This document shows positions 1-42,495 of a stretch of 42,495 bases of DNA, in pieces. The number at the start of each line of letters is the position of its first letter. Position 1 is the first letter of the stretch. The position numbers were made by a program, and so were the translations under genes. The DNA lies in NCBI GenBank assembly GCA_903927345.1, contig CAIYMO010000015.1:1-42495 (forward strand), written 5' to 3'. The notes under the pieces were generated by a model, which did no database searches, was not told the DNA's origin, and was given only the letters and a program-made list of their open reading frames with translations. The DNA is from an uncultured Armatimonadota bacterium. Its GTDB lineage: Bacteria > Armatimonadota > Fimbriimonadia > Fimbriimonadales > Fimbriimonadaceae.

Positions 1-1
1 C

Positions 2-541
2 ACCGCAAACGCGACTGTTATGCCACGAAAGCGACGAACCGCGGACCCATCCAGCGTCGTCAGCGCAACTGCAGTTGACAACTCGGCCAACCTCATCCTC
101 TTGGCTCCTCTCACCGACATCCCAGCTTGTATCAACGATACATCCTCGGCATCCGGTGTTGCGTTCAAGTCTCACCGACCAACCAACGCAATCCTCCTCG
201 CTTCGGGCGCACCTTACGTTGGTGAACTCGCAGCTGAAGTTGGAAATGCAACCTACCTCGCTCTTACCGAGGCACAAGCACGAGCTGCTCTGACCACCTG
301 TCAGACCGCAAGCGCACTTGGTTTGCCACACATCGCTTACTCGCAACCTGCACGATTCAATCGACAGGGAACCGATGTTCTCGGTGGAACCGCAAACTAC
401 ACCTACGCAGACACCCACGCTAAGAATGCCAAGCTGAGCCAAACGCTCCGCCAGGACAGCTTCCAGTGGGGAATTCGTAACTACGGCGGCGGCGGCGGTA
501 TCGTTGTCCGAATCGACGGAGTTACCCAAGTCGGCGGCTAA
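2..541 (+). CDS. Prepilin-like protein, C-terminal part (5' end outside window)
   Basis: The reading frame is open to the left edge of the window, so the true start lies upstream; an internal ATG at 20 is not a convincing start. The visible part is about 180 residues. Its C-terminus (TANYTYADTHAKNAKLSQ, then FQWGIR) parallels the end of the next gene ([16 protein letters not shown], then YQWGAR). This is the pattern of the H-X9-DG-like C-terminal segment of exported prepilin-type (DUF1559-like) proteins. It is therefore probably the end of a paralogous pseudopilin-like surface protein. A strong terminator follows directly, so the two paralogues are separate transcripts. Function beyond the family is unknown. 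Confidence 0.6.
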   Translation, partial: TANATVMPRKRRTADPSSVVSATAVDNSANLILLAPLTDIPACINDTSSASGVAFKSHRPTNAILLASGAPYVGELAAEVGNATYLALTEAQARAALTTCQTASALGLPHIAYSQPARFNRQGTDVLGGTANYTYADTHAKNAKLSQTLRQDSFQWGIRNYGGGGGIVVRIDGVTQVGG

Positions 542-565
542 GCCCGATCTGGATTCCACAAACAA

Positions 566-596
566 AGCCCCATCCTTTTGGATGGGGCTATTTTTA
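566..596 (+). terminator. Rho-independent terminator
   Basis: A perfect 10-bp stem (AGCCCCATCC, loop TTTT, GGATGGGGCT) is followed by ATTTTTAT. It lies 25 bp after the stop of the first prepilin-like gene. Confidence 0.93.
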
Positions 597-718
597 TGAT
601 TCAGTTAATACAATCAATCAACGGTTAAGGAACAGTTAAAGAATCATCGCAGGCTAAATCATCTCTGGGTGCGTCGATGCAGTGGCATCAATAGACGTTA
701 GAACGGAGCCCTCTGAAA

Positions 719-1744
719 ATGAAAAAGGCATTTACCCTGATCGAACTCTTGGTGGTTATTGCGATCATCGCAATCCTCGCTGCAATCCTCTTCCCAGTTT
801 TCGCCCAAGCAAAGGCCGCGGCAAAGAAGGCCGCTGACCTCAGCAACGTAAAGCAAATCAGCCTCGGCATCACCATGTACACCGCTGATGTTGATGATAT
901 GTACCCATCCGCGTACTTCCACCGAGCCTTCAACCCGGCTGCTGGCGGTACCAACGCAGGCTACATCCACTGGTCCGGCATGACCGCACCCTATGTCAAG
1001 AACATTGATTTGTATGTTTCCCCCGGCGACACCATCGGTGGACACGCTCCAACTTGCTTCTCTTCTGCTGACAACAACAGCGGAAAGGGTGCGCCAGGCG
1101 GCCAAACTGCAAACATCTGCACCGCTAACCCCGGCATCGTTCCTCCGAACTTTGTTCGTGGCGGCGCAATCGTGGATGAGCAAGTTCCTCGCATCTCCTA
1201 TACCGTCAACTCGGCAGTTATTCCTCGTTACCGCAACATCACCGACGTGAATCGTGGTATCAACATCGTGAGCCAAACCGCTCTCGACAGCGTTTCAAAC
1301 ACGATTTTGATCGCGGGCTTCACCCGAAATCTTGAGTGCCTTGCTTCGTCGTCGATCACCTCGGTTACTCGAAGTGCATCGCACCGATCGACTAACGCAA
1401 TCACCCGAGATGCGGCTAACAACCAGGCTTACTTTGGTAGCGCTGAAGATGGTGCAACCCGACCAGCTCAGCTGTTCGGCTTGAACTTCCAGAACCTCCG
1501 AGCCAACAACATCTTCAACCTCTGCCGAACTGCTCCATCAACGAGCTACCCGCTCATCGTGTACCACGGTTGGAACAACTGGAGCAACCAGGGCGACAAC
1601 TACGGAATGGCAGACGGTTCCGCTAAGTACCGACCGTTCGCGCAGACGATCGCTCCAAACAACTATCAGTGGGGCGCCCGCGCCTTCACCGATGGTGGCG
1701 CACCAATCCTCGACCCAGCCACCGGCAACCCGGTCATTAACTAA
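719..1744 (+). CDS. Prepilin-type N-terminal cleavage/methylation domain protein (pseudopilin-like)
   Basis: A 341-residue exported protein with a class III (type IV pilin) leader: [11 protein letters not shown], in which F is the first residue after predicted prepilin peptidase cleavage and E at +5 is present. A hydrophobic helix ending in LFPVFAQAK follows. The next segment ([20 protein letters not shown]) and the C-terminal [11 protein letters not shown] are typical of the large DUF1559-like pseudopilin families of Armatimonadota and Planctomycetota. The residue before the cleavage site is Ala rather than the usual Gly. A GGAG ribosome site lies at 705-708. The 177 bp upstream hold the preceding terminator and presumably the promoter; no clear -35/-10 pair was seen. 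Likely processed by prepilin peptidase and assembled or displayed at the surface; the exact role is unknown. Confidence 0.85.
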
Positions 1745-1768
1745 AGTCGAGCTACCTCGAACACCAAA

Positions 1769-1805
1769 AGAGGATTCAAGGGAAACCTTGAATCCTCTCT
1801 TTTGT
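1769..1805. terminator. Bidirectional terminator between convergent genes
   Basis: A perfect 13-bp stem (AGAGGATTCAAGG / CCTTGAATCCTCT) with a GAAA loop is flanked by AAA on the left and CTTTTG on the right. It can serve both the prepilin-like gene (+) and the GH20 gene (-), which ends at 1810. Confidence 0.92.
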
Positions 1806-1809
1806 TCAA

Positions 1810-3954
1810 TCAGCGACTGAACCAGGACTGCGGAACCGGCTGACGCTTCAGCCCGCTTCCCTCAACTTCCAGCCGAAGGGCCGAACCGCCGCCCGCCTCG
1901 AAGTACCGAAGATCAAAATCGTACACGCCGTCGGCAACCTCAACGCCCACCGACTTCGTTGTGTCGCCGTGTGGACCATCATGGTTGATCACCTTGATGC
2001 CGTTTAGCCGCAAAACCGAGCCATCGTCCGACGTTAGATACAGCTTAAACTTCCGACCTGGGAACCGGATCTTGCCGGTGAAGCGCAGGGCGTAGTTGTT
2101 CGCTCGAGGCCGGGCGAACAATCCAACTCCATTGGCTACTCCGCTCCCCTTCGGGCTCAGCTCCTCGAAGTCTCTACAGGACTTATAGGTTCCTTCCCAG
2201 AACGATACCTTCAGCCCGGACACAACTGAGCCTGCCGGCACTGGAGCAATCTTGTCCGAACGATACAGCTCAGCGATGTCTCCCAGCGTTCCGTTGTTCC
2301 GCTTATAGGCAACATAAAACGCCTTATTCGCCGGAAGCTCATGCTGACCAAGCAATTCCCACTGTTCAGCCGGAGCCTTGGGATCAACCTGGAAGTAAAC
2401 CGGCCGCGCAAACTGCGAACTCGAGAACACAGTCGGTGCCTTGTTAAAGAAGAACGACGTTTCCGTAACGGGTTCCTCCAAGTAATAGTCGACTCCCATC
2501 TGCTCCAGCAACGGATACGAAGCATTGACTCGCTTGGAGAATGCGGTGAAGTCCTTCGGAGCCGTTGACCAAAGCACCTCGGACATCGCCAACATCCGGG
2601 GCCAAACCATCATGTCGTACCGGCGAACGTCGGGAATCCACTCCGTCCACACATTTGCCTGCCCACCAAGCACACGCTCGGCTTCCTTGCCCTTAAGCTC
2701 CTTCGGAACCGGGTCCCAGCTGTAAACATGTTCGGTCGAAACGCTCGGGTAGCCGTAATCAAAGTAGCAGTGCGATGTTGGCGACATCACGACATCGTGT
2801 CCGGACTTCGCCGCAGCGATCCCGCCTTCAATGCCTCGCCAGGACATCACCGTGGCGTTCGGAGCCAGTCCGCCCTCAAGGATTTCATCCCAGCCGATCA
2901 TGCGCCGTCCCTTTGCGTTGACCAACTTCTCGATGCGGCGAATGAAGTAGCTCTGCAACTCATTTTCATCCTTCAGCTTCTCGGTCTTGATCCGCTCCTG
3001 GCAGTCCTCGCACTCCCGCCACCATTTCTTGTCCACCTCGTCTCCGCCAATGTGGATCCAAGGAGAAGGGAAGAGCTCCACGACTTCTGACAGCACATCT
3101 TCAAGGAACTGGAACGGCAGCTCCTTTCCAGCACAATACACGTTGGTCACCCAACTGTTGTCCGGGATCCGTTTTGCGTCCCGACACCCGAGCGAAGGGA
3201 ACGCATGGATGCTCGGAAGAGTGTGCCCGGGCATCTCTATCTCGGGCACAACGGTGATGCCGCGCTCTTTAGCATAGGCAACAACGTCGCGGACCTCCTG
3301 CTTTGTATAGAAGCCGCCGTAGCCCTTGGTGTCCGTCGTGAGCTCAATCTTCGAATAACTCCAAGGCTCCGACTTCCGATAAGCGCCTTTCTTCGTCAAT
3401 TCGGGGTAACGGTCTAGCGCTATGCGCCAGCCCCCATCATCAACCAAGTGCCAGTGGAAGCGGTTCAGCTTGTACCGCGCCATCTGATCCAGGCTCCGTT
3501 TGACCTCGGCGACCGTAAAGAAGTGGCGCGAAACATCGAGGTGCCAGCCTCGCCATGAGAACCGAGGCTTGTCCTCAATTCGGTAGCTCAAAACCTGGTT
3601 TTGGTTGGCAAGTTGCCGAAGTGTTTCGACAGCATAAAGCGCTCCCGAAGCGTCTCCGTAGGCAATGTCAATTCGAGTAGGGGCAACGTTCAGAACGTAC
3701 TGTTCTGCTTGGAATGTTGGCTCACGTCGAAAATTGATCTGGTTAGCTGCCCTCACCGGTGAGTCTGCAAGAGGGGCCGAAGGGAAGATTGTTCGCAACT
3801 CTTGCACGGCGAAGAGCGGCTGCTCGCTGTTGATTTTCGTGTCGGTTTTCACCGCAAACGGTGTCGTGCCAAGAACCTTTTGGCTTTGAGGAAGAGGAAT
3901 CAGCGGGGGAACTTCCGGTGCTAGATTTGCCAACACAAGCGCGACGCCAAACAT
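1810..3954 (-). CDS. Beta-N-acetylhexosaminidase, GH20, with C-terminal PA14-like domain
   Basis: 714 residues. Probably releases terminal N-acetylhexosamine from glycans or chitin-type oligosaccharides. A GH20b-like N-terminal domain (about 15-120) precedes the catalytic barrel (about 130-500), which shows WRGWHLDVSRHF, RFHWHLVDDGGWR, VPEIEMPGH and the catalytic Asp-Glu pair in HIGGDEVDKKWW near residues 304-305. The C-terminal 110 residues (about 595-705; LTSDDGSVLRLNG and DFDLRYFEAGGG) look like a PA14 carbohydrate-binding domain. The short hydrophobic N-terminus (MFGVALVLANLA) may be a signal peptide, but no ribosome site is seen before this ATG and an in-frame TAG lies just upstream. It is divergent from the permease gene with only 20 bp between start codons. 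Confidence 0.9.
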   Translation of the reverse strand: MFGVALVLANLAPEVPPLIPLPQSQKVLGTTPFAVKTDTKINSEQPLFAVQELRTIFPSAPLADSPVRAANQINFRREPTFQAEQYVLNVAPTRIDIAYGDASGALYAVETLRQLANQNQVLSYRIEDKPRFSWRGWHLDVSRHFFTVAEVKRSLDQMARYKLNRFHWHLVDDGGWRIALDRYPELTKKGAYRKSEPWSYSKIELTTDTKGYGGFYTKQEVRDVVAYAKERGITVVPEIEMPGHTLPSIHAFPSLGCRDAKRIPDNSWVTNVYCAGKELPFQFLEDVLSEVVELFPSPWIHIGGDEVDKKWWRECEDCQERIKTEKLKDENELQSYFIRRIEKLVNAKGRRMIGWDEILEGGLAPNATVMSWRGIEGGIAAAKSGHDVVMSPTSHCYFDYGYPSVSTEHVYSWDPVPKELKGKEAERVLGGQANVWTEWIPDVRRYDMMVWPRMLAMSEVLWSTAPKDFTAFSKRVNASYPLLEQMGVDYYLEEPVTETSFFFNKAPTVFSSSQFARPVYFQVDPKAPAEQWELLGQHELPANKAFYVAYKRNNGTLGDIAELYRSDKIAPVPAGSVVSGLKVSFWEGTYKSCRDFEELSPKGSGVANGVGLFARPRANNYALRFTGKIRFPGRKFKLYLTSDDGSVLRLNGIKVINHDGPHGDTTKSVGVEVADGVYDFDLRYFEAGGGSALRLEVEGSGLKRQPVPQSWFSR

Positions 3955-3974
3955 TGAGTGATTGTAGGTCTAAA

Positions 3975-5303
3975 ATGAACGCAATGTCACGGTTTCTGCG
4001 CTTGTTCCTGCTCATGTTTTTGGAATATGCAATCTGCGGTGCTTGGGCTCCAACCGCGGCTGTTTACTTCCAATCGAATGGTCAGGGTGGCATGAATGTC
4101 AGTGGCGTCCAAATCGGTTTGCTTTTTCTCCTGATGCCGCTGGCAACCATCATCATGCCGCCAGTTTTTGGCTCGCTCGCCGATCGATACATCCGCACGG
4201 ATCGGCTTCTGGGGCTCTTGCACGTCTTCTCGGGCCTCGCCCTCATCGCCGCAGCAAAGCAGACAAACTTCAACTGGGCGATGGTTTGCCTCGGGCTCCA
4301 CGCCCTTCTGTATGCGCCAACGGTAGCCCTCGCAAACAGCCTTGTTTTCGCCCACCTCGATGATCACCACCGCCAGTTCACACCGATCCGTTTGGCCGGA
4401 ACCATCGGCTGGATGAGTGCTGGCCTAGGGCTGTCGCTGTGGCGTCTCAAATTCCACGCCCCCGTGGGAGACCTCTTCCTTCTCGGTGGCGGGCTCAGTC
4501 TTCTCCTTGGCCTGTTCTCGCTCCTTCTGCCGGCAACTCCTCCCACCAAGTCCGTATCCGGTCGATTCGCGTTCGGCAAAGCCGTGAAACTCCTCCGAAA
4601 CCCAAACTTCATGGTGCTGATCCTTGTCGGCACAGTCGCCTCGGCAATGTTCGACTACTACTACCTTTTCGCCGGTGGATTCCTAAGTGCCCCCCGCGTC
4701 GACGCTCTCAAAACCGCCCTTCCCGAAAGCTACTTCAATCCGGGCGCCGCAGGACTCGGGATTCCGCTGACCAAGCTCTCGGCAGTCATGACCATCGCCC
4801 AGCTTGGCGAACTGCTCATGATGCTCTGCTTGCCATGGCTCATCCGAAAAATCGGCATCAAGTGGGTCCTCAGTATCGGTCTCATGGCTTGGCCACTTCG
4901 TTACGCCTTCTTCGTATTCTTCCCGTCGTCCCCAGTCGCCCTGCTAGGCCTGTTGATTCACGGGCTCTGCATCCCGTGCTTCCTCATCGCCGGATTTATG
5001 TACACAGAGCATGTAGCGCCCCCGGACATCCGAGCGTCGGCTCAGTCTCTCTTCCTGCTTTCGTCCCAAGGCATCGGGCGAGCGATTGGTGCCCTCATGG
5101 CGGGAATCTCCCAAAACCAAAACACCTCCACGCTCCCTGCCAAGGTCGCCATTCCTGGTGGAAACGACATCGGAAAACTTGTCGATTGGCAAGCAATGTT
5201 CATCGTTCCCCTCGGGGTTGGGTTGGCGTGTGCGCTCGTCTTTCCCTTTATCTTTAAATCTGAACAAAAGTCTGAACTTACTAAACCTGCCGGAACGTCC
5301 TGA
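3975..5303 (+). CDS. MFS permease, nucleoside:H+ symporter-like
   Basis: 442 residues with about 12 hydrophobic helices. The N-terminus (RLFLLMFLEYAICGAWAPTAAVYF), the A-type motif FGSLADRYIRTDRLLG and the helix content resemble the NupG/XapB-like nucleoside:proton symporter branch of the major facilitator superfamily. The substrate cannot be read from sequence; next to a GH20 enzyme a sugar or aminosugar is also possible. The ATG at 3975 was chosen because it starts right before the first membrane helix; ATG 3984 is an alternative. A longer frame back to 3861 would run over the divergent GH20 gene and adds a non-membrane N-terminus. The gene is 11 bp from the next gene, suggesting co-transcription. 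Confidence 0.8.
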   Translation: MNAMSRFLRLFLLMFLEYAICGAWAPTAAVYFQSNGQGGMNVSGVQIGLLFLLMPLATIIMPPVFGSLADRYIRTDRLLGLLHVFSGLALIAAAKQTNFNWAMVCLGLHALLYAPTVALANSLVFAHLDDHHRQFTPIRLAGTIGWMSAGLGLSLWRLKFHAPVGDLFLLGGGLSLLLGLFSLLLPATPPTKSVSGRFAFGKAVKLLRNPNFMVLILVGTVASAMFDYYYLFAGGFLSAPRVDALKTALPESYFNPGAAGLGIPLTKLSAVMTIAQLGELLMMLCLPWLIRKIGIKWVLSIGLMAWPLRYAFFVFFPSSPVALLGLLIHGLCIPCFLIAGFMYTEHVAPPDIRASAQSLFLLSSQGIGRAIGALMAGISQNQNTSTLPAKVAIPGGNDIGKLVDWQAMFIVPLGVGLACALVFPFIFKSEQKSELTKPAGTS

Positions 5304-5314
5304 CATCGAGAGAG

Positions 5315-7480
5315 ATGATGCCGCTCATATTCGTTCAGCCCCTTTTGCAACAGCCGCCCCTGGTGACTCTTGAGCAAAAGACCATCCGACTCGAGAACTT
5401 CGCTCCGATTCTGAGCAAAGCACTCGGTGAGCCCATCGTCATCGCAACCCCTCTCCTCAACGACACGATCACAATATCAGTCAAGGACATCTCCAAAAGC
5501 GAACTGATGCGTCGTTTGGCAACCCTGGCTAATGCCACTTGGTCCAGAAAGGAGCGGTTCCTACTCTTCGAACAAACTTCCGAACAACAACGCGCAGAAA
5601 AGCTCTTCGCCGAATCGGAGCGCTATAAGCGACTGGCAAAATCAATCGAAGAGGCCCAAAAACGAGTGGCTAAGTTCACCGCCTTCGACGAGAATGAAGC
5701 AAAGAGCCTCAAGCGGGAACTCGAGTCACTGAGTAAGACCAAGCCTGCCGGCGAAGAAGGGTCGTATGACCGAAACTACTACGGTCGCATTCAGCGAGCA
5801 GACGCAAGGGGGCCCTATAACCGCTTCATGAAGCGGCTCATGTCCAGAATCACCCCCGACATGATGATGCCGCTCAGCGACGACGATCGAAGGGTCGTCT
5901 ACTCAAACCACCCGACTGCGATGCAACGTCCGCTCAAAGTCCGGTTCGACGACCTCTGGGCGCAACTCGTCAACGAGCAAAACATTTGGGCTGACGTAAC
6001 TCAGTCAACGCCAATCAAATCTGGTCGAGATACTGAATACATCAGCTACGGCTTCTCCGAAACCGCGTTTCGCACGAATGCGGTGAGTAACAAAATTCCG
6101 ACCATTCAAATCCGATTCACAACGGATATCACCGGTTTCAACGACAGCGCCCAAGTCGCGCTCTATGACGAGAAAGGTTCGAGCATCTCCACTTCCTTCG
6201 AGTCCTTCAACGGCATTAATCAAGAAGAGGCCGAAGAGCTTCAGAAGTCCATGGGGGAGCAGAAGAGCGTAACAAAACTCAAACTGAGTCCGGAGGCCGA
6301 GGCGTACACCAAGCTCGAATCACGGTCTCGAATTGCGAAGCGCCCACCAATCGAAAAGAGTTTATTGGAGCAGTTGCTTAACCCGGAGAAGTATGAGGCG
6401 AGTGGTCAATACCAACTTGAAGTGCTTAAGTGGCTTGGGCAAAACAAGAACGTCATTGCGTACAACTTGAGTGAACTGGGAGAGACATTTGGGAATTTGG
6501 ACAACCTCAAATCTCCTTATCTTCGCAAGATCGTGGATTTGGAGGAAACGGACAACTGGCTCACTCTCACCCTCCGGGATCGCCTGGCTGCGCGAAAGAT
6601 GACTGTCGATCCAAGAACTATCGGACCATTGATTCGACTCGCTCACGAACGGGATTGTGTCTCCATCGAGGAGGAGTCAGAGTTTGCCGCCAAGCTTCCT
6701 CCGAACGAAATGGCAAGTTACCGGCTCTCAAGGAGGATCAACCAGGTGCGTCCCTACGATCTTCCGGTCAACAACGATCGGGCTACGCTCCGAATGTATG
6801 CCTTTATGGACCCACCATTGCGAAAGCTGATCTTCAGCGGAAAAGTGGTCCCGCTACAAAAGTTGGGCGACCGCTTTGCCCGAGAAATCTACAAAGCCAT
6901 TTTTTGGGCAGACTGGGCGAATTGGGATGTCGATTATCAGATGTTCCAAAAGCCAAATGGCGGCTGGAGCGAAGAGTTCAACGAGATCCAGACCCAAGTT
7001 TACGGTGGGCTACTTTCTGAACCAACAAATATGTGTCCAAACGGTTTGAGTGGCGAGATGGCGGTGACGGGGTCCGAAAGCAGCTCGGAAGTTTTGCTCA
7101 TGGGGCCCGAAGCTTCAAGTCAATATCCCAGTATCCAGCAACAGGACCCCAACCAACTGGGCCAACTCCTCTTCCAACAAAAGAATCCCACCAAGTACCC
7201 TTGGGCTAATTCCCCCTACCAGTCGTTCGACAAGAACTCAATCCGGATCGTCACCTCCAGATCGCTCACCTTCAAAGTCACGGTCCGAAAGGGGATCGCC
7301 AAGTCTTACAGCCTGCGCGAGATGCACGTTACCGATCCAAAGATCTACACCATTGATAACCTGCCTGAGCGGATTAAGAAGCAAATCGAGGAAGGCTACA
7401 AGCAGGCTCAGGAGAGCGACAAGTACTACAACACGAATCCGACACAGGGCGGAACTCCGCCCCCACCGTCACTCTTCTGA
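5315..7480 (+). CDS. Hypothetical 721-residue protein
   Basis: Not recognised. The first about 85 residues (LEQKTIRLENFAPILSKAL, then DTITISVKDISKSELMRRLA) resemble the small beta-alpha-beta fold of STN/secretin N-terminal domains by pattern only. A charged, coiled-coil-prone stretch follows (about 90-150, rich in E, K and R), then a long region without motifs I can name. The C-terminus is proline-rich (TQGGTPPPPSLF). No clear signal peptide is seen, though MMPLIFVQPLLQQPPL is weakly hydrophobic. A GAGAG sequence lies immediately before the double ATG. It follows the permease by 11 bp and converges with metG with a 19-bp gap and no clear terminator. Similar large proteins with an STN-like start occur near secretion genes in this phylum, but that link is an inference. 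Confidence 0.7.
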   Translation: MMPLIFVQPLLQQPPLVTLEQKTIRLENFAPILSKALGEPIVIATPLLNDTITISVKDISKSELMRRLATLANATWSRKERFLLFEQTSEQQRAEKLFAESERYKRLAKSIEEAQKRVAKFTAFDENEAKSLKRELESLSKTKPAGEEGSYDRNYYGRIQRADARGPYNRFMKRLMSRITPDMMMPLSDDDRRVVYSNHPTAMQRPLKVRFDDLWAQLVNEQNIWADVTQSTPIKSGRDTEYISYGFSETAFRTNAVSNKIPTIQIRFTTDITGFNDSAQVALYDEKGSSISTSFESFNGINQEEAEELQKSMGEQKSVTKLKLSPEAEAYTKLESRSRIAKRPPIEKSLLEQLLNPEKYEASGQYQLEVLKWLGQNKNVIAYNLSELGETFGNLDNLKSPYLRKIVDLEETDNWLTLTLRDRLAARKMTVDPRTIGPLIRLAHERDCVSIEEESEFAAKLPPNEMASYRLSRRINQVRPYDLPVNNDRATLRMYAFMDPPLRKLIFSGKVVPLQKLGDRFAREIYKAIFWADWANWDVDYQMFQKPNGGWSEEFNEIQTQVYGGLLSEPTNMCPNGLSGEMAVTGSESSSEVLLMGPEASSQYPSIQQQDPNQLGQLLFQQKNPTKYPWANSPYQSFDKNSIRIVTSRSLTFKVTVRKGIAKSYSLREMHVTDPKIYTIDNLPERIKKQIEEGYKQAQESDKYYNTNPTQGGTPPPPSLF

Positions 7481-7499
7481 AACCCACGTCCGGAACTGA

Positions 7500-9437
7500 T
7501 TAGCGAACTTGAGTGCCTTCGGGTGCTTCGCGATCTGGCTGAAGCAAAATCGCCCCGCCATTCTCGTCAGTCGCCGCCAACAGCATGCCTTGGCTCTCAG
7601 TTCCGCGCAACTTGGCGGGTTTGAGGTTGTAAACAACCACGACCTGCCGACCGATCAGATCCTCAGGCGTGTAATTCGCGCGAATTCCCGCGACGATCTG
7701 CCGTTTCTCCTCACCAATGTGTACTTGGAGCTTGAGTAGCTTGTCGCTCCCCTCAAGTGGCTCCGCCTCAAAGACTCGCCCAACCCGGAGCTGAACCTTG
7801 GCAAAGTCATCAATCGTAATGATTCCGGTCGTCTCTTCAGCAGGTTTCTTGGTTTCTTCCATCTTCTTCTCTGGTTTTGCCTTTTCAGGCTTCGGCGGTG
7901 CAGGGACCTTCGAGAGGTCGATGCGTGGGAAAATCGGCTGAGGCTCGCTCAAGAGCGTTCCTACGGGGAGCGAGTCGGCAGTCCCGACCTGGTTCCAATC
8001 GGAGCTTGGCGCAACTCCTAGCTGGCGAGCAACTTCGTCGCAGACCGTCGGCATAAATGGTCGAAGCAACCCTTCAGCAGTTCGAACGCAAAGAATCATC
8101 GATCGCAAAACGCCCGCGAGCGATTCGTCGCCTGCCTTCGCAAGCGCCCAAGGTGCGCGAGTGTCGACGTACTTGTTGACGAACCGGATGATGTCGATTC
8201 CAGCGTTCGCCGCCCGCTCGAGGCGGAAGCCCGCCATGGCCGTCTCGTAGGCATCTTTGCACCGTTGAATTGCCTCAAGCACTTCAGCCTCAATCGGTGC
8301 GTCAGGAACGATGCCTCCGACAAACTTGTGCGCCATTGCAAGCGATCTGTTCAAAGCGTTGCCCAAATCGTTTGCCAAATCGCTGTTGTAACGTTTGTGG
8401 AAGTCCTCGTAAGTAAACGTCGAGTCGTTCTCATAACCCATCGTCGCAGTGATGTAGTAGCGCACCACATCAACCGCAACCTCAGGCGAGCAACCAGCCA
8501 GAGCAGCGGTCTCGGCGGCAAGTTCCAGCGGGCGAACCACGTTACCCTTGGACTTCGAAATCTTTTCTGACCCCAACAAAATCCAAGCGTGAGCAATCAC
8601 GTGCTTGGGCAAAGGCAAGTCGGCGCCCATCAGCATCGCCGGCCAAAGCGTTGCGTGGAAGCGAGTGAGGATGTCCTTACCAAGCCACTGCGCCAGCGCC
8701 GGCCACTTGTCTTCCCAGCCCGGATTTGGCCAACCCGTTGCGGTGATGTAGTTGATCAGCGCATCGAACCAAACATAGATGACCTGCGTCTCATCGCCCG
8801 GCACCGGGATTCCCCATCCGTTGTTCTTGCGCGAAACGCACTGGTCCATCAACCCCGATTTGATAAAGCTGACAACCTCGTTCTTGCGCGTTTCCGGAAT
8901 GATGAAATCTGGATTCGCTTCAATATGCGCGAGTAGTCGGTCGCCAAACGCCGACAGCTTGAAGAAGTAGTTCTCTTCGCTGACCCAGCGAACTTCGTTC
9001 CCGTCAGGGCTCTTCCCATCAACCAGGTCCGCTTCCTTGAAATAGGTTTCGGTAGAGACGTCGTACCAGCCTTCGTAGGTCGCGGTGTAAATGAAACCGT
9101 TCTCCTGGAGCTTACGGAAAAGGGCCTGTGAAGCCTCGCGGTGCTCAGGTAGCGATGTTCGAACGAACTTGTCGAACTTCATGTTCATGCCATCAAAAAT
9201 CTCGATGAACCGTTGCGCAATCTCGGCGGTGAACTCATGAGCATCCCGCCCCTGAGATTCGGCGGCTTCTTTGATCTTTAATCCGTTCTCATCAGTTCCC
9301 GCCACCGAAAAGACATCTTCGCCGCGCATCCGCAAATAACGAGCAGTCACATCACCAGAAAGCGTGGTGAGAATATTCCCGATATGCGGAGTGCTATTCA
9401 CGTAGGGAATAGCCGTCACGATGGTGGTCTTCGGCAT
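7500..9437 (-). CDS. metG: Methionine--tRNA ligase
   Basis: 645 residues; charges tRNA-Met. The class I signature PHIGN occurs near residue 17 and the KMSKS loop is KISKSKGN. The C-terminus (from about 540) is the Trbp111-like OB-fold tRNA-binding domain (IDDFAKVQLRVGRVFEAEPL, IVAGIR, GMLLAA). The insertion that carries a zinc knuckle in Thermus-type enzymes reads GWYDVSTETYF and GKSPDGNEV, so the cysteine ligands are absent; zinc-free one-knuckle MetRS enzymes of this type are known, for example in staphylococci. The ATG at 9437 (MPKTTIV) was chosen because family proteins start just before this strand; an upstream ATG at 9491 would read through the intergenic palindrome. Divergent from ileS. 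Confidence 0.95.
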   Translation of the reverse strand: MPKTTIVTAIPYVNSTPHIGNILTTLSGDVTARYLRMRGEDVFSVAGTDENGLKIKEAAESQGRDAHEFTAEIAQRFIEIFDGMNMKFDKFVRTSLPEHREASQALFRKLQENGFIYTATYEGWYDVSTETYFKEADLVDGKSPDGNEVRWVSEENYFFKLSAFGDRLLAHIEANPDFIIPETRKNEVVSFIKSGLMDQCVSRKNNGWGIPVPGDETQVIYVWFDALINYITATGWPNPGWEDKWPALAQWLGKDILTRFHATLWPAMLMGADLPLPKHVIAHAWILLGSEKISKSKGNVVRPLELAAETAALAGCSPEVAVDVVRYYITATMGYENDSTFTYEDFHKRYNSDLANDLGNALNRSLAMAHKFVGGIVPDAPIEAEVLEAIQRCKDAYETAMAGFRLERAANAGIDIIRFVNKYVDTRAPWALAKAGDESLAGVLRSMILCVRTAEGLLRPFMPTVCDEVARQLGVAPSSDWNQVGTADSLPVGTLLSEPQPIFPRIDLSKVPAPPKPEKAKPEKKMEETKKPAEETTGIITIDDFAKVQLRVGRVFEAEPLEGSDKLLKLQVHIGEEKRQIVAGIRANYTPEDLIGRQVVVVYNLKPAKLRGTESQGMLLAATDENGGAILLQPDREAPEGTQVR

Positions 9438-9445
9438 GAAGTTGT

Positions 9446-9480
9446 AGTTTACCGGGCAGGACTCGCTTTCCCGGTAAACT
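9446..9480. promoter_or_regulatory. Perfect inverted repeat between metG and ileS
   Basis: AGTTTACCGGG (9446-9456) and CCCGGTAAACT (9470-9480) form an 11-bp perfect inverted repeat with a 13-bp spacer. It fills most of the 54-bp gap between the two divergent aminoacyl-tRNA synthetase genes and ends 11 bp before the ileS start, just ahead of a GGTAGG ribosome site. It could be an operator read on both sides or a 5'-UTR hairpin in either mRNA. It is too short for a T-box. Confidence 0.6.
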
Positions 9481-9491
9481 GGTAGGTTCAA

Positions 9492-12269
9492 ATGGACTTC
9501 AAATCGACTCTACACCTCCCCGACGCGGATGCGACGATCCCCATGAAGGCTAACCTGCCGACTCTGGAGCCGTCGATTCAGCAAATTTGGGAGTCGGAAG
9601 CGATTTACCACAAGCTCCAAGAAGCCCGAAAGGACGCGCCAACCTACGTCCTGCACGACGGCCCTCCATACACGAACTCGCCAATCCACATCGGCACCGC
9701 GATGAACAAAATCCTGAAGGATTTTGTGCTCAAGAGCCGCCAGATGATGGGTTTCCGAACTCCATACGTCCCCGGTTTCGATAATCACGGCCTGCCCATC
9801 GAGCAAGCCGTCATGAAGAAGTTCGCGGAGAAGAAGATCACTCCAACAATTCCTGAGCTTCGCCAGGCTTGCCGAGAACACGCCGCCGAATACCTCGGCA
9901 TCCAGCGCGATCAGTTCAAGCGGCTCGGAGTCTTCGGTCTTTGGGAGAAGCCCTACACGACCATGGACTTCCGGTTCGAAGCCGAGATTGTTCGCGTGTT
10001 CCGACGTCTCGTTGAGGGGGGATACATCTACAAGGGTCTCCGACCAACCCTTTGGAGCCCAACCAGCCGAACCGCCCTTGCCGATACCGAGATCGAATAC
10101 CACGATCACGTCAGCAAAGCGATCTACGTCCGCTTCTCTCTGAAGAACGATCCAAATCAGGAGTTCAAAGGACTCGATAACGTCTACACAGTCATCTGGA
10201 CCACAACCCCCTGGACCATCCCCGCAAACCTCGCCTGCGCCTTCCACCCTGAGTTCAACTACGACATCGTCAAAGTCGGAAACGACCACTACATCCTCCT
10301 CCAGGACCTTGTCGCCAAGGTTGCCGAGAAAGTGGGCTGGGAAAGCTACGAAGTCGTCAAAACTCTTGAGGGAATCAACTTCGATGGAATCGAGTTCAAA
10401 CACCCGATTTTCGATCGATCAAGTCTTGCCGTCATGGCCGACTATGTCACGACTGAAGACGGAACGGGCGTCGTTCACACCGCTCCGAGCCACGGCCGTG
10501 ATGACTTCTTCACCGGTCAGAAGTACAACCTCGGCGTCCCCAACACCGTCGACGAACGGGGAGTTCTCACCCACGAAGCCGGTGAATTCGAAGGTGTCTT
10601 CTACAAAAACTGCGACACTGTCGTCGTCGAGCGACTCCAGGAAGTCGGCGCGCTACTTAGCGTCAGCGACTACAGCCACAGCTACCCTTACGCCGAACGA
10701 GACGGTCAGCCCGTCATCTTCCGAGCCACGGAACAGTGGTTCCTCAGCCTCGAACACGATGGCCTTCGAGGTCGAATGCTCGACTCCATCAACGGTGTCA
10801 ACTGGGTCCCTAGCCAAGGTCAAAACCGAATCGAAGCCATGATTCGCAACCGACCCGACTGGTGTATCTCTCGGCAGCGCCCTTGGGGTGTCGGAATTCC
10901 CGTCTTCTACGGCAAAAAGAGCCGCGTTCCGGTTCTTGATCCCGTTGCCATCGACGCGGTCGCCAATCTCGTCGAAGCCGAAGGTTCCGACGCTTGGTTC
11001 ATCAAAGAAGCTGCCGAGATTCTTCCCGCTGGCTACGTCCACCCCGAAACCGGCGAGACCGAGTTCGACAAGGAAACCGACGTCCTCGACGTCTGGTTCG
11101 ACTCCGGCTCAACCTCGCTCGCCGTTCTGGAAGGCAACGTCTACCCAGAATGGAAAGAGAACTGGCCGGCGGATCTCTATCTCGAAGGCTCTGACCAGCA
11201 CCGAGGGTGGTTCAATACCTCCCTCATTCTTGGCCAAGCCACCCGCAATGGTGCCCCCTACAAAGCGGTTCTCACCCACGGCTTCGTCACCGACGGCGAA
11301 GGACGCAAAATGTCCAAGCGCCTCGGCAACGTCATCGACCCTGTGAAGGCGAGCGGCGAATACGGCGCCGACGTCCTCCGCTACTGGGTCGCCGGAACCG
11401 ACTACGCCAACGACGTCCCTTGTAGCGACCCGATCCTCAAGCAGTTCGGCGAGAGCTACCGCAACATCCGCAACGCCCTCCGCTTCCTCATCGGAAACCT
11501 CAAGGGATACTCCGAAGTGGTCGCCGTCGCTCCCGATGATCTGCTTTCGACCGACCGTTGGTTCATCGAGCAGTCCGATCTTCTCGTTGCCGACTGCATT
11601 GACGCGTATGAGCGATTCGACTTCGGCACAGTGATGTCCAGCGTCCATAACTTCTGTCGCCAACAGCTCTCAGCGTTCTATGCCGATGCCGTCAAAGACC
11701 GCATGTACTGCGACGGAGAAGCGTGGGAATCCCGACGCTCCGGCCAACAGGCATGCTACGAAGTCGCCGAAAAGCTTATCAAGCTCATCGCTCCCGTTCT
11801 GGTGCACACTGCCGAGGAAAGCTGGCAAAAGATGTACGCGACGATGGGAGTCGAGGCGAGTTCCGTATTCTTCGAGACCTTTGACGCAAGTCCAATCGAC
11901 GAAATCGAAGGCAGCTCGCTCCAGCAGCGGTTCGCCGCAGTCATCGCCGCGAAGCAAATCGTCAACAGCTCATTCGAACCTTACAAAGGCACCGACGGAA
12001 TCAAGAACTCCCAAGACGTCGTCGCTCACCTCAGTGTGGATGCAACCGAAAAGCAGCTCCTGGAGTCATTCTCTAGAGAAGAACTCGCGAACTTCTTCAA
12101 AGTCAGCTGGGTTGAACTCTCCGAAGGTGAACCAGCCGTGACATTTATTAAGTCTCCGTACAACGAGTGCATTCGGTCGCGCGTTCGACGTCCCGACGTA
12201 ACCGAAGTAGAAGTCGACGGAGAGAACGTCTTCCTCAGCGCTCGCGACCGGATGGTGCTCGGACTTTGA
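9492..12269 (+). CDS. ileS: Isoleucine--tRNA ligase
   Basis: 925 residues; charges tRNA-Ile and edits valine. HIGH-type motif PPYTNSPIHIGTAMNK at about 55-70, a CP1 editing domain (TTTPWTIPANLACAFHP and GTGVVHTAPSHGRDDF), RPWGVGIPVFY, and the KMSKS loop GRKMSKRLGN. The C-terminus aligns with the family's zinc ribbon but keeps only one of four cysteines: C893-I-R-S896 and S916-A-R-D919 stand where CxRC and CxRC are expected. A GGTAGG ribosome site lies 5 bp before the ATG. The stop overlaps the lspA TTG start by 4 bp (TTGA), so ileS-lspA are translationally coupled, the order also seen in many other bacteria. Confidence 0.96.
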   Translation: MDFKSTLHLPDADATIPMKANLPTLEPSIQQIWESEAIYHKLQEARKDAPTYVLHDGPPYTNSPIHIGTAMNKILKDFVLKSRQMMGFRTPYVPGFDNHGLPIEQAVMKKFAEKKITPTIPELRQACREHAAEYLGIQRDQFKRLGVFGLWEKPYTTMDFRFEAEIVRVFRRLVEGGYIYKGLRPTLWSPTSRTALADTEIEYHDHVSKAIYVRFSLKNDPNQEFKGLDNVYTVIWTTTPWTIPANLACAFHPEFNYDIVKVGNDHYILLQDLVAKVAEKVGWESYEVVKTLEGINFDGIEFKHPIFDRSSLAVMADYVTTEDGTGVVHTAPSHGRDDFFTGQKYNLGVPNTVDERGVLTHEAGEFEGVFYKNCDTVVVERLQEVGALLSVSDYSHSYPYAERDGQPVIFRATEQWFLSLEHDGLRGRMLDSINGVNWVPSQGQNRIEAMIRNRPDWCISRQRPWGVGIPVFYGKKSRVPVLDPVAIDAVANLVEAEGSDAWFIKEAAEILPAGYVHPETGETEFDKETDVLDVWFDSGSTSLAVLEGNVYPEWKENWPADLYLEGSDQHRGWFNTSLILGQATRNGAPYKAVLTHGFVTDGEGRKMSKRLGNVIDPVKASGEYGADVLRYWVAGTDYANDVPCSDPILKQFGESYRNIRNALRFLIGNLKGYSEVVAVAPDDLLSTDRWFIEQSDLLVADCIDAYERFDFGTVMSSVHNFCRQQLSAFYADAVKDRMYCDGEAWESRRSGQQACYEVAEKLIKLIAPVLVHTAEESWQKMYATMGVEASSVFFETFDASPIDEIEGSSLQQRFAAVIAAKQIVNSSFEPYKGTDGIKNSQDVVAHLSVDATEKQLLESFSREELANFFKVSWVELSEGEPAVTFIKSPYNECIRSRVRRPDVTEVEVDGENVFLSARDRMVLGL

Positions 12270-12796
12270 GGTCGCGGATTACTCAGTTTTGGGTCATCAC
12301 AATCGTGATGCTTGTCATCGACCAGGCCATCAAGGCCTGGACCCGGAACAACTTGATGGTCGGTCAATACTGGGACGGTGGACCCTGGAAGGGGGTCTTT
12401 GAACTCACCCTGAGCTACAACAAAGGGATTGCGTTTGGCATGTTCCAGGGTTCGGCACTTCTGATGGCGCCCGTCGCCATCGTCATCGCGGGATTCGCGG
12501 TTTACACGATGCACAAGAATCAGAACGAAACCCGATGGGGCACCATCGCGCTCGCTCTTCTTGCCAGCGGAGCCATCGGAAACCTGATCGACCGCGTGGC
12601 AAACCCCAAGGGCGTGACCGACATGTTCCTCGTCCGGCTCGCCAGCATCACAAACGGCCGAATCAACGATTTCCCGGTCTTCAACTTCGCCGATAGCTGC
12701 ATCACGGTCAGTATGATCATGCTCTTCCTGACTTGGGGCAAGCCCGCGAAAGACGACCAAACCGAACCACTTCAGCCCAAAGAAGAAGTCTTATAG
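12266..12796 (+). CDS. lspA: Lipoprotein signal peptidase (signal peptidase II)
   Basis: 176 residues, four membrane helices. An aspartic protease that removes signal peptides from prolipoproteins in the inner membrane. Conserved blocks are MLVIDQAIKAW in helix 1, NKGIAFGMF, the first catalytic Asp in GNLIDRV and the second in FNFADSCITV. The start is taken as TTG 12266, which overlaps the ileS stop as TTGA; the only upstream ATG (12167) lies inside ileS and the first downstream ATG (12308) would cut helix 1. The 3' end overlaps the convergent DUF554 gene by 25 bp. Confidence 0.93.
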   Translation: MRSRITQFWVITIVMLVIDQAIKAWTRNNLMVGQYWDGGPWKGVFELTLSYNKGIAFGMFQGSALLMAPVAIVIAGFAVYTMHKNQNETRWGTIALALLASGAIGNLIDRVANPKGVTDMFLVRLASITNGRINDFPVFNFADSCITVSMIMLFLTWGKPAKDDQTEPLQPKEEVL

Positions 12797-13482
12797 TTTG
12801 AATACAGCCGGTTAACCCGATACGCCAGAGGAACGAGGATGAGCGCGGGCAGATAGTTCGCGGTCGGCATCTGCTTGAGCCCCAGTAGCGAAATCCCGAT
12901 GGAAAGGATCATCAGTCCTCCCACGGCGGTGAACTCATTCAGAAGCTGCTCATCGTCCCGGAGCCATTTCAATCGCGAGGCTAAGAGCGTAATCGCTCCT
13001 TGGAACACGAGCAGAAATACCGCCGAAAACAGCACGCCGACACCAAGTGACGCCGCTAAGAAGAACCCGGCAACGCCGTCCAAAGTCGACTTCAGCCCCA
13101 ATAGTTCCGAGCGCCCTTCGAGTCCGTCCTGAATGCACCCCAAGATCGTCATCGGTCCCACACAAAACAGAATCGAAGCCGTCAGAAGGCCCTCACTAAA
13201 CTGCCCCCGCCCGCCGACAACCTGCTTCGCCCAAACTGAAAGCGACTCCAGCCCAGTTTGAACTCCCAAAAGCAGCCCCAAGATTCCGCCAAGGGCAATG
13301 CACGCCGCAACCAGAATCAGGTTCTTCGAGGGCAAGAACATCTTAACCCCCAGCGCAAGGTTGACGAGCCCAATCCCCGAAAGTGCAATGTCTTGGGCGT
13401 TGGAAGGTAGCAACTGCCCAGCCAGCAATCCCAGAGTCGAACCTGCAACAACCGTGCCCGTGTTGATGAGTGTGCCTTTCAC
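12772..13482 (-). CDS. DUF554 family membrane protein
   Basis: 236 residues, about seven hydrophobic helices. The N-terminus (GTLINTGTVVAGSTLGLLAG), the glycine-rich helices and FCVGPMTILGCIQDGLEG are characteristic of the DUF554 (YdfK/YqgA-type) family, proposed to be transporters of unknown substrate. Start codon is GTG at 13482, overlapping the TGA stop of the upstream gene as GTGA. Last gene of a three-gene minus-strand operon; its 3' end overlaps lspA. Confidence 0.88.
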   Translation of the reverse strand: MKGTLINTGTVVAGSTLGLLAGQLLPSNAQDIALSGIGLVNLALGVKMFLPSKNLILVAACIALGGILGLLLGVQTGLESLSVWAKQVVGGRGQFSEGLLTASILFCVGPMTILGCIQDGLEGRSELLGLKSTLDGVAGFFLAASLGVGVLFSAVFLLVFQGAITLLASRLKWLRDDEQLLNEFTAVGGLMILSIGISLLGLKQMPTANYLPALILVPLAYRVNRLYSNYKTSSLG

Positions 13483-13847
13483 ACTTTCACCAATCCTAGT
13501 TCAGTCCACTTCCTTGATAGCCACTCCATGTCACGAGCAATGCCGATGACACTTCGACCTTGCGAATCCCGGCCCATCCACATCCGAAACCTTTTGGCGA
13601 CGATGTTGCCTGGCTGTAACTCTCCACGGAAGATGTACGTCTCGTTATCCAAATTGACATAGAGCAAGCGAAACTTTTTCGGCACTCCTCCGATAAGCGT
13701 TTTCATCTTCGGAATCACAAACTTCTCGTACCTAATCGCATCTGGTTCGCTGGCTTCAACAATCCATCGTCTAGCTACAACGAGACTCCCACTCACGAGA
13801 GCGACAGAAAGTGTTGTGATCAATAGCATTTTCCTCTTTTTGCTCAC
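13479..13847 (-). CDS. Small membrane-anchored hypothetical protein
   Basis: 122 residues, not recognised. The N-terminus (VSKKRKMLLITTLSVALVSGSLVV) is a positively charged signal anchor; the remainder is a small soluble domain probably facing outward (YVNLDNETYIFRGEL, then FRMWMGRDSQGRSVIGIARD). The GTG start at 13847 overlaps the TGA of the upstream Mpv17-like gene as GTGA, and its own TGA overlaps the GTG of the DUF554 gene the same way. The 4-bp overlaps decide both starts and imply translational coupling. Confidence 0.75.
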   Translation of the reverse strand: MSKKRKMLLITTLSVALVSGSLVVARRWIVEASEPDAIRYEKFVIPKMKTLIGGVPKKFRLLYVNLDNETYIFRGELQPGNIVAKRFRMWMGRDSQGRSVIGIARDMEWLSRKWTELGLVKV

Positions 13848-14479
13848 TCCACCGACCTCGAACCCACAGATGTAATGATCAGACCCCAAGCGGCCTGCGC
13901 CGCCATCGAAACTGGAAAGTTGAGCGCCAACGGCAACGAGTAAAGCGCGATGGTCACTGGCCCAAAATACATCCAGCAGGTAACCAGCGTAGGGAAGTAG
14001 CGCTTCCAGAAATCTCCCTCGGATAGCTTCTGCCGCATTGCCGCAAAGTTCAAGCCCGAATCAATCCACATGAAGGTCAAAGCCGCTACCGGCATCGAAA
14101 GAAACGGAGAAAAGACCAACATATCAAAAGCGATCTTGGCAACCACTACGCCCAGCGAAGGCTTATCCCCGAGCTGATGGCTCAAAAAGATGTACAACGT
14201 GTCGACCGCGAGGGCGATAAAGCCGAAGTAGGCGAGCTTCACCAACAAACCCGCGAAGCTAGTCTTCGGTCGCTCATGTCGAGTAACTATCGCTGCAATA
14301 TCGGGAATCACCAGGCTGGCAACCCATACCGACCCCAAAGTGAACACCAACCCCCACTTCTCGCGAAACGACCGAATCGTCTCCGGCAAGCTCTGCCAAC
14401 TCGGAATCGCATAATACAAAACGACGAATACCAAGAAGCAAATCTGGATCAGGATGATCGGCTTTCGAGCCGCCCGCAT
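13844..14479 (-). CDS. Mpv17/PMP22-like multispanning membrane protein
   Basis: 211 residues, about five membrane helices. The C-terminal half follows the Mpv17/PMP22 family pattern: K-x2-FD-x2-VFSPFL (family K-x2-DQ-x3-P-x), a loop ending EGDFWKRYFPTLVTCWMYFGPVT (family W-x2-WP-x2-Q-x-INF-x-x-VP), and a final helix with AAWGLIIT in place of FWNTYLS. This is an alignment by eye, so the assignment is tentative; the family is mainly eukaryotic. ATG 14479 was chosen because it precedes the first helix; GTG 14536 is an alternative, and the far longer frame would run under tgt. First gene of the coupled three-gene operon, divergent from tgt. Confidence 0.5.
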   Translation of the reverse strand: MRAARKPIILIQICFLVFVVLYYAIPSWQSLPETIRSFREKWGLVFTLGSVWVASLVIPDIAAIVTRHERPKTSFAGLLVKLAYFGFIALAVDTLYIFLSHQLGDKPSLGVVVAKIAFDMLVFSPFLSMPVAALTFMWIDSGLNFAAMRQKLSEGDFWKRYFPTLVTCWMYFGPVTIALYSLPLALNFPVSMAAQAAWGLIITSVGSRSVE

Positions 14480-14590
14480 CGACGCCAACCCTGGGGCCGC
14501 AAGCGTCCTTACATCAATCCTTGAACCGGAACCCACAAGATAATCTACCTTTTCCCCCGAGTTCAATTGAGGTACACCTAACTGTCCCGC

Positions 14591-15700
14591 ATGAACGCAC
14601 CTAACGGCATCCGCTACGAACTCCTCGGAATCTGCCCGCATACCAAGGCGCGGCGCGGACGGCTGCACACTCCGCACGGAGTCGTCGAAACCCCGTTCTT
14701 CATGCCCGTCGGAACCCAAGGAACGGTCAAAACCGTCGGCAGCGAAGACATCGAAGCCCTCGGCTTCCAACAAGTCCTCTCGAACACCTACCATCTCTCA
14801 CTCAGACCCACCAGCGAGCTCGTCGAACGATTCGGCGGCCTCCACAAGTTCATGTCCTGGAACGGCGCGATCCTCACCGATAGCGGCGGCTACCAGGTGA
14901 TGTCGCTGAGCAAAACCAACGAGGTCACCGACGAAGGGGTCACTTTTAAGTCTCACCTCGACGGCAGTAAGCACTTCCTCACTCCTGAGCGATCAATCCA
15001 AATTCAGGCGCAACTGGGTGTCGATATCAGCATGATGCTCGACCAGTGCCCGCCGTACCCCTGCTCGCGCGACGAAGCCCACCAGGCGATGAAACGCACC
15101 CATGAATGGGCTCATAGAAACCTTTCCGTGCGGAAAGAAGGTCAAGCCATCTTCGGAATCGTTCAAGGCGGAGTCCACTTCGATATGCGCGACGAAAGTG
15201 CGGCCTATATCTCCGATCTCCCATTCGACGGAATTGCCATCGGCGGAGTCTCCGTTGGCGAGCCCACAGAGATGCAATATCCCGTGGTCGAGCATACGGC
15301 ACCGCTCCTTCCCAAAGACAAAGCCCGCTACCTGATGGGCGTTGGGCACCCCAAAGACATCATCCACGCCGTTGCGTGCGGAGTCGACATGTTCGACTGC
15401 GTTCTCCCCACCCGCATGGCGCGCCACCACTGCCTCTATACTCTCAATGGCCGAATCAACGCGATGAACAAACAGTGGGCGGAATTCGACGGCCTCCACG
15501 ACGAAGGTTCTTCATTCGCGGCAACCAACCGCTACTCCGCCGCTTACCTCCGCCATCTCTTCAAAGCCAACGAGCCGCTCGGCGCAAGAATCGCCTCGCT
15601 CCACAACCTCGCCTTTTACGCGCGACTAATGCAAGAAATCCGAGAAGCAATCGCAACCGGAACTTGGCCGGACCTAGTCGCCCGCTACGCCAACGCATAG
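14591..15700 (+). CDS. tgt: tRNA-guanine transglycosylase (Tgt)
   Basis: 369 residues, normal length. Exchanges G34 for preQ1 in GUN-anticodon tRNAs (Asn, Asp, His, Tyr) during queuosine synthesis. Motifs: DSGGYQVMSL with the general-base Asp97, IVQGGVHFDMR, IAIGGVSVGE, YLMGVGHP and the nucleophile Asp269 in MFDCVLPTR. The zinc site normally CxCxxC before YSRAYLRHL reads S307-S-F309-A-A-T312 here, so all three cysteines are gone while the distal His338 (LHNLAFY) remains. Divergent from the Mpv17-like operon; convergent with the small gene at 15740. Confidence 0.95.
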   Translation: MNAPNGIRYELLGICPHTKARRGRLHTPHGVVETPFFMPVGTQGTVKTVGSEDIEALGFQQVLSNTYHLSLRPTSELVERFGGLHKFMSWNGAILTDSGGYQVMSLSKTNEVTDEGVTFKSHLDGSKHFLTPERSIQIQAQLGVDISMMLDQCPPYPCSRDEAHQAMKRTHEWAHRNLSVRKEGQAIFGIVQGGVHFDMRDESAAYISDLPFDGIAIGGVSVGEPTEMQYPVVEHTAPLLPKDKARYLMGVGHPKDIIHAVACGVDMFDCVLPTRMARHHCLYTLNGRINAMNKQWAEFDGLHDEGSSFAATNRYSAAYLRHLFKANEPLGARIASLHNLAFYARLMQEIREAIATGTWPDLVARYANA

Positions 15701-15739
15701 TAAGAAGGGAACAGCCCTGCGCCACTAGGCTCGCACGCG

Positions 15740-16207
15740 CTAGAGTTTCTTCGGCTTGAATCCGATCTCAACTGCCTTGGCGAGTTCGGTAAGGTACTTT
15801 TCATTCGCCTTCAGAAGCGCGGCGTAAGCCTTATCCGTGGCCTTCAAATACGACTTGTCCAGCTCCTGATTCGACACAGCAAATCTTGCGACCCCTTGAT
15901 GGAACGAGGGAAGTTCCTTGCTGCGAATCATCCGAATGGGTAAATCTCCGTCCAATACATTGGCACGTGGATCTCCATCGAAATACAGTTTCGATACGAT
16001 CCAGAACTGCTCGGCTGACCCAAGATCTTTCCGCTCACGGATGGCTGCCTCGTCATCTTTAGGGTCAACTTCATAGTGGCGCCGCCACAGCTCTTTAGCG
16101 TGGTACTCCGCTAAATCAACGTCGAACTTCGACTTGTGGGATGGCTTCGATTGCTGAAATCCGTACACAGCGACCGCCCCACAAACCACTCCCAACACAA
16201 ACTTCAT
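15740..16207 (-). CDS. Small hypothetical protein with N-terminal membrane segment
   Basis: 155 residues, not recognised. MKFVLGVVCGAVAVYGFQQ is a membrane anchor or uncleaved signal; the rest is charged and helical (AEYHAKELWRRHYE, ending EKYLTELAKAVEIGFKPKKL). The start at 16207 is chosen because it begins the hydrophobic segment; ATG 16255 and further upstream starts add residues encoded within or next to the Ro60 terminator. It lies downstream of Ro60 on the same strand, beyond that terminator. Confidence 0.6.
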   Translation of the reverse strand: MKFVLGVVCGAVAVYGFQQSKPSHKSKFDVDLAEYHAKELWRRHYEVDPKDDEAAIRERKDLGSAEQFWIVSKLYFDGDPRANVLDGDLPIRMIRSKELPSFHQGVARFAVSNQELDKSYLKATDKAYAALLKANEKYLTELAKAVEIGFKPKKL

Positions 16208-16254
16208 GCAAATCGGACGAATCTCAGTACCCAAAGTTTCTCGATGCTCTACCA

Positions 16255-16288
16255 TGCAAAAGAGCGCGAAGGAATACCTCCGCGCTCT
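16255..16288 (-). terminator. Terminator of the Ro60 gene
   Basis: On the minus strand AGAGCGCGGAGG, loop TATT, CCTTCGCGCTCT (12 pairs, one wobble) is followed by TTTTGC. It begins 9 bp after the Ro60 stop codon. Confidence 0.88.
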
Positions 16289-16296
16289 CATTTCAT

Positions 16297-17883
16297 TTAC
16301 CGAACGAAGTCGGCGATAACCCCCGGAACCGAGGCGTCGAAGCCGACGACGTTGAGCATTCCGGCATCGTTCGGGTCAGCGATGGTCATCCGGTTGGATG
16401 CCATCGCGACCACGACCAGCTTTGCCTGAATTCCCATCTTTCGACGGTACTCGGCGATCGCCTGAGCCGGGTGCTGCGAACCGTACCAAGTCTCCGAGTC
16501 CGTGTAGATCACGAAGACGTCGGCCTCAATCCGATTCTTGATTGCGTACTGGATCGGCGCAGAACAGTCTGTTCCACCTCCTCCAGTCTTCTCCAAGGTC
16601 TCAACAACCTTGTCGAGTCGCATCGACTTGTTCAAGTTCAACGGATAAACCTTGGTGTCAAAGGCCAAGTGAGTCACTTGATCTTCAACCGCCTCAGTAA
16701 CGAGTGCCATTGCTCCACACGCCTTACGGCAGTCAAGCCCAGCAACTCCGCTGACCAGGGTTCCCGCCATCGAACCCGAAACGTCGAGTCCAAGGACGTA
16801 CCGCTTTCCGGTTGACCGAACGTTCTGGAACGTTGCGTAGAACGCATCGTTCAAAGCGTCGACAATCGACTGAACCGGCTTCCAGGTGTTGTCACCCCGA
16901 ATACCCCGTCCACCAGAGTAGGTGTTGAGGGCAGCAAGGATCGCAACCGGGTGGATACGCGCCTTTCGGAGCTTTTCAGCATCTCGAAGAGTCGAAACAA
17001 CCTTCTCTACCGCCGCCGAGTCGCCTCGGAACAGTCCGCTCTTCAGCAATCCAACCTTGGTCATCGTCGCCAAGTTTCGGATCATCGCGGTGAGCGGCAT
17101 GTCCTCCAGAAGTGCTTCCCAGACCTCAGTCTCGGTTAACATTTCCGTCGGGACCGCCTCTCGCGGAATCCGGTTCTCAACGATCAGAGCCTTCGCCTTG
17201 TCGAGGTCCTTGACCTCCTTCAAAGCCTGGACGGCCTGGATTAGCGGAGCCTCTCCGGTCAACTCGCCATCGACAACCCACTTGTACAGAATGTTGTGGG
17301 TCTCAGTAGCGGCGACCGGGTGAGCAAGCCGAAGCAAGTCACGGTTCGACCAACCCTCACGAGCCTGGTACTTCACAAGTCCGTAAGCCAAAGCCTCTGG
17401 AGTCTGTGCGTTGTACCACTTGCCGACTGCCTTTCGGAGTCCTCGACCCCATCCCCGCATTCCGTCGCAAGCTGCGGCGAAGGCAAAGAGATGAGTTCCG
17501 GTCCGACAAACCTTCGGCAGAGCCGCAAGCGCCGCGCTCCGAGTCTTGTCACATCCGAACGAAGCAGCAAGGGCAAGGGCAAAGACCGAAGGATCGTTCT
17601 TTGGCGCCAGCCCCTTAGTGCTGACCTCGACGATGCGATCCACGACTCGCTGTCCATCTTCCTTGATTGCCTCGATGACGTTGAGGGTGTTCTCCCGGGT
17701 GAGTTGCTTCGACCCAGTGTAGTACGTTCCACTTTCGCTACCGAGGATCAAGAAGCGTTCCAGCATGGTCCACCGATTCACGTTCCAGCTATAGCCGCCA
17801 GCATGGTTCAGGACTTGGCCTGAGCCGGGAATGGCTTGCTTCTGATTGGTCTTCTTGGTGTTGAATAGTTTGCTGTAGTTCAT
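16297..17883 (-). CDS. rsr: Ro60/Rsr RNA-binding protein (TROVE + vWA)
   Basis: 528 residues, the usual Ro60 length. Ring of HEAT-like repeats (TROVE, about 15-355; YSWNVNRWTMLERFLILGSE, RTGTHLFAFAAACD) followed by a von Willebrand A domain (about 360-528) with an intact MIDAS: D367-x-S-x-S (GLDVSGSMAG), T438 (GGGGTDC) and D462 (YTDSE). Family members bind Y RNAs on the outer ring surface and misfolded RNA ends in the cavity; in Deinococcus, Rsr and a Y RNA tether PNPase. The ATG at 17883 is fixed by a strong ribosome site (GAGGAGG at 17894-17900). Longer in-frame extensions to 18045 run through Y-RNA sequence and are not believed. The six Y-RNA elements lie directly upstream on the same strand. 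Confidence 0.95.
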   Translation of the reverse strand: MNYSKLFNTKKTNQKQAIPGSGQVLNHAGGYSWNVNRWTMLERFLILGSESGTYYTGSKQLTRENTLNVIEAIKEDGQRVVDRIVEVSTKGLAPKNDPSVFALALAASFGCDKTRSAALAALPKVCRTGTHLFAFAAACDGMRGWGRGLRKAVGKWYNAQTPEALAYGLVKYQAREGWSNRDLLRLAHPVAATETHNILYKWVVDGELTGEAPLIQAVQALKEVKDLDKAKALIVENRIPREAVPTEMLTETEVWEALLEDMPLTAMIRNLATMTKVGLLKSGLFRGDSAAVEKVVSTLRDAEKLRKARIHPVAILAALNTYSGGRGIRGDNTWKPVQSIVDALNDAFYATFQNVRSTGKRYVLGLDVSGSMAGTLVSGVAGLDCRKACGAMALVTEAVEDQVTHLAFDTKVYPLNLNKSMRLDKVVETLEKTGGGGTDCSAPIQYAIKNRIEADVFVIYTDSETWYGSQHPAQAIAEYRRKMGIQAKLVVVAMASNRMTIADPNDAGMLNVVGFDASVPGVIADFVR

Positions 17884-17918
17884 GTTCTTCTTTCCTCCTC
17901 GTAGGATTCTGCTTTTCG

Positions 17919-18025
17919 CCAGCGGACAAGTTTTGCAGCGGATGTTTCCCTGATGGACCAGCGTTCGCTGTCCACAACGGTTTCCCTTTTCAGGGTTCGA
18001 TAACCCTCTGCTTCCGGCCCGCCGG
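17919..18025 (-). ncRNA. Y RNA 6 (nearest Ro60)
   Basis: 107 nt. Helix 1 CCGGCGGGC (18025-18017) pairs with GTCCGCTGG (17927-17919). Then CGGAA, helix 2 strand GCAGAGGG and TTATC; the return strand TCCGCTGC pairs 7 of 8 and is followed by AAAACTT before helix 1 closes. This is the Ro60-binding layout. The loop region folds as CCCTGA/TCAGGG enclosing a hairpin TGGACAGC-GAAC-GCTGGTCCA with one bulge; it has no tRNA-like arms. It ends 35 nt upstream of the Ro60 ATG, so it could be processed from, or regulate, the Ro60 mRNA leader. Confidence 0.85.
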
Positions 18026-18037
18026 AAATCGTATGTG

Positions 18038-18163
18038 CTCGTCATGCAGGCAAGTTATGCCGTGGTCAAAAAACCTTTGGGAATTCTCCTTCAGGCCCTG
18101 GATTCGAACCAGTGGGCTTGTGCCTTTAACCGATAAACCAAATGCTTCGGCCCGCACGACGAA
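18038..18163 (-). ncRNA. Y RNA 5 with T-arm-like effector
   Basis: 126 nt. The longest uninterrupted helix 1: TTCGTCGTGCGGGC (18163-18150) pairs along all 14 positions with 18051-18038. CGAAG, eight bases (CATTTGGT) and TTATC follow with standard spacing; the helix 2 return strand is weaker (ACCA core) and AACTT precedes the helix 1 return. The loop holds a canonical TΨC-type arm, CTGGTTCGAATCCAG (18112-18098), flanked by AGGC/GCCT and followed by a GGAGAATTCC hairpin. It is tRNA-mimic-like but lacks a convincing D-arm or anticodon arm. Confidence 0.83.
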
Positions 18164-18172
18164 CCTTGTTGA

Positions 18173-18313
18173 CTCCGGGCAAGTGCGAACTTGGGTTCGA
18201 CTGCCATGCTGCGTTCCACACGCCTCGAGTCTTACGACTCGGCCGGCCTTTCCGCCGAAGCACCTCTAAAGCAGCCGATTTGAGTGAGATAACCCAACCT
18301 CATCGGCCCGGAG
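18173..18313 (-). ncRNA. Y RNA 4
   Basis: 141 nt. Helix 1 is a perfect 8 bp: CTCCGGGC (18313-18306) with GCCCGGAG (18180-18173). CGATG, helix 2 strand AGGTTGGG and TTATC follow; the return strand CCCAAGTT pairs 7 of 8, then CGCACTT before helix 1, almost the UGCACUU of human Y1. The large loop has a long-range GCTGC/GCAGC pairing and a CGAGTC-GTAA-GACTCG hairpin (18241-18226). No clear tRNA arms were recognised. Confidence 0.85.
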
Positions 18314-18330
18314 AAGATGATTTTCAATGC

Positions 18331-18484
18331 TTAAGAGCGCAGACAAGGTGTCCAAGTAGACAAGATGCTCTACCAACTGAGCTACGTCCCGTCTGTGACT
18401 TCCCACAGTCGGGACGACTGGACTCGAACCAGCGACCCTCCGCTTAACAGGCGATAATCTACAAGAATCGGCCCACACTCTTAA
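18331..18484 (-). ncRNA. Y RNA 3 with circularly permuted tRNA-Asn-like module
   Basis: 154 nt. Helix 1 TTAAGAGTGTGGGC (18484-18471) pairs with 18344-18331 (14 pairs, several wobbles). CGATT, CTTGTAGA and TTATC follow. The loop then contains, in order, an anticodon-type arm TCGC-CTGTTAA-GCGG (loop 18450-18444, GTT at 18448-18446), a variable segment, a TΨC arm GCTGG-TTCGAGT-CCAGT (18433-18417), the 3' acceptor strand CGTCCCG (18416-18410), an 18-nt capping hairpin, the 5' acceptor strand CGGGACG (18391-18385), TA, and a D-arm GCTC-AGTTGGTA-GAGC (18382-18367). All arms of a tRNA are present but opened between D and anticodon arms and joined to the Ro60 stem. YrlA-type bacterial Y RNAs are known to mimic tRNA; an anticodon-like arm with an Asn loop is the odd part. 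Confidence 0.9.
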
Positions 18485-18494
18485 TGCATATGAA

Positions 18495-18561
18495 GCACAG
18501 GCTAGTCAGTTAGTCTGCCGCTGATCTTCCCAAAAGATAAGGCAAACCATCCGGCCCGTGC
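18495..18561 (-). ncRNA. Y RNA 2 (minimal)
   Basis: 67 nt. Helix 1 GCACGGGC (18561-18554) pairs with GCCTGTGC (18502-18495). CGGAT, helix 2 strand GGTTTGCC (return GGCAGACT, 8 pairs with wobbles) and TTATC follow, and the 3' junction AACTGACTAGCC resembles the CUUGACUAGCC end of human Y3. The loop is only a small ATCTT-TTGGG-AAGAT hairpin, so it is essentially a bare Ro60-binding site without an effector module. Confidence 0.87.
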
Positions 18562-18621
18562 AAATTGTAGTTGCGACAATCTAGCCGTCCCGAGAGACGG
18601 AGATGTCAGTTGAAATCGAAA

Positions 18622-18687
18622 CGCGGGCAAGTGGTTGACCTGAGTAGTTTCACGTAACAGGCGAGAACTCAAGCCATTCGGCCCGCG
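18622..18687 (-). ncRNA. Y RNA 1 (minimal)
   Basis: 66 nt. Helix 1 is a perfect 7 bp: CGCGGGC (18687-18681) with GCCCGCG (18628-18622). CGAAT, helix 2 strand GGCTTGAG (return CTCAGGTC, 8 pairs with wobbles) and TTCTC in place of TTATC follow; AACCACTT precedes the helix 1 return. The 23-nt loop shares TCGCCTGTTA with the anticodon-like arm of Y RNA 3, suggesting that Y1 and Y3 are related and that Y1 lost, or never gained, the tRNA module. Confidence 0.82.
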
Positions 18688-18728
18688 AAATTGAGTCTGG
18701 GAGAGAGAGCAAAGCGGCTCGTCTCACT

Positions 18729-18780
18729 ACGTCGAACAGTGTCTATGTTTCTGTGCCTCGGTCGAACCGAGGTTCGACGT
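18729..18780 (-). ncRNA. Structured leader element upstream of the Y RNAs
   Basis: A perfect 9-bp closing stem ACGTCGAAC (18780-18772) / GTTCGACGT (18737-18729) encloses a CTCGG-TTCGA-CCGAG hairpin (18771-18757) with a T-loop-like TTCGA. A CACCC/GGGTG hairpin lies just 5' of it. It lacks the GGGCCGA and TTATC Ro60 signature, so it is not counted as a Y RNA; it may be a leader or a processing signal. Confidence 0.5.
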
Positions 18781-18816
18781 TAGCACCCTTGTCTTGGGTG
18801 ATCCATGTACAGTCGA

Positions 18817-18848
18817 AGAGTAAACCAGCAGGGTAAATCAAAAGTCAA
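18817..18848 (-). promoter_or_regulatory. Candidate sigma70-type promoter of the Y RNA/Ro60 locus
   Basis: TTGACT (18848-18843) is followed after 18 bp by TTTACT (18824-18819), or after 20 bp by TACTCT. Transcription would start near 18811, upstream of the leader element, and run through all six Y RNAs into the Ro60 gene. No terminator with a T-run was seen between the elements. Confidence 0.5.
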
Positions 18849-18981
18849 GCACTTAACGGAAAAAATCACAAAAAGGGCCTCCATGCATGGTGTATGAAGG
18901 GCTACACCTAATGAGATAGGTTGCTTTTTAACCCTTTCAGTCACCACTAATGTCAGTCTAGAGAGCTACACGATGAGCACG
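18849..18981. other. Intergenic region between the response regulator and the Y-RNA locus
   Basis: No gene seen. It holds an ACCTA-ATGAGA-TAGGT hairpin (18904-18919) nested within AAGGG/CCCTT arms, with TGCTTTTT to its right on the plus strand, and a CCATGCATGG palindrome at 18881-18890. Either could be a weak end structure for the response-regulator transcript; neither is a convincing minus-strand terminator. Confidence 0.4.
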
Positions 18982-20259
18982 TCAAGCGGCCTTAGTCTCG
19001 CCCCGGCTTTCGTCCGCATAGAACTTCTCAATCGCACTTTCACGACTAATTGGTCGCGAATAGAAGTAACCCTGAGCAATCGTGTACTGATAGGACCGCA
19101 CGATCGATTCCTGCTCTTCGGTCTCGACTCCCTCCACCAGCGCCGTCTTACCCAGCTGCGAGAGCAGCCTGCCAAACGCCTGCAACATCAGTGCCGAGGA
19201 CTCGCACTCGGGAAGGCTCATGCAGAATGTTCGATCGAGCTTGACCGTATCAAACGGCACTTTCGAGAGGTTTGCAAGGCACGAGTGACCCGTTCCGAAA
19301 TCATCAAGGAGAACGTGGTAGCCCGCCGATTGAATCTCCCGGATGATCCCCACACAAGCTGAATCCGTCGCGATATCCCCGCTCTCAGTGATCTCAATCC
19401 CCAATGCCGCAACTGGGATACCGGCCTTGGCAGTCAGGTCGTCCAGAAGGTCGACCGTACCAGGGTCAAGTTGCTTCGGTGACACATTTACGGTGACAAG
19501 CGGGAAGCTCTTATCCTGCCAGCCCGGAAGTAGAACCTTAGCCATTTCGGCGGCCTCTGAAATGACGAAGGAGCCAAGGTCTTTGATCAGTCCGTAGCGC
19601 TCGGCGACATCGACAAACTGGTCAGGGTAAGCGACGGGCTTTCCGCAGATCTCCCATCGACAAAGAGTCTCAAAGCCGACCAGGATCCCCGTGTTGAGGT
19701 TGATCAGGGGTTGGAACACTGTCGAAAGCTTGTGTTGCTCAATCGCGATTCTCAAATCCCCCGCCATGTGTTTCTCGGTGCGAACTTGATCTGATTCGCG
19801 CGCCATCATCGAAGTGATGATCTGCAAGATCTCATCCGGCGAGAATGGCTTATTGAGGATCAGGAAGTTGGGCCGGTTCCCCAAAACTGCGCGCAACTCG
19901 GCAAAGCTATAGTCAGAGTAGGCCGAGCAGAGCACGATGAACTGGCTCGGGTCAACATTCCAAATCTCACGAATCGTACGGAGCCCGTCCCATCCTGGTG
20001 GCATTCGCATGTCGACGAAAACAACGTCGAACGCCTGAACCAATCGTTCTTTACAGAACAAGTTAAACCCTTCTTCACCCTGCGTAGCCGTAAACAGATC
20101 GCAGTTGAACGGCAGTTGGTCCGTCGTGACGTTTCCAAACAGGTCGCTTTCAAAGTCCTCTAAAACACTCGAGACGGCACTCCCTGATGTCGTCAAAATC
20201 TTTCGGTAATCGTTCAAGATTCCCGTGTTATCGTCGATCGCTAGAATTTTTGGGATCAT
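18982..20259 (-). CDS. Response regulator with EAL c-di-GMP phosphodiesterase output
   Basis: 425 residues. REC domain (about 1-155) with the acidic pair in AIDDN and phospho-acceptor Asp83 in FVDMRMP; about 30 extra residues between helix 1 and strand 2 push the Asp later than usual. The EAL domain (about 175-415) keeps the catalytic set: FETLCRWE (ETL for EAL), VNVSPKQL, LGIEITES, LLDDFGTGHS, VKLDR and LVEGVETEEQ, so it should hydrolyse c-di-GMP. The ATG at 20259 has an AGGAGG ribosome site inside the end of the kinase gene, 1 nt after the kinase stop; longer starts lie inside the kinase gene. It forms an operon and presumably a cognate pair with the kinase. Confidence 0.92.
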   Translation of the reverse strand: MIPKILAIDDNTGILNDYRKILTTSGSAVSSVLEDFESDLFGNVTTDQLPFNCDLFTATQGEEGFNLFCKERLVQAFDVVFVDMRMPPGWDGLRTIREIWNVDPSQFIVLCSAYSDYSFAELRAVLGNRPNFLILNKPFSPDEILQIITSMMARESDQVRTEKHMAGDLRIAIEQHKLSTVFQPLINLNTGILVGFETLCRWEICGKPVAYPDQFVDVAERYGLIKDLGSFVISEAAEMAKVLLPGWQDKSFPLVTVNVSPKQLDPGTVDLLDDLTAKAGIPVAALGIEITESGDIATDSACVGIIREIQSAGYHVLLDDFGTGHSCLANLSKVPFDTVKLDRTFCMSLPECESSALMLQAFGRLLSQLGKTALVEGVETEEQESIVRSYQYTIAQGYFYSRPISRESAIEKFYADESRGETKAA

Positions 20260-20260
20260 A

Positions 20261-22156
20261 TTATGCCGCCTCCTGATCAAGCGACCGTGTGTTGTCGGTA
20301 AGAATAAAACTCGCGCCGGTTCCAGGCCCCGCACTTTCCATGCGGATGCTCCATCCCATCTCTCGAAGGGTGTTTGCGCAATAATGAAGCCCGTATCCCG
20401 AGCCGTTGGGTTTCGTCGTAAATCCGTTGGCGAAGATCTTTGCCGCGTCGTGGTCCTCAATCCCCTCGCCATTGTCCTGGATCAACAGCGATACGCTGCC
20501 ATCGTTCATCTCCGTCATGTGAACCTTGATAAGCTTCGCCCCAGACTCTCGGCACTGCACAGCGTCTTTGGCATTGGTCAAAAGGTTAACAACCACCCGA
20601 ATAAACAACGGCGGAATGCAACTCGCCTTCACCTCAGGCTCTAGTGAGAGCTCGAGCTTGACTCCGTGATGCTGTAAAGACTTCTGAACGATTCGTGCTG
20701 ATTCCTCGACCAGTGGCGCAAGGAAGACCTCTTCAAGCTCCGTCGACTGGCTAGCAAACGAATGTTGCGCCTGAATGACCTCGCCCATGTGCGCGACGGA
20801 TGCCGAAAGGTCATTCAGTTCATCAAGCGATTTCTTATGATCGCTCACAAGACGGTCGCTCAATACTGCCAGGAAGGGAAGAAGCTTAGCGCCCTTCGGG
20901 TCCTCAGACGTATACCGATCAAGGCTCCCCTGGTTGGCCTGCAGCAAATCGAGGGACTCCTGAAGACGTGGAAGCTTCGAGTTCGACGCAATCGAGTGTA
21001 ACTGCCCAATGGCCACCTTGATCGAGTTAAAGACGTTACCTGCGTTATGCAGAACCTCCCGTGCAACCGAAGCCATTCCTGCTTCGTGAGAGGCTTTGAC
21101 CAGTGAAAGCTGGGCGATCTCCAGGCGGTCGAATGCGGTTTGGAAGAATTGACTGACGAGCCCAATCTCATCACTTCGCTGAATCAGCGTGTCCGAGAGA
21201 TTTCTGCTTTTGCCATCACCAATCTCACTCACTTGAGCCGACAGCAGGGCAAGCGGATTAGTAACCAGTAGCTTAATCAAAACCAACCCCAGTAGCGAGC
21301 TAAACAAACTGAAGCAGACCATGTAGCCAATCGATTGATTGACCGTATGAACTCCATCATGGAGAATCGTGGGCCGAGTACGACAAAAGATCCCGAATCG
21401 CGTTCGTCCATCGTCACCCGTTACATTCCGAATGCTGACAACCTCAGCATGTTCGGTTGGCGGTGCACAATACGCAAAAGAGCCTACAAGTCCAGGAGCA
21501 GGCAACGTTCCTAATTTGCGTTTGAGCGTTTCAATATTGTCAAGTGAGAAGTTAACGCCGATCGCCTTCGCCATTTCGGAGACTTTTTTGCGCGACAGAA
21601 ATCGGCCCATCACGATCATCCCCGCTGGCGGTTTTGCTTCAGAGCTGTCAAGCACGGGTCGGGCGTAAAGCACCATCGGGTCTCCCTCTACGGTCCGGAT
21701 ATCCCATGCCCCTCCGGTACGAGGCTGAACGCTTGAGGAGTCAGGATAGGCAAACTTAACTGGGTCAAATCCAGGATCCGTACGATGAACTACTCCATTG
21801 AGATCTCGCCAAGCAGCATGACTCAGCTCCTTGGAATTCTTAACAATCCAGATCAGGTCCACGTGGGCCGTGTCGAACATCGCATTCGACAGGTTGACTC
21901 GCTTGTATGACGGATCCGACCGCAAAACGTAGTTATACGTGTCATCCCAACTCCCCCAATCCTGCGTCTGTCGTCCCAGTGAACTGACTTCCGTCAAGAT
22001 TGATTGATAGGCTCGATCCGTATTCTGCTGAGCTGCAGAGTATTGGAGATTTTCAAAGCTCTTGAGCATCATCGGGCGTTGAAACAGGACAAAGACGCCA
22101 AGAACTACAGATGTAATCCCCAAGATTCCCAGCCCAACTTTACTTCCGAGTTTCAT
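20261..22156 (-). CDS. CHASE4 sensor histidine kinase
   Basis: 631 residues. Membrane helix (about 7-25), periplasmic CHASE4 sensor (about 40-260, with QDWGSWDDTYNYV), second helix (about 275-298) and HAMP linker. The phospho-acceptor region reads AREVLHNAGNVFNS, the HN-type DHp box seen in kinases with LHNVGN motifs. HATPase_c: N box NLLTNAKDAV, G1 DNGEGIE, and FTTKPNGSGYGLHYC. It autophosphorylates on His in response to an unknown periplasmic signal and phosphorylates the adjacent EAL regulator. An AAGAGGAG ribosome site lies very close (3 nt) to the ATG. The 143 bp between the pnp terminator and this start include TATGAT near 22200, but no clear -35. Confidence 0.93.
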   Translation of the reverse strand: MKLGSKVGLGILGITSVVLGVFVLFQRPMMLKSFENLQYSAAQQNTDRAYQSILTEVSSLGRQTQDWGSWDDTYNYVLRSDPSYKRVNLSNAMFDTAHVDLIWIVKNSKELSHAAWRDLNGVVHRTDPGFDPVKFAYPDSSSVQPRTGGAWDIRTVEGDPMVLYARPVLDSSEAKPPAGMIVMGRFLSRKKVSEMAKAIGVNFSLDNIETLKRKLGTLPAPGLVGSFAYCAPPTEHAEVVSIRNVTGDDGRTRFGIFCRTRPTILHDGVHTVNQSIGYMVCFSLFSSLLGLVLIKLLVTNPLALLSAQVSEIGDGKSRNLSDTLIQRSDEIGLVSQFFQTAFDRLEIAQLSLVKASHEAGMASVAREVLHNAGNVFNSIKVAIGQLHSIASNSKLPRLQESLDLLQANQGSLDRYTSEDPKGAKLLPFLAVLSDRLVSDHKKSLDELNDLSASVAHMGEVIQAQHSFASQSTELEEVFLAPLVEESARIVQKSLQHHGVKLELSLEPEVKASCIPPLFIRVVVNLLTNAKDAVQCRESGAKLIKVHMTEMNDGSVSLLIQDNGEGIEDHDAAKIFANGFTTKPNGSGYGLHYCANTLREMGWSIRMESAGPGTGASFILTDNTRSLDQEAA

Positions 22157-22299
22157 TGCTCCTCTTCAGTAAAGTTGGTAAATCAAGGGCAAATCATAAC
22201 GGAGTCTGTCCCAATTTGCTATGAATAGTTTTCTCGGACTGATTTGTGAAGGTACGAGTGCAATAAATTGGGTTGATCTGATTGCAGATCGCCGATCGA

Positions 22300-22336
22300 T
22301 AAAAAAATCGCTCCAATCCAAAGGATCAGAGCGATT
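22300..22336 (-). terminator. Terminator of rpsO-pnp
   Basis: On the minus strand AATCGCTCTGATCC, loop TTT, GGATTGGAGCGATT (14 pairs with wobbles) is followed by a run of T. It begins 22 bp after the pnp stop. Confidence 0.93.
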
Positions 22337-22358
22337 GACTCGGTTCTAAGCGAAAAAA

Positions 22359-24689
22359 CTACTGTCGCTTTCGAAACTTTGGCTCGTCGCCGCCTGAAGC
22401 AGGTCGCTCAGCTCGATCTGGGCGAGGTCCGTCTCGTCGAGGTCCTCGATCTCCGCCTCGGTCGCCACCGCGATCTCGGCCGCCAAATCCGCCGCCTCGT
22501 CCGCCACGGTCACTACCACGTCCGCCTGGGCGTCCGCCACCGCCGCCACCCTGTGATGGAGGAGGGGTTCCGTTTTCGTTACCTTCCAAGGTCGGGAGGT
22601 CTTGCTTAACGCCGATCGCGGTCAAGTTGAGTCGTCCCTGATCGTCAAGCTCGTGGGTCTTCACATTGAGCGTGTCGCCCATGTTAACCACGTCTTCGAT
22701 TCGGTTGATCTCCTTGAGGGTGATCTGCTCCTTAGGAACGAATCCTTGCTTTCCGCTTGCAAGCTCGACAAGTACGCCGCGACCCATGATTCGGGTAACG
22801 ACGCCAGTCGTCTCGACACCCATTTCGATGTCGCCAACTGCATCCTTAACCATCTGCATGGCCTTGTTAGCAGCTTCTGCACCGGTCGAACCGATGAGAA
22901 CTCGACCGTCTTGCTGAACGTCAACGGTTGCACCTGACTCTGCACAGATCTTCTTGATGGTCGCGCCACCAGGTCCGATGAGCGCGCCAATCTTTTCAGG
23001 ATTGATCTGCATCGTAACGACCTGAGGAGCAGTCTCAGCAACTCGCGAACGAGGAGCGTCGATCTCAGCTTCCATGATGTCAAGAATCTGGAGTCGAGCG
23101 GTGAGCGCTTGGTTCAGAGCTCGTGCAAGAACTTCGTCAGGAATACCGTCGAGCTTGGTGTCAAGCTGAAGGGCGGTGATTCCAGCGCGGGTTCCAGCGA
23201 CCTTAAAGTCCATGTCTCCGCAGAAGTCTTCCATTCCGATGATGTCGGTGAGAACCTTGTACTCCTTACCGTCAGACATCAGACCCATCGCGATTCCTGC
23301 AACAGGAGCCTTGATCTGGATACCGGCATCCATAAGAGCCAGGGTAGAACCGCAGACCGAAGCCATCGAGGTCGAACCGTTTGACTCAAGAACCTCAGAG
23401 GTGAGGAGCATGGTGTAAGGGAACTGAGGGTCGCTGAGCGGGAGAACTGGGATCAGTGCTCGCTCTGCAAGTGCGCCGTGGCCAACTTCTCGTCGTCCTC
23501 GACCTCGGTTCGGGCGGCATTCGCCAACCGAATAGGCAGGGAAGTTGTAGAAGTGCATGTATCGCTTAGCATCGACTTCTTCGAGTCCGTCCATGGTTTG
23601 GGCGTCTCCAGGAAGGCCGAGAGTAGCGATGGTCATGACCTGGGTCTGACCGCGGGTGAAGAGACCTGAACCGTGAACGCGTGGAAGAATTCCGGCGGTG
23701 GCTTCGATGTTTCGAAGCTCGTCGAGCTTTCGTCCGTCTGGTCGCTTGTCCTTAGTAATGATGAGGTCGCGAACGACACACTTCACAACGGTATCAGCCG
23801 CTTCAGGAAGCTGACCGAGAATTGCAGGCTGGTCGGCATACTCAGGCTTGAGCTTCTCAACGATGTCCTTGATCAGGTCGTTAAGAGCGGACTCTCGAAC
23901 GGCCTTGTCAGCCGAACCGAGAAGAGCCTTTTCGATGTCCTTGCCAAACTTCTTGCTGATCGCCTTCTTCAGGTCCTCATCAATCGTGAACAAGCTGACT
24001 TCTCGGATCTTCGTTCCGACGGTCTTCTTAAACTCTTCAAACTTGAGAGCGATTTCGCGAATGGCGTTGTGAGCGAACTTCAGAGCTGCGGCCATGTCGG
24101 CTTCGCTAACTTCGTTTGCGCCCGACTCAACCATCGAGATAGCATCCTTGTGTCCAGCAACGATAAGGTCAAGGTCAGAAGCCTTGATCTGGTCGTTGGT
24201 TGGGAAGAGGATCAACTCGCCATCGATTCGTCCAACTCGGACACAAGCGATTGGAGCCTTGAACGGAATGTTCGAGACTGCAAGAGCTGCTCCGGCGGCA
24301 CAAACTGCGAGAACGTCGGGAGGGCAATCCTGCTCAACCGAGAATGGCATCGCCATGACTTGAACGTCGTTGCGAAGTCCCTTCGGGAAGAGTGGTCGGA
24401 TTGGTCGGTCCATCAGTCGTGAGACGAGGATCGCCTTTTCGGATGGTCGTCCACCGGACTTAATGAATCCGCCAGGAATCTTTCCGACGGCATACTTGCG
24501 CTCTTCATAGTCGCAAGTGAGAGGCAGGAAGTCGATTCCTGCTTTGGGGTTTTCGGACATCGTTGCGACGCCCAGGACGATCGTCTCGCCCATTCCAAGG
24601 AGAACTGCGCCGCCGGCTTGCTTAGCCACGCGACCTGTTTCGAGGTAGAACTCCTTTCCGCCTACCTCGAATTCGAGTGTGTGTATCAT
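22359..24689 (-). CDS. pnp: Polynucleotide phosphorylase (PNPase) with RGG-rich tail
   Basis: 776 residues. Phosphorolytic 3'-5' exoribonuclease. Two RNase PH domains (about 1-210 and 310-545; KAILVSRLMDRPIRPLFP, FTRGQTQVMTI, DFKVAGTRAGITALQLD), a KH domain (about 555-615; INPEKIGALIGPGGATIKKI) and an S1 domain (about 625-695). The last about 70 residues are a low-complexity Gly/Arg/Asp/Pro tail with repeated RGG and RGGD units, longer than in the model enzymes. GGAG lies 5 nt before the ATG, and a CCGTTAATCTTAACGG palindrome overlaps the rpsO stop and the edge of this ribosome site. In the Deinococcus RYPER complex, Y RNA docks Ro60 onto the KH/S1 end of PNPase, so the closeness of the Ro60/Y locus on the same strand may be functional. 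Confidence 0.97.
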   Translation of the reverse strand: MIHTLEFEVGGKEFYLETGRVAKQAGGAVLLGMGETIVLGVATMSENPKAGIDFLPLTCDYEERKYAVGKIPGGFIKSGGRPSEKAILVSRLMDRPIRPLFPKGLRNDVQVMAMPFSVEQDCPPDVLAVCAAGAALAVSNIPFKAPIACVRVGRIDGELILFPTNDQIKASDLDLIVAGHKDAISMVESGANEVSEADMAAALKFAHNAIREIALKFEEFKKTVGTKIREVSLFTIDEDLKKAISKKFGKDIEKALLGSADKAVRESALNDLIKDIVEKLKPEYADQPAILGQLPEAADTVVKCVVRDLIITKDKRPDGRKLDELRNIEATAGILPRVHGSGLFTRGQTQVMTIATLGLPGDAQTMDGLEEVDAKRYMHFYNFPAYSVGECRPNRGRGRREVGHGALAERALIPVLPLSDPQFPYTMLLTSEVLESNGSTSMASVCGSTLALMDAGIQIKAPVAGIAMGLMSDGKEYKVLTDIIGMEDFCGDMDFKVAGTRAGITALQLDTKLDGIPDEVLARALNQALTARLQILDIMEAEIDAPRSRVAETAPQVVTMQINPEKIGALIGPGGATIKKICAESGATVDVQQDGRVLIGSTGAEAANKAMQMVKDAVGDIEMGVETTGVVTRIMGRGVLVELASGKQGFVPKEQITLKEINRIEDVVNMGDTLNVKTHELDDQGRLNLTAIGVKQDLPTLEGNENGTPPPSQGGGGGGRPGGRGSDRGGRGGGFGGRDRGGDRGGDRGPRRDGPRPDRAERPASGGDEPKFRKRQ

Positions 24690-24705
24690 TTATGCTCCGT
24701 TAAGA

Positions 24706-24987
24706 TTAACGGGGCTTAACTTCACGAATGCCGAGTTTCTTGATAAGAGCACGGTAGCCCACAACATCCTTATTGCGGAGGTAAGCCTCGAGGCGTCGTC
24801 GCTTACCAACCAACACGAGGAGACCACGTCGACCGTGGTTGTCTTTCTTGTGGGTTCGAAGGTGATCGGTAATCTGCTGGATTCGAGCCTGCATGATTGC
24901 GATCTGGACTTCTGCCGAACCGGTATCTCCCGGTTTGGTGGCGTTATCGGCGATGACTTGTGCTTTCTTATCTGGACTCAGGGGCAT
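24706..24987 (-). CDS. rpsO: 30S ribosomal protein S15
   Basis: 93 residues. Binds 16S rRNA early in 30S assembly. Diagnostic blocks are [47 protein letters not shown] and Y[10 protein letters not shown]. It sits 16 bp upstream of pnp in the classic rpsO-pnp order. About 190 bp upstream hold no gene and may carry its promoter and an autoregulatory leader; TTGACT and TACAAT hexamers are present but not paired at standard spacing. Confidence 0.97.
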
Positions 24988-25179
24988 GGTTATTCTTAAG
25001 CTCCGTAGTTAAATCGAGATCGAGAGTATTTCGTCCACCGCTCAGTTCAGGCTCCCTACGTCACTTGGAATTCGGGGGGCTGAAGTCAACGGTTTACGCG
25101 CAACCATCGATTCGACGGTTCATTGTACCTGAGTTTTGGCTCACTGTGGGGTACAAACCTGTCTCGACGGAATCAATAG

Positions 25180-25206
25180 AGCCCCAGCACTGAACGCGCT
25201 GGGGCT
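25180..25206. terminator. Hairpin between carbonic anhydrase and rpsO, possible terminator
   Basis: A perfect 9-bp stem AGCCCCAGC / GCTGGGGCT with a 9-nt loop. Seen from the carbonic anhydrase gene (minus strand) it lies 17 bp after the stop, but the T-run is weak (CTATTGATT). Confidence 0.6.
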
Positions 25207-25222
25207 TTGAAACGACAAACAA

Positions 25223-25984
25223 CTACTTTCCGCAGTGCTCGCAATGGGCCTTCTTCGCCCCAAACTCGTAAAAGTTTTTGACGAGTCCCGACTCAAGATC
25301 ATAGATCGAACCGACGACCGTGATCTTACGATCCTTCACCAACTTCTTCAGTGGAGCCGACTCGGCAACGTGGTTTACCGTGTTCATGACGTTCATGGTC
25401 ACGCAGTTGTGAAGCCGATCACCCGTCCAGGCCGACGTCTGCTTGATACAAGGCGAGATCTCTTTGATCAAACCCGGCAAGAAGCTCGCAACCGTGGTGT
25501 GGGTCGGCGCGGCATGTTTTACTGGCGCGTGACCGTGCTTCTTTTCTGTAAAGAAAGGCTGATGCGCGTGGCTTGCCCCGCCCGAAGCGTCAAGCGCCGC
25601 TTTCACCGCGCCGCATTTCTCGTGGCCAAGAACCACTACCAGACTCGAACCGAGGTGCTCAACCGCGTATTCAATACTAGCAATGATATCTGGATCGGCA
25701 ACGTTACCCGCCACCCGAAGAACAAACAAATCCCCAAGTCCTCGATCAAAAATGATTTCTGGCGAAAGTCGAGAATCCGCGCAAGTCAAAACAACCGCAA
25801 ACGGTGACTGCCCCTTAGAAGTCTCGAACCGCCGATCCGAACCCTGGTTCGGGTGCTCGGTGTGACCTGCGACAAAGCGAAGGTTCCCTTCGCGTAAAAG
25901 TGAAAAAGCATCTGCCGCGCTAACCTTCGGCTGCGTCGTGCCAGACATGATCAATGTGGTTGCAAAAGTGACTGCTGAAACCAT
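25223..25984 (-). CDS. Exported beta-carbonic anhydrase
   Basis: 253 residues; interconverts CO2 and bicarbonate. Zinc ligands and the Asp/Arg dyad are present: C68-A-D70-S-R72, then H121-E-K-C124. AVSAAD-type start of family (SAADAFSLLREGNLRFVAG) follows a hydrophobic N-terminus (about 1-15) that looks like a signal peptide, so it is probably periplasmic. Two oddities: a His-rich insertion after the active site (SHAHQPFFTEKKHGHAP, about 140-165) and a C-terminal HCEHCGK with a CxxC, either of which could bind extra metal. Stands alone, with hairpins on both sides. Confidence 0.92.
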   Translation of the reverse strand: MVSAVTFATTLIMSGTTQPKVSAADAFSLLREGNLRFVAGHTEHPNQGSDRRFETSKGQSPFAVVLTCADSRLSPEIIFDRGLGDLFVLRVAGNVADPDIIASIEYAVEHLGSSLVVVLGHEKCGAVKAALDASGGASHAHQPFFTEKKHGHAPVKHAAPTHTTVASFLPGLIKEISPCIKQTSAWTGDRLHNCVTMNVMNTVNHVAESAPLKKLVKDRKITVVGSIYDLESGLVKNFYEFGAKKAHCEHCGK

Positions 25985-26029
25985 AGTAATTCCCCAGCAG
26001 GGGGGTTCCCGTTCAGCGATTTTTGTTAA

Positions 26030-26063
26030 CCAGCAAATCTGACAGTTAAGCCAGATTTGCTGG
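26030..26063. terminator. Hairpin after the hydroxyproline operon
   Basis: A perfect 12-bp stem CCAGCAAATCTG / CAGATTTGCTGG with a 10-nt loop, 10 bp after the stop of the last operon gene. Neither side has a good T-run (minus side TTAACAAAAATC), so it is either an imperfect terminator or an RNA 3'-end stabiliser. Confidence 0.6.
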
Positions 26064-26073
26064 AAAAAGGCGT

Positions 26074-27453
26074 TTACAACCCAGCGGTGACGAACTCAGG
26101 TGCGTTCTGATAAGCAACCGGTCGCAACCATCGCTCTGGAGCATGATTTCCGACGCTTGTAAACCGAACGTCAGAAGACGCCGGGTAAGGTCCTCCATGC
26201 TGGGTCGGCTCACAAACCTCAACCCCCGTTGGGAAGCCGTTGAACACGATGCGTCCCGCAATCTGCTCCACCGGAGGAACCAGAATCTCCACCAAATGTT
26301 GATCTCCCTCGCCAAAGTGGATCGACGAGCTCAAGTTGCCTTGCGTTCCCACGCAAGCCAACATTTCGTCAAAGCTCTTGCAAGTAACAATCAAACCGAA
26401 TGGGCCGAACACTTCTTCTTGCAGGTGCGAATTCTTGATGAACTCAGCCCCCGAAACCTCCGCAAGTCCCGCTTGACCAGGGTTCTGAACTTCGACCAGC
26501 GTGGTCACGCCTTCTTGGCGGCACGTTGACTGAGCAAGCCGAACATAGCTCTCCTCAATCCCCGGCGTTAACATCTTGCCCGCTGGAGCCGCTGCTGCTA
26601 GCTCTTGCATCCGCACCTTCGCCGCAGTCCACTCAGGCGAATCAATCCCAAGCACGATTCCCGGATTGGTGCAGAACTGTCCAACTCCAAGGGTCAAAGA
26701 CGGGATATATCCGTCTGCAAATCCTGATACACCACCCGGCAAAACAAAGATCGGGTTGACCGAACCCATCTCTGCAAACACCGGAATCGGCACCGGTCGC
26801 TTCGCTGCGGCATCCATGAACAATCGCCCCACCCGCAACGAACCAGTAAATCCAACTCCTTTGATCAACGGATGCTCGACCAATCCGAGCGAGACCGAGT
26901 TGTCGCCATGGACGCATTGGAAGGTCCCTTCAGGAAACCCAAGCGACTTCACTTGAGCCGACACGATATCTGCAACCATCCGCGAAGTCTCCGGATGAGC
27001 AGGGTGAGCCTTGACCACCACCGGACAGCCTGCAGCCAGCGCAGAAGCCGTGTCCCCGCCGGCCACACTGTAAGCCAAAGGGAAGTTCGATGCTCCGAAC
27101 ACCGCAACCGGACCCAGTGGAATCATAAATCGACTGATCCGGGGCCGAGGAGGAGTCCGGTCCGGAATCGCGGTCACTGAGTCAACCTGCTTAAACCTGC
27201 CCGCCCGTACATCAACGGCGTGGTTTCGGAACTGACCTGCCGTCCGGTCGCATTCACCGTTCAACCGCGCCTCAGGAAGGTGAGTCTCCCGCATCGCCAC
27301 CGGCACAATCTCCGCCTTTGCCGCAGTCAACGCATCCGCAATTCCATCAAGCAGATCCGCAAGCGCGTTCCCCTCAACAGTGCGAAGGAACGGCGCGGCA
27401 TCAGCAGCGCGACGGATAACGGCATCGAGTTCGGACAATTGAATTTCAAGCAT
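26074..27453 (-). CDS. 2,5-dioxovalerate (alpha-ketoglutarate semialdehyde) dehydrogenase
   Basis: 459 residues, NAD(P)-dependent aldehyde dehydrogenase fold. Signatures: PLGPVAVFGASNFPLAYS, GCPVVVKAHPAHPETS, GVGFTGSLRVGR, EMGSVNPIFV and the catalytic Cys in GVGQFCTNPG. The ASNFPLA and KAHPAHP forms are typical of the ketoglutarate semialdehyde dehydrogenase branch. It catalyses the last step of hydroxyproline degradation, giving 2-oxoglutarate. The ATG at 27453 overlaps the upstream dehydrogenase stop by 8 bp (ATGCTTGA). Last gene of the operon. Confidence 0.87.
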   Translation of the reverse strand: MLEIQLSELDAVIRRAADAAPFLRTVEGNALADLLDGIADALTAAKAEIVPVAMRETHLPEARLNGECDRTAGQFRNHAVDVRAGRFKQVDSVTAIPDRTPPRPRISRFMIPLGPVAVFGASNFPLAYSVAGGDTASALAAGCPVVVKAHPAHPETSRMVADIVSAQVKSLGFPEGTFQCVHGDNSVSLGLVEHPLIKGVGFTGSLRVGRLFMDAAAKRPVPIPVFAEMGSVNPIFVLPGGVSGFADGYIPSLTLGVGQFCTNPGIVLGIDSPEWTAAKVRMQELAAAAPAGKMLTPGIEESYVRLAQSTCRQEGVTTLVEVQNPGQAGLAEVSGAEFIKNSHLQEEVFGPFGLIVTCKSFDEMLACVGTQGNLSSSIHFGEGDQHLVEILVPPVEQIAGRIVFNGFPTGVEVCEPTQHGGPYPASSDVRFTSVGNHAPERWLRPVAYQNAPEFVTAGL

Positions 27454-28693
27454 AACGGTTGGGGTCGAGTTGGTCGAGAGGGAGGGTCGTAGAACGATTA
27501 CTAATGAGGTCTGAAACGAGCTTACCGGTGATCGGTCCAAGGCTCAGTCCCATCATTCCGTGGCCCGAGGCCACGATAACATTTGGGTTTGCCTTGATGC
27601 GCCCGATATAGGGCAATCCATCCGGCGGACAAGGGCGGTTACCCACCCAGATTGGCTCGCCATGTAGATCGGCTTCCGAGAATTGGGGATAGAACTGAGG
27701 GACGGACTCGACAATGCCGTGAACCCGGTTTTCGTTCACGTAATCACTTGGCGGACCCAGCTCCATTGTCCCCGCCACGCGAAGTCCATTCTCCATCGGC
27801 GTAATCGCAACTCGTGCTTCTGCCAACAGCGCGCAAACCTTTGGCATCGCGGGTGGCTTCGCAATCGTCATGCTATAGCCCCGCCCCGCAAGCATGGGCA
27901 TCTTCAGCCCGAGGCTCCGAACCATTCCGCCGGACCAAGCGCCCGTCGCAATCACCAATTCGTCAAACAAAAACTCCCCGACTTGAGTGTGTACTCGGTC
28001 AAGCTTGCCCTTTGTCTTACCAAAACCAGTGGGAGATTGGAGATTTACGAACGTCGCCCCGTGCCGAGTCAGATGATCTCTCAAAGCCGAGATTAAGTTC
28101 TGCGGAGTCAGCGAAGCGTCATCCAAGAAGTGCACCGCACCGCAAACGTCAACATCTGCCCCCGTCTCAACTTCCTTAAGCTCCGGCAATGACAACACCT
28201 TCGCTCGAACCCCGATCTGGTTCGCTCGCTGAGCCAACTTCGCCTCATGATCCAAGCTGCTCTGCTTCTTGCAAAGCATCAGCAGGCCATCTTTCCGTAG
28301 CTCAAACCCAACGCCAATCGCCTCGGTTAATGCCTCGTACTCTCGCCGAGAATGCAGGTTCAAATCCCGAAGAATCATCTCGGTCTTCTGAACATGTTCC
28401 GGGTTTGCCGCTTTGTAAAAGCTCCAAGTCCACAGAAGTTGGTCTACCGAGGGAGGGAAGTGGAACCCGAACGGCGACTTCGGATTCAGGAGCATCTTCA
28501 GCCCCATCTGAATCATCCCCGGCGCCGCTAGCGGCACAAAATGGCTCGGAACAATCATCCCGGCATTCCCAGTGGAAGTGCTCTCTGCACCCTCAAACTG
28601 GTTATCAATCACGGTCACTTCGTGGCCGTCCTGCTGGGCATAGTAAGCCGAGCAAAGACCAATCACACCACCGCCGATCACAACAACCTTCAT
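27446..28693 (-). CDS. FAD-dependent D-amino-acid dehydrogenase, probably D-hydroxyproline dehydrogenase
   Basis: 415 residues, DadA/D-amino-acid oxidase family. The N-terminal dinucleotide motif VVIGGGVIGLCSAYYA and VTVIDNQ bind FAD; the C-terminus has PYIGRIKANPNVIVASGHGMMGLSLGP. In this context it should oxidise cis-4-hydroxy-D-proline to 1-pyrroline-4-hydroxy-2-carboxylate. The ATG at 28693 overlaps the epimerase stop as ATGA, which fixes the start against a longer in-frame ATG at 28708. The substrate is inferred from the neighbours. Confidence 0.85.
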   Translation of the reverse strand: MKVVVIGGGVIGLCSAYYAQQDGHEVTVIDNQFEGAESTSTGNAGMIVPSHFVPLAAPGMIQMGLKMLLNPKSPFGFHFPPSVDQLLWTWSFYKAANPEHVQKTEMILRDLNLHSRREYEALTEAIGVGFELRKDGLLMLCKKQSSLDHEAKLAQRANQIGVRAKVLSLPELKEVETGADVDVCGAVHFLDDASLTPQNLISALRDHLTRHGATFVNLQSPTGFGKTKGKLDRVHTQVGEFLFDELVIATGAWSGGMVRSLGLKMPMLAGRGYSMTIAKPPAMPKVCALLAEARVAITPMENGLRVAGTMELGPPSDYVNENRVHGIVESVPQFYPQFSEADLHGEPIWVGNRPCPPDGLPYIGRIKANPNVIVASGHGMMGLSLGPITGKLVSDLISNRSTTLPLDQLDPNRYA

Positions 28694-29613
28694 GAAATCC
28701 CCCAGCAAAACGGATCAGATTCGTCAAAGATCAGCTTCGAATCACCACAGATGTGAGCCTGTCCAACAATGTGCGGAATCAACTGCCGCTGATCATCCAG
28801 CGTCACCCAACCGGTGAACTTTGAACCGGTGATCGATTCCTGAACCCACTTCTCGCCTTCCGCAAGTTTCCCATCGGCAAACAGGCAAGCCAGCTTCGCA
28901 CTTGTCCCAGTTCCACATGGCGATCTATCATAAGCCGATCCAGGGCAGAGAACAAAGTTCCGCGAATCCGCCGTCGGAGTGTCGTCAAACAACTCGATGT
29001 GGTCAACAAAATGACTCTCCGACTCAAGGGCATTAACCGCGTCCCGAATTTCCTCCGTCAAACTGATCAGCGCACCCGCGTTTTCTACGAGCAACTCCGG
29101 CATCTCCGGAGTTCGATGAGCCAAGAAAAACCAGTTTCCTCCCCACGCAACATCCCCAACCACAGTCCCAAGCGACACCTGAACCGAGATTCCCTGCTGA
29201 GCCCGAACACTCGGGACATTCTGAATCTCGACCTCGCCATTCTCCAGCAAAGTCGCCTCAACAACCCCAACCGGGGTCTCGATCCGATGCACTCCCGCTT
29301 CAATTCGCCCCAAGTATTTGAGAGTCTCAATCACCCCAATCGTCCCGTGTCCGCACATCCCCAGGTAGCCGACGTTGTTGAAGAACACCACCCCACAGAC
29401 ACACGAAGCATCCTGCGACTCAGTGAGCAACGCCCCCACAATCACATCATTCCCGCGAGGCTCGCAAACCACGCCCTGACGCAAATGATCCTGATGCTGT
29501 TGCATCCAATCACGCTTCTCAGCCGCCGTCGCACCTTCCGGTTCCGGCCAGCCGCCAACAACGACCCGAGTAGGTTCTCCGCCCGTGTGAGAGTCAATGA
29601 CGTGAATGTTCAT
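28690..29613 (-). CDS. 4-hydroxyproline 2-epimerase (proline racemase family)
   Basis: 307 residues. Both catalytic cysteines are present: C87 in GMCGHGTIG and C233 in DRSPCGTGTSAK. Dehydratase relatives have Thr at the first or altered residues at these sites, so an epimerase/racemase is expected. IHVIDSHTGGEPTRVV is the family start. It converts trans-4-hydroxy-L-proline to cis-4-hydroxy-D-proline. The start is ATG 29613, 3 nt after the stop of the upstream gene; a TTG at 29616 is also in frame. Coupled to the next gene by ATGA. Confidence 0.9.
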   Translation of the reverse strand: MNIHVIDSHTGGEPTRVVVGGWPEPEGATAAEKRDWMQQHQDHLRQGVVCEPRGNDVIVGALLTESQDASCVCGVVFFNNVGYLGMCGHGTIGVIETLKYLGRIEAGVHRIETPVGVVEATLLENGEVEIQNVPSVRAQQGISVQVSLGTVVGDVAWGGNWFFLAHRTPEMPELLVENAGALISLTEEIRDAVNALESESHFVDHIELFDDTPTADSRNFVLCPGSAYDRSPCGTGTSAKLACLFADGKLAEGEKWVQESITGSKFTGWVTLDDQRQLIPHIVGQAHICGDSKLIFDESDPFCWGIS

Positions 29614-29616
29614 CAA

Positions 29617-30522
29617 CTACAGTGTAGGGCGATTCGCAACCGCTTCGTCGATGACCGCCTGAATCCGAACGCGCTCAGCTCCGACCAACGGCAATCGCGG
29701 CAATCGGACATGCTCCGCGCAGTATCCCGTCGTCGCCGTCGCCAATTTAATGTTCTGAACAAACTTGATTCCAACGTCCAAATGCGCCACCGGCGAGAAC
29801 CACTTATAAAGCTCCCGAGCCTCGTCCCACTTGCCTGCCATCGCCAAGTCCCAAAGGCGCTGATTCTCGTAAGGGAAGGCAAGCCCAATCCCCATCACCC
29901 AGCCAACGGCACCGAGAAACGCACACTCCAGCGCAAGATCATCAACCCCCGCAAACAGCGCCAACCGATTCCCGATCTGCTTCTGAATGTCAAGGAACCG
30001 CCGCGTATCTCCCGAAGACTCCTTCAATGCGACAAATCGATCACTCGCGTCGCACAACGTCTCCAAAATCTCTGGAGTCAAATCGCCTGGATACGCCAAA
30101 GGATTGTTGTAAAGCAAAATCGGCAGATCCGATGCCTTCGCAACCGTCGTAAAGTGCGTGATCAGCTCATCGCGATCCGCCTTGTAAACCATCGCCGGCA
30201 TCAGCATGATCCCGTCGATTCCCAGCGCCGCACATTTAGCAGAGTAGGAAGCCGCCTGAGCCGTCGAAGTATCCGCAACCCCGCTCAACACCGCCACTCG
30301 TCCTGCCGAAACCTCGCGAGCAACCCGCAAAATCTCAAACTTCTCATCCCAGGTCAAAGCCAGGTTCTCACCCAACGACCCCATCATCACAAACCCCTTC
30401 ACCCCTGAGTCAATCAGAACTTCAAGGTGAGCCCGCAACTGATCGTAGTTGATCGAAAGATCGGCGTTGAAAGGAGTCGTCAGAGCCGGAAACGATCCGG
30501 ACCAATAAGGCGTGCTGGGCAT
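29617..30522 (-). CDS. DapA-family lyase, probably 1-pyrroline-4-hydroxy-2-carboxylate deaminase
   Basis: 301 residues, TIM-barrel class I aldolase-type fold. Schiff-base Lys167 (VALKESSGD) and catalytic Tyr138 (PILLYNNP) are present, with GSLGENLALTWDEK near the front. Among DapA relatives, the operon with epimerase, D-hydroxyproline dehydrogenase and ketoglutarate semialdehyde dehydrogenase points to the deaminase that yields 2,5-dioxovalerate; dihydrodipicolinate synthase or N-acetylneuraminate lyase are less likely here. It is the first of the four pathway genes; the small gene 10 bp upstream may share its transcript. Confidence 0.85.
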   Translation of the reverse strand: MPSTPYWSGSFPALTTPFNADLSINYDQLRAHLEVLIDSGVKGFVMMGSLGENLALTWDEKFEILRVAREVSAGRVAVLSGVADTSTAQAASYSAKCAALGIDGIMLMPAMVYKADRDELITHFTTVAKASDLPILLYNNPLAYPGDLTPEILETLCDASDRFVALKESSGDTRRFLDIQKQIGNRLALFAGVDDLALECAFLGAVGWVMGIGLAFPYENQRLWDLAMAGKWDEARELYKWFSPVAHLDVGIKFVQNIKLATATTGYCAEHVRLPRLPLVGAERVRIQAVIDEAVANRPTL

Positions 30523-30532
30523 CGTGGAGATT

Positions 30533-31042
30533 TTACTCGCCTACGAGCGAACCATCATCGTTCATCCAGGGAATCTGCACATACGCCTGGACGTGTTCCC
30601 AGTTTCTCAAAAGCGTGCAGCGCTCTGTTGCCCACGTCCGAGCCAATCCATCAATCCCCTTATTTTGGAGAATGACGAGGAGGTCAGAGATTCTCCGCGA
30701 AAAATTCGCTTCATCCGCTTCCTCGATGCAATCCAGAAGTCTTCCGGTGATCCCGATGCACGCAGGAGAAGTCAGGATGGCCGACTCGCGTACACGGTCG
30801 TTCGGACTCCCGTCATATGTGGCCTTGAAATGTTTTGTGACCAAGTAAGCTTTGAATTCGCTGAATCCAAACTCGTCGACTCCCCAAGTAAAGTAAAGGA
30901 ACCAATCCTGGTAGCGAGCCCAACAACAATGCGCTTCGATCTGCTCATATTCCCAGGCTGGATTCGAGGAGACGACTTTTTGGATCAGTTGGCATGCGTG
31001 GGCCATCATCCCAACATCTACCTGGTATAGACCAAGCTTCAA
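30533..31042 (-). CDS. Hypothetical protein
   Basis: 169 residues, not recognised. Rich in Trp and aromatic residues (NPAWEYEQIEAHCCWARYQDWFLYFTWGVDEFG) with no signal peptide; the middle looks helical. The likely start is TTG 31042, preceded by GGTGGAAGAG. It lies 10 bp upstream of the DapA-like gene and 49 bp downstream of another small gene. The opposite strand also has an open frame over the same span (30512-31030), but its composition looks like a shadow. Confidence 0.55.
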   Translation of the reverse strand: MKLGLYQVDVGMMAHACQLIQKVVSSNPAWEYEQIEAHCCWARYQDWFLYFTWGVDEFGFSEFKAYLVTKHFKATYDGSPNDRVRESAILTSPACIGITGRLLDCIEEADEANFSRRISDLLVILQNKGIDGLARTWATERCTLLRNWEHVQAYVQIPWMNDDGSLVGE

Positions 31043-31091
31043 ATCTCTTCCACCCGAGTTCCAAGAACAACCATTTCAATTTTGGGGTGCT

Positions 31092-31574
31092 TCATTTCAG
31101 ATTCCGAAGTGCCTCGTGTTCATGCTCGTTCGCAGCGTCGAGCTGCCGAAAGACACTGCTAAAGTTCTCCCTAACATCATGACCGTCATCAGGTAGACGG
31201 AGTTGGCGAACAAACTTGAAGTTTTCGCAAATGGTTTCTAAGCTGGGGGCTTCCTCAATGATCTTCCAAATGCCAGTGTCCATGCATGCATTCGCTATGT
31301 CTGCCCGCATGAACTGGTCGGCAGTCAACACATTGGCCAATATAGCCCCGAGAGAATTCACTCGGAAACAGATGAAGAAGCTGTCATTGTGAACCCACGA
31401 TTCCCCAATTCCAAAACCGTCGGCAAGCTGCCACCTGGAATCTCGGGGAAAGTGAGACTCGAGTATTACCCGTAGATGCAAGTTGTCACCACGGTAACCC
31501 TTGGTCCGAAGCTTCACCCTTCGGCAAGCGGCCAAAAGCCGTTTTAGCTTCCAGCCTAATCTGACTTTTAACAC
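31092..31574 (-). CDS. Hypothetical protein
   Basis: About 160 residues, not recognised. A basic N-terminus (KVRLGWKLKRLLAACRRVKLRTKG) is followed by a mixed region with SHFPRDSRWQLADGFGIGESWVHND and an acidic, helical C-terminus. The GTG at 31574 starts right after the DPP-IV-like stop with GGAAG upstream; ATG 31598, overlapping the upstream gene by 23 bp, is an alternative. Position suggests it shares the peptidase transcript. Confidence 0.5.
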   Translation of the reverse strand: MLKVRLGWKLKRLLAACRRVKLRTKGYRGDNLHLRVILESHFPRDSRWQLADGFGIGESWVHNDSFFICFRVNSLGAILANVLTADQFMRADIANACMDTGIWKIIEEAPSLETICENFKFVRQLRLPDDGHDVRENFSSVFRQLDAANEHEHEALRNLK

Positions 31575-31575
31575 G

Positions 31576-34077
31576 TCACTTCCAACGAGGCTCGACACCT
31601 AGCAGATTCTTCACCAGAAAGTCCCGCTGCTTCCGCTTCCCATAAGGATGTCCAACCGCCCCATGCCCCACGTTCGGAATCGTGACGAAGTCAAAGTCCT
31701 TGTCCGCCTTTATCAAAGCATCAATCACCTGGTAAGTCGAAGCCGGATCAACATTCGTATCCGCCTCCCCTAACAACAGAAGCAACTTTCCGCGAAGGTT
31801 CTTCGCCAAAGTTCGCCCGGACTGCGCCTCATAATGCGGCCCGACCAAGCCCATCCACTGCTCATTCCACCAGATCTTGTCCATCCGGTTGTCATAGCAG
31901 CCACAATCCGCCACCCCGACCTTATAGAAATCCCCTTGGGTCAACAGCGCATGGAGTGTGTTCTGCCCGCCGGCCGAGGTTCCATAAATCCCCACCCGAG
32001 TCAAATCCATCGAAGGAATCTGCTGAGCAACCGACTTCATCCAAAGAATCCGGTCGGGGAACCCGGCGTCCACGATGTTCTGATAGCAAACGTCGTGAAA
32101 CGCCTTGCTCCGATTACTCGTCCCCATCCCATCGATGCGAACTACGATGAACCCAAGCTCCGCCATCTGCATCCCACCCGCGTTGGTGTGGAAGTTCTTA
32201 GGAACGTGGCTGCTATGCGGACCCGCATAAATGTCCTCCACCACCGGATAGCTCTTCGCCGGGTCAAAGTTCGTCGGCAAATAGACATGACCCCAAATGT
32301 CCGTCTTCCCGTCCCGTCCCTTCGCGCTGAACACTCGCGGCATCTGGAACCCGGCTTTAAGTAGCTCCGAAGGATCGGCAACTTCAAGGTCAACCACCTT
32401 CTTCCCCGTGACCGCGCTCCGAACCTCATGCACCGGAGCCATGTCCGGCCGCGAATACGAGTCAAGCAAATATGCTCCATCCGGCGAATACGAGACCCGG
32501 TGGTTCCCGTTCCCCTCGGTCAGCCTCGTGAACCCTGTTCCGTCGAACCCAATCCGGCAGAAATGAACATTGTAAGGATCCTGCGAAGCGTCCAACCCGC
32601 TCGCCTGAAACCAAATTTGCCGCCTTTCTTCATCAACGCGATCAACCGCCCGAACCACCCAATTCCCTTGTGTGATCGCTTGGTACCCGCGGCTCTCAAG
32701 GTCATAGAGATACAAATGGCTCCAACCTGATCGCTCGCTTTGCCAAACTGCGCTCTTGCCGCCACTCAAGACAGAGTAAAACGATTTCCCAGTCCAATCG
32801 ATAAACGTAGAACTGGTCTCCTCAATGACCGGGGTGGCAACGCAGGTGTCCGCCTCAACCACGACAAGGGACATGAGTTTGTGACCCCGCTCGTTGTAAC
32901 GGTACAAGAACCGTTTGCTGTCAAGCCATCGCTCCCCGTCCAAATCAAAAGGGTTGTTGTAGAGGGTTGTATTGCCACCGACCTCGAAAATCGTCCTGAC
33001 CCGCTTCGGAGCCGCGTCCCCAACCCGATAGATAAACAGCACCGGCTTCGCCACCTTATCACCCGGCTTCAAGTACTGCCGAGTCGTCAGCTTCGGCTGA
33101 AACTGGTCCATCGGAGTCGTGAAAACGATGTTCAGCGGATGTGCTTCCTCCGGCTCAACCTGATAAAACGCCACCGTCTTTGAATCCGGCGACCAAGCCA
33201 CCGGCCCCCGAAAAGCATTAGCCGCCGAACCCGAAGTCGTCAACTGCTTCCGGTCCTTCGCGGCAACATCAAAGAGATTCGCCTGGTTATCCGTAAACGT
33301 AATCCGCCACTTCCCGTCCGGCGACTCATTCTGCGGCCGCTGCCGAGCCGGAGTAAACGGAACCCGCTTCCCATCCAAAAACGCCGTCGACCCGTTCCGA
33401 TCTGGCTTATAAGTCGCCAACTTTGTCCCATCGAGACGAGTCACCGCCCAAAAGTGCGTCACCCAAGTGTGGATCGACCACTCCTTCCCTGGCTGCAAAG
33501 TCTGATACTCGCGCAAGCCCCCGTCATCCTGAATCCAGTGAATCTTCAGCGGCTCCGCCGAGTCGTTGCGGAACGTGATCGAAGTCTGATCCCCGCCTCC
33601 GCCACTCTCCGGAACCTCCTCCGGCGCATAAGCCTTCAACCCCCCAGCGTCCGGAGTCCGACCTTTCTTCACCTCAAACGTCTTCAGGTTCACCTGATAA
33701 GCGTCATCCAGCGTAAACGTCACCGTCGAACCATCATCGCTAAACGAAGCCTTTGGCGGCAACTGCGTCGGATCAACGGGTTTGCCCGCCGCCTTGCTCA
33801 GAGCCAGAGCAACCGCACGGTGATCAAACGCCAGCCCCTTCTTGCCCGCAGCCGCATCCACCAAAACAAACTCCGACTTCCCAGCCGGAAGCTGCCGGAC
33901 ATACCAAGCCTTCCCGCCCTTCAGCCAGTTCAGCGTCAACCGCTCATTCAGAACCTTCCCCGAGAACCGCTGCCCAAAAGAATCCGCCCGAGCATAATCC
34001 GCCGCTGACCCCTGCGAAAAAGCCAAGGTAGGGAAGGCAACAAGAAGCAAAGCAAGACGCCGAATCATGCTTGCCAT
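31576..34077 (-). CDS. Dipeptidyl-peptidase IV family serine peptidase (S9) with VHL-beta-like domain
   Basis: 833 residues, exported (signal MIRRLALLLVAFPTLAFSQ). Beta-propeller domain (about 130-560) with DPPIV signatures such as PVAWSPDSKTVAFYQ, then an alpha/beta hydrolase domain with the nucleophile Ser in GIYGTSAGGQN, Asp in LLGEADTNVDPAS and His in NVGHGAVG. It should remove dipeptides from peptide N-termini. A segment at about 165-240 (ITFRNDSAEPLKIHWIQDD, LREYQTLQPGKEWSIHTWV, HFWAV) matches the VHL beta-domain pattern, inserted within the propeller region. ATG 34077 was chosen with GGGGTG just upstream; ATG 34068 is nearly equivalent. Divergent from the small gene at 34112. Confidence 0.92.
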   Translation of the reverse strand: MASMIRRLALLLVAFPTLAFSQGSAADYARADSFGQRFSGKVLNERLTLNWLKGGKAWYVRQLPAGKSEFVLVDAAAGKKGLAFDHRAVALALSKAAGKPVDPTQLPPKASFSDDGSTVTFTLDDAYQVNLKTFEVKKGRTPDAGGLKAYAPEEVPESGGGGDQTSITFRNDSAEPLKIHWIQDDGGLREYQTLQPGKEWSIHTWVTHFWAVTRLDGTKLATYKPDRNGSTAFLDGKRVPFTPARQRPQNESPDGKWRITFTDNQANLFDVAAKDRKQLTTSGSAANAFRGPVAWSPDSKTVAFYQVEPEEAHPLNIVFTTPMDQFQPKLTTRQYLKPGDKVAKPVLFIYRVGDAAPKRVRTIFEVGGNTTLYNNPFDLDGERWLDSKRFLYRYNERGHKLMSLVVVEADTCVATPVIEETSSTFIDWTGKSFYSVLSGGKSAVWQSERSGWSHLYLYDLESRGYQAITQGNWVVRAVDRVDEERRQIWFQASGLDASQDPYNVHFCRIGFDGTGFTRLTEGNGNHRVSYSPDGAYLLDSYSRPDMAPVHEVRSAVTGKKVVDLEVADPSELLKAGFQMPRVFSAKGRDGKTDIWGHVYLPTNFDPAKSYPVVEDIYAGPHSSHVPKNFHTNAGGMQMAELGFIVVRIDGMGTSNRSKAFHDVCYQNIVDAGFPDRILWMKSVAQQIPSMDLTRVGIYGTSAGGQNTLHALLTQGDFYKVGVADCGCYDNRMDKIWWNEQWMGLVGPHYEAQSGRTLAKNLRGKLLLLLGEADTNVDPASTYQVIDALIKADKDFDFVTIPNVGHGAVGHPYGKRKQRDFLVKNLLGVEPRWK

Positions 34078-34111
34078 TACACCCCAAACCAAGCTGTGAT
34101 ACAGTAGAACC

Positions 34112-34567
34112 GTGGCGTGGCTCAAACGGTTATGGTTCCCGCTCGCGGTCTGTGCCGGTCTCTCCCTCTGCGGCCTTCTCTTCGTCATCATCAACCCCTA
34201 CCGTTTGCTGGCGAACTTCTACAACCAACCGACTCTCCCCAGCCGCCCATTCAACGCCGCCGACTGGCCTCGACAGCCATACACGGAAAAGCAACTCCCC
34301 ATCCGGCAGGCAATGACGGATTCGATCCTAAAGGAGTTCCGTCCCAGAATGACCCGTAAACACATCGAAGCCAAGCTAGGCACCCCTGACCGATTCGAGA
34401 CCGACCAGGAGCTCATGACTGGCAACGAGCGACAACTGGACTTCACCAAAGGCGATACCGCGATCACCTACATCGTCCTACAAGATTTCGCCAGTGGCCC
34501 CTTCTCGCTCTGCTTTATCCTTGACCAAAACGGTCATCTGAAGCGGTCGTTCTACCGCTGGGGCTAA
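34112..34567 (+). CDS. Membrane-anchored small protein, BamE/SmpA-like pattern
   Basis: 151 residues. The N-terminal membrane anchor (WLKRLWFPLAVCAGLSLCGLLFVII) precedes an outward domain with MTRKHIEAKLGTPDRFETDQ, which resembles the helix-turn of BamE/SmpA-like domains, and a C-terminal beta region (LCFILDQNGHLKRSFYRWG). The start is GTG 34112. The BamE resemblance is a short motif only. Its start codon is 34 bp from that of the divergent peptidase. A weak AACGAG/CTCGTT hairpin at 34575-34594 follows the stop. Confidence 0.6.
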   Translation: MAWLKRLWFPLAVCAGLSLCGLLFVIINPYRLLANFYNQPTLPSRPFNAADWPRQPYTEKQLPIRQAMTDSILKEFRPRMTRKHIEAKLGTPDRFETDQELMTGNERQLDFTKGDTAITYIVLQDFASGPFSLCFILDQNGHLKRSFYRWG

Positions 34568-34630
34568 CACTGTTAACGAGGTTTTCAACTCGTTTCTCTG
34601 AAGAGTATTCAAAAATCTAGAAAGTTGCTG

Positions 34631-34694
34631 TAGAATGCTAATCCCGGCGTAGCGACGTTGCCTACCGGTCCCGCGATGATTGCGGACGATAGGC
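34631..34694 (+). promoter_or_regulatory. gltB upstream region: -10-like site and leader hairpin
   Basis: TAGAAT at 34631-34636 is a plausible -10, but no good -35 is seen. A hairpin GCCTA (34660-34664) / TAGGC (34690-34694) with inner GTCCCGC/GCGGAC pairing ends 6 nt before the gltB ATG, and its 3' arm contains the only ribosome-site-like AGG. It does not match the glnA or downstream-peptide glutamine riboswitches that I know. Confidence 0.35.
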
Positions 34695-34700
34695 ACATTC

Positions 34701-37700
34701 ATGTATCAGGTAGAGCGCAATGGTCGGATGATTCTCGAAGCAGATGCTTGCGGAATCGGGTTTCTCGCTTCGCGAAAGGGCGTCGCCCAAAGGCGCGTCG
34801 TCGAACAAGCAATCGAGCTAACCAAGAACTTTGACCACCGTGGCGCGCCCGGACACGGTTCCGGATTCCAAATTGACATCCCCTGGGGTCTCCTGCTCGA
34901 TCGCTTCAAGGATCACACCAAGCTCGTCGCCCAGCACGACGTCGCCCTCGGAATGTTCTTCCTTCCGTTCGACAGCAAGGCCCGCCAAAAGTGTATCGAA
35001 GAAGTCGAGCGCATCTCCGGTCTCGCTGGAGTAAAGGTCCTCGACTGGAAAGACGTCCCCGTCAACCCGTCCGCGCTTCCCGAAGGCTCATCGGCCCTCC
35101 GAACCCTCCCGCGCGTCCGACAAGCCCTCTTCAAAAGACCCGACAACATGAGCGAGGAAGGCTGGTTCGCCTGCCGATACCTCCTCCGACTCGCGCTCGA
35201 CGAAGCCATCACCGCCTTTGCCGGCGACGAGTTCTCGATCTGCTCGCTCTCCAACCGAACCGTCGTCTACAAAGGCCTCTGCGACCTCTCCCGCATCGCC
35301 GACTTCTACACCGACCTCCAAAACGACGACTTCAAGAGCCGCTACGTCCTTTTCCACAGCCGCTACTGCACCAACACCACCACCGCTTGGCGTCGCGCCC
35401 AGCCGTTCTGGTCCATCGCCCACAACGGCGAAATCTCGACCATCAACGGAAACGTCGCCTGGATGCAAGCCATCGGCAAAGACCTCGTCCGCAACCTGGT
35501 CGAGCGATTTCCGTCTCTGAGTGCCGTTTCTGAGCTAGTCAACTCGATCGTCTGCCCCCGTGGTTCCGACACCGCAAACCTTGACGACATGATGATCGCC
35601 CTCCTCGCTGGCGGAATGAGCTTCGAGCAAGCCATGCTGGGACTCCTGCCGTCCGCGGAATCGGTCCTTGCCAAAGACGACCCCCTTCGCGATTTCTATA
35701 AAGCCGCTCGCGTTTATCTCGGAGCCTGCGACGGCCCCGCCGCCCTCGTCGGCTGCGATGGTGACGTCGCGGTTGCTCACCTCGACCGAAACGGTCTTCG
35801 ACCTCTCTGGGCCCAGGTCTCCAAAGACTTCGTCCTCGCCGTCTCCGAGCTCACCGGCACGATTGACCTGGGCGAAATCGAAGAACAGCGAGTCCTCGGT
35901 CCCGGTGAAACCGTCCTCATTAACCTCAACAACGGTCGTGTCTCGATGGACGAAAAAGTCCGCGAAGAAGTCGCCCGAGAGCCGTTCCCATCGCCGGTTG
36001 CCCGAATCGCGCAAGTCTCCGCCGTCGAGCCCACCGCGAAGCCCGCTCAATCCGACCTTCTTTCCTACCAACTCGCTTTCGGAATGACCAAGGAGGACAT
36101 CGAAGTGCTCCTCGAACCCATGTCCAAAACCGGCAAACCTCCGCTGGGGGCAATGGGAGACGACACGCCAATGGCGGCGATGCTCGACACCCTACCCCGG
36201 CGGATTGAAGACCACTTCAAACTCCGCTTCGCCCAAGAAACCAGCCCTCCTATCGACCCCATCCGCGATGCCTGGGTCTTTGATACCACGATCACCCTCG
36301 GTGACCGTTCCGGTCTCTGGCGCCAAGCAACCGGCCGACTCTACTCATTCGAAAACCCGATCCTCTCCTCCGGAGAAATGAACTGGCTCCGAGGTCAAGA
36401 GTCCGTCACGCCAATCTCCCTCATCGTCCCCTTCGGTGAAGATCTCGAGTTGGCAATGAACGAGCGCATCGCCGAGGCCCTCCGCCTCGCCGAAAGCACC
36501 AACGTGCTCCTCATTACCGACGTCGCGCCAACCTCGAACCAAATCGCTCTCCCCTCCCTCCGATTCGTCTCCCGACTCCACTCCAAACTCGTGGAGCAAG
36601 GTCTTCGCCACCGCGTCGGCCTCGCCGCCGAAGTCGGCGTCTGGGACGTCCATCACTGCGCCCTCCACGTTTCCCTTGGCGTCGACGTCATCTCCCCTTG
36701 GCTCGGGATCGCGTCCGTCGAAGACGAGGACAAATACCTTAAAGCCCTCCGATCTGGTCTCCTGGAAGCCCAATCCATGATGGGCGTCACTCCCGCCGCC
36801 GCCTACGCCGGTGCAAGACTTGTCGAAGCAATCGGCCTCTCGCTTGACTTCCTCGCCAAGGAATTCCCCGGAGTCCCCGGACACATCTCCGGGATTGGAA
36901 CTGACATCCTCAACGCGGAGTGGCGACAGTTCCACCTAAACGGCTTTGCAGATCAGCCCTCCCTCGCGGACGCCGGCGAATTCCGCCACACCCGCGACGG
37001 CCGAAAGCACGCCAACAACGCCGAGATCGTCCGTTCCCTCCAAAGCGCCAGCGGCTACGCCAAAAAGATTCACGAGCACAAGCCCGGCACATACGAGGCG
37101 TACCAGTCCTATTCCAAGCTGGTCTCCAACCGCACCCCGCTCAACCTCCTCGACCTCGTCCAAGTCAAGCAAGGCGACGCAGTCCCCATCGAGGAAGTCG
37201 ACTCCGTCGAAAGCATCGTCTGGCGATTCATGGCCCCCGGAATGAGTGAAGGCGCTCTGAGCGAACCTGCCCACCGCACCGTCGCCCGAGCCTTCAACCT
37301 CCTCTACCGACACGCCCGCCTCAAAGGCACCTTCCAAGGCGTCGGCCCTATCGCCAACTCCGGCGAAGGTGGCTTCGATAAGTCGCGTATCCGCCGCCCC
37401 GACGGCAACCGCTCGGTCCAATACGCCGGTGGCCGGTTCACCATCACCCCGATGACCGCCGCCTGCGCCGATGAAGCCGAAGTGAAGTTCGCTCAGGGCG
37501 CGAAGCCCGGAAAAGGTGGCCAACTTCCCGGCAAAAAGGTTTCGCCGATGGTCGCCCTCCGGCGCGGTTGCGAACCTGGCTACGAACTCGTTAGCCCGCC
37601 CATCAACCACAACCTCTACTCCATCGAAGACGTCAAACTGATGGTCGAAAGCTGGCGCTTCCTCAACCCCAAAGTCAACTGCGCCCTAAAATTCGTCGCC

Positions 37701-39155
37701 ACCACCGGCATCGAGATGGTCGCCGTCGGCGGAGTCAACACCGGCGCAAACCGAATCCACATCAGCGACGGCTGTGGCGGAACCGGTGCCGCAAAGCGCG
37801 TTGACCAAAAGCACGCCGGCCTTCCCGCCGCGGCGGTCCTCGGCACTGTGCAAGACATGCTCGTCGAAGAAGGAGTCCGCCACCTCGTCGAGGTCTCTGC
37901 CGATGGCGGCGTCCAAAACGGCGAACAAGTCCTCAAACTCTTCCTTCTCGGCGCCGACAAAGTCGGATTCGGAACCTCGCTCCTCGTCGCAATCGGCTGC
38001 TCCATGCTCCGAAAGTGCCACCTGAGCGGAATCGATCCTACCGACCCGAACGGCAAGCGAAGGCTGGGCTGCACCCCTGGTGTCGCCACCCAGGACCCCG
38101 AGTTCATCGCCCGCTTCAGCGGAAAATCCAAGCACATCGCCCGCTACCTCACCTTCATCGCCCAAGAAGTCCGCGAGCGCATGGCGGAAGCGGGAATCCG
38201 ACACCTCGACGACGTCATCGGAAACCGAAACTTCCTCGAGCCAAAGCCAGGCATCACGGGTAAAGCCGCCCTCCTCGACCTTTCCGCCCTCGTGAACGCC
38301 CCCGGCGAACACTGCGAATGGCGCGATTACAAGGCCCAAACCGAGGCAAACATGCCTCAGATGCGAAAGCAAGAAGTCGACGCTGCAAAGTACCTCCTCG
38401 ATAAAGGCAAGAGCCTAGAAATCGACGAGATGCTCACCAATGCCGACCGTTGTGTTGGCGTCGGTGCTTCCGGTCTCATCGCCCGAAAGCTCGGCGACAA
38501 GGGCCTCGCAAAGGGCCCCCTCCTCTTCATCCACCGTGGCTCCGCCGGACACTACTACGGCGCCTACTCCCTTCCGGGAATGGAGTTCCACCTCCGAGGG
38601 AACATCGCCGACTCCGCATTCACTGCGGCTTACGGCGGACTCCTTGTTGTCTCCCCGCCAAGAAGGCGAACCGGACTCTCGCTCGTCGGCTCGTGCTTCG
38701 GCTACGGAGCCCGAGGCGGAAAAGCGTTCATCGCTGGCCGAGCCGGTAATCGATTCGGTATCTGCCTCCGCAAAAACCACGAAGGCGGCTCCCCAACCCT
38801 CGTGGTCGAAGGCGTGGGCGCAAACGCGTTCCAATACATGACGGGCGGCACCGCCCTTGTCCTCGGCCCCACCGGACCGAATCTGGGATCAGGAATGAGC
38901 GGCGGAACAGTGTTCCTCCTCGACCCCACCCCCGAAAGCTTGAACGCCGATTACGTCAGCCTTAACGAGCTAAACTCCGACGAATCCGCTCTCATCCGAT
39001 CGCTCCTTACCGAGCACGTCGAACAAACCGAGAGCGCCGTCGGCGAGAAGCTTCTAGTAAACTTTGACCCGAGTCGGTTCAAGGCTGTTCGAACAAATCT
39101 GGTGCCCGAGTGGCTCCCAGAATGGTCCGAAGAAGCCGCCGTTCAAGTTCTTTAA
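34701..39155 (+). CDS. gltB: Glutamate synthase large subunit
   Basis: 1484 residues, full length. Makes two glutamates from glutamine and 2-oxoglutarate. Class II amidotransferase domain with the catalytic Cys at residue 17 (ADACGIGF) after a 16-residue propeptide; central domain; FMN-binding synthase domain (KFVATTGIEMVAVGGVNTGANRIHISDG spread); and the C-terminal beta-helix (GMEFHLRGNIADSAF, GYGARGGKAF). The [3Fe-4S] motif is altered: C-x5-C is followed by 17 residues, not the usual four, before the third Cys, which still precedes TPGVATQDP. ATG 34701 was chosen because it sits before the short propeptide; TTG 34680 is in frame. No small subunit (gltD) is adjacent. Confidence 0.95.
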   Translation: MYQVERNGRMILEADACGIGFLASRKGVAQRRVVEQAIELTKNFDHRGAPGHGSGFQIDIPWGLLLDRFKDHTKLVAQHDVALGMFFLPFDSKARQKCIEEVERISGLAGVKVLDWKDVPVNPSALPEGSSALRTLPRVRQALFKRPDNMSEEGWFACRYLLRLALDEAITAFAGDEFSICSLSNRTVVYKGLCDLSRIADFYTDLQNDDFKSRYVLFHSRYCTNTTTAWRRAQPFWSIAHNGEISTINGNVAWMQAIGKDLVRNLVERFPSLSAVSELVNSIVCPRGSDTANLDDMMIALLAGGMSFEQAMLGLLPSAESVLAKDDPLRDFYKAARVYLGACDGPAALVGCDGDVAVAHLDRNGLRPLWAQVSKDFVLAVSELTGTIDLGEIEEQRVLGPGETVLINLNNGRVSMDEKVREEVAREPFPSPVARIAQVSAVEPTAKPAQSDLLSYQLAFGMTKEDIEVLLEPMSKTGKPPLGAMGDDTPMAAMLDTLPRRIEDHFKLRFAQETSPPIDPIRDAWVFDTTITLGDRSGLWRQATGRLYSFENPILSSGEMNWLRGQESVTPISLIVPFGEDLELAMNERIAEALRLAESTNVLLITDVAPTSNQIALPSLRFVSRLHSKLVEQGLRHRVGLAAEVGVWDVHHCALHVSLGVDVISPWLGIASVEDEDKYLKALRSGLLEAQSMMGVTPAAAYAGARLVEAIGLSLDFLAKEFPGVPGHISGIGTDILNAEWRQFHLNGFADQPSLADAGEFRHTRDGRKHANNAEIVRSLQSASGYAKKIHEHKPGTYEAYQSYSKLVSNRTPLNLLDLVQVKQGDAVPIEEVDSVESIVWRFMAPGMSEGALSEPAHRTVARAFNLLYRHARLKGTFQGVGPIANSGEGGFDKSRIRRPDGNRSVQYAGGRFTITPMTAACADEAEVKFAQGAKPGKGGQLPGKKVSPMVALRRGCEPGYELVSPPINHNLYSIEDVKLMVESWRFLNPKVNCALKFVATTGIEMVAVGGVNTGANRIHISDGCGGTGAAKRVDQKHAGLPAAAVLGTVQDMLVEEGVRHLVEVSADGGVQNGEQVLKLFLLGADKVGFGTSLLVAIGCSMLRKCHLSGIDPTDPNGKRRLGCTPGVATQDPEFIARFSGKSKHIARYLTFIAQEVRERMAEAGIRHLDDVIGNRNFLEPKPGITGKAALLDLSALVNAPGEHCEWRDYKAQTEANMPQMRKQEVDAAKYLLDKGKSLEIDEMLTNADRCVGVGASGLIARKLGDKGLAKGPLLFIHRGSAGHYYGAYSLPGMEFHLRGNIADSAFTAAYGGLLVVSPPRRRTGLSLVGSCFGYGARGGKAFIAGRAGNRFGICLRKNHEGGSPTLVVEGVGANAFQYMTGGTALVLGPTGPNLGSGMSGGTVFLLDPTPESLNADYVSLNELNSDESALIRSLLTEHVEQTESAVGEKLLVNFDPSRFKAVRTNLVPEWLPEWSEEAAVQVL

Positions 39156-39203
39156 CCTCGCTCCATTGCATCCTTATTGCCAATTGGCTATGCTAAGGGT
39201 GCA

Positions 39204-40277
39204 ATGGTGCTCACTAGCCTCGCTTTACTTGCCACAATGCAGACAAAATTCGGTGAATTCGAAGGGAATCCAGTCTCCCTTTACACTCTCAAGAACAAAA
39301 ACGGAATGGTCGCCAAGATCATGGATTACGGCGCAACCGTCGTCTCCCTCACCGCGCCCGATCGAACCGGAAAGCTCGGCGAAGTCACCCTCGGATTCCC
39401 CGAGTTCGACAGCTACCCGACCAAATCTCCTTACTTCGGCTGCACCGTCGGCCGATTCGGAAACCGAATCGCAAAAGGGAAGTTCAAAATTGACGGCAAA
39501 GAGTATTCACTCCCCATCAACAACGGCCCCAACTCGCTTCACGGCGGCACCAAGGGCTTCGACAAAATGATGTGGAAGGTCCTCCGAAAGCCAACGCCAA
39601 AGAACGCCAGCATCGTCTTCCACCTCACCTCACCCGACGGCGACCAGGGCTACCCCGGCAAGCTCGAAGTCACAGTGACCTACACCCTCACCGCCAAAAA
39701 CGAGCTGAAGATCGACTACGTCGCCAAAACCGACAAGGCAACCCACGTCAACCTGACGAACCACACCTACTTCAATCTCGAGGGCCCAACCGCCAAGGAT
39801 AACACCGGACACAAGGTGCAAATCCTCAGCGACTACATCACCCCCGTCTCGGCCGAGCTCATTCCAACCGGAAAGCTCATGCCTGTCAAAGGAACCGCCT
39901 TCGACCTCCGCAAGCCAACCGTCGTTGCCAAAGGCATCGACGCCGATAACGAGCAAATCAAGTTCGGCGGCGGATACGACCACAACTGGGTCCTGCGCGG
40001 CCGCGGACTCCGAAAGGTCGCCGCAGTCCACGAACCAAAGACCGGTCGCTACATGGAAGTCATGACCACCGAACCCGGAATCCAGTTCTACAGCGGAAAC
40101 TTCCTCGACGGAACCCTCTCCGGCCACGGCGGAGCAACCTACGTCAAGCGCTTCGGCTTCTGCCTCGAAACCCAGCACTACCCCGACTCCCCCAACCACG
40201 CCAACTTCCCATCGACGTTGCTGCGCCCAGGGAAGACGTACCGAACAACGACCGTTTACAAGTTCTCATCGCGATAA
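39204..40277 (+). CDS. galM: Aldose 1-epimerase (mutarotase)
   Basis: 357 residues. Interconverts alpha and beta anomers of aldoses. Conserved GCTVGRFGNRIAKGKF, NNGPNSLHGG, catalytic His in NLTNHTYFNL and catalytic Glu in GFCLETQHYPDSPNH. A short hydrophobic N-terminus (MVLTSLALLATMQ) may be a signal peptide, as in other exported mutarotases of this type. ATG 39204 has AAGGG just upstream; a TTG 27 bp earlier is in frame but unlikely. It lies 48 bp after gltB, possibly on the same transcript. Confidence 0.93.
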   Translation: MVLTSLALLATMQTKFGEFEGNPVSLYTLKNKNGMVAKIMDYGATVVSLTAPDRTGKLGEVTLGFPEFDSYPTKSPYFGCTVGRFGNRIAKGKFKIDGKEYSLPINNGPNSLHGGTKGFDKMMWKVLRKPTPKNASIVFHLTSPDGDQGYPGKLEVTVTYTLTAKNELKIDYVAKTDKATHVNLTNHTYFNLEGPTAKDNTGHKVQILSDYITPVSAELIPTGKLMPVKGTAFDLRKPTVVAKGIDADNEQIKFGGGYDHNWVLRGRGLRKVAAVHEPKTGRYMEVMTTEPGIQFYSGNFLDGTLSGHGGATYVKRFGFCLETQHYPDSPNHANFPSTLLRPGKTYRTTTVYKFSSR

Positions 40278-40296
40278 CTTTTAGTAGGCTGGCGAT

Positions 40297-40321
40297 GCCT
40301 CCACAGTCGCACTGTGGAGGC
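40297..40321 (+). promoter_or_regulatory. Hairpin that buries the ribosome site of the next gene
   Basis: A perfect 11-bp stem GCCTCCACAGT, loop CGC, ACTGTGGAGGC. The 3' arm contains GGAGG, the ribosome site of the lipoprotein gene whose ATG is 8 nt downstream, and the 5' arm contains the matching CCTCC. There is no T-run, so a terminator role is less likely, although it also follows the galM stop by 19 bp. Confidence 0.6.
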
Positions 40322-40328
40322 TCACTTG

Positions 40329-40709
40329 ATGATTTCAATGAATACGAGTTCTAAACGCGTTTTCAACTGCTTTGCTCTAGCTCTGATGGGGACACTTTGG
40401 GGTTGCGCACTCAGTGGACCGGATGAGCCCTGGCATCAGCCGTGCCGAGACGGAAACACAGCTGAGCTACGCAAACAAATCGCGGCAGGTTTAGACCCCA
40501 ATGCTCGAGACGTCAATGGATCGACACCCATCTATTACGCTCTAATTTTCTCGCGCTGGGAAACGGCGGACTATCTCTTAAGCGTTGGTGCTCGCTTGGA
40601 TTCGGAGAATAACAGCTCGGATAGAGTTATTGAAGCAGTGAAGAAAACAGTTCCTTCAGTGGATGTTGAGTCATGGTTGAAAAAGCACACTTCAGACAAA
40701 CCTCAGTGA
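40329..40709 (+). CDS. Ankyrin-repeat lipoprotein
   Basis: 126 residues. A lipoprotein signal with lipobox-like TLWGC (Cys near residue 26), then about two ankyrin-type repeats (DGNTAELRKQIAAGLDPNARD, then GSTPIYYALIFSRWETADYLLSVGARLD). It is probably a membrane-tethered protein-binding module. The ATG at 40329 follows a GGAGG that sits inside a strong hairpin; a GTG at 40314 lies in the hairpin itself. Partner unknown. Confidence 0.7.
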   Translation: MISMNTSSKRVFNCFALALMGTLWGCALSGPDEPWHQPCRDGNTAELRKQIAAGLDPNARDVNGSTPIYYALIFSRWETADYLLSVGARLDSENNSSDRVIEAVKKTVPSVDVESWLKKHTSDKPQ

Positions 40710-40772
40710 TGGCTCCGTACGCCGAAGAAGCTTGGGTAACACTCGGGATCAGATGAGGCATTCTAGACTCGA

Positions 40773-41840
40773 ATGAAAGGCTGTACACTTACAAATCGAG
40801 GCTCGCCGAGATCAAATGATTCATTGTTGGGTTGCTTGACCGTGCCGCCTCACTTGTCAATTCTTATGATTGTTCACAAAACATTCTTAATGCTTTCCAG
40901 TGGACGGATTGGCGTTCTGGTAGCGAATATTCCTCACCTGGATTTTCATTTGGAAGAGGAGCACCTTTCCACCGACAGGTTCGAAATCCTTGATTTAGAA
41001 GCTTCGGCGGATCCACTTTGTGAGTCAGTAACGATTATTGGTGCGTGGTCCACCGCAGCCGTCAAAAAGATCGCTACTCATTTGTCTTCTCCCCGATTGA
41101 TTGGGTTCAAACACTCAGACATACTAACGATCAACCGGATTCTTCTAGGTTGTGCCTCTGCTTGTCACGTGCACTTTACCGAGTGCTTCCTGAACGAAGG
41201 TCAACTTCAGAAAGCCTTTGTACGCGGGGTTCTGCGCGTCTCAAATTGTGATGCACTGCCTATCCTTGGCAAATCCTGCGAATTCGAAGCAGTGAGTATT
41301 CACTCTATGAGCAGTCTGGTTGGGCTCGATAACTGTACACACAGATGTCGGCGCCTGTTCATCAACTACTCAAACACAGCTGAATCGCCATTTCTGGATG
41401 CCCGACAACCTAGCCCACAACAAGTTTTCATCGGACATTGTTCAGTGCGCACCCATTTCATTTCAAGTTTGCAGGCGGCTAGCGTCTTGTTAACCGGGTG
41501 CTCATTTGAGCCAAACAAGCGTGGAGCAAACAGCGTTGCTTGTGAACGAACTTTCCGACTGAGTATCGATGGTGGTGACTTTACGAGTCACCCACTCCAT
41601 AAGTTTCTTGCGGCCTTTCCAAACTTGAGCGAGTTGAACTTAAGCGATGTTCGACCGGGTGTACGCGTGGAGCGCTCATTGAACAAACTGAGATACTTGG
41701 AGCGACTTACGATAAACGACCAAGTGCTTAAAGCCCCTGACCACGCCCACGCGAGCGGCTCGCCGCCAAAACCAGCTCCGACGATAGATTCGTCTCCTCC
41801 AAAGCCTTTCTCCTTGGATGTAACCCGATGTCCTGGCTAA
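40773..41840 (+). CDS. Hypothetical protein with leucine-rich-repeat-like pattern
   Basis: Up to 355 residues, not recognised. The C-terminal part (FPNLSELNLSDVRPG, LNKLRYLERLTINDQ) and scattered hydrophobic/Asn-Cys spacings (VLRVSNCDALPIL, VSIHSMSSLVGLDNC) suggest irregular leucine-rich repeats. A Ser/Pro-rich tail follows (HASGSPPKPAPTIDSSPPKP). The start is uncertain: ATG 40773, or ATG 40866 (MIVHKTFLM). It overlaps the next gene by 13 bp. GC content and codon use look lower and less regular than in the housekeeping genes, suggesting accessory DNA. Confidence 0.5.
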   Translation: MKGCTLTNRGSPRSNDSLLGCLTVPPHLSILMIVHKTFLMLSSGRIGVLVANIPHLDFHLEEEHLSTDRFEILDLEASADPLCESVTIIGAWSTAAVKKIATHLSSPRLIGFKHSDILTINRILLGCASACHVHFTECFLNEGQLQKAFVRGVLRVSNCDALPILGKSCEFEAVSIHSMSSLVGLDNCTHRCRRLFINYSNTAESPFLDARQPSPQQVFIGHCSVRTHFISSLQAASVLLTGCSFEPNKRGANSVACERTFRLSIDGGDFTSHPLHKFLAAFPNLSELNLSDVRPGVRVERSLNKLRYLERLTINDQVLKAPDHAHASGSPPKPAPTIDSSPPKPFSLDVTRCPG

Positions 41841-42208
41841 CCTCTCGTAAAATTCGGCTACAGAAATGGTCGATCGTGGTTGCGGTCGTAATCGCATTTA
41901 GCATTGCCGGAATTCGCTCCTGGGGGGCAGCTGCGGACAACAAAATATCAACGAAGCTTGCTCAAGTCAGGGCTAATTCAAAGTCAGATATGCAGTTCAT
42001 TACCAGATTGTTTGGGAAGCCCACTAGGGCATATTCCGGAGCAGAATACAATGCGAGTGTGCGCAAACAGATTGCGACCTCATATGAACCAGCACCCGAT
42101 CCAACCGTAGCAGAAACAGTTCACGAGTACAACTTGGTGCCGAACCTCTTGCTTTTCTTCTTCAACAAGCAAGGGCGAGTTGAGGGCACTTATTGGGGGA
42201 AAACCTAA
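41828..42208 (+). CDS. Small membrane-anchored hypothetical protein
   Basis: 126 residues. One N-terminal membrane helix (WSIVVAVVIAFSIAGI) after a basic start, then an outward domain with FITRLFGKPTRAYSGAEY and a C-terminal LLFFFNKQGRVEGTYWGKT. The overall plan (anchor, a short 'GKP/GTPD' turn and a final strand ending in a Gly-Arg turn) is like that of the small gene at 34112. Function unknown. It overlaps the end of the LRR-like gene by 13 bp. Confidence 0.6.
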   Translation: MSWLTSRKIRLQKWSIVVAVVIAFSIAGIRSWGAAADNKISTKLAQVRANSKSDMQFITRLFGKPTRAYSGAEYNASVRKQIATSYEPAPDPTVAETVHEYNLVPNLLLFFFNKQGRVEGTYWGKT

Positions 42209-42374
42209 GGCGCACTTTGCAACATATGTCCTGACACCGGATACTCGCCCCCGAGGCAAGCAAACACCCAAGCTACTTCACTTCAACCAGCTCGACGCCC
42301 CCAAATGGGTACCCGGCTAGCCACTTGCGTGGGCTGGGTAAGCAGGAGCAGCTTGGGTGGCAGATGCTGTCTTG
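42209..42374. other. Intergenic stretch containing the presumed right end of an IS110-type element
   Basis: No gene seen. The element boundary must lie here, downstream of the transposase stop, but I could not identify a repeat or junction because the other end is outside the window. Confidence 0.35.
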
Positions 42375-42495
42375 TCAAGTGGTTACCTCAAAAGGCTTTC
42401 CAGATTTGACAACACCGTAGCAGATCATGAGGAGTTTGCGTTCGCAGGCGATAAGTGCAGACTTCTTGGGTTTGCCTTTGGCGACGAGTTTTTCG
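42375..42495 (-). CDS. IS110-family transposase, C-terminal fragment (continues beyond window)
   Basis: The visible 39 residues (LVAKGKPKKSALIACERKLL, then MICYGVVKSGKPFE) match the C-terminal end of IS110/IS116/IS902 transposases, where GKPKK-x-A-x-x-A-x-RKLL is diagnostic. The stop is TGA at 42377-42375 and the frame is open to the window edge. Whether the full element is intact cannot be judged. Confidence 0.7.
   Translation of the reverse strand, partial: EKLVAKGKPKKSALIACERKLLMICYGVVKSGKPFEVTT

What the first reader, a model, noticed from the sequence alone, without database searches (positions are those of the whole stretch)
18331..18484. Y RNA carrying a complete circularly permuted tRNA with an Asn-type anticodon loop
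Within Y RNA 3 the order is anticodon arm (loop CTGTTAA), variable loop, T-arm, 3' acceptor strand, capping hairpin, 5' acceptor strand, D-arm. The acceptor strands CGTCCCG and CGGGACG pair perfectly, and the D and T arms are canonical. tRNA-like modules are known in YrlA RNAs, but an intact anticodon arm fused to the Ro60 stem would make it a near-perfect tRNA mimic, possibly a substrate for tRNA modification enzymes. GTT is also a Tgt (queuosine) target anticodon, and tgt lies 3 kb away.
Basis: partly seen in the sequence, partly recalled or inferred. Interest (0 to 1): 0.9.

Follow-up and report, generated by a model that had tools for sequence, protein, structure and literature searches.

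The report
Y RNA enclosing a rearranged whole tRNA
A bacterial Y RNA made next to the Ro60 gene contains all four arms of a tRNA in rotated order, including a real-looking anticodon arm that the Rfam model of this RNA family lacks; relatives keep the anticodon loop's frame but change its three-letter anticodon freely, so it looks like tRNA mimicry by shape and not a coding tRNA.

Summary
In a Fimbriimonadaceae (Armatimonadota) contig, the third of six Y RNAs upstream of Ro60 (18331-18484, minus strand) is a circularly permuted tRNA: Ro stem, anticodon arm (loop CUGUUAA), variable loop, T arm, 3' acceptor strand, cap, 5' acceptor strand, D arm, Ro stem. In 13 related RNAs 93.6% of pair cells are standard, with both-sides changes in five of six helices, including the anticodon stem. 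A sister species changed T and acceptor stems largely compensatorily. Permuted tRNA-like modules are known (YrlA, PDB 6CU1), but the Rfam YrlA consensus has no anticodon hairpin: there the tRNA is cut at the anticodon loop and its anticodon stem continues into the Ro stem. Here the cut lies between D and anticodon arms, leaving the whole anticodon arm. I find this layout in several phyla, phages, and beside divergent Ro60-like proteins. In 40 nonredundant RNAs with 7-nt loops, U33 and R37 are 40/40 while positions 34-36 take 23 triplets. So the Asn anticodon, the queuosine idea and tgt proximity are incidental: the sister has GUC. Best reading: a tRNA-shape mimic tethering a tRNA-recognising partner, perhaps PNPase, to Ro60. 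That function is inferred.

The parts
18331..18484 (-). Y RNA 3: complete unit, Ro stem plus circularly permuted tRNA module
   Evidence: R1 model hit 18333-18482 at 132.4 bits (it is one of the model's training sequences)
18472..18484 (-). Ro stem, outer 5' strand (UUAAGAGUGUGGG), followed by CCGA
   Evidence: pairs with 18331-18343; covariation helix 1
18331..18343 (-). Ro stem, outer 3' strand, preceded by CUUG
   Evidence: helix 1; GGGCCGA/CUUG core as in other Y RNAs of the array
18458..18462 (-). inner Ro-side stem 5' strand GUAGA (pairs with 18356-18360)
   Evidence: helix 2, 3 of 5 pairs with both-sides changes
18455..18457 (-). conserved UUA of the GGUUAUC-like motif before the anticodon arm
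   Evidence: UUA invariant in A3
18440..18454 (-). anticodon arm: stem UCGC/GCGG, loop CUGUUAA (18444-18450)
   Evidence: U33 and R37 conserved, 34-36 variable
18434..18439 (-). position 43 and variable loop GGGUC
   Evidence: GGU invariant in A3
18417..18433 (-). T arm GCUGG-UUCGAGU-CCAGU
18410..18416 (-). 3' acceptor strand CGUCCCG
   Evidence: helix 5
18392..18409 (-). capping hairpin joining the acceptor strands
   Evidence: length varies in relatives
18385..18391 (-). 5' acceptor strand CGGGACG
   Evidence: helix 5
18367..18382 (-). D arm GCUC-AGUUGGUA-GAGC
   Evidence: stem invariant in 13 RNAs
18617..18692 (-). Y RNA 1 (short)
18495..18561 (-). Y RNA 2 (short)
   Evidence: fold, GGGCC/GGCCU core
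18169..18317 (-). Y RNA 4
18040..18161 (-). Y RNA 5: GGUUUAUC motif and T arm, no D arm
17916..18028 (-). Y RNA 6, inside the over-long 5' end of the Ro60 ORF
16297..17883 (-). Ro60 (rsr); likely true start at 17883, not 18045
   Evidence: Pfam PF25045 3.5e-61 and PF05731 9.4e-43; PDB human RO60 3e-109, D. radiodurans Rsr 3.6e-107; start from alignment with G018

Best explanation
It is a Ro60-associated Y RNA whose effector module is a complete tRNA fold, circularly permuted between positions 26 and 27 (between D and anticodon arms) and held on the Ro60-binding stem. Shown by sequence and covariation: the Ro stem, the tRNA arms, the tertiary-contact residues, the capped acceptor, and an anticodon arm with a free triplet. 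Inferred: Ro60 binds the GGGCCGA/CUUG stem; the module is dressed by ordinary tRNA modification enzymes (TruB, Dus, as published for YrlA); and its whole-tRNA shape, including the anticodon arm, docks a tRNA-recognising partner, most likely PNPase or a tRNA-processing enzyme, so the RNA tethers or gates that partner on Ro60. The anticodon triplet is not read. Layout and anticodon-arm mimicry: about 0.9. Scaffold mechanism as stated: about 0.5.
For: Real Ro60 gene beside it. Covariation for the whole fold: 21 pairs with both-sides changes, 0/500 shuffles. Sister species G018 keeps Ro stem, anticodon stem, V loop and D stem but changes T pairs 50-64, 51-63 and acceptor pairs 3-70, 4-69 on both sides; pair 1-72 is lost. 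Anticodon closing pair is CG 13, AU 6, UA 3, GC 1. In 40 nonredundant RNAs with a 7-nt hairpin loop: U33 40/40, R37 40/40, Y32 35/40, 23 different triplets; a later, overlapping set drawn with a covariance model gives 37/38 and 37/38 (it includes two probable ordinary tRNAs). Host tRNA loops show the same pattern. A 7-nt loop is best in 40/61 against 9.8% in shuffles. Tertiary residues in 34 modules: GG 34, TTC 34, A58 34, U8 29, A14 28 (GG was required in choosing them). Model R1's strongest full-length hits among 291 phylum genomes are nearly all at Ro60 or Ro60-like loci. pnp lies about 4 kb from the array here and near it in G018 and G001. RYPER and YrlA modification: PMC8394870.
Against: No transcript, binding or probing data. 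Secondary-structure energy alone prefers other pairings in most members. pnp was not found in the stretches fetched from G003 and G007, and its linkage in three congeners may be mere shared synteny. Some Y RNAs in the same arrays have no anticodon arm, so the arm is not needed for every Ro60 RNA.
Confidence: 0.6

Rival explanations
1. The anticodon arm is a bait or sensor for anticodon nucleases: the Ro60-bound mimic is cut like a tRNA, sparing tRNAs or reporting damage, possibly with RtcB repair.
For: A competitive-inhibitor role of the YrlA tRNA-like domain was suggested, while Salmonella YrlA is not cut (PMC7790460); by the Rfam consensus that type has no anticodon loop, whereas this layout does. 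RtcB is encoded in the genome. Free variation of the triplet would suit a general bait.
Against: RtcB lies on another contig (C55); no cleavage data.
Confidence: 0.15
2. The hairpin is not an anticodon mimic but a plain structural hairpin overlapping the conserved UUAUC motif, closed by a U-R pair over a triloop.
For: UUAUC is conserved also in units without an anticodon arm; U33-R37 could pair; the fold programs do not favour the arm strongly.
Against: Position 33 is always U and never another pair-maker (40/40), unlike the covarying stem; spacing to the T arm is that of tRNA; the arm persists where the UUAUC motif is replaced (L202, L203: ACAUACGCC, ACAUUCGCC).
Confidence: 0.15
3. It is a specific tRNA-Asn mimic or Tgt (queuosine) substrate.
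For: Loop CUGUUAA is that of tRNA-Asn; Tgt is known to accept hairpins with UGU (own knowledge); tgt is 2.6 kb away.
Against: Triplet not conserved (GUC in G018, AUC in G001); G34U35 in 11 of 40 against 8 expected from base frequencies (counted); nearest host tRNA is Arg; tgt linkage only in G018.
Confidence: 0.05
4. It is a permuted tRNA gene that yields a functional tRNA after processing.
For: All four arms and a 7-bp acceptor are present; permuted tRNA genes exist in red algae and archaea (own knowledge).
Against: Host has a normal tRNA-Asn gene; no CCA after the 3' acceptor strand; Ro stem conserved with covariation; at least one relative has a triplet complementary to a stop codon (UUA, L133).
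Confidence: 0.03

Closest known systems
YrlA bacterial Y RNA (Rfam RF02553; PDB 6CU1; Chen 2014, Wang 2018)
   Same: Ro60-linked, Ro stem, D/T/acceptor arms, circular permutation of tRNA, capped acceptor.
   Different: RF02553 has no anticodon hairpin; its anticodon-stem strands flank the module and continue into the Ro stem (tRNA cut at the anticodon loop). Here the cut is between D and anticodon arms and a full anticodon arm is kept. Score 39.5 bits, cut-off 69. Chen 2014 and Wang 2018 were not held, so I cannot say whether they noticed such RNAs.
D. radiodurans Y RNA / RYPER
   Same: Ro60 orthologue with Y RNA; PNPase gene nearby here.
   Different: That RNA was not compared here.
tRNA-Asn(GUU)
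   Same: anticodon loop CUGUUAA, canonical arms.
   Different: permuted, capped, A73-equivalent, 49/73 identity to the host's own.
Permuted tRNA genes (Cyanidioschyzon, archaea)
   Same: 3' half precedes 5' half.
   Different: those are excised to make a tRNA; here the halves are held on a conserved Ro stem. Compared from own knowledge.

Membership tests
Bacterial Y RNA (Ro60-associated) | encoded beside a Ro60/rsr gene | tested here: met
Bacterial Y RNA (Ro60-associated) | conserved Ro60-binding stem with GG(U/C)CGA/CUUG core | tested here: met
Bacterial Y RNA (Ro60-associated) | bound by Ro60 in the cell | not testable with these tools
   needs co-purification
YrlA (RF02553) | D, T and acceptor arms in permuted order | tested here: met
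YrlA (RF02553) | curated Rfam score (69 bits) | tested here: not met
   39.5 bits, E 4.3e-7
YrlA (RF02553) | helix between the strand before the V loop and the strand after the D arm (anticodon stem continuing into the Ro stem) | tested here: not met
   GCGGA cannot pair with UCUUG; a local hairpin is formed instead
YrlA (RF02553) | D and pseudouridine modifications | not testable with these tools
   needs RNA
tRNA | standard arm order and tRNA model score | tested here: not met
   ARAGORN 0 genes; 18.6 bits, cut-off 29
tRNA-Asn | anticodon GUU in a 7-nt loop | tested here: met
tRNA-Asn | G73 and free 3' CCA | tested here: not met
   A follows the 3' strand, then the cap; host tRNA-Asn has G73 and CCA
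Permuted tRNA gene | release of a mature tRNA | not testable with these tools
   needs small-RNA sequencing

The most novel reading that the evidence does not exclude
A second permutation class of Y RNA, spread over several phyla and phages and serving also divergent Ro60-like proteins, presents a full anticodon arm with a freely drifting triplet as a universal decoy or sensor for anticodon-arm enzymes (anticodon nucleases or modification enzymes), tying Ro60 to tRNA damage.
Probability: 0.15. Interest if true: 0.85.

Novelty: new variant of a known kind. Interest (0 to 1): 0.6.

Why it matters
YrlA is described as mimicking the D, T and acceptor arms of tRNA, and in its Rfam model the anticodon end merges with the Ro60 stem. 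A widespread second layout with a whole anticodon arm, keeping U33 and a purine at 37 while the triplet changes, says that something recognises the anticodon arm by shape and not by code. It makes testable which tRNA-binding partner bacterial Ro60 RNPs borrow or mimic, an open question for Y RNAs, and offers a sequence model for finding these RNAs where Rfam's YrlA model does not reach its cut-off.

Tried and rejected
Rfam at gathering cut-off: nothing in the window; a permissive search showed RF02553 below cut-off. Minimum-free-energy folding as sole evidence: rejected, it gives inconsistent folds across homologues. A stem between V loop (GGUC) and GGUU upstream: by eye it gives a C-U mismatch in several homologues and no covariation; rejected, not formally scored. 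ARAGORN on re-joined sequences as proof: weakened by its own shuffle control. An automatic filter to exclude ordinary tRNAs removed true cases and was dropped; still includes two probable array tRNAs (L012:821, L010:371). Simple promoter/terminator scan: no convincing signals. tgt linkage: not conserved. Origin from the host tRNA-Asn: not supported. Key papers not held. The 477-aa Ro60-like protein was not folded because its locus came from a route the structure tool does not list.

Full report
Where it is. The window is a contig of a Fimbriimonadaceae genome (Armatimonadota), judged from its closest Ro60 relatives, which are Fimbriimonas-type genomes, and the kinship listing. A Ro60 gene lies on the minus strand (Pfam vWA_Ro60 3.5e-61, TROVE 9.4e-43; human RO60 structure 3e-109, Deinococcus Rsr 3.6e-107). 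Upstream of it, on the same strand, six units carry the Y RNA core GG-CCG...CUUG or a close form: 18617-18692, 18495-18561, 18331-18484, 18169-18317, 18040-18161 and 17916-18028. The sixth sits inside the first codons of the longest Ro60 ORF; comparison with sister species G018 puts the real start at 17883.

Checking the observation. Acceptor 7/7 Watson-Crick, D stem 4/4, T stem 5 with one G-U, anticodon stem 4 with one U-G and a seven-base loop CUGUUAA. Residues for the tRNA elbow (U8, A14, G15-C48, GG, UUCGA) are present. Re-joined in tRNA order ARAGORN calls tRNA-Asn(GUU).

Evolutionary evidence. In G018 (same genus) the orthologue is 85% identical. Its Ro stem (one U-C change), anticodon stem, V loop and D stem are unchanged, while T-stem pairs 50-64 and 51-63 and acceptor pairs 3-70 and 4-69 changed on both sides, acceptor pair 1-72 is lost, and the anticodon went from GUU-AA to GUC-AC. 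Across 13 RNAs of this layout (alignment A3) 93.6% of pair cells are standard, against 34-46% when slid; 21 of 36 pairs have both-sides changes and no shuffle of 500 reaches the observed values. The helices with both-sides changes are the outer and inner Ro stems, anticodon, T and acceptor; the D stem never varies.

The anticodon loop. I listed every unit with a Ro core, a UUAYC-like motif and a T arm: 123 nonredundant units, with a peak of the UUA-to-T-arm spacing at 20-21 nt (48 units). In the 61 with spacing 19-22 the best hairpin has a 7-nt loop in 40, against 9.8% of shuffled segments; in those 40, position 33 is U in all, 37 is a purine in all (A 35, G 5), 32 a pyrimidine in 35, while 34-36 take 23 triplets. 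The set was chosen by pairing and loop length, not by loop letters, except that loops whose ends could pair were excluded. Without any selection, 26 units of spacing 21 have 90.4% pairing in the fixed tRNA register against 31-53% slid, U33 in 24 and R37 in 26. A set drawn with a covariance model, overlapping the first, gives the same picture: U33 37/38, R37 37/38, 24 triplets. The host's own tRNA loops show the same pattern. The closing pair of the arm is CG 13, AU 6, UA 3, GC 1.

How it differs from YrlA. A permissive Rfam search finds RF02553 (YrlA) over 18334-18464 with 39.5 bits, E 4.3e-7, below the cut-off of 69. The printed consensus structure is informative: after the 5' Ro strand comes one strand of a 4-bp helix, a 4-nt spacer, the T arm, the acceptor with its cap, the D arm, and then the other strand of that helix. 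That is a tRNA opened in its anticodon loop, the anticodon stem running on into the Ro stem (class A). This agrees with the published circular permutation of 6CU1 and its 0.91 coverage of tRNA. In the window RNA the two flanking strands cannot pair (GCGGA/UCUUG) and a complete local anticodon hairpin exists (class B). Sorting RNAs with complete modules automatically gave 24 class B, 12 class A and 7 unsorted; two of the A calls (L158, L171) look like B by eye. Both kinds appear in one array (L003: 605 looks like class A by eye, 917 and 1068 class B). Class B occurs in Armatimonadota, Chloroflexota (L026, L171), an actinomycete (L175), a Picosynechococcus plasmid (L176), phages of Gordonia, Mycobacterium, Streptomyces and Microbacterium (L139-L142), and viral contigs. 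For L139, L140:2193 and L142 the 7-nt arm was read by eye; the automatic parse preferred other hairpins.

Reach of the model. Model R1, run over 291 phylum genomes, gives its strongest full-length hits nearly all at Ro60 loci; ordinary tRNAs score about 45-55 bits over the middle part only. It also led to loci without a vWA_Ro60 match. In G098 and G250 the neighbours are divergent TROVE proteins (1e-11, 6e-12). In G081 and G211 the neighbour is a 477-aa protein with only weak vWA matches that aligns with Ro60 by profile comparison (probability 95.9%, E 6e-9; the first profile holds only two sequences); a partial copy lies in G082. Their RNAs have another Ro-like stem (GCGCGCGCCCCGA...ACUUGCGCGCGC in G081), and in G081 and G082 one has an anticodon arm with loop CUGUUAA although the UUAUC motif is replaced.

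How it most likely works. Published work (PMC8394870) says that YrlA's tRNA-like domain is modified by DusA and TruB, and that Ro60, Y RNA and PNPase form an RNA-degradation machine. PNPase is encoded at 22359-24689, about 4 kb from the array, and near it in two congeners. I infer that Y RNA 3 docks a tRNA-recognising partner onto Ro60 and that the full anticodon arm contributes shape. The triplet is not used: it changes between sister species, includes UUA (complementary to a stop codon, L133), and the acceptor is capped. An alternative worth testing is a bait for anticodon nucleases: Salmonella YrlA is reported not to be cut (PMC7790460), and in the Rfam consensus that type has no anticodon loop.

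Weak points. There is no RNA evidence. Free-energy folding prefers other pairings for most members. The alignment behind the covariation consists of RNAs chosen for this layout, although the unselected test agrees. The founding papers on YrlA could not be read, so prior notice of this layout cannot be excluded.

Noticed in passing
window 17883-18045 (-): The 582-aa Ro60 ORF is over-long: its first 54 codons are Y RNA 6 and spacer; the likely start is ATGAACTACAGC at 17883 after GGAGG.
   Followed up: yes
window 22359-24689 (-): PNPase (pnp) is encoded about 4 kb from the Y RNA array; also near it in G018 and G001, not found in the stretches fetched from G007 and G003.
   Followed up: partly
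L202:5072-6505 (-), L209:2752-4185 (-), partial in L203: A 477-aa protein with no Pfam match over cut-off, resembling Ro60 by profile comparison, beside permuted-tRNA Y RNAs with a different Ro stem.
   Followed up: partly
L204:5746-7119 (+), L205:2287-3876 (+): Divergent TROVE proteins directly downstream of paired permuted-tRNA RNAs.
   Followed up: partly
window 17919-18026 and 18172-18315 (-): Y RNAs 6 and 4 weakly match nematode sbRNA family RF01656 (20.1 and 17.5 bits, cut-off 38), sharing GGGUUAUC and CUUG; the UUAUC motif may be common to bacterial and animal Y-type RNAs.
   Followed up: no
L108:4512, L112:4705, L113:4653, L132:4775: Y-type units with anticodon arm and T arm where no clear D arm follows, resembling the 3' half of a tRNA.
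   Followed up: no
L208:7345-7499 (-): Permuted-tRNA RNA about 400 kb from one of that genome's Ro60 genes on the same contig, with further weaker copies beside it; neighbour proteins not identified.
   Followed up: no
just after the D arm in many loci (e.g. L006, L094, L101, L202): An A-rich linker (often CAAAAC or UAAAAC) recurs between D arm and the 3' Ro strand.
   Followed up: no
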